Shown here: positions 1 to 20,423 of the stretch, piece by piece
Position numbering within the stretch: position 1 is the stretch's first letter
How the letters are laid out: every line of letters begins with the position of its first letter
IMG/VR virus record: IMGVR_UViG_3300007734_000437
Coordinates: 1-20,423 of that record
Origin: a virus
Direction: 5' to 3' (one strand)
Length of the DNA stretch: 20,423 nt
Made by a program: the position numbers and the translations under genes
The notes under the pieces: generated by a model
The model's database searches: none
What the model saw: the letters and a program-made list of their open reading frames with translations, nothing else
Told to the model about the DNA's origin: nothing

Positions 1-255
1 CTGCTGCTGCACAAAGTCATCGTACAGGCCGATGATCTGCGAATACGCCCGCAGTTCCCCCGTGGCGGCTAGCGTCATCCGCTCGTCCTTCACCACGGCA
101 TCAGCGCAAAGGTCGATCATCGTAGAGTGCTGCATCTCACGCAGCTCCTCCACAAAATCTTGGAACGCATCGTTACCAATCAGACGGAACATCGCCTGAC
201 GCAGCCGGCCAAACTTCTCGGCTGACGTCAGATTCGGGTCGCGGCGTTTCTTCAT
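1..255 (-). CDS. Hypothetical protein downstream of portal (partial, C-terminus beyond left edge)
   Basis: The frame opens at an ATG that overlaps the portal stop codon as ATGA and stays open for 85 codons to the left edge. The protein starts MKKRRDPNLTSAEKFGRLRQ. It is charged and appears largely helical, with an acidic helix around residues 30-40 (DAFQDFVEELREM). I see no signal peptide, membrane segment or known catalytic motif. The stop-start overlap implies translational coupling to the portal gene, so the product is probably made with the morphogenesis proteins. A small protein at this place in a phage could be a packaging or head accessory factor, but that is inferred from position only. 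I do not recognise the family. Confidence 0.75.
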   Translation of the reverse strand, partial: MKKRRDPNLTSAEKFGRLRQAMFRLIGNDAFQDFVEELREMQHSTMIDLCADAVVKDERMTLAATGELRAYSQIIGLYDDFVQQQ

Positions 256-2399
256 GTGCTAGTGGTGGCGGGCATCGGCCCAGGCATCTGCGCTCCGAGG
301 CGTCCAATGACAGCGTTCTGCTGCTGTTGTAGCTGGAACTGGTACTGCTTGGCTCTCGCCTCCAGACGCTCGCGGAACGGCTGATCCTGTTGAAACCTCT
401 GCTGAACATCGGGCTGTTGCAGGTATTGCTGAATGACTTGGAGGCCGATCTGCGGCGGGGTGCCGGGCTTGATGTTCTTCGGGATGCCCGCGAAGATCTG
501 CGCCAGATCCTGCTGCTCGTCCTGCACGATCTGCTGCTGGCCTTGCTGCGCGGGACGGATGATGCGCTCGGCAATGTTCGGGTCGATGGTGGACACGAAC
601 GCGGTGCAGAGAGCGGACCAGTCGATGACGCCTTCGCGGTCGAGGGACTGCGCGGCTTGGATGATCGCCGTCCACTTCTCGCTCATGCGCTTGAAGTCCG
701 GCGACTGCACATCCCACGCGAGATAGAAGTCGAACTCCTCGTTCACGTCGCCCTTGTTGAAGAGCTGGAAGTTCGGGTCTTTGACGCCCATCACGCGGAA
801 CGTGACCTGATCCATGCCGTACTGCTTGTAGAGCTTCCACACTTGGCGGAAGCTCTTGGCGAGGCAGCCGAGGAACTTATCGACCTCAAACTGGTTGTAG
901 ATCGGGTCAATGGCGGGATCGCCTTCGCGACTGGCAAAGCCGTTGTACTCCTTGAACGAAGCCTCAAGCAGTTGCTCGGACTTGTCCGTATTCATGTCCG
1001 GTATCGGACGGTCGGCGTAGTGGTACTCGTTCGGACGCCGCTCCGAGATCATCGCACCTGGACCCCAACGACCCGGCGGACGGCCCTGCGGGTAGCAGAT
1101 GGGCGGAAGGATGCCGAGGGAGGCGGCGTCGATACGGGAATCCTTGTGCGCCTTGATCTGATCCTGCCACGGCTTGCCCGGCTCGGGCAGACCACGGGAA
1201 TCATGGAGCTTGCGGCTCAAGTACTCGCGCCTGTACAAAACAAATGGATACTCACCGTGGGCGTAGCCGAGGAGGCCGGTCTTCGCGCAACCATCGTGGT
1301 TCTGGTCGGGCGGCAGCATTGGGTTGAACACCGTGCAGTAGATGCCAGGCGTGCCGTCCTCATCGGACAACCGCTGGTAGGCGTAGACGACACCGATGCG
1401 ATCCGTGAACCGCTGCTGCGTGTACACGAACGAACGGGAAATCGGCTGCATGTACTCGCTGGGAGACATGCTGATTAGCTTGCCACGCACCTTCTGGATC
1501 GCGGCTTCCACCCATTGCTCATCCCAGCCGTCAGTGTTGACCATCGCCCGCAGTTGCTCGGCGGTGAAGTACTCCACGCGATAGATGCCGGGCGCCCGCT
1601 CCAAATCCGTCGAGAACGACGGGATGAAAACGTGCTCGTCCAAGTTAAACGCACGGACGACGGGATAGGACCGCTCGGGACCGTCCATCGGGACGCTGGT
1701 TTCGCCCTTATCGCGCAGCTCGCGCAGCATACGAGCGGCCTTGTCCTTGGAGGCGCCGTACTGCTCTTGGAAAATCGCCTTCAGGTCATCCGCCGCGCTT
1801 TTGTCCTCAATCAGCGCGGTGATGTCGATGTTCGGGAACTGCTGCTGCAAGTCCTGCACGCGGACGTTGACCAAAACTTTTTCTCGACGTTTCTCCCAGA
1901 ACTGGCCCATGACGGCCACGCCCTTCTCGTTCATGTAGTTGGCGCACATCTCAATCTCGCGCTCAACCTCCGGAATCTGCGTCTGGATCAGCCAGCGCAT
2001 GAAGTTACTGACAAGCTGGCTACGAGCACCGTCCTCCGCGCCCACCGGCACAGCGGTCAGGTTCGCCCGCTTGAACGCCATGCACTCCATGGCGACTTTC
2101 TTGTTGATGATGTTATCGACAAGGAAGACACGGAGGTCGCTGGCGCCATCCCACGGCGTCGGGCTGGTCTTGCTGCCTTCGCGGGAGTGTTTCTTCCCGT
2201 CAGCGGACTGCCCGTTCCAGATCGCGTAGCGCGTCTCGTAGTTCAGCCGGCATTGATCGATGAACGGCTGGTTATCGCGCACGCAGTCCTCAAACGCCTT
2301 CTTGAGAAGGTTGAAATCCGGCCCCTTGTTCTCGGGCGGGGCTAGTTGCAGACCGGGATCAGGGGGAACGGAAGTGGCGTTGCCGTCGATGGAACTCAT
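252..2399 (-). CDS. Portal protein
   Basis: This protein of about 715 residues lies directly after the large terminase gene, the usual place for a portal. Portals form the dodecameric ring at the capsid vertex that the terminase docks on and DNA passes through. The length, the acidic helical N-terminal half and the glutamine-rich C-terminus (QQGQQQIVQDEQQ, then QYQFQLQQQQ) suit the large portals of podovirus-like phages; identification is by overall resemblance, not a catalytic motif. I chose the ATG at 2399 (MSSIDGNATSVPP). An in-frame TTG at 2429 would add ten residues and leave 20 bp after the terminase stop; neither start has a clear Shine-Dalgarno sequence. The end overlaps the next gene as ATGA. 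Long plus-strand frames across this gene are antisense shadows. Confidence 0.82.
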   Translation of the reverse strand: MSSIDGNATSVPPDPGLQLAPPENKGPDFNLLKKAFEDCVRDNQPFIDQCRLNYETRYAIWNGQSADGKKHSREGSKTSPTPWDGASDLRVFLVDNIINKKVAMECMAFKRANLTAVPVGAEDGARSQLVSNFMRWLIQTQIPEVEREIEMCANYMNEKGVAVMGQFWEKRREKVLVNVRVQDLQQQFPNIDITALIEDKSAADDLKAIFQEQYGASKDKAARMLRELRDKGETSVPMDGPERSYPVVRAFNLDEHVFIPSFSTDLERAPGIYRVEYFTAEQLRAMVNTDGWDEQWVEAAIQKVRGKLISMSPSEYMQPISRSFVYTQQRFTDRIGVVYAYQRLSDEDGTPGIYCTVFNPMLPPDQNHDGCAKTGLLGYAHGEYPFVLYRREYLSRKLHDSRGLPEPGKPWQDQIKAHKDSRIDAASLGILPPICYPQGRPPGRWGPGAMISERRPNEYHYADRPIPDMNTDKSEQLLEASFKEYNGFASREGDPAIDPIYNQFEVDKFLGCLAKSFRQVWKLYKQYGMDQVTFRVMGVKDPNFQLFNKGDVNEEFDFYLAWDVQSPDFKRMSEKWTAIIQAAQSLDREGVIDWSALCTAFVSTIDPNIAERIIRPAQQGQQQIVQDEQQDLAQIFAGIPKNIKPGTPPQIGLQVIQQYLQQPDVQQRFQQDQPFRERLEARAKQYQFQLQQQQNAVIGRLGAQMPGPMPATTST

Positions 2400-2449
2400 G
2401 GGCTTGATGAACGCACCTAATGGGCGCAATCACAAAGACGCGCAAGCAA

Positions 2450-4981
2450 TCAATAACTCCAAGTCTTGTCCTGTACCTGTTCGGCGGCGTGCGGGTCCAC
2501 AAACTCGCAGTTTGATACGCAAAGGTAACGCAGACAGTCGATTGGGTCTTTGGTGGCCTCGTCCTTGCCGCCTTTGGCCGTGTACTCCTGCATGGAGTAA
2601 ATCAGGTTCTGGCAGCGGTCGCTGATGTACAGCTTCGGGGCGTTTAACGCCGACAGGGGCCGCTTTTCGTCATAGGACAGCAGCCCGTTGATGAGTTGGA
2701 TGCCGTTTTCAATCTCCACGCCAGGTGCGGGGTGGAAGATCATGCCGGCCTCATCCAACTCGCTTATGATGGTGGTGGCGCCTTCTTGGGACTGCTTTTC
2801 CGCCGCACCGAGACGCGGGTCGATGAACCGCTCGAAGATCGCTTCCCCTTCTTCGCAGTGCTTGATGAGTTCGACGTAATCGACGATGCCTTTCTTGCTG
2901 CCTTTTTGGGCGGGACCGGGCTTTCCTTCGGGTCCGGCTCCGGGCAAGGCCCAATCGTCGTAGTCGGGCCACTCTCGGTAGACCCACCATGTACCGGCGG
3001 CGTCGATGGCGACCCAGAGCATGAACCAGTTTTTTGATCCTGCCGGGTCCAGTGCCATGTAACGTGTGACGTTGTAGTCCACGTTGTTTGTCCACGGCAT
3101 CTTTTCGTGAGGTATGACATTAACGTCCTTATTAAAGCCAGGAAAGACGCTAGTGATGCTTTTGGTGGGTACGCCATATGCACGGGCCAACACTTCGTCC
3201 TTTGGACGCCCTAGCAACTTGTTTCGGAAGTCGGAGGTGTCGATGAAAGCGTTATCCTCGGTCCAGAAATAGTAGATAACAGTGCCCGGTCGGGAAAGGG
3301 ACTCTTGGACGACTGGTAGCTCTCGACCCACCAGCGGGGCAAATCGCTTTTCAATAATACGAGTCTTCCCGAGGATGTCCTGAACCAGAGGTGTCCAGCC
3401 TGTGAGAGTAGTAAACGTGAGGATGATGCGTCCATGGTAGTCGGTCGTGCGGTATTGGAGCGTCTCAAACATCTTCTGCGGACACTCTTCGTCGCACCAG
3501 ATCAAGTGAGCGCGGTAACCTTCGGCTACCTGTGCGTCAGCTTGGTAACTGCGGTAGTTACTAAACTTAATACTGCCACCACGACGGAAACCATTAACAG
3601 GAGGCAGGATACAGATGTTATCAGTAAAACCATTCTTCTGGGAGTACTGGACACTGTGGTTTAAGCCCTTCTTGGTCGGTAGATTGCGGATGCCCTGCGG
3701 GAGAGCATCCCAGACCATGCGCTGCTGGTCTTCGATGCTCCGGTCCTCATTGACGTGGTAGGCACGGACCTCTGCGCCTGGGATCGTACCCGCCGCCCAC
3801 ACGCAAAGACGGCTGGCGATCATGGATTTCGAGGAGTTGTGGTGAATTACCCCTGCTACCTCGTAGTTACCATAGGAGGGAACAGTTATATCCCACTTGA
3901 CTTCTATTCCCGCTGACCTAATACCAGTGACATATGCCACGCCATAATGCGATTGAGTATCCTGTTCAGAAGATTCGCGATTGGATTGCTGAAGGCCAGA
4001 CACAGCAACAGATCGCTTCACACCTTCAGCAAACGCTGGATGGTCGCATAACGCCAAAATTGGTTTACAAGGTTTGCAAGAAGCATGGCATTCAATGCCA
4101 GCGAACAGGTCCACGTGCCGGCGAAGGTCATCCAGAGTGGCAAGGCGGTAGAATCTTTTCCAGACTGGGATACGTGAAAGTATTCTGCCCAGAACACCCA
4201 ACTTGCGTTGCTGTAAATCAAAAGCGAGCTGCGCGAGCCAACGGCGGGTATTTTCGGAAGCAGAAGTACGTATGGGAACACCGCCTCGTAATGGAGAAGC
4301 ATCTAGGCAGATTCCTTCAGCCTCGTGAAGTAGTTCATCACATAAATGGCAATCGCAGCGACAATCGGCTGGAGAACCTGATCGTGTTTGGCTCAAACGC
4401 AGAGCATCTCCGAGTCGATCTTGCTGGCCGTTGTCCAAAATGGAGCGAGGATGGAAGAGCGCGGACCCTAGCCGCAGTTCTTCAACGGAGCGCCAAGTAC
4501 CGTCTGCCAAAAGCACGCGATGCTCAAGAGAAGCGACAAATCGTTGACCGGTTGAAAGCCAAACTTCCCGCATCGCACCAGGAGGCTTTTGAAACGGCTC
4601 TTCAGCCTCTGCTATGATGCGAGTGCCGCCATCCCACGCATAAACGTGGTGCTTGCCTTTGATGCTGTCGATTCGGCGACTGACGTTAAGCACCGGATCG
4701 TACACCAACGTATCGCCACGCAAGCAGCGGTTGCCTCCGAGGATGACGTGGTTGGTGTACTTGCCCCAGTTGCCCATCACCGTCTGCCACGAAGGCAGAA
4801 TCCAACCGGCACCAACGGGATTTTGCAGCGCCTCTTGATTCCGCTGCTCCCGAAACGCGAGGTAGTTCGCCAGCTTGTCGTGCGGCCAGCTCAACAGCTC
4901 ACCATCCGGCGGGTTCTCCACCCACGGGATGCCAAAATCGGGCTTAAAGTCATCGGCAAAGTAAACGTCACCGAGCGGCAT
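2450..4981 (-). CDS. terL: Terminase large subunit interrupted by an intein
   Basis: This is the ATPase-nuclease that drives DNA into the prohead. The precursor is 843 residues; removing the predicted intein (residues 86-382) leaves 546, a normal TerL size. The intein falls inside the Walker A loop, which reads GGNR, then the intein, then SSKS. That rejoins to GGNRSSKS, a deviant P-loop familiar in phage terminases. Further along are a Walker B-like LIWCDEE (493-499), a coupling segment LTFTTLTG (521-528) and nuclease acidic residues at D645 (ALDPAG), D721 (FIDPR) and D812/D815 (KDPIDCLRY). The ATP site is split, so enzyme activity should depend on splicing. The start overlaps the upstream small gene by 14 bp. 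The central intein segment is also the antisense of an HNH gene. Confidence 0.9.
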   Translation of the reverse strand: MPLGDVYFADDFKPDFGIPWVENPPDGELLSWPHDKLANYLAFREQRNQEALQNPVGAGWILPSWQTVMGNWGKYTNHVILGGNRCLRGDTLVYDPVLNVSRRIDSIKGKHHVYAWDGGTRIIAEAEEPFQKPPGAMREVWLSTGQRFVASLEHRVLLADGTWRSVEELRLGSALFHPRSILDNGQQDRLGDALRLSQTRSGSPADCRCDCHLCDELLHEAEGICLDASPLRGGVPIRTSASENTRRWLAQLAFDLQQRKLGVLGRILSRIPVWKRFYRLATLDDLRRHVDLFAGIECHASCKPCKPILALCDHPAFAEGVKRSVAVSGLQQSNRESSEQDTQSHYGVAYVTGIRSAGIEVKWDITVPSYGNYEVAGVIHHNSSKSMIASRLCVWAAGTIPGAEVRAYHVNEDRSIEDQQRMVWDALPQGIRNLPTKKGLNHSVQYSQKNGFTDNICILPPVNGFRRGGSIKFSNYRSYQADAQVAEGYRAHLIWCDEECPQKMFETLQYRTTDYHGRIILTFTTLTGWTPLVQDILGKTRIIEKRFAPLVGRELPVVQESLSRPGTVIYYFWTEDNAFIDTSDFRNKLLGRPKDEVLARAYGVPTKSITSVFPGFNKDVNVIPHEKMPWTNNVDYNVTRYMALDPAGSKNWFMLWVAIDAAGTWWVYREWPDYDDWALPGAGPEGKPGPAQKGSKKGIVDYVELIKHCEEGEAIFERFIDPRLGAAEKQSQEGATTIISELDEAGMIFHPAPGVEIENGIQLINGLLSYDEKRPLSALNAPKLYISDRCQNLIYSMQEYTAKGGKDEATKDPIDCLRYLCVSNCEFVDPHAAEQVQDKTWSY
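3897..3924 (+). promoter_or_regulatory. Possible promoter for the antisense HNH gene
   Basis: TTGACT (3897-3902) is followed after 16 bp by TAATAC (3919-3924), 9 bp before the HNH start codon at 3934. The -35 matches the sigma-70 consensus at 5 of 6 positions; the -10 matches at only 3 of 6. Transcription would begin almost at the ATG, giving a leaderless or nearly leaderless mRNA, which fits the lack of a Shine-Dalgarno sequence. No plus-strand gene upstream in the window could supply read-through, so a local promoter is needed. Weakly supported. Confidence 0.3.
3934..4617 (+). CDS. HNH endonuclease encoded antisense within the terminase intein
   Basis: The 227-residue protein has an HTH-like N-terminus (KIRDWIAEGQTQQQIASHL, 13-31) and an HNH core at about 113-160. 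The key segments are VWEHRLVMEKHLGR, VVHHINGNRSDNRLENL (His135-His136, Asn138, Asn148) and a downstream H158. Phage homing endonucleases of this family cut DNA near intron, intein or intergenic insertion sites. The whole gene lies on the strand opposite the intein, 36 intein codons from its start and 32 from its end. Its C-terminal 45 or so residues are complementary to intein block B. Upstream is a TTGACT/TAATAC pair that would give an almost leaderless transcript. A clear HNH signature makes a chance antisense ORF very unlikely. The homing role is inferred from location. Confidence 0.87.
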   Translation: MPRHNAIEYPVQKIRDWIAEGQTQQQIASHLQQTLDGRITPKLVYKVCKKHGIQCQRTGPRAGEGHPEWQGGRIFSRLGYVKVFCPEHPTCVAVNQKRAARANGGYFRKQKYVWEHRLVMEKHLGRFLQPREVVHHINGNRSDNRLENLIVFGSNAEHLRVDLAGRCPKWSEDGRARTLAAVLQRSAKYRLPKARDAQEKRQIVDRLKAKLPASHQEAFETALQPLL

Positions 4982-5174
4982 GGCGTTTTTTCATGTGGAC
5001 GGTGTAGGTGAGGCGGCTGGATTCGATCTGCGCCCACGGAATCATCCCTTGGCCGTCGATGTTCAGCCCTTCCGGCTCGGCGTAGATGCTCAAACGGGCG
5101 TATTCGCGTGCGCCCTCCACGTCCGGCTCAATCAGCCATTCGTCCACTGCTCGTTTTGTGACCATGACGCACAT
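4968..5174 (-). CDS. Small hypothetical protein upstream of terminase
   Basis: This 68-residue frame (MCVMVTKRAVDEWLIEPDVE...) ends 14 bp inside the start of the terminase gene, so the two are probably co-translated. The protein is mixed charged with the segment EGAREYARLSIYAEPEGLNI and a basic tail, MKKRHAAR. I do not recognise a family. A gene directly before TerL is sometimes the small terminase subunit, but this one is short for that and shows no clear HTH. A second in-frame ATG at 5165 is possible. It is preferred to the plus-strand frame over the same DNA because it lies in the terminase operon and has a plausible amino acid composition. Confidence 0.55.
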   Translation of the reverse strand: MCVMVTKRAVDEWLIEPDVEGAREYARLSIYAEPEGLNIDGQGMIPWAQIESSRLTYTVHMKKRHAAR

Positions 5175-5302
5175 CTGACAGTCATCTTACAGTCAGACAA
5201 TCCGCTTAACGTCTGATTGATGAGGTATTAGGTCGCCTAATAACCGATACAGCAGACGGGTTTGGTATTTCATGCGATGCAACTCTGGTTTTTGTACCTC
5301 TC
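5175..5302. promoter_or_regulatory. Divergent intergenic region with palindrome and repeats
   Basis: This 128-bp gap separates the minus-strand terminase operon from the plus-strand glycosyltransferase operon, so it should hold promoters for both. It contains a near-perfect palindrome at 5226-5242 (TATTAGG, TCG spacer, CCTAATA). It also has two direct copies of ACAGTCA (5178-5184 and 5189-5195), and the inverted pair TCAGAC (5193-5198) / GTCTGA (5211-5216). These resemble operator sites, but no regulator can be assigned and no strong -35/-10 pair is obvious. Confidence 0.45.
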
Positions 5303-6175
5303 ATGGCCCAAAAACGCATCCTCATCGGCACACCACTCAAGGGAGACATCCCGAAGTCCTATTTCCGCACCAGCCTGCAAATGGCTACGGCGGAGATTCC
5401 TGACGTTAAGCTGGATTGGATCTTGTTGGACGGTCCTGCCGTGCAGATTGCCCGCAATGAGATCGCCCATTACGCGGTCGAGCAGAAGTTCGACGAGCTG
5501 ATTTTCTGGGACAAAGACGTGCTGGCGATGCGGAATGGTGAGGACATGACTGCTGCTGCCCTTATGCGGTTGATCGGCCATGACCGTGACATCGTGACGG
5601 CGGTCTATTCGTCGCGTTCGCTGGAAACGCATTGGCACGTCCACCCCATCAAGGGCGAGGAGCCGGATGAGAGCGGATTGCAGCGGGTGGAGCGGGCCAG
5701 CATTGGCTTCTGCAAAATCAAGGTGCCAGTCTTCAAAAAGATCGCTTGGTCGAACATTGACCGGGCGGCAATGCTGGTCGATCCCAACAAGGCACCCAAG
5801 CTGGTGCCGGAGCTGTTCCCAATGGAGCTACGGGGCCGCAACACGCCCCTGTACCGCTTGCAGCAGATCTGGGCCGCGCTGTCGGAGGTAAAGAACGATG
5901 AGGCGCTACGCGCACGCATCGAACGGGAACTGACGATCCGTTACGACGAACCAAACTCCTACATCTCGGAGGACTTTGGCTTCTGCGACCTAGCTAGGGC
6001 GGCGGGCTACGACATCTGGATGGATACGCTCATGGTGCTGGGCCACCAAGCCTCCGTCGTGGTGCCAATCGAAAGCGGCAAGCTCTTGGAGATGTTGTCC
6101 GAGCCGTGGCGCAAAGAAGAACTGGCGATCATCAAGCAGCAGATGCTAGAGGCGCAGGCCGCGAAGAAGAAATGA
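5303..6175 (+). CDS. GT-A-fold glycosyltransferase-like protein
   Basis: The 290-residue protein has the layout of phage nucleotide-sugar transferases: a beta-strand start (KRILIGTPLKGDI), a VQIARNEIAHYAVEQKFDELIFWDKDV stretch in two adjoining pieces (47-73) with the DxD-type metal/nucleotide motif D70-K-D72, then TAVYSSRS. A late SEDFGFCDLARAAGYDIWMD segment is typical of the acceptor-side acid region of this fold. Related phage proteins are thought to modify DNA bases, virion proteins or host surface sugars; the substrate cannot be told here. It starts a chain of small plus-strand genes and overlaps the next one as ATGA. The ATG at 5303 lacks a Shine-Dalgarno sequence. The lysine-rich C-terminus (AQAAKKK) is normal for a soluble protein. 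Confidence 0.72.
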   Translation: MAQKRILIGTPLKGDIPKSYFRTSLQMATAEIPDVKLDWILLDGPAVQIARNEIAHYAVEQKFDELIFWDKDVLAMRNGEDMTAAALMRLIGHDRDIVTAVYSSRSLETHWHVHPIKGEEPDESGLQRVERASIGFCKIKVPVFKKIAWSNIDRAAMLVDPNKAPKLVPELFPMELRGRNTPLYRLQQIWAALSEVKNDEALRARIERELTIRYDEPNSYISEDFGFCDLARAAGYDIWMDTLMVLGHQASVVVPIESGKLLEMLSEPWRKEELAIIKQQMLEAQAAKKK

Positions 6176-6306
6176 CCTTCATCAAGTTCCCGTGCGGCGA
6201 TCTGGAGCCTGTAACCGTCATCAAGTACGAGGGTGACCAAGTATGCGTGAAGATGGAGTTCGGCCTGTTCTGGACAGACAGAGATCGCGTGTGGATGTGT
6301 CCGTGA
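6172..6306 (+). CDS. Small hypothetical protein (44 aa)
   Basis: The start ATG overlaps the glycosyltransferase stop codon (ATGA), and the stop overlaps the next start (GTGA), so it is embedded in a coupled operon. The 44-residue product begins MTFIKFPCGDLEPVTVIKYE and ends FWTDRDRVWMCP. It looks like a short beta-rich domain with two cysteines; no transmembrane segment. I do not recognise it. The tight coupling on both sides is the main evidence that it is a gene. Confidence 0.6.
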   Translation: MTFIKFPCGDLEPVTVIKYEGDQVCVKMEFGLFWTDRDRVWMCP

Positions 6307-6464
6307 CCAAGGGCCGACGCACAAATACGTTTGATGCGGACCGCAGGGGTGCGCTGGTGCGTCACCTCTACTTCCAGCTAGGAAGAAAGGAGCGGGAGAT
6401 TGCTTCCGAGCTAGGCATCAGTTGCAGCACCGTGAACTACTACAAGAACAGACAGAAGCGATGA
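6303..6464 (+). CDS. Small HTH DNA-binding protein (GTG start)
   Basis: The GTG at 6303 overlaps the previous stop (GTGA) and gives a 53-residue protein. A helix-turn-helix covers about residues 29-48 (KEREIASELGISCSTVNYYK), preceded by a basic arm, TKGRRTN. This resembles the DNA-binding part of homeodomain-like or sigma region 4-like proteins. It is too short for an effector domain, so it probably acts as a small transcription regulator, a role inferred from the fold. Upstream in-frame ATG at 6243 would overlap the preceding gene by more than 60 bp and is less likely. The stop overlaps the next start as ATGA. Confidence 0.62.
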   Translation: MTKGRRTNTFDADRRGALVRHLYFQLGRKEREIASELGISCSTVNYYKNRQKR

Positions 6465-6661
6465 ATGCGTCGATGAAGGTAATGACACCGGAGCAGAAGT
6501 GGCACGCGGGCCGCCAGGCCGATGCGTTCTTCGGGCTACTCGACCAGTACAACCAGCTCCTTGAGGAGCACAACAAACTAAAGGAAGAACATGTGCGCGT
6601 TTGCAACAGTCCACAACGTGGAAAGCCCGCAGGAGTGGTGGAATCGGCAGCTAAAGCTTAA
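6461..6661 (+). CDS. Small coiled-coil hypothetical protein
   Basis: Starting at the ATG that overlaps the HTH gene's stop (ATGA), the product is 66 residues. The middle, GLLDQYNQLLEEHNKLKEEH, is a heptad-like helix likely to form a coiled coil. No catalytic motif is visible. An earlier in-frame ATG at 6422 exists, but the coupled start is more natural. Its last 71 bp are shared, in another frame, with the next gene, which is unusual even in this compact operon. No function can be given. Confidence 0.6.
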   Translation: MNASMKVMTPEQKWHAGRQADAFFGLLDQYNQLLEEHNKLKEEHVRVCNSPQRGKPAGVVESAAKA

Positions 6662-6890
6662 ACTGGCTGAAGCCAAGACCGAGCAAGAGCAGATCGCTGC
6701 GCTACACGCGCATATCGACGAATTGACCAAGTACCTAGACCGTCAGGATCAAGATCACTTCCGCATCGTCAACTTGATGTCCAAAAAGGAACTGGACGCC
6801 TACGACATGATTGCGGCCAAGCTAAAGCCGCACGCCAGCAACATGAAATGGTTGGCGGAGATCCGCGAGTGGCGGAAGAACAACCCATGA
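6591..6890 (+). CDS. Hypothetical helical protein (99 aa)
   Basis: The ATG at 6591 has AAGGAAG immediately upstream at a usable distance, supporting this start despite a 71-bp overlap with the previous gene. The protein is helical and charged (KLKLAEAKTEQEQIAALHAH, then DELTKYLDRQDQDHFRIV) and ends WLAEIREWRKNNP. It looks like a coiled-coil protein. An alternative GTG at 6618 would still overlap. The stop overlaps the next ATG (ATGA). Unknown function; no recognised domain. Confidence 0.66.
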   Translation: MCAFATVHNVESPQEWWNRQLKLKLAEAKTEQEQIAALHAHIDELTKYLDRQDQDHFRIVNLMSKKELDAYDMIAAKLKPHASNMKWLAEIREWRKNNP

Positions 6891-7108
6891 GCGACACACC
6901 AAGAACGGACGCAGCGGTAAGCCAAATCCTGCAAACCAGCCAGCATGAGCGGGTGAAGGCGGACTTTGCCCGTGAGCTGGAGCGGGAGATTGCTTATCTT
7001 TCAGCGTACAATGCTTCGCTGCTTTGGCTGAAAGATCAGAAAAAACTTCAAACAACGGTAACCGATGATAATGTCACCCAGCCGTTGAAGCAATGGAAGG
7101 CTTCTTAA
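6887..7108 (+). CDS. Small phage protein of the MSDTPRTDA type
   Basis: The 73-residue product begins MSDTPRTDAAVSQILQTSQH and contains FARELEREIAYLSA. This opening, followed by an ARELERE helix, recurs in many phage and prophage hypothetical proteins, usually in early operons among other short genes; its function is unknown to me. The start is ATGA-coupled to the preceding gene. Its last 35 bp overlap tail to tail with the convergent minus-strand gene ending at 7074, so the two transcripts are complementary there. It is the last gene of this plus-strand run. Confidence 0.68.
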   Translation: MSDTPRTDAAVSQILQTSQHERVKADFARELEREIAYLSAYNASLLWLKDQKKLQTTVTDDNVTQPLKQWKAS

Positions 7109-7598
7109 CGTCGATGTCGTTGGGGTTGGGCAGTTCCACAGGGGCGGCCTGAATCGTGGGCACGGGGGCTTTCCCGCTCAACCGTGCCACGATCTCCTCC
7201 TTGCTCAAACTCCCGTAGTTGTTGACCTGGATGTTGACGTTCGCCCCCTGCGTCGCGTTCAGCCCAGCCAGCCGTTGCCGCTTATCAATCGCCACGGCCA
7301 GATTGAACCCGAGGCTGTTAAGTGGAGTGTCCTCCACCGTATCCAGCATCCGGTCCACGATCCGGTCAGCCAAGTTGTCCAGTTTGCCGATGAGTCTTTG
7401 GTTGAATTCTTCCACGGTGATTCCCACGATTCGTTGAAATAGTCGTTTGTCCTCCTCGGTCACATACCCGAGTCGAGGATGTTTCTTTAGCCCCAGCCCC
7501 CGTCCCTCCAACGTAGCCACCGCCAAGTCATTTACGAGCTTTTGCGGTGAGTACGTCGTCCGGCCATGGCTGCCATCCGTTTTGATTCCTTCCGGCAT
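7074..7598 (-). CDS. Hypothetical protein, possible small-terminase analogue
   Basis: From the ATG at 7598 the protein is 174 residues; a start at 7628 would overlap the upstream gene. It has a helical N-terminal half (YSPQKLVNDLAVATLEGRGL, then DKRLFQRIVGITVEEFNQRL) and a central NLAVAIDKRQRLAGLNATQG followed by VNIQVNNYGSLSKEEI. The arrangement of an HTH-like N-terminus, a helical oligomerisation region and a flexible proline-rich tail (GKAPVPTIQAAPVELPNP) resembles small terminase subunits or DNA-binding phage proteins. No decisive motif is visible, so the terminase role is only a possibility. It is the downstream partner of the 345-residue gene, with a 5-bp gap. Confidence 0.6.
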   Translation of the reverse strand: MPEGIKTDGSHGRTTYSPQKLVNDLAVATLEGRGLGLKKHPRLGYVTEEDKRLFQRIVGITVEEFNQRLIGKLDNLADRIVDRMLDTVEDTPLNSLGFNLAVAIDKRQRLAGLNATQGANVNIQVNNYGSLSKEEIVARLSGKAPVPTIQAAPVELPNPNDIDVKKPSIASTAG

Positions 7599-7603
7599 GG
7601 CGC

Positions 7604-8641
7604 CTACCGTCCCTGCCCGTTGGCCCACATGGCCGCCTCCGCCCTGATCCGGGAGATGTAATCCTCGGCTGACTCCTGCTTACGCGGGTAGTCCGGCTCC
7701 TCCCGTTGGAACTGCGGCAGGATCGCTACGGGTCTTAGTTGCTCATCCAAGGATGCCTCCAGCGTTCGCTGTTCGGGAATAGCGGATTTGTGAGCAACAA
7801 CATCCTCAATAGGTGCTGATTCGACACCGATTGGATCAACCACGGTCGGCACCTGCGGCACATCCTCATTCACGTCTATCCGCCGCACCACCTCATACTC
7901 GGCATCCGTGTCATCCCCGGACAGCCAGATGCGATTAACCAGCACCCGCTCCCCTCTCACCAGCCCACCCGTGAACTGCCAGTTCCCAACCTTCGTCCAC
8001 AGCTCCCGCCCATCCTCCCCCATCACCCGCAGCTCATTGTACTGCTTGTTACGACACAGCTTCCCCACAATCCCCTCCCCACCCTCCGGCCACATTGAAG
8101 CCAATCTACTAGCCTCAGTAGGAATAGTGTTGACTTTTTTGCTTTCCCCCTCCGACTCCCCCGCAGGGGGAGTGACAGTGGGAGTGTAAACAGCTTTAGC
8201 TGCCAGACGAGTGAGGTCAGCTTCCACTGCCAGCGGCACATCAGTGGCCGTAGCTAACGGACTGCACTGCGAATTTTGAACTGCTGGGGTGGTTTTATCC
8301 CAATTTTCCCGCCCCAGGCGCTGGCTGACCCCCTCCCCCCCGTGGTCGCTGGAAGCGTGGTCGGGGCCGATGGGGCTAACAGCGTGGTCAAGCGCAGCTT
8401 GAACGGCGGGGGCTGGGATGCCGTAACGCGCAAGATCATGCGAAGCATGGAAGCGCGCAGCTTCACCCAAGTTGCCAGCACGGACGCAGCGGTTGAAATA
8501 GCTCTTCAGCCCAACGATTGACCGTTTGCTGGGGCGACCCAGCTTTGCTTTGAATCGGCTGGCCCTAGCTTGTTTCTGGGCTGATTTGGTAGGAGCGGAG
8601 TGAGTTGGCTGGGAGAGTGAAGGCGGCTGGGCTGAATCCAT
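7604..8641 (-). CDS. Hypothetical protein (345 aa)
   Basis: The ATG at 8641 opens a 345-residue frame. A basic N-terminal region (ARASRFKAKLGRPSKRSIVG) leads into a helical part (LKSYFNRCVRAGNLGEAARF). A low-complexity centre (SPIGPDHASSDHGGEG) and an acidic C-terminal half follow, ending DYISRIRAEAAMWANGQGR. The middle segment LRVMGEDGRELWTKVGNWQFTG in two parts looks beta-rich. The RFKxKLGRPSKR segment resembles an AT-hook-like or HTH-associated basic stretch, suggesting DNA binding, but this is weak. I do not recognise the family. Plus-strand frames over this gene look like shadows. Composition and operon position with the 174-residue gene support coding. Confidence 0.62.
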   Translation of the reverse strand: MDSAQPPSLSQPTHSAPTKSAQKQARASRFKAKLGRPSKRSIVGLKSYFNRCVRAGNLGEAARFHASHDLARYGIPAPAVQAALDHAVSPIGPDHASSDHGGEGVSQRLGRENWDKTTPAVQNSQCSPLATATDVPLAVEADLTRLAAKAVYTPTVTPPAGESEGESKKVNTIPTEASRLASMWPEGGEGIVGKLCRNKQYNELRVMGEDGRELWTKVGNWQFTGGLVRGERVLVNRIWLSGDDTDAEYEVVRRIDVNEDVPQVPTVVDPIGVESAPIEDVVAHKSAIPEQRTLEASLDEQLRPVAILPQFQREEPDYPRKQESAEDYISRIRAEAAMWANGQGR

Positions 8642-8809
8642 GGGGCGATGGAAAATTGCAAATAAGCGGTGAAGGCAAGGTAATACGGCTAGAAGCTGCG
8701 CTACTAGGTTGGCCTGGTCGATTGGTTGGGCTTGATGGTAATGGGTTGGGCAACACTGTTGGCATCAAGCAAGCCCAAGGTGGGCGAGCAACCAAACCAA
8801 GGCCAATAA
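8642..8809. promoter_or_regulatory. Divergent intergenic region with an 8-bp inverted repeat
   Basis: This 168-bp gap between a minus-strand and a plus-strand gene should carry promoters for both. It is rich in GGTTGG/ATTGG-like runs. GCTTGATG (8730-8737) and CATCAAGC (8763-8770) form a perfect 8-bp inverted repeat around a 25-bp loop, which itself contains GTTGGGCAAC. This could be an operator or an RNA hairpin; there is no T-run to make it a terminator. A plus-strand frame across the region (start 8605) has no credible protein character. Confidence 0.35.
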
Positions 8810-9043
8810 ATGAAAACAGAGAACAAGCTGATAGAAGTTGAGACGGGGTACAAATGGGAAGTGCGGGATGCGCGGGGCAACCTTCGCTCGGAAATCGTTT
8901 GGAGCGAATGGGGTGAACAGTATTACGTCACGGCGGGGAGTCCCGAGGTGCCGTTCTTCACGGACTTTGAGGAAGCGCTCAAGTTTGCCGAAAGCTGCGA
9001 GTATGCTCACGCCTTCCGCGACGGTTGGGTGCCCTCTCTCTGA
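8810..9043 (+). CDS. Small hypothetical protein (77 aa)
   Basis: The product begins MKTENKLIEVETGYKWEVRD and continues ARGNLRSEIVWSEWGEQYYV. It has alternating strands followed by a helix (DFEEALKFAESCEYAHAF), suggesting a small alpha/beta fold. It carries no catalytic motif that I recognise. The ATG follows an A-rich stretch (CCAATAA) with only a weak AAGG upstream. The next gene, a small membrane protein, starts 2 bp after its stop, so both are likely translated together. Function unknown. Confidence 0.66.
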   Translation: MKTENKLIEVETGYKWEVRDARGNLRSEIVWSEWGEQYYVTAGSPEVPFFTDFEEALKFAESCEYAHAFRDGWVPSL

Positions 9044-9045
9044 CC

Positions 9046-9147
9046 ATGAAACGCACACTTGAAAACCTCGCTGCGCTTGTCCTCTGGCTCGCGTGCTCCG
9101 TTCTCTTCGCCGTGGTGGCCTTGGGCTTCTGCGGCTTCTTCGATTGA
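9046..9147 (+). CDS. Small single-pass membrane protein (33 aa)
   Basis: This short gene starts 2 bp after the preceding stop. The product is MKRTLENLAALVLWLACSVL followed by FAVVALGFCGFFD. Residues 8-31 form one strongly hydrophobic helix after a basic N-terminus, as in small phage inner-membrane proteins. It is too short and too far from the lysis-like genes at 19.6 kb to call a holin. The charged N-terminus suggests that end stays in the cytoplasm. Support comes from hydrophobic character and spacing. Confidence 0.55.
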   Translation: MKRTLENLAALVLWLACSVLFAVVALGFCGFFD

Positions 9148-9195
9148 TTGATCTTCGCCAGAAAAACCAAACCCGTAAATCAAACCCGTACACAC

Positions 9196-9657
9196 ATGAA
9201 CACGAACACGAACGAAACCAAAGTCAGCGAACTTGCCGCGATTGCCCTTGCCGAATGGCTCGGAATTGAGCGGGACGAAATCACGGAAGCGCGGAGCGAC
9301 TGCTACGGCTTGACCGTGCTGGAGATAGGGCAAGACAGCTACGCCGTGGGCGATGACTCCCAAGCCTATGAGGCGTGCAAGGAATACCTCAAGGAAGCCG
9401 TCTGGTCATTCAACGGCAATTTCATCGCGGAGGTTTGCGGCTTGCCCGTTGAACTCGGGGAGGTGTTCAGCGGTTACACTCACAAAGAATGCGAGGGGGC
9501 AAACCCCGCGCTGCTGGCGCTGGTCAAACGCACTTGCGGGTTTGACTCGTTCGTGTCGCGTGCGGTGGGCGATTGCGGGCGCGGCCATTTCCTTGCTCAT
9601 TACGACGGAGACGAAATCGACCTCGGGGATGGCTTGTACGCCTACCGCATCGGCTGA
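9196..9657 (+). CDS. Hypothetical phage protein (153 aa)
   Basis: The ATG at 9196 follows the A/C-rich leader CCCGTACACAC typical of this genome's uncoupled starts. The frame itself is open upstream to 9148, but only from a TTG. The protein is acidic, with AIALAEWLGIERDEI and DSYAVGDDSQAYEACKEYLK near the N-terminus and GRGHFLAHYDGDEIDLGDGL near the end. That last element is one I associate with a family of phage hypothetical proteins, whose role I do not know. There are several conserved-looking cysteines but no clear metal site. A strong hairpin lies just after its stop. Confidence 0.68.
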   Translation: MNTNTNETKVSELAAIALAEWLGIERDEITEARSDCYGLTVLEIGQDSYAVGDDSQAYEACKEYLKEAVWSFNGNFIAEVCGLPVELGEVFSGYTHKECEGANPALLALVKRTCGFDSFVSRAVGDCGRGHFLAHYDGDEIDLGDGLYAYRIG

Positions 9658-9717
9658 CGTTCGCTTGCTTCGCCACAGCCCTTGCCGAGCGCGAGGGCTT
9701 TACGAAGCGAGGGAACG
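9658..9717 (+). other. Two-tier intergenic hairpin
   Basis: Directly after the stop at 9657, CGTTCGCTTGCTTCG (9658-9672) pairs with CGAAGCGAGGGAACG (9703-9717). That gives 15 positions with one G-G mismatch and one G-U pair. Inside the loop, AGCCCT (9677-9682) pairs with AGGGCT (9694-9699). There is no T-run afterwards, so it is not a standard intrinsic terminator. It may protect or process the mRNA or regulate the gene at 9756. Confidence 0.5.
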
Positions 9718-9755
9718 ACTCCCAAGCCTCAACAACCAGTAAAAAACCAGTACGC

Positions 9756-10016
9756 ATGAAAATCGAAACCGTAGAATTCACGCTGCCCGATTTCTGGGCA
9801 TCTTATCTCATCAACCGCGACTCATCGAGTTTGACCAAATTTGAGGTCAACGAGATCAACGCTTGTCTCCATCGTTTGGCGCAACAGGTAGGTGGCTCGC
9901 TTTCGTGCGTCTCATGCGACGATGAACCCACGTTTTCCATCGGAAGCGACTGGAACGGACTTTCGGGCATGAATCACCGTTTCACGTTTCACGTTCAACG
10001 GAGGGCCAGCGCATGA
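9756..10016 (+). CDS. Small hypothetical phage protein (86 aa)
   Basis: The likely start is the ATG at 9756 (MKIETVEFTLPDFWASYLIN). The frame continues upstream to 9573, but that part overlaps the previous gene and has a shadow-like composition. The segment LPDFWASYLINRDSSSLTKF resembles a short domain found in phage and bacterial small proteins, in which a LPxxWAxxLINGD-like element is followed by an acidic beta-rich tail. Here the tail is EPTFSIGSDWNGLSG. Its function is unknown. The leader is A/C-rich and lacks a Shine-Dalgarno sequence. The stop overlaps the next start (ATGA). Confidence 0.68.
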   Translation: MKIETVEFTLPDFWASYLINRDSSSLTKFEVNEINACLHRLAQQVGGSLSCVSCDDEPTFSIGSDWNGLSGMNHRFTFHVQRRASA

Positions 10017-10195
10017 GCCCCGAGACGCTCAACGCTCGATTGGTTGCGCTGCGCTTGCTTCCGCTCGGTGACGAAGAGCTGCACGTTCTCTCTGATCCTA
10101 GGGAACGCGAGCAACGAAAGGCGATGCTAGAGGACTTGCGCGACCGCTGCGGGGTTCCCTTGACCGATGAAGAGCTTGCCGAGGCGATGAAGTAA
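10013..10195 (+). CDS. Small helical hypothetical protein (60 aa)
   Basis: ATGA-coupled to the preceding gene. The 60-residue product starts MSPETLNARLVALRLLPLGD and is mostly charged helix (ERKAMLEDL-type, ending LTDEELAEAMK). It is the last gene before a strong intrinsic terminator, so it closes this operon. No domain is recognised. Confidence 0.62.
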   Translation: MSPETLNARLVALRLLPLGDEELHVLSDPREREQRKAMLEDLRDRCGVPLTDEELAEAMK

Positions 10196-10210
10196 CGCGC
10201 CAACGAACCC

Positions 10211-10239
10211 AAGCCCTCGCCCAACGGCGGGGGCTTTTT
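10211..10239 (+). terminator. Intrinsic terminator of the 8810-10195 operon
   Basis: AAGCCCTCGCC (10211-10221), loop CAAC, then GGCGGGGGCTT (10226-10236) pair over all 11 positions with one G-U, running into TTTTT (10235-10239). It lies 15 bp after the last stop codon. This is a textbook rho-independent terminator on the plus strand. Confidence 0.88.
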
Positions 10240-10551
10240 GTTGGGGCTCGCTTGCCCTAGCTGCTGCACGCCCTTGCGCGGTCGCTTGGGGCCAGCGCGA
10301 GCCTTGCCGTAACGCTGTGCCAATTCCGAGAACCAATTTTGGTTTTCGTTTTTAGCCCGAAAATTACCGATCCCAGGACATTCAGCCTTTGGGAAAACGC
10401 CCAAGGCAATTTCGGGAAGTCAATTTACCCGAAGCATTTTGACCCGGAAACATTTTGGCTTGGGGAAAACAGGCACACCGATTTTGATTTTTGAATTTTA
10501 CCGGAAAAATAACCCACGGAAACAATTTGGCCTTGTAACCGTGGCCGCATT
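10240..10551. promoter_or_regulatory. AT-rich non-coding region before the methyltransferase
   Basis: There is no convincing gene between the terminator and the methyltransferase. From about 10330 the DNA is markedly richer in A/T than its surroundings and repeats GGAAA and ATTTTGG-like words. AACCAA-TT-TTGGTT (10331-10344) is a short hairpin followed by T-rich DNA, possibly a second weak terminator. GGCTCGC (10245-10251) and GCGAGCC (10297-10303) are complementary at long range. The region most likely holds the promoter for the methyltransferase operon. A minus-strand frame here is not persuasive. Confidence 0.45.
10445..10531 (+). repeat. Pair of 15-bp near-identical direct repeats
   Basis: CGGAAACATTTTGGC (10445-10459) and CGGAAACAATTTGGC (10517-10531) differ at one base and lie 72 bp apart. 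Related words occur between and around them: GGGGAAAACAGGC at about 10462, CCGGAAAAAT at 10501 and TTTGGGAAAAC near 10388. They could be binding sites for a regulator or replication protein. Confidence 0.5.
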
Positions 10552-11724
10552 GTGGCCCAACCAACAACGACACACATGACATGGATACTACCAAGCCAGT
10601 TACACACGTTAGCCTTTGCGCCGGGTACGGCGGCATTGATCTCGGACTCAAGCGAGCAATCCCAAATCTGCGAACAATCGCTGTTAGCGAGATCGAAGCG
10701 TTCGCCTGCGCGAACTTGGTCGCTAAAATGGAAGCGGGATGCCTGGATGCGGCACCTATCTGGACGGATGTTAAGACCTTCCCTTGGGAGGAGTTTCGCG
10801 GCAAAGTGGACATCCTCTCTGGAGGCTACCCTTGCCAGCCCTTCAGCGCCGCAGGGAAACGACTCGGCAAGGACGACCCAAGACATTTGTGGCCTTGGAT
10901 CGCAGACGGAATTCGGGTTTGCCGGCCAGCCGTGTGCTTCTTTGAGAATGTCGAGGGACACATCAGCCTTGGACTCCGAGAGGTCATCGGAGAACTGGAA
11001 GAGATCGGTTACCGAGCAACGTGGGGAGTATTCTCGGCGGCTGAAGTCGGCGCACCTCACCAACGCAAGCGGGTTTTCATCCTGGCCCACAGCAAATGCA
11101 CGGGACTGGAAAGATGGAGATGCTGGATGCAATCAACGAGCGATAGATCAAGGGCATCAGATCACTCTAGGGAGGGCTGCGACTTGTTGGAACAATGGCC
11201 CAGCCGCCCAGGCCGACCCCAGTTCCCGTGGGAGCCGCCGAGGGTGGTTGGAAATCAACCCGCAGGTTTGGGGGACACCCAGAGCGAGCGAACGGGGGGA
11301 CTGCCCATCGGAGCGGGAGAGGCACAACCCGGATTTGAGGGCGCAAGTAGTGTTGGCGCAGGCATGGGCGACACCGAAAGCCAGCGATCCCCAGCACAGC
11401 GGCCCCAATATGCGAGACTCGGCGGGGAATTATGCGCTGCCAGCGCAAGCCGTAAGAGAGTCGTGGGCGACACCGATAGTCGGGGACAGTCATCTAGCAT
11501 CGACACCCGATGTGGCGGCCAAACGATTGTCGGGGGGCAAAGTGACCTTGAGCCGTCAGAACGCTGGCAAACTGAACCCGCGCTGGGTGGAGACGCTCAT
11601 GGGTCTGCCGGTAGGATGGACTATGCCCAGTTGTGCGTCTCCGGTGACAATCGCACCGACGAATTGCGGCTCCTTGGCAACGGAGTCGTCCCAGCAACCG
11701 CAGAACGAGCTTTTCGCACTTTGA
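10552..11724 (+). CDS. Overlapping +1-frame ORF with W(A/P)TPxASD repeats
   Basis: A 390-codon open frame (GTG at 10552, or ATG at 10576) covers almost the whole methyltransferase in another frame. Its translation has features I associate with a family of phage proteins found beside C5-methyltransferases: ENWKRSVTEQRGEYSRRLKS (147-166) and repeated tryptophan units WPTANARD (178), WGTPRASE (240), WATPKASD (272) and WATPIVGD (305). Near the end is LNPRWVETLMGLPVGWT (341-357). Because the whole set occurs in order, this may be a real product made by overlapping translation. Alternatively, these proteins may be common out-of-frame annotations of the methyltransferase itself, since each WxTP unit is the same DNA as a GDTxS unit. 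I consider both possible. Confidence 0.45.
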   Translation: MAQPTTTHMTWILPSQLHTLAFAPGTAALISDSSEQSQICEQSLLARSKRSPARTWSLKWKRDAWMRHLSGRMLRPSLGRSFAAKWTSSLEATLASPSAPQGNDSARTTQDICGLGSQTEFGFAGQPCASLRMSRDTSALDSERSSENWKRSVTEQRGEYSRRLKSAHLTNASGFSSWPTANARDWKDGDAGCNQRAIDQGHQITLGRAATCWNNGPAAQADPSSRGSRRGWLEINPQVWGTPRASERGDCPSERERHNPDLRAQVVLAQAWATPKASDPQHSGPNMRDSAGNYALPAQAVRESWATPIVGDSHLASTPDVAAKRLSGGKVTLSRQNAGKLNPRWVETLMGLPVGWTMPSCASPVTIAPTNCGSLATESSQQPQNELFAL

Positions 11725-11744
11725 TCGCCCGGTTTTTCCCATGA
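10581..11744 (+). CDS. C5-cytosine DNA methyltransferase
   Basis: This 387-residue enzyme transfers a methyl group from S-adenosylmethionine to cytosine C5 in DNA, in phages often to evade host restriction. Motif I is SLCAGYGGIDLGL (11-23). Motif IV is GGYPCQPFS (81-89) with catalytic Cys85. Motif VI is ENV (122-124). Motif VIII is around QRKRVFILA (161-169). Motif X is LRLLGNGVVPATAERAF (363-379). The region between VIII and X, where target recognition sits, has three GDTxS units (231, 263, 297) and WPSRPGRPQFPWEPPRVVG. The start has no Shine-Dalgarno sequence; the leader is A/C-rich. Its stop overlaps the next start (ATGA). A second long frame runs the full length of this gene. Confidence 0.92.
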   Translation: MDTTKPVTHVSLCAGYGGIDLGLKRAIPNLRTIAVSEIEAFACANLVAKMEAGCLDAAPIWTDVKTFPWEEFRGKVDILSGGYPCQPFSAAGKRLGKDDPRHLWPWIADGIRVCRPAVCFFENVEGHISLGLREVIGELEEIGYRATWGVFSAAEVGAPHQRKRVFILAHSKCTGLERWRCWMQSTSDRSRASDHSREGCDLLEQWPSRPGRPQFPWEPPRVVGNQPAGLGDTQSERTGGLPIGAGEAQPGFEGASSVGAGMGDTESQRSPAQRPQYARLGGELCAASASRKRVVGDTDSRGQSSSIDTRCGGQTIVGGQSDLEPSERWQTEPALGGDAHGSAGRMDYAQLCVSGDNRTDELRLLGNGVVPATAERAFRTLIARFFP

Positions 11745-12178
11745 ACAACGACACACAAGCAGAGCTCGAAAAGCTACGAGCGGAACACGAACAGTTGCTG
11801 AAAGACCTCAAGGAGCTCACCGATAACTGGGATCACGACCGACGTTATCTTGATTGGGTGAATCCAGAGTTAAGCAGCGAATTATTACCGTGGACGATTG
11901 AAAACCTAATGTTCGTTTCAATTGCTGGAGAACTGGAACGTACCGCCAAAACCGAAGAAGAAAAGAGGACGGCATATGTGGCCCGGCAAATTGCGGTGTA
12001 CATTTACACCCTGCACGAAATTAATTCCGCGATGAGTTATCTTCTCGGGACTTTCGTCGGACAGTGGGGCAAAGACTGCCCGCGAAAAACCCACAAAGAC
12101 AGGCCGAATTACGGCGAACGATGGACCAGTCGCCTGGGGCTTAATATCGACACCCGCTTGGACAAAAAGAAAAAGTGA
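11741..12178 (+). CDS. Hypothetical protein (145 aa)
   Basis: Coupled to the methyltransferase by ATGA. The N-terminus is a charged helix (MNNDTQAELEKLRAEHEQLL), probably a coiled coil. A hydrophobic middle follows, with RQIAVYIYTLHEINSAMSYL and LGTFVGQW, and a lysine-rich C-terminus ending DTRLDKKKK. The middle stretch is not long enough or continuous enough for a confident membrane helix. No motif points to a function. The position suggests expression with the methyltransferase. Confidence 0.68.
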   Translation: MNNDTQAELEKLRAEHEQLLKDLKELTDNWDHDRRYLDWVNPELSSELLPWTIENLMFVSIAGELERTAKTEEEKRTAYVARQIAVYIYTLHEINSAMSYLLGTFVGQWGKDCPRKTHKDRPNYGERWTSRLGLNIDTRLDKKKK

Positions 12179-12188
12179 CGCATCTCCC

Positions 12189-12488
12189 ATGAACACACTA
12201 AACAAACTACTGGCCCGATGGGGCCTGAAACTGACACGAACGGACGGCATTGGCGACTTCGCCTTGCTGCAAGAACGCCATCAGGAGCTGATGGAAAGAA
12301 GGCTTGATGGAATGGTTAGGGCCGATGCCCTCCGCGCTGAAATTAACGAACTAGAGCGCAAGTTGGCCGAAATTGAGGCCGACATTGTTGACCTCCGCGA
12401 ACAGAACAAGGAACTGAAGCGCAAGCTGGCGTGCAAGACCGCGAGCGAGTACTATTGGAAGAAGCAGGCGAAGGAGGCACGCGGATGA
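12189..12488 (+). CDS. Coiled-coil hypothetical protein (99 aa)
   Basis: Ten bases after the previous stop, this frame encodes a strongly helical protein. Residues 28-80 are heptad-like (LRAEINELERKLAEIEADIV, then LREQNKELKRKLA), a clear coiled coil. The N-terminus is basic (KLLARWGLKLTRT). It may form a dimer or act as a scaffold-like accessory protein, but nothing specific can be said. The final bases include an AAGGAGG site used by the next, ATGA-overlapping gene. Confidence 0.66.
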   Translation: MNTLNKLLARWGLKLTRTDGIGDFALLQERHQELMERRLDGMVRADALRAEINELERKLAEIEADIVDLREQNKELKRKLACKTASEYYWKKQAKEARG

Positions 12489-12694
12489 AAATCAACTTGG
12501 AGTTTGGAGACGAAGAAGAGCATTTGGCTATGCGCGCCATTCACGGATCGGAGGCTTTTTCCACATTGATTAGTCTCGATGCCGAGCTGCGGGCTTTTCT
12601 GAAACACGAATCGCCCCGTTTCGAGACCGCAAGAGATCTCGCCAGCTACATCCGTAACGAGATTTCCGAGGTATTGGCAAAGATCGAAGAATGA
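12485..12694 (+). CDS. Small hypothetical protein (69 aa)
   Basis: The ATG at 12485 overlaps the upstream stop (ATGA) and has a good Shine-Dalgarno sequence, AAGGAGG, at about 9 bp. The product begins MKINLEFGDEEEHLAMRAIH and ends YIRNEISEVLAKIEE. It has a short strand, then acidic helices (STLISLDAELRAFLKHESPR). A longer version from 12431 is unlikely given this start. I have seen similar short MKIxLEF...DEEEAxxAxxA proteins in phage early regions; their function is unknown. Confidence 0.67.
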   Translation: MKINLEFGDEEEHLAMRAIHGSEAFSTLISLDAELRAFLKHESPRFETARDLASYIRNEISEVLAKIEE

Positions 12695-12903
12695 AACGAG
12701 TCACCCGTTTTGACACCATCTCGGTAATTATTTCGGCCTACGGCACGACTTGCACTGGCAAGCGCCGGTACGCCAACATCAAGGAGGGGCAGATAGTCAG
12801 CTTTAAAAACCACCGCAAGCCGCCCCAATGGATGACTGATGAACTGTGGGACAAGGTAGAGATGACTGTCGCGCAGTTCCTACGGGACTTTCCCGACAAG
12901 TGA
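12691..12903 (+). CDS. Small hypothetical protein (70 aa)
   Basis: ATGA-coupled to the previous gene. The 70-residue product (MKRVTRFDTISVIISAYGTT...) carries a basic patch, GKRRYANIKEGQIVSFKNHR, and a helical acidic end, WDKVEMTVAQFLRDFPDK. The stop overlaps the next GTG start (GTGA). Unknown function; the basic patch could bind nucleic acid, but that is a guess from charge alone. Confidence 0.62.
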   Translation: MKRVTRFDTISVIISAYGTTCTGKRRYANIKEGQIVSFKNHRKPPQWMTDELWDKVEMTVAQFLRDFPDK

Positions 12904-13145
12904 AGAAACAAAAACGATACCCCCGCAACTGGGCGCTGGAGCACAAGCCATCCAACAAATGGCAGCAGGTGCTGGTTGCCCGTAAGGACAAGAACGACCG
13001 GGACGTGAAGCGGAAAGCCAAAAGTCTCCCAGATCTCTCACCCACAGAGCTTTACGAAGTTATCGACGAGGGTTACCACTACTTCTGGCAGCGTCGGGGA
13101 CGAATCCCACCCAACTACAACGCCATCCGATGGGCCAAAGCATGA
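12900..13145 (+). CDS. Small basic hypothetical protein (81 aa, GTG start)
   Basis: The GTG at 12900 overlaps the upstream stop and gives KKQKRYPRNWALEHKPSNKW after the initiator. The N-terminal half is very basic (RKDKNDRDVKRKAKS). The C-terminal half has LSPTELYEVIDEGYHYFWQR and ends PPNYNAIRWAKA. A longer frame begins at 12846, but the coupled start fits the operon better. The basic half suggests nucleic-acid contact; no domain is recognised. The stop overlaps the XRE-like gene's ATG (ATGA). Confidence 0.62.
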   Translation: MKKQKRYPRNWALEHKPSNKWQQVLVARKDKNDRDVKRKAKSLPDLSPTELYEVIDEGYHYFWQRRGRIPPNYNAIRWAKA

Positions 13146-13390
13146 CCACAGACACATCAGAACAGGGCTTTCCTGCCGTTTTAAAGGCATTCCGCGCCAA
13201 GTACGGGGTAAGCCAGCAACGGCTGGCTGAAAGGCTCCAAATCGCCCGCAATACGGTTAAGGCATGGGAGCATGGCGACCCGAGGCGGCAGCCCCACATC
13301 CTCACTCGGGAAGGGGTGGTTGCCCGCTTGACAATCTACGAGCGGGAGCTACTTTGTGGCCCTGTTGCCAACAGCCCCGACTCGCAATAG
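13142..13390 (+). CDS. XRE-family helix-turn-helix protein
   Basis: The 82-residue protein contains the XRE/Cro fold: FPAVLKAFRAKYGVSQQRLA followed by ERLQIARNTVKAWEHGDPRR, with the HTH at about residues 20-45. Such proteins bind operator DNA as dimers and regulate phage or toxin-antitoxin promoters. The start at 13142 is ATGA-coupled to the previous gene; a frame from 13130 is less likely. It is the last protein gene before tRNA-Gln, and a partner gene of the classic divergent CI/Cro type is absent here. Its role as a regulator is inferred from the fold. Confidence 0.8.
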   Translation: MTTDTSEQGFPAVLKAFRAKYGVSQQRLAERLQIARNTVKAWEHGDPRRQPHILTREGVVARLTIYERELLCGPVANSPDSQ

Positions 13391-13425
13391 GGGAGAACCA
13401 ACCGAGGCGAGCGGGGCCACTACTT

Positions 13426-13500
13426 TGGTCCGTAACGTAATTGGCAGCGTCCTGGAATTTGACTCCAGTTGTCTAGGTTCGAGTCCTAGCGGGCCAGCCA
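13426..13500 (+). tRNA. tRNA-Gln (anticodon UUG)
   Basis: The 75 bases fold as a full cloverleaf. Acceptor TGGTCCG pairs with CGGGCCA with one G-U. The D-stem is ACGT/GCGT with loop AATTGGCA. Anticodon stem CTGGA/TCCAG encloses ATTTGAC, giving anticodon TTG. T-stem CTAGG/CCTAG encloses TTCGAGT. The discriminator is G and CCA is encoded. U1-A72 pairing at the acceptor start and a G73 discriminator fit bacterial glutamine tRNAs. Phage tRNAs usually supplement codons used more by the phage than by the host. It follows the XRE gene by 35 bp and is probably cotranscribed. Confidence 0.93.
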
Positions 13501-13519
13501 CCGAGGTAGCATTTACCGA

Positions 13520-13547
13520 TAGTCGGTCAACCGAGTAGTCGGTCAAC
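13520..13547 (+). repeat. Direct repeat of 12 bp after the tRNA
   Basis: TAGTCGGTCAAC occurs at 13520-13531 and again at 13536-13547, separated by CGAG. It lies 19 bp after the tRNA. It could be a protein-binding site or a trace of an attachment site; no integrase gene is present in the window. Confidence 0.55.
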
Positions 13548-13609
13548 GCATTGTTGGAACGGGTGAGATTGACCCACCGGGAGGCCGCCGCAGCCGCATT
13601 ACGGCTGTT

Positions 13610-13702
13610 ATGACTGACGCGGAGATTGCCTTAATGATGCGGGCCGTAGCCCTTCAGCTTCCTGTCAGCGACTGCGGGCGCATCCCGCCAGCCGTTCCCT
13701 AA
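13610..13702 (+). CDS. Possible 30-residue ORF after the tRNA
   Basis: ATG at 13610 opens MTDAEIALMMRAVALQLPVS and ends at 13702, four bases from the convergent gene's stop. It is preceded by the hairpin CAGCCG-CATTA-CGGCTG (13591-13607), which could mask its start or end the tRNA transcript. No Shine-Dalgarno sequence. The only supports are that it fits exactly between neighbours and starts with a plausible helix. Confidence 0.25.
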   Translation: MTDAEIALMMRAVALQLPVSDCGRIPPAVP

Positions 13703-13705
13703 AGT

Positions 13706-13963
13706 TTAGCAAGACCAGGCTTTCCTCGACCAGTAATTCGCGCTGAAAATATTGCCCGTGTTGCCTTGGCCGGCGGAACGGGCGCAATACGATTTCTTCC
13801 GTGCCGGCTGATCCTTCTTGATCGAGAGCGTCGGATCGCCGAAACGGACGAGCTTCACTTGCGAGCCTTTCTTCGCCAAGACGGCAGACTTCTTCTTCCC
13901 GCCGGGGGTGCGCTTCGGCTTGTTGTAACCGCTGAAAGTCTCTCCGCGATACGTTACGCTCAT
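13706..13963 (-). CDS. Small conserved phage protein (FGDP-IKKDxP family)
   Basis: The 85-residue protein has a pattern I recognise from many tailed phages: a basic KPKRTPGGKKKSAVLAKKGS lead, then VRFGDPTLSIKKDQPARKKS, then a short YCARSAGQGNTGN-type link and an aromatic end, ANYWSRKAWSC. Such proteins usually sit among virion or head-maturation genes; their function is not established to my knowledge. It has an AAGAAGG-like site close to the ATG. A longer frame to 13997 in another register has shadow-like arginine-rich sequence. It follows the HNH gene by 30 bp in the same minus-strand operon. Confidence 0.8.
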   Translation of the reverse strand: MSVTYRGETFSGYNKPKRTPGGKKKSAVLAKKGSQVKLVRFGDPTLSIKKDQPARKKSYCARSAGQGNTGNIFSANYWSRKAWSC

Positions 13964-13993
13964 GCCTTCTTCTTCCGTGGTTTCGGCTCGTTG

Positions 13994-14572
13994 TCAATCT
14001 TGTGCCAGACTGCGACGAAAGCTGCGGATCGCTTGGCTGACCGCGCCTTGAGTGATGCCGTACATCTTCGCTAATTCCGTTTGAGTCATGCCAGCTTCCA
14101 GCAACTTGAAGACTTTCGGCATTTCAGAGTCCGACAACACGCAACACGGACGGCTCTGGATAACATCTCTTTTGGTCGCCCAATAGCAGTTGCTCGGCGT
14201 GTAATGCTTTTTCCAGTTTATGCGGTTGATGCAGTGCTTCGGCGTCGGACGCGGCCCCATGTCAGCCAAAAAGTTTTCAAACGAATCCTCCCAACGCTTG
14301 CAGACTTTGATGCCTTTTGCACCAACGCCACCATAACCCCTTTGCTTGGGATTTGAGCACCGCTGTTTCATCGCCCGCCAACTATGCACGGCCCCGCCAT
14401 GAAGTGCGTTGTTTTTGATTACCTCTTCGCGGTGCTCACGGTACCACTGCCTGTATGCTTCTCGCTGTTTCAACAAATCGTCGTGACTGCCCCAACATTC
14501 CTCGCCCTTCACATATTTTAGGAAAACTTGTCCGTTAGGCGCGATGTCACCCGGCTTATGTTGTTGTGTCAT
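13994..14572 (-). CDS. HNH-type homing endonuclease with C-terminal HTH
   Basis: The 192-residue protein carries the element seen in a common family of phage free-standing endonucleases: SWRAMKQRCSNPKQRGYGGV (64-83), GIKVCKRWEDSFENFLADMG (87-106), PRPTPKHCINRIN and YTPSNCYWATKRDVIQ (124-139). In typical members this reads LDRIDNxGxYxPxNCRWAT, so the catalytic Asp/His position here is altered (CINRINWKKHYTPSNCYWAT), which may affect activity. A C-terminal HTH (GMTQTELAKMYGITQGAVSQ, 161-180) probably sets target choice. The start overlaps the upstream stop (ATGA), with AAGAAAGG directly before it. It sits between virion-type genes, a usual place for free-standing homing genes. Confidence 0.78.
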   Translation of the reverse strand: MTQQHKPGDIAPNGQVFLKYVKGEECWGSHDDLLKQREAYRQWYREHREEVIKNNALHGGAVHSWRAMKQRCSNPKQRGYGGVGAKGIKVCKRWEDSFENFLADMGPRPTPKHCINRINWKKHYTPSNCYWATKRDVIQSRPCCVLSDSEMPKVFKLLEAGMTQTELAKMYGITQGAVSQAIRSFRRSLAQD

Positions 14573-14745
14573 CCTTTCTTCTTTTTTGATTTCGGATCGG
14601 CGTCAAGGATTGTTCTCCAGCGGACCACCTGCCGCCAGTCACCTGTCACTGTGTCTCTGCGTTCCTCCTTCCCGTCAGCAAGCATCACGTGCACGGGCAT
14701 GTTCGCTGCCACAGGTAGGCGGAAGGTTGCATCAACCCACCGCAT
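14569..14745 (-). CDS. Small hypothetical protein (58 aa)
   Basis: The start ATG overlaps the upstream virion gene's stop as TGATG, and its own stop overlaps the HNH start as ATGA. The product (MRWVDATFRLPVAANMPVHV...) looks beta-rich in its first half and ends in a lysine run, DPKSKKKKG. A start further upstream at 14850 would overlap the virion gene. Unknown function; coupling suggests it is made together with the virion protein. Confidence 0.6.
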   Translation of the reverse strand: MRWVDATFRLPVAANMPVHVMLADGKEERRDTVTGDWRQVVRWRTILDADPKSKKKKG

Positions 14746-15395
14746 CAGATCTGCACCACGGAACAAATCACGCTGGGACTGACAGGGGAGGGGGCGATGG
14801 TGCCAGCTGGGATCGTTTCCAGGGACAACGCGGTATTGGTCGCACTCCAAGCAAGTTGGATGTAATCGGTCGGCTGTAACTTTAGCACGATGTCCACGTA
14901 GAAGATAATTCGCCCGTTCACACCGCCATGCTTGTTCGGTATCGACAGGATGGAGGCGGAATACGGCAGATCCGTCCCATTCTTCCTGTACCAGAAGCTC
15001 GCATCGTGGATCTGCGTGTCCGAGTTGGATACCTGGACGGAGAAGCTGATGTTGTAAACGCCCGGTGTCGTCGGGACAATCTTGTTCCCATCCGTCACCA
15101 CCACTCCGTCATTGTCTGGATCGGATGAGTTGAGCCCGATGACATACGCCTGCGTCGTGCTAGTGACTGTCTGGGTAGTCGTATCGTAGAACGAGCCCCA
15201 GTACCCCAAGACCCCGTTCTTTCCCGCCGTCATCGTCACGGTGGTTAGGTTGTCCGCTTCCGTCTGCGTGAGGGCGATGTTCCTCCCTCCCACGATGTCC
15301 AGATTGCTCTGGGTCTTCATCGTACTGCCATTCAGCTTAACCTTCAAAATGTCCGCCACCCGCTGGAGGCTCTGGGTCCGTAGGAACTGTTTCAT
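14745..15395 (-). CDS. Virion/tail-fibre-like protein with jelly-roll C-terminus
   Basis: The 216-residue protein starts (ATG at 15395) with a helix, MKQFLRTQSLQRVADILKVK, then LNGSTMKTQSNLDIVGGRNI. That resembles the N-terminal part of phage structural proteins in which a short LNGxxVxxxxxLxFIxG strand set follows a helix. The C-terminal 140 residues are beta-rich: GVYNISFSVQVSNSDTQIHD, ASFWYRKNGTDLPYSASI, then YIQLAWSATNTALSLETIPA and PSPVSPSVICSVVQI. This is like the TNF/C1q-type jelly-roll domains on phage virions that face the medium. A TTG at 15500 would give a longer protein but is less likely. No Shine-Dalgarno sequence. The exact structural role cannot be stated. Confidence 0.72.
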   Translation of the reverse strand: MKQFLRTQSLQRVADILKVKLNGSTMKTQSNLDIVGGRNIALTQTEADNLTTVTMTAGKNGVLGYWGSFYDTTTQTVTSTTQAYVIGLNSSDPDNDGVVVTDGNKIVPTTPGVYNISFSVQVSNSDTQIHDASFWYRKNGTDLPYSASILSIPNKHGGVNGRIIFYVDIVLKLQPTDYIQLAWSATNTALSLETIPAGTIAPSPVSPSVICSVVQI

Positions 15396-15838
15396 ACGGG
15401 CTAGGTAGCGACTGGCACCGGCTGGGGCAAGCTGGGAGAGGCTGATTGCGTTATGGCTTGGGCAACCGTGCGAGGACAGCTCACCCCTGATAGGGGGCAA
15501 GCCGTCCTCAAGAAGCTAACTGCGCCATGGATGGGGTGTCGCTTCGGACTGGTGGGGCCGCTCGGGCGTGCCTGCTGCACACGGCTAATCCACCGGCTCA
15601 CTATGTTTCACATTCACTCTTATGCGGACGGGTGATCGTTTCCGCTGCCGATTGGTTCGTGGCAGGACTCCCGGTTAGGGTGGTCGCTCACGGGGCCATT
15701 TTGTATGTGCAGCTCGGGAAACGGCGAACCCCAGCGAAACGCACCAAGATGCCCGATTTCCCCGTTGGCAAGGATTATTTCGCTTTTCTTCGTTTTTGTG
15801 CTTGCATACCGCAACATTCCGCAACATTCCACAACACG
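15396..15838. other. Non-coding divergent region, with a nested hairpin
   Basis: No convincing gene is seen in these 443 bp between the minus-strand virion gene and the plus-strand RHH gene. Short frames on both strands lack a start site and protein-like composition. GAGGAC (15472-15477) pairs with GTCCTC (15504-15509), and inside it CCCCT (15484-15488) pairs with AGGGG (15492-15496), a two-part hairpin. The last 30 bp hold tandem repeats. The region should contain promoters in both directions. Confidence 0.5.
15811..15830 (+). promoter_or_regulatory. Tandem 10-bp repeat, probable operator
   Basis: GCAACATTCC occurs twice in direct contact (15811-15820, 15821-15830), followed by the partial copy ACAACACGAT that includes the start of the next gene's ATG at 15839. 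A 10-bp period places both sites on one face of the helix, as ribbon-helix-helix operators often are. The downstream gene encodes such a protein, so autoregulation is plausible but inferred. Confidence 0.55.
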
Positions 15839-15997
15839 ATGAATCGCAAACCTCGCAAATTAGTCGTAGCAGTTGAGCTTCCCGCCGACGCTTGGAAGAA
15901 ACTTACCGAAGTTTCCGAGCGTGACTTCATCAGCCGCACAGCGTATGCTCGTCGCGTTCTGATGATCCACTTGATGGAGCAGAAGAACATTCCGTAA
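15839..15997 (+). CDS. Ribbon-helix-helix-like small DNA-binding protein
   Basis: The ATG at 15839 gives a 52-residue protein: MNRKPRKLVVAVELPADAWK, then KLTEVSERDFISRTAYARRV. A basic arm, a strand (KLVVAVELP), a helix, a turn and a second helix (SRTAYARRVLMIHLMEQ) match the Arc/MetJ/CopG layout, where the strand pairs in a dimer and contacts the major groove. Such proteins repress their own promoters. The longer frame upstream has non-protein-like composition. No Shine-Dalgarno sequence; the leader is the A/C-rich tandem repeat itself. Confidence 0.68.
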   Translation: MNRKPRKLVVAVELPADAWKKLTEVSERDFISRTAYARRVLMIHLMEQKNIP

Positions 15998-16014
15998 CCA
16001 AACCAGTCCCAGCC

Positions 16015-16224
16015 ATGACACACACCGACACACTAGATCAGCACGTTCGTGAGTACTACCTGTACCACGATGAACAGACCAAGTTCTTCGATGACTTGGC
16101 TTCCGCCAACAAGCCGGTTGACGCCGGCCTCGACGAAGCCGCCGCCCTCAACTGGTGCGAGCAGATGCACGAGCTGACCGGCACCTGGAACGCCGATGTC
16201 TGGGCCGAGAAAGGATGGTGGTGA
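16015..16224 (+). CDS. Small acidic hypothetical protein (69 aa)
   Basis: The 69-residue protein starts MTHTDTLDQHVREYYLYHDE after the A/C-rich leader AACCAAACCAGTCCCAGCC. It is acidic and helical with aromatic residues, ending NWCEQMHELTGTWNADVWAE. Acidic small phage proteins with this profile can be DNA mimics or host-takeover factors, but there is no specific evidence here. The next gene starts 3 bp after the stop. Confidence 0.66.
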   Translation: MTHTDTLDQHVREYYLYHDEQTKFFDDLASANKPVDAGLDEAAALNWCEQMHELTGTWNADVWAEKGWW

Positions 16225-16227
16225 GCC

Positions 16228-16410
16228 ATGAGAGCACTAATCAAGAGCGATCCGTACTGCCAGTACTACATAGGCAAAGCCACGGCGTATCGCATCGCAG
16301 CCAGTTTATTCACCGCCAACCAATCTGGTTACGCCATGTTCCGTGGGTTAATGCGGGATAACGCAAAGACGGCCATCACGCTTGCCAAAATTACGAAAGG
16401 AGCGGTCTGA
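16228..16410 (+). CDS. Small hypothetical protein (60 aa)
   Basis: The product is MRALIKSDPYCQYYIGKATA, then YRIAASLFTANQSGYAMFRG and a basic end. It is basic and helical, with no membrane segment or motif that I recognise. It follows the previous gene by 3 bp and precedes the next by 2 bp. Its last codons supply AAAGGAG, the Shine-Dalgarno sequence for the next gene. Confidence 0.62.
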   Translation: MRALIKSDPYCQYYIGKATAYRIAASLFTANQSGYAMFRGLMRDNAKTAITLAKITKGAV

Positions 16411-16412
16411 CC

Positions 16413-16643
16413 ATGGTCGCCGACAAGAACTCCATCCATGTCAGCGGTGACGAGCTGCTGGCCCGTGCCAAGCTCTGCGCCAAGCTGCTGGAGGTGGTCG
16501 ATGAGATCACCGCCGCCTCTGGTCTCATCTCCGAGGGCCGCTACTGGGACGCTTACCGGATCACCAACAAGATCGAGCTAATGGCAGCGGAGGTATCCTC
16601 CGACCTGCACGGCATCGACCTAGCTGCGGGGGACCAATCATGA
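16413..16643 (+). CDS. Small helical hypothetical protein (76 aa)
   Basis: An AAAGGAG site about 11 bp upstream supports the ATG. The protein is helical (ELLARAKLCAKLLEVVDEIT, then RITNKIELMAAEVSSDLHGI), perhaps an antiparallel bundle. No known motif. The stop overlaps the next ATG (ATGA). Confidence 0.65.
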   Translation: MVADKNSIHVSGDELLARAKLCAKLLEVVDEITAASGLISEGRYWDAYRITNKIELMAAEVSSDLHGIDLAAGDQS

Positions 16644-16846
16644 GCAAGCAATGCGTCACCCATCATTTCGCCTGCGACTGCCGCGAGGCAAAGTTCAAGG
16701 AGCTAGAGCGCGAGAACGCCGCGCTGCGGGAAGCGAAGGACGCATATTTCAAGCACAATAACATCTTGGTTCAACTGATGACCGAGGATCAAAAACAGAA
16801 AGCGTTGGAGATCCTTATGTCACGACCGAAGGAGGCGCAGCCGTGA
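16640..16846 (+). CDS. Small hypothetical protein with His/Cys N-terminus and coiled coil
   Basis: ATGA-coupled. The N-terminus QCVTHHFACDCREAKFKELE combines C5, H8, H9, C12 and C14, a possible small metal site. A coiled-coil helix (RENAALREAKDAYFKHNN) follows. Short phage proteins of the form CxxHHxACxCRE...LERENAxLR are ones I recognise from many genomes, with unknown function. It ends KEAQP, the same as the next gene, because of a 20-bp repeated junction. Confidence 0.68.
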   Translation: MSKQCVTHHFACDCREAKFKELERENAALREAKDAYFKHNNILVQLMTEDQKQKALEILMSRPKEAQP

Positions 16847-17336
16847 GCGAAATCAAATCATTGCACCAAAGTGCCTTGCGCCCCGAGAACAATAAGTTCC
16901 ACAAAGGCAACGGGGACGACGGCAAACACTACTGGCTTACGCCGCCAGACCTAATGCGCAATTTGCAGCAGGAGTTTGCCTTCAATTTTGATCCGTGTCC
17001 GTTCCCAAAGCCTGCTGATTTTGACGGCCTTACTTGTGAGTGGGGTCAATCCAGTTATGTGAACCCTCCCTTTGGTTCAATTATGCACCAAGGTAAAAAG
17101 AAGGGGCCAACCGCTTGGGCGAGGAAAGCGATTACAGAGAACCGGAAAGGTAAGCGCGTAGTACTTGTGTATCCCATCGACAAGTGGATTCTTATGCTTC
17201 TCGGCGCTGGGGCAAAGGTGCGGAACCTAGGCGATGTTCGTTGGCACGCGGTTGAGGACGGATCGCAGGGCAAAGGTACAGGGAGACATATTGCCGCTTT
17301 CATTCTTGAAGCACGTAAGGAGGCGCAGCCATGAGC
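16829..17336 (+). repeat. 20-bp direct repeats flanking the adenine methyltransferase gene
   Basis: AAGGAGGCGCAGCCGTGAGC (16829-16848) and AAGGAGGCGCAGCCATGAGC (17317-17336) differ at one base, the first base of the start codon. Each copy holds the end of one gene (KEAQP), a Shine-Dalgarno sequence and the overlapping start of the next gene. The feature span covers both copies and the methyltransferase between them. Confidence 0.8.
16843..17334 (+). CDS. Phage N6-adenine DNA methyltransferase (Dam-like)
   Basis: The 163-residue protein matches the phage DNA N-6-adenine-methyltransferase family: YWLTPPDLMRNLQQEFAFNF (30-49), FDPCPFPKP (49-57), DGLTCEWG and the catalytic SYVNPPFG (71-78, NPPF as the DPPY-type motif). 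KRVVLVYPIDKW follows. It methylates adenine N6 in DNA, protecting phage DNA or marking it. The GTG start at 16843 overlaps the previous stop and has AAGGAGG upstream. Flanking 20-bp repeats suggest the gene is a recombination module. Length is normal for the family. Confidence 0.86.
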   Translation: MSEIKSLHQSALRPENNKFHKGNGDDGKHYWLTPPDLMRNLQQEFAFNFDPCPFPKPADFDGLTCEWGQSSYVNPPFGSIMHQGKKKGPTAWARKAITENRKGKRVVLVYPIDKWILMLLGAGAKVRNLGDVRWHAVEDGSQGKGTGRHIAAFILEARKEAQP

Positions 17337-17738
17337 AAGTCCCAACAGCAACTTTCGATAGTCGTTGATGCGGAAGACTCCGATCTGCTTGCAATCAAGA
17401 TTGGACCATCAAGCGGTTATGCCAGAACGACGATTCGTCCGCAAAAATACATTCATTGCATCATTGCCCAGCGAATGGGCCTATCGTGGAACAGGCGAAC
17501 TGAAGTTATTGACCACATCAACCGCGACAAACTGGACAATCGCAGGCAGAATTTGAGGGTAGCGTCCAAATCGCAGAATCTTGTGAACAGTCAAAAATGC
17601 GATCAGGCGAAAGGTTACTACAAAGCTGGAAATCTATGGATCGTTCGCGTTAAGCGAAACGGCGTAATTCATCGGAAGTCATTTAACAACGAAACCGACG
17701 CCAAGTTTTGGGCCGACGTTTTGAAGGGTATGAAATGA
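17331..17738 (+). CDS. HNH endonuclease with C-terminal AP2-like domain
   Basis: The 135-residue protein has the HNH element VIDHINRDKLDNRRQNLRVA (59-78) followed by SKSQNLVNSQK. A compact AP2-like DNA-binding domain comes next (GYYKAGNLWIVRVKRNGVIH, 95-114, then KSFNNETDAKFWADVL). This HNH-AP2 architecture is typical of free-standing phage homing endonucleases. Its start overlaps the methyltransferase stop (ATGA, with AAGGAGG) and its stop overlaps the nuclease start (ATGA), so it is perfectly fitted into the operon. The N-terminal part (SIVVDAEDSDLLAIKIGPSS) matches the usual strand set of the family. Confidence 0.87.
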   Translation: MSKSQQQLSIVVDAEDSDLLAIKIGPSSGYARTTIRPQKYIHCIIAQRMGLSWNRRTEVIDHINRDKLDNRRQNLRVASKSQNLVNSQKCDQAKGYYKAGNLWIVRVKRNGVIHRKSFNNETDAKFWADVLKGMK

Positions 17739-18547
17739 AAACAAGTTTTCACTGGTACGACCGCGACGGCAACGCGGTCTTTGAGGTCCCGAAGGCCAAG
17801 GGTGGCGGGATGCGTGCGACTACCATCGCAGACGCCCGCAAGCTGAACCTGTACCCAAGCGTGACCACGGTTCTCTCCGTCCTAGCCAAGCCCAGCTTGG
17901 ATGACTGGAAGCTCCAGCAGGTGGCAGAGCGGGCTTACTCCAACCCGCCGCAGGACGGCGAGGAGGCGTCAGCTTACTCCCGCCGCATCATTGACGGTGC
18001 GTTTGAGCAAGTAGGTGAGGCTGCGGATCTCGGCACCCGCATCCATGCCGGAATTGAACTAGCGTTCAAGGAGGGCATCAGCTCGGTGCCAGAGGATGTC
18101 TACGATTACGTCAAATTGGTGAAGCAGGATCTGGAGTTTGCCGGCATCAAGCTCGTCCAGCATGAACTTCGTTTGGTGAACGACTTTGTTGGCTACGCTG
18201 GCACGACGGACGCCATCATGGTCAAAGATGGCAAGCAGGGCATCTTGGACTTCAAGTCGCGCAAGACCAAGCCCGGCGTCAAGATTGAGCCGTGGGAGAC
18301 CGAGCCCATGCAAATTGCCGCCTACTACGCAGCGAAGTGGGGCGACATCCGTCCCAGCGCCATCGGGGCCAACGTCTACATCTCCACGACGGAACCTGGT
18401 CGCGTTCAGATCGTGACCTACGACGACCTGCAACTGGAGAAGGCTTGGGAGGCGTTTAAGGCCGCCAACCATCTCTGGCAGTACCTCAAGAACTACCGAC
18501 CCAAAAGAAAAACCCCTGCCGGGGACACACAGCCCGCAGGGGTGTAA
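17735..18547 (+). CDS. PD-(D/E)XK (RecB/Cas4-like) nuclease
   Basis: From the coupled ATG at 17735 the protein is 270 residues. It shows a RecB-family exonuclease pattern: YPSVTTVLSVLAKPSLDDWK (40-59), LGTRIHAGIELAF with H104 (99-111), GTTDAI with D159, and GILDFKSRKTK with D172 and K174 (169-179). MQIAAYYAAKWG (192-203) supplies the motif Q193/Y197. The enzyme likely cuts or resects DNA in phage recombination or replication. A hairpin lies across its stop codon. An earlier start at 17708 would overlap the HNH gene and is unlikely. Confidence 0.84.
   Translation: MKTSFHWYDRDGNAVFEVPKAKGGGMRATTIADARKLNLYPSVTTVLSVLAKPSLDDWKLQQVAERAYSNPPQDGEEASAYSRRIIDGAFEQVGEAADLGTRIHAGIELAFKEGISSVPEDVYDYVKLVKQDLEFAGIKLVQHELRLVNDFVGYAGTTDAIMVKDGKQGILDFKSRKTKPGVKIEPWETEPMQIAAYYAAKWGDIRPSAIGANVYISTTEPGRVQIVTYDDLQLEKAWEAFKAANHLWQYLKNYRPKRKTPAGDTQPAGV
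18512..18543. terminator. Hairpin across the nuclease stop, possible terminator
   Basis: ACCCCTGC (18512-18519) pairs with GCAGGGGT (18536-18543) around a 16-base loop. On the plus strand no T-run follows. On the minus strand the hairpin is followed by TTTTCTTTT, so it would stop transcription coming from the right. It may also act as a weak plus-strand terminator or an mRNA stabiliser between two gene sets. Confidence 0.45.
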
Positions 18548-18563
18548 CACACACAGCGTCCCT

Positions 18564-19265
18564 TTGTTAGTCCAACCAACCAGTAAGTCCAACCAAAACA
18601 ACCATGCCCATAAACATATCAGCCAGTCAAACAAGTCCAAGTCCGAGCCGGTTCCCGCTGGAACTCATCATGCCATCTGCTATGGCGTTGTTTACCTTGG
18701 CACGTTGCCCAGTCAGCAGTACAAACCACAGGAGAAGATCATCCTTGTTTTTGAGATGCCTCACGAACGCATCACGATCAAAGACAAGGATTTGCCGCGT
18801 GGAATCAGTAAGCGGTACACGTTTTCGTTCAACGAAAAGGCAAGCCTTCGCAAAGACCTGCAGTCTTGGCGGGGTCGCCCGTTCACGTCTGCCGAGCTTG
18901 CCGGCTTTGACGTGTCCAAACTGATCGGTGCCAACTGCCTCTTGTCCGTGCTCCATCAGGACCGCGCAGGGGCAACCTACGCCAACATCAGCAGCATCTC
19001 CGCGCTGCCCAAGTCGATGAAGTCCGTGGCACCCGAGAATCCGTCGCTGTACTTCAACGTGGTCGAGGCCATCGCATCCGCCAAGAGTAAGGGACTGCGC
19101 GACATCATTTGGCCGGAAGACCTGCCGACGTGGATTGAGAAGCTCTGCTGTGAGTCCGAGGAGTACAAGACGTTCGTCATGGGCAGCCCCAATGCCGAGC
19201 CGCCGGATGCTCCCGCCGAGGAGGATCTGCAACCCGCCGAGGACGACCAGAGCATCCCGTTTTAA
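18564..19265 (+). CDS. Putative ssDNA-binding/recombination phage protein (start uncertain)
   Basis: The body EPVPAGTHHAICYGVVYLGT, KYTFSF-like ISKRYTFSFNEKASLRKDLQ, SWRGRPFTSAELAGFDVSKL and YANISSISALPKS belongs to a phage family I associate with replication/recombination blocks and possibly ssDNA binding. The acidic tail ending DDQSIPF resembles that of ssDNA-binding proteins. Only a TTG (18564) is available as an in-frame start, giving 233 residues with a polar, N/Q/H/K-rich lead. The natural-looking ATG with an A/C leader is at 18604, but it is in another frame (MPINISASQTS...). A frameshift or sequencing error in about the first 50 bp is likely. Confidence 0.68.
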   Translation: MLVQPTSKSNQNNHAHKHISQSNKSKSEPVPAGTHHAICYGVVYLGTLPSQQYKPQEKIILVFEMPHERITIKDKDLPRGISKRYTFSFNEKASLRKDLQSWRGRPFTSAELAGFDVSKLIGANCLLSVLHQDRAGATYANISSISALPKSMKSVAPENPSLYFNVVEAIASAKSKGLRDIIWPEDLPTWIEKLCCESEEYKTFVMGSPNAEPPDAPAEEDLQPAEDDQSIPF

Positions 19266-19280
19266 GCTAATACACTGAAC

Positions 19281-19583
19281 ATGACACACACCACAGGTCA
19301 GGAACTGAAAGACGCAGGCTGCGCCCAAGTCCTGGAGCACACTCCAGAGGCTTGGGTCGCAGACTTTGAGCAGCAGGCTGCTGCACTATTGAAGACCAAC
19401 GGTTCGTTCACGGCGGAAGAGGTCGTGACGCTGATCGGCCAACCGCCCAACCACAGCAACGCCATCGGGGCGGCTTGCCGGCAATTTGTGAAGCGTAACG
19501 GGCTAACTGGCAGTTACGAGCCAGCTCGTTCCCCTTCCGCCCATGGCCGCATCATAACCCGCTGGAGCATGACGACCTTCTAA
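19281..19583 (+). CDS. Small hypothetical protein with winged-helix-like C-terminus
   Basis: The 100-residue protein begins MTHTTGQELKDAGCAQVLEH. Its second half, FTAEEVVTLIGQPPNHSNAI then GAACRQFVKRNGLTGSYEPA and SAHGRIITRW, resembles a phage family in which a winged-helix-like domain follows a helix. Its function is unknown; it may bind DNA near the replication genes. The leader is CACTGAAC with no Shine-Dalgarno sequence. Confidence 0.7.
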   Translation: MTHTTGQELKDAGCAQVLEHTPEAWVADFEQQAAALLKTNGSFTAEEVVTLIGQPPNHSNAIGAACRQFVKRNGLTGSYEPARSPSAHGRIITRWSMTTF

Positions 19584-19584
19584 C

Positions 19585-19689
19585 ATGAGCATCTATGTTT
19601 ACCTCACGACAGTTGCTTGTGCTCTTCTTATCGGCGTGTGTCTTGGTTACATGCTTTCCCGTGACACCCGCCCATGGGACGACGATTGA
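19585..19689 (+). CDS. Small single-pass membrane protein overlapping the lysozyme-like gene
   Basis: Two bases after the previous stop region (TAAC then ATG), this frame encodes MSIYVYLTTVACALLIGVCL followed by GYMLSRDTRPWDDD (34 residues). Residues 3-24 form one clear hydrophobic helix, and the tail is charged. The frame ends exactly where the folded part of the overlapping lysozyme-like protein begins. Small membrane proteins beside an endolysin may be holins or spanin parts, but this is very short; function inferred only from place. Confidence 0.45.
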   Translation: MSIYVYLTTVACALLIGVCLGYMLSRDTRPWDDD

Positions 19690-20020
19690 CCTGGATCGCC
19701 TGATCCGGTGTCTTGAGGCAAGGGAAGGCGCACGCTGGGCCAGCCCCGGCGGCGCCCTCCAGTTCACTAGGGCCACTTGGAGCGAGTTTAGCACGGACCC
19801 CTACCTCCGAGCCTCCCAGCCCGACAAAGCCCGCCAAATCGCAAGGAAAGCCCTTTTCCTGACCCTCCAGCGGATGGAACGGGACGGCATCAGGCCTACG
19901 GTCTGGCTACTAGCCCTCCGGTGGAACTGCGGCTATGAGGGCATGAAGAGGCGGATGGGGGAGCCGTGGAGCTACGCGGCACACGTCCATAACCTGTACT
20001 ACGACAATGACTTTCGCTGA
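19595..20020 (+). CDS. Secreted lysozyme-like (lytic transglycosylase-like) protein
   Basis: The 141-residue protein starts with a signal sequence (MFTSRQLLVLFLSACVLVTC, with a possible lipobox LSAC at 12-15 or cleavage near AHG). IDLDRLIRCLEAREGARW follows, with E44 at the site of the catalytic Glu. GALQFTRATWSEF (53-65), LLALRWNCG (105-113) and YAAHVHNLYYD (127-137) complete the pattern of lysozyme/transglycosylase folds. It probably degrades peptidoglycan at lysis, possibly at entry if carried by the virion. The first 95 bp overlap another frame. Its last 14 bp overlap the following gene. Confidence 0.72.
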   Translation: MFTSRQLLVLFLSACVLVTCFPVTPAHGTTIDLDRLIRCLEAREGARWASPGGALQFTRATWSEFSTDPYLRASQPDKARQIARKALFLTLQRMERDGIRPTVWLLALRWNCGYEGMKRRMGEPWSYAAHVHNLYYDNDFR

Positions 20021-20423
20021 ACATGCCTTTGCTGCCTGTGCCCATAAGGCCAAGGAAGTGGGCAGGCGGCTAAACAAGGATGAATGGCTGGCTACCATGC
20101 AGGCAGCTTACGACTCGTATCCGCATGGCGGCCTGCTGGTATCTGACAGTCCGAAACCCAAGAAGGTGCTACCCAAGGCAAGCGATGAGGATTGGCTCAA
20201 GGAGCTAGAGGCCAATCCCGCCTATGCCGGCATCGACATACGCAGGGAGCTAGGAAAGGCCCAGGCATGGGCATCCGTCCGTGGCGTCGGAGTATCGCAG
20301 CGCCGGTTCGTGAATTGGCTGAACAAGGCGATGACAGACCGCCCGCTGGGTTTGGCTGCCGGTCAAACGTCCTTCAATCGCCCGCAGGCGCCCAAAGCAG
20401 AGGAGCCTGCCGGCTGGCGAGAG
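20007..20423 (+). CDS. Replication-protein-like gene (partial, C-terminus beyond right edge)
   Basis: The ATG at 20007 overlaps the lysozyme-like gene by 14 bp and stays open for 139 codons to the edge. The segment EANPAYAGIDIRRELGKAQA, then WASVRGVGVSQRRFVNWLNK, resembles the element found in phage helicase-loader or DnaT-like replication proteins (YxxIDVxxExxKxxxWxxxxxxxxTxRRFxNWLNR). The preceding part is helical, with a lysine-rich linker (PKPKKVLPKAS). A role in replisome loading is inferred. Without the C-terminus it could also be a replication initiator. Confidence 0.66.
   Translation, partial: MTFAEHAFAACAHKAKEVGRRLNKDEWLATMQAAYDSYPHGGLLVSDSPKPKKVLPKASDEDWLKELEANPAYAGIDIRRELGKAQAWASVRGVGVSQRRFVNWLNKAMTDRPLGLAAGQTSFNRPQAPKAEEPAGWRE

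Follow-up and report, generated by a model that had tools for sequence, protein, structure and literature searches.

How an intein in a phage terminase can share its DNA with an endonuclease gene on the opposite strand, and whether the two together form a mobile element, is the question raised by the locus described here. It lies in viral DNA, positions 1 to 20,423 of the IMG/VR record IMGVR_UViG_3300007734_000437, and this whole stretch of 20,423 nt is referred to below as the window. A preliminary description of the locus, which treated it as a single odd case, was followed up by computational analysis.

The terminase intein and the gene on its opposite strand

The features of the locus are the following, with coordinates in the window.

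2450 to 4981, minus strand: open reading frame of the large terminase (TerL) with its intein, a precursor of 843 aa with about 80 TerL relatives
3836 to 4726, minus strand: intein of 297 aa (TerL residues 86-382), running from C1 to His-His-Asn (HHN) and followed by Ser+1
4445 to 4726, minus strand: intein residues 1-94, the N-terminal splicing part, with C1 and block B H69; pLDDT mostly >90
3950 to 4444, minus strand: intein middle, residues 95-259, the reverse-strand reading of the HNH gene; pLDDT ~30, predicted disordered
3836 to 3949, minus strand: intein residues 260-297, the C-terminal splicing part, with block F D279 and H296-N297; pLDDT ~85-95
3934 to 4617, plus strand: HNH homing endonuclease gene of 227 aa, antisense and wholly inside the intein; Pfam HNH_3 3.4e-11, PHROG HNH 3e-22
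3961 to 4086, plus strand: helix-turn-helix-like region near the N terminus of the HNH protein (about residues 10-51); three predicted helices, weak helix-turn-helix matches
4279 to 4410, plus strand: core of the HNH nuclease, residues 116-159, whose His/Asn positions are invariant or almost so in the alignment
4445 to 4614, plus strand: C-terminal tail of the HNH protein, residues 171-227, opposite splicing-domain residues 38-94; both frames constrained

The TerL reading frame matched Terminase_6N and PHROG terminase families, both weakly, and the insert splits its Walker A motif (GGNR/SSKS, the slash marking the insertion point here and below). The residues C1, H69, D279, H296 and N297, which are the catalytic ones, and also Y288 were invariant in an alignment of 26 intein sequences, and the +1 residue was Ser, Thr or Cys among the junctions listed. 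A profile of the 26 intein relatives matched solved inteins, including the DnaB and RecA inteins, with E-values down to 7.5e-18, and the ordered part of the predicted structure resembled the Mtu RecA intein (Z 21.5, 1.6 Å over 137 residues). As judged from these alignments and the structural model, the insert in TerL is an intein with a predicted HINT fold. Since Intein_splicing was the sole Pfam family matched (in 25 of the 26 relatives), no sense-strand endonuclease was found in the intein: the endonuclease domain that defines a canonical homing intein is missing from its frame, and the middle is predicted to be disordered. A group I intron carrying an antisense endonuclease gene was also considered for this locus and was ruled out, as positions 2300-5400 gave no Rfam match at E-values up to 1.

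The identification of the antisense product as an HNH nuclease rests on sequence families, because fold matches to solved structures were weak; an example is the match of the model to I-HmuI (1u3e; Z 6.2, rmsd 4.5, 82 residues), and the N-terminal helix-turn-helix-like part matched DNA-binding-domain structures at Z 5-6. Neither a clear Shine-Dalgarno site nor a scored promoter was detected before the ATG of the window's HNH gene, and a leaderless mRNA is possible; a strong ribosome-binding site precedes the HNH gene in only some members (e.g., L063 and L066). A TTGAC-N17-xAT element upstream of the ATG, which recurs in close relatives, was rejected as a promoter since the conserved intein residues coded there explain it.

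The preliminary description is thus confirmed in its account of the TerL intein with its splicing blocks, of the absence of a sense-strand endonuclease, and of a complete 227-residue HNH gene lying antisense wholly within the intein DNA. The concern it had raised, that the gene might be an assembly artefact, was removed for this contig, because the same intein/HNH unit was present, at 98-99% identity, in two other IMG/VR contigs, L001 and L002.

Elsewhere in the window, two more HNH endonuclease-like genes were observed at 13994-14572 (minus strand), with a C-terminal helix-turn-helix, and at 17331-17738 (plus strand). A C5-cytosine methyltransferase gene (10581-11744) and an open reading frame for 390 aa (10552-11724, PHROG 1008) lie on the same strand in different frames and overlap by more than 1.1 kb.

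Recurrence and coding on both strands

The layout is not restricted to the window. Relatives of the HNH protein in IMG/VR, checked for an opposite-strand open reading frame, provided a first set of 48 distinct nested antisense elements, and all 53 further HNH loci examined after a profile search were of the same kind. In a census over all loci, 106 distinct HNH cores were nested, stop-free, in one and the same antisense register; seven cores, not individually inspected, had an opposite-strand reading frame in another register, and eleven loci, most of them not individually inspected and several of them free-standing controls, had none. The locus therefore belongs to a widespread class and is not the single case that had been supposed. 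Most of the antisense-HNH elements found sit in terL, and their hosts comprise several terminase families and a clamp-loader-like ATPase. The insertion sites include GGNR/SSKS, GGNR/SGKT, GGRG/SGKS, GAAG/TGKS, a second Walker A site (GK/T) and the clamp-loader-like GPSG/CGKT; in L066, L278, L279, L281 and L282 the intein interrupts the P-loop of clamp-loader-like ATPases. Three cultured phages have the layout: Pectobacterium phage Ymer, Dickeya phage Setonix and Pseudoalteromonas phage PHS3 (KX912252; intein at 18455-19354), in which the HNH gene was annotated as a gene of its own and TerL as a mere fragment. In bacterial genomes, a first scan with the window's group gave no match, and a second scan gave one nested copy (L288, an Opitutae MAG) and six free-standing homologs.

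The open reading of the intein DNA in both directions, also noted in the preliminary description, was evaluated by shuffling synonymous codons of the window's HNH gene. On average this procedure put 8 stops into the intein frame, where 0 were observed, and for 25 representatives it predicted 5-11 stops where none were seen; the intein frame opposite the window's HNH gene is open more than expected by chance. Among nested HNH genes the intein register is free of stops and the other antisense registers have several, whereas free-standing HNH homologs have 2-17 stops in the equivalent register; the six bacterial free-standing homologs have stops there as well. One element, L062, carries a sense-frame stop in an otherwise intact antisense-HNH intein, which counts against the explanation favored below. 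Phe followed by Ile, Met, Thr, Asn or Lys occurred 0 times in nested HNH proteins against 68 expected, and 11 times in free HNH proteins against 10.9 expected, but this avoidance follows from the open frame and was not accepted as an independent test.

In the shared register, the wobble positions of the intein face codon position 2 of the HNH gene. Between pairs of relatives, HNH-changing substitutions across HNH residues 1-170 occurred at 0.04-0.11 per opportunity and intein-changing ones at 0.41-0.56, so that the former were about 5-11 times rarer; opposite the splicing domain the two rates were about equal, both around 0.2, and the intein outside the HNH overlap is under purifying selection. 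By these substitution patterns, the first 170 residues of the HNH protein are under selection, and the intein frame opposite them seems to be under little constraint except freedom from stops. Another antisense register could avoid stops equally well, and the fact that one register is nevertheless shared suggests one origin; the antisense layout probably arose once and then spread as a unit.

Mobility and competing explanations

At the insertion site, the TerL relatives either lack any extra DNA or carry exactly 891 bp, about 74 of 80 loci being empty and 5 filled. The loci L221 and L175 have TerL proteins that are 95% identical, HNH proteins that are 54% identical and splicing domains that are 41% identical, as would be expected if the same host had gained unrelated elements independently. 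The reverse relationship was found between the window and L012, distant hosts with a similar element (HNH 61% identical, TerL only 29%). L056 and L197 appeared to have identical HNH proteins (identity 1.00), a match that was set aside as unreliable.

A census by the splicing domain alone covered 34 loci, of which 21 had a full antisense HNH gene, two had HNH remnants (L265 and L280), nine were mini-inteins of about 127-142 residues without HNH, and two had, in frame, the kind of middle region that is typical of sense endonucleases. Because some copies are HNH remnants or mini-inteins without HNH, the splicing and homing parts are separable, and comparison of these copies shows that the intein middle is dispensable for retention of the splicing domain. 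Read as a series of related sequences, the census is the cycle of gain, decay and loss expected of homing elements. A terminase with two inteins was also noted (L259, L260): a mini-intein sits in Walker A, and the intein downstream of it has a large middle region in frame.

Sequence comparison thus shows exact insertion, two coding frames, repeated gains and a loss series, and we infer protein splicing, cutting of empty sites and expression of the HNH gene on its own from the opposite strand. The locus is very probably a mobile intein with a homing endonuclease gene encoded antisense inside it. It is also likely, with somewhat less confidence, that such elements constitute a class of mobile inteins not described before, with double coding kept mostly by selection on the endonuclease and avoidance of sense-frame stops, so that the endonuclease can be expressed independently of the host protein.

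Three other explanations were weighed. The HNH gene might be inactive cargo in an intein that is no longer mobile; inactive endonucleases are common in inteins, and HNH remnants do occur, but strong purifying selection acts on the HNH core in the window's group, its key positions do not vary, and hosts that are close relatives bear elements acquired independently, which makes this explanation unlikely. Still less probable is that the HNH protein serves as a helper in DNA packaging and merely happens to be located inside the intein. HNH proteins encoded near terminase genes can take part in packaging (PMC11855218), and those beside the terminase genes of HK97-like phages may be such helpers; the role would also suit the predominance of terL among the hosts; however, the great majority of close TerL relatives do without the element, the same element occupies clamp-loader-like ATPases, and related inteins survive the loss of HNH. 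G+C-rich DNA can yield long antisense reading frames by chance. That only one frame is real, the other being a spurious antisense HNH reading frame or an accidentally open intein frame, is already contradicted by the matches of both proteins to curated families and of the intein to solved inteins, by the selection seen on both proteins and by the stop-free register of all 106 copies.

For the mobile intein with its antisense endonuclease gene, the following course of events is proposed. Translation of the sense strand would yield TerL with the HINT-fold intein, which would excise itself and join the exteins, and the HNH gene would be transcribed and translated on its own from the opposite strand. 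The HNH enzyme would then cut terL copies that lack the intein, in their Walker A region, and repair would copy in the 891-bp element; cutting and copying-in are suggested by the exact empty and filled sites and the repeated gains. The protein middle of the intein would be a by-product: the HNH protein would be the target of selection, and all that the intein frame would need in this part is to stay clear of stops. Some copies would shed the HNH part to become mini-inteins. It is reasonable to suppose that the splicing and homing proteins may be made at different times from opposite strands.

One DNA stretch would then code for two different proteins on its two strands, in about a hundred distinct copies across phage families, which offers a natural system for the study of overlapping genes and makes the cycle of intein gain and loss visible. 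The layout can account for mis-annotated terminases, such as that of PHS3, and for some unusual intein linkers that are disordered; it also suggests reading both strands when inteins or endonucleases are searched for.

Comparison with known systems

Inteins have been described with the homing enzyme in the same frame, so that one protein provides both splicing and homing. Split inteins in fractured genes, with the endonuclease encoded separately, were reportedly described by Dassa and colleagues in 2009. They resemble the window in that the endonuclease is a gene of its own within the intein DNA, but those inteins are split and their endonuclease gene lies in the sense direction, whereas the intein of the window is continuous. 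In the literature searched, no published description of an antisense endonuclease gene in an intein was found, in agreement with the earlier remark that no intein of this layout is known to have been described; a preprint on non-canonical actinobacteriophage inteins (10.1101/2025.01.02.630785) was not covered.

Among canonical homing inteins are the TerL inteins of mycobacteriophages (PMC5050341), and the intein of cyanophage CL131 carries HNH_3 (PMC6293099). The window shares with canonical homing inteins the HINT splicing domain, a site in a conserved terminase ATPase motif, precise empty sites and an endonuclease partner; their endonuclease is a domain in the intein frame, whereas that of the window has its own gene, encoded by the opposite strand. 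In the ShiLan-type insertion, an HNH gene occupies the same strand in another frame of an insert in a phage methylase, and its authors found no splicing domain (PMC11855218). Both systems hide an HNH gene of the same broad family in an open-framed host gene and are mobile in phages, but the HNH gene of the window is antisense and inside a real intein, which places it outside the ShiLan type. The Didymium group I introns Dsq.L2066 and Dir.S956-2 (PMC9548176) are also self-splicing elements that harbor a homing endonuclease gene in antisense orientation. These introns splice as RNA in rRNA genes, where the sense strand need not stay open, whereas in the window both strands are protein-coding.

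Follow-up and report, generated by a model that had tools for sequence, protein, structure and literature searches.

Split C5-cytosine DNA methyltransferases have already been described. In M.EcoHK31I the small subunit is encoded in another frame inside the large gene, and the multispecific C5 methyltransferases of Bacillus phages carry tandem recognition modules, similar in size to the units described below, on a single-chain scaffold. A passage in PMC3404938 describes M.EcoHK31I (YGGCCR) as having motifs I–VIII and X, together with its predicted TRD, on the large subunit and motif IX on a second polypeptide, and M.AquI (CYCGRG) as having motifs I–VIII on one chain and motifs IX and X on the small subunit. 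A shared start, a near-complete overlap and cassettes open in two frames are not covered by the descriptions found. As judged by title or start of abstract, no description of such a co-start overlap was found in the open-licence literature; the part of PMC6070908 consulted tabulates two cytosine-methyltransferase gene products, the overlap not being discussed there.

The locus analysed here lies in a virus record of 20,423 bases, the whole of which is referred to as the window. Its frame 0 gene, alpha, encodes a C5-cytosine methyltransferase with motifs I–VIII and X and without motif IX, and a second, very probably real gene in the +1 frame, beta, codes for an N-terminal part that is helical, for four WxTP-type units and for motif IX (LNPRWVETLMGLPVGW). 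The relatives of this locus fall into four layouts, which were assigned by profile searches for the catalytic N domain and for motifs IX and X (these replaced regular expressions that missed many motifs): co-start, with the +1 frame open over the whole N domain; nested, with the +1 frame opening within the N domain; AquI-like, with a +1 ORF that extends past alpha and carries both motif IX and motif X; and single chain.

The window resembles M.EcoHK31I in this division of the motifs, with motif IX on the product of a second frame, and the nested layout, found in Paenibacillus, Lactobacillus and other phages, looks closest to that enzyme. Unlike M.EcoHK31I, the beta gene of the window starts 5 nt upstream of alpha, covers ~98% of it, and has an N-terminal extension and WxTP units; furthermore, the predicted TRD of M.EcoHK31I is placed in the large subunit (in the passage of PMC3404938 referred to above), whereas the units lie in beta here. 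Similar to M.AquI, the catalytic motifs I–VIII and motif IX are on separate chains, but motif X stays in alpha in the window, while motifs IX and X are together in the relatives L030 and L031 and in the AquI-like loci. Single-chain phage C5 methyltransferases, of which Mycobacterium phage Rita gp76 is an example (several LPTP units, LAPAFSEWMMGWPAGW, motif X and motifs I–VIII in one chain), have the same catalytic domain, LPTP units and motifs IX and X, but all in one frame. The multispecific Bacillus phage enzymes are likewise single chains, whereas the array would lie in a second frame here.

The two genes and their twin start

The features of the locus, in coordinates of the window, are the following.

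10581–11744, + strand: alpha, the frame 0 C5-cytosine methyltransferase (387 aa; PF00145, E=2.8e-33; phrog_363, E=1e-59)
10576–11724, + strand: beta, the +1 frame gene (382 aa, ATG start, stop codon at 11722–11724; phrog_1008, E=3.6e-19)
10576–10583, + strand: twin start ATGACATG, with the beta ATG at 10576 and the alpha ATG at 10581
10576–10824, + strand: N-terminal extension of beta, residues 1–83, found in the co-start class only
10605–11102, + strand: catalytic domain of alpha, motifs I–VIII, residues 9–174 (PF00145; match to the single-chain profile, E=2.8e-47)
10830–10838, + strand: PCQ of alpha, residues 84–86, which we take to belong to motif IV; invariant across 27 aligned alpha proteins
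10975–11061, + strand: predicted long helix of beta, residues 134–162, containing WKRSVTEQRGEYSRRLKS (AlphaFold2, block pLDDT up to 86, the best part of a poor model)
11083–11571, + strand: four WxTP-type units of beta, residues 170–332 (11083–11268, 11269–11364, 11365–11463 and 11464–11571), with homologous units in nested and single-chain relatives
11196–11249, + strand: WPSRPGRPQFPWEPPRVV segment of alpha under unit 1 of beta, conserved in frame 0 (alpha residues 206, 209, 210, 214 and 217–222 are invariant in 27 of 27 proteins)
11572–11634, + strand: motif IX of beta, LNPRWVETLMGLPVGWTMPSC, residues 333–353; the motif IX profile matches the +1 ORF and never alpha
11664–11723, + strand: motif X of alpha, LRLLGNGVVPATAERAFRTL, residues 362–381, a frame 0 match to the end of phrog_1008 (positions 292–321)

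PF00145 (DNA_methylase) matched alpha with 116.1 bits, the cut-off being 22, and over residues 9–174 only. In the beta frame, residues 84–357 of a 390-aa reading aligned with positions 36–279 of phrog_1008 (70.3 bits), a family labelled 'DNA methyltransferase' whose end matches the motif X of alpha in the other frame. An earlier note on this DNA had likened the +1 product to a phage family found with C5 methyltransferases, and phrog_1008 is such a family; the ordered features that it had quoted, namely WKRSVTEQRGEYSRRLKS, four WxTP-type units and LNPRWVETLMGLPVGWT, are present as well. It had missed what beta is, the carrier of the motif IX that is absent from alpha.

The +1 frame is free of stops from 10513 to 11721, and the ORF of 390 aa with a GTG start (10552–11724), open across the methyltransferase gene, is present as the earlier note had described it. 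In the 28 genes compared (see below), a +1-frame ATG adjoins the alpha start, mostly in the context ATGACATGG or ATGTGG; L023 was anchored wrongly in this comparison, owing to its alpha start. Among 83 non-redundant co-start loci, the beta ATG lies upstream of the alpha start by 2, 5, 8 or 11 nt in 82 (−2 in 45 loci, −5 in 31, −8 in 5 and −11 in 1), the exception being L040; all 45 loci of the −2 class have an alpha that begins with GTG and shares bases with the beta ATG. From this conserved twin start, the beta gene of the window would run from 10576 to 11724 (382 aa), its start being most likely ATG 10576 (MTWILP...) and not GTG 10552, which is not the conserved one and which, as the start proposed before, lies 24 nt too early.

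Elsewhere in the window, there seems to be an intein in a terminase-like ORF at 2450–4981 (− strand; PF14890, E=0.0022, and PF03237, E=0.0072, neither reaching its cut-off). An HNH endonuclease ORF (3934–4617, + strand; PF13392, E=3.4e-11; phrog_10730, E=3e-22) lies antisense within that ORF and forms a second overlap in the window. A Dam-like methyltransferase (phrog_111, E=5e-14) and two more HNH endonuclease-type ORFs are located at 16843–17334 (+ strand), 13994–14572 (− strand) and 17331–17738 (+ strand).

Selection on both reading frames

When the synonymous codons of the window gene alone were permuted, a mean of 4.1 stops was expected in the +1 frame, with P=0.025 for as few stops as observed and P=0.007 for a +1 open run as long. 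These values are suggestive and not decisive, an open +1 frame in this single gene appearing only modestly unusual, and they are what favours the explanation that the +1 ORF is spurious, a by-product of how the methyltransferase is composed or conserved, and thus an annotation error. The comparative evidence decides.

Relatives were fetched from IMG/VR with the +1 protein (9 loci) and with the frame 0 protein (27 loci). A set of 28 full-length, non-redundant genes was composed of 20 genes from the frame 0 query, seven from the +1 query and the window; the duplicates L003, L016, L018, L026, L027 and L034, the GenBank loci L040 and L041, and L010, L036 and L037, which are without the N-terminal part, stand outside it. 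The +1 frame of these 28 genes contains no stop, while ~144 were expected by synonymous shuffling, 103.4 (sd 7.6) of them upstream of codon 174 and 40.8 (sd 5.4) downstream. Stops in the +1 frame of most close relatives were thus looked for and not seen, and the proposal of the earlier note that selection keeps a second gene in this frame is borne out. The +2 frame of the same genes, used as a control, has 196 stops versus 187 expected in the N part and 276 versus 269 in the C part, and the antisense frames are not cleared of stops either (191, 450 and 200 observed versus 205, 369 and 186 expected). Outside the set, the two GenBank loci have +1 stops towards their ends, L040 at codons 0 and 461, and L041, which is of the nested type, at codons 0, 3, 50, 254, 257 and 261. 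In the reverse test, where beta-synonymous codons lying between the end of the N domain and motif IX were permuted in 81 loci, there were 0 alpha-frame stops versus 460 expected, and 711 versus 668 in the third frame.

The position of the signal follows the layout. Nested loci (46 after clustering at 85%) have +1 stops at a neutral rate before motif IV (113 versus 122 expected), none versus 145 from motif IV to the end of the N domain, and seven versus 103 from there to motif IX. In 18 single chains, +1 stops after the N domain are neutral (85 versus 84.5).

Codon positions exchange roles along the gene in an alignment of 24 genes. At alpha codons 331–360, which lie under LNPRWVETLMG, variability is 0.355 at position 1 of alpha, the third position of beta, while alpha positions 2 and 3 are quiet (0.116 and 0.122); beyond the beta stop, the variability of alpha position 3 rises to 0.623. 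Under motif IX, 5.9% of comparisons show a difference at fourfold sites of alpha, versus 61–62% just beyond beta, and the search for synonymous-site constraint in the methyltransferase frame, which had been suggested as a check, was positive. The identity of beta is 0.60–0.67 in its first three 30-codon segments, versus 0.31–0.38 in a permutation null; codons 91–120 are less conserved (0.43 versus 0.31), and the tail beyond beta is close to the null (0.315 versus 0.269). Conservation beyond what alpha imposes implies that the N-terminal sequence of beta itself matters, and not only an open frame; judged from these alignments, the extension is under selection as a protein sequence, beyond a mere absence of stops.

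Layouts were compared in pairs with catalytic domains that are 50–80% identical. Upstream of PCQ, fourfold differences amount to 0.311 in co-start loci versus 0.618 in nested, 0.599 in single-chain and 0.571 in AquI-like loci, and from PCQ on to 0.466, 0.414, 0.509 and 0.529 for co-start, nested, single-chain and AquI-like loci, respectively. The fourfold constraint on alpha tracks beta closely upstream of PCQ, with a smaller contrast downstream. These substitution patterns indicate that both frames are under selection at the protein level, and the comparative evidence leaves us nearly certain that the overlap represents real coding. The signal is confined to a single frame, to the part of the gene that beta covers and to layouts with a beta; the annotation error was rejected on these grounds, and we consider a spurious +1 ORF extremely unlikely.

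Layouts of the relatives and the probable identity of beta

No stop interrupts the +1 frame over the N domain in 25 of the 27 loci fetched with the frame 0 protein, the other two being without that domain, and in 88 of 89 loci fetched with beta, the remaining one again being without it; some contigs were fetched twice. As the co-start class is defined by openness of the N domain, its zero stops there are partly a matter of definition, from which the 28-gene test is free. The 18 GenBank phage and prophage loci comprise seven that are open across the N domain, eight nested, two single chains and one AquI-like locus. In a plasmid collection, one record was obtained with beta and five with nested beta, and a genome scan with beta yielded three loci. 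A co-start pair is located at 2836–4337 of L058, a bacterial contig of Geminisphaera colitermitum TAV2, and L059 is a Verrucomicrobia MAG; both give hints of the hosts of these phages.

The motif IX profile, which was also used to assign the layouts, matches alpha ORFs in 0 of 83 co-start, 0 of 46 nested and 0 of 20 AquI-like loci, and in all 18 single chains. Profile comparison aligned beta with nested beta (E=1.6e-29, the match covering beta residues 74 to about 200), the units and motif IX of single chains with nested beta (E=5e-16), and motif IX of beta with that of single chains (E=4.5e-9). In the direct comparison of co-start beta with single chains, motif IX alone aligned, the units being linked through nested beta as a bridge. 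The region of the single chains that precedes motif IX is thereby homologous to units that lie in beta, and a WPSRPG...WEPPRVV segment is conserved in alpha. A role of the WxTP units in recognition would follow from their position and homology.

Sequence searches of the PDB gave a best E of 0.26 for beta, to an unrelated entry, and no match for nested beta. The AlphaFold2 model of beta alone is poor (pLDDT 49, pTM 0.18), with predicted helices at residues 25–38, 44–61, 72–83 and 134–162. The model of the single-chain L144 superposes on M.HhaI (Z 21.4, 234 residues, 15–326), with a confident C-terminal part and a unit region of low confidence (pLDDT about 25–47). In the best PDB alignment, motifs IX and X of the single chains fall on M.HhaI 272–308, a very weak match (−1.7 bits) that is colinear.

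Family members outside an overlapping methyltransferase frame, whose existence the earlier note had proposed to check, were found: single-chain and tandem-split relatives have the same units and motif IX without overlap. L146 (single chain) and L157 (split, +1) have catalytic domains that are 99% identical and near-identical units, and what sets them apart is that the frame changes in the linker that joins the catalytic domain to the units. In L030 and L031, motif X is in the beta frame, together with motif IX. These natural rearrangements support the reading that the two frames encode one enzyme.

A beta with another job, for instance as a regulator or an anti-restriction factor that merely overlaps alpha, seems very unlikely to us: alpha ORFs of the co-start class have no match to motif IX, which beta carries, the same units and motif IX belong to the enzyme in single-chain relatives, and motif X switches frames between alpha and beta. 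The N-terminal extension, which is without a known relative, and an interaction with alpha that is itself deduced speak for such a role. A programmed +1 frameshift, by which ribosomes would pass from alpha into beta between motif VIII and the units to give one fused enzyme, would accord with single-chain relatives that show exactly that order in one frame, and with the linker frame change between L146 and L157. The +1 frame is, however, open and constrained as a protein upstream of any possible shift site, with its own conserved ATG, none of which the product of a shift would need, and motif X of alpha, in frame 0 and extending past the beta stop, would fall outside the fusion; we therefore judge a frameshift improbable.

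We consider it very probable that this DNA is dual-coding and specifies a C5-cytosine methyltransferase of two polypeptides, which would work like M.EcoHK31I and M.AquI, with alpha as the catalytic subunit and beta providing motif IX and target recognition. Translation would start at two codons 5 nt apart in different frames; alpha would supply the catalytic domain with motifs I–VIII as well as motif X, and beta would supply motif IX and an array of WxTP units of roughly 35 residues, which may build or arrange the side that recognises the target. Both chains would be translated and assembled into one active enzyme, methylating phage or host DNA. Residues 1 to ~73 of beta are without counterpart in the nested-beta alignment; as a guess, the extension docks on alpha. 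It may have arisen when an older nested gene was extended upstream until its start met that of alpha.

On the tree of catalytic domains, 14 layout changes are needed; with 55 rows left of 257 after clustering, it does not fix the ancestral layout or the direction of change. Between PCQ and the point where the N domain ends, single chains (for example L057, from about alpha codon 60) have few +1 stops (14 versus 40 expected), perhaps as a remnant of an earlier overlap. At 1317–2078 of L233, a prophage-like locus resembling Paenibacillus phage genes, the catalytic domain continues in frame through the last unit and into motif IX, and motif X lies outside; this is either a natural fusion or a broken copy.

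Putative recognition cassettes and the meaning of the overlap

The number of WxTP-type units per beta ranges from 0 to 7 over the 83 co-start loci, with a median length of 37 aa and four units in the window. Among 235 pairs of units that are at least 85% identical, 24 occur in loci whose catalytic domains are less than 72% identical, and 17 of these 24 pairs occupy different ordinal positions. Over all layouts, 68 pairs of units with at least 80% identity come from loci that diverge to this degree, and in 57 of the 68 the two units resemble each other more at the DNA level than the catalytic domains do; one example has 97% for unit DNA versus 75% for catalytic-domain DNA. The natural reading of these comparisons is that the units would be shuffled recognition modules, open in both frames. 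To a wider proposal for the co-start class we give somewhat less than an even chance: one initiation site would lead to two frames, a newly overprinted N-terminal domain would sit on the recognition subunit, cassettes of ~37 residues would be open in two frames, and cassette swaps would re-target methylation with alpha left intact.

Annotation usually keeps one of the two overlapping proteins. Among 15 overlapping GenBank phage and prophage loci that were opened, alpha alone is annotated in 11, beta alone in two and both in two; internal genes were marked by the GenBank annotators in Paenibacillus phages. In Synechococcus phage Ssp-JY39 (L055, 969–2084) and Komagataeibacter phage phiKX1 (L043, 1811–2419), the beta frame is the one annotated as CDS, with no annotation for alpha.

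A longer overlap is given in a passage of PMC8227390 for the tymovirus p69, with 626 aa. Same-strand dual coding over ~382 codons, with both frames open and constrained in 83 non-redundant relatives, would be a long and well-supported overlap for a phage. As one enzyme occurs naturally as a single chain and in tandem, nested and co-start form, the origin and growth of an overlap are directly testable.
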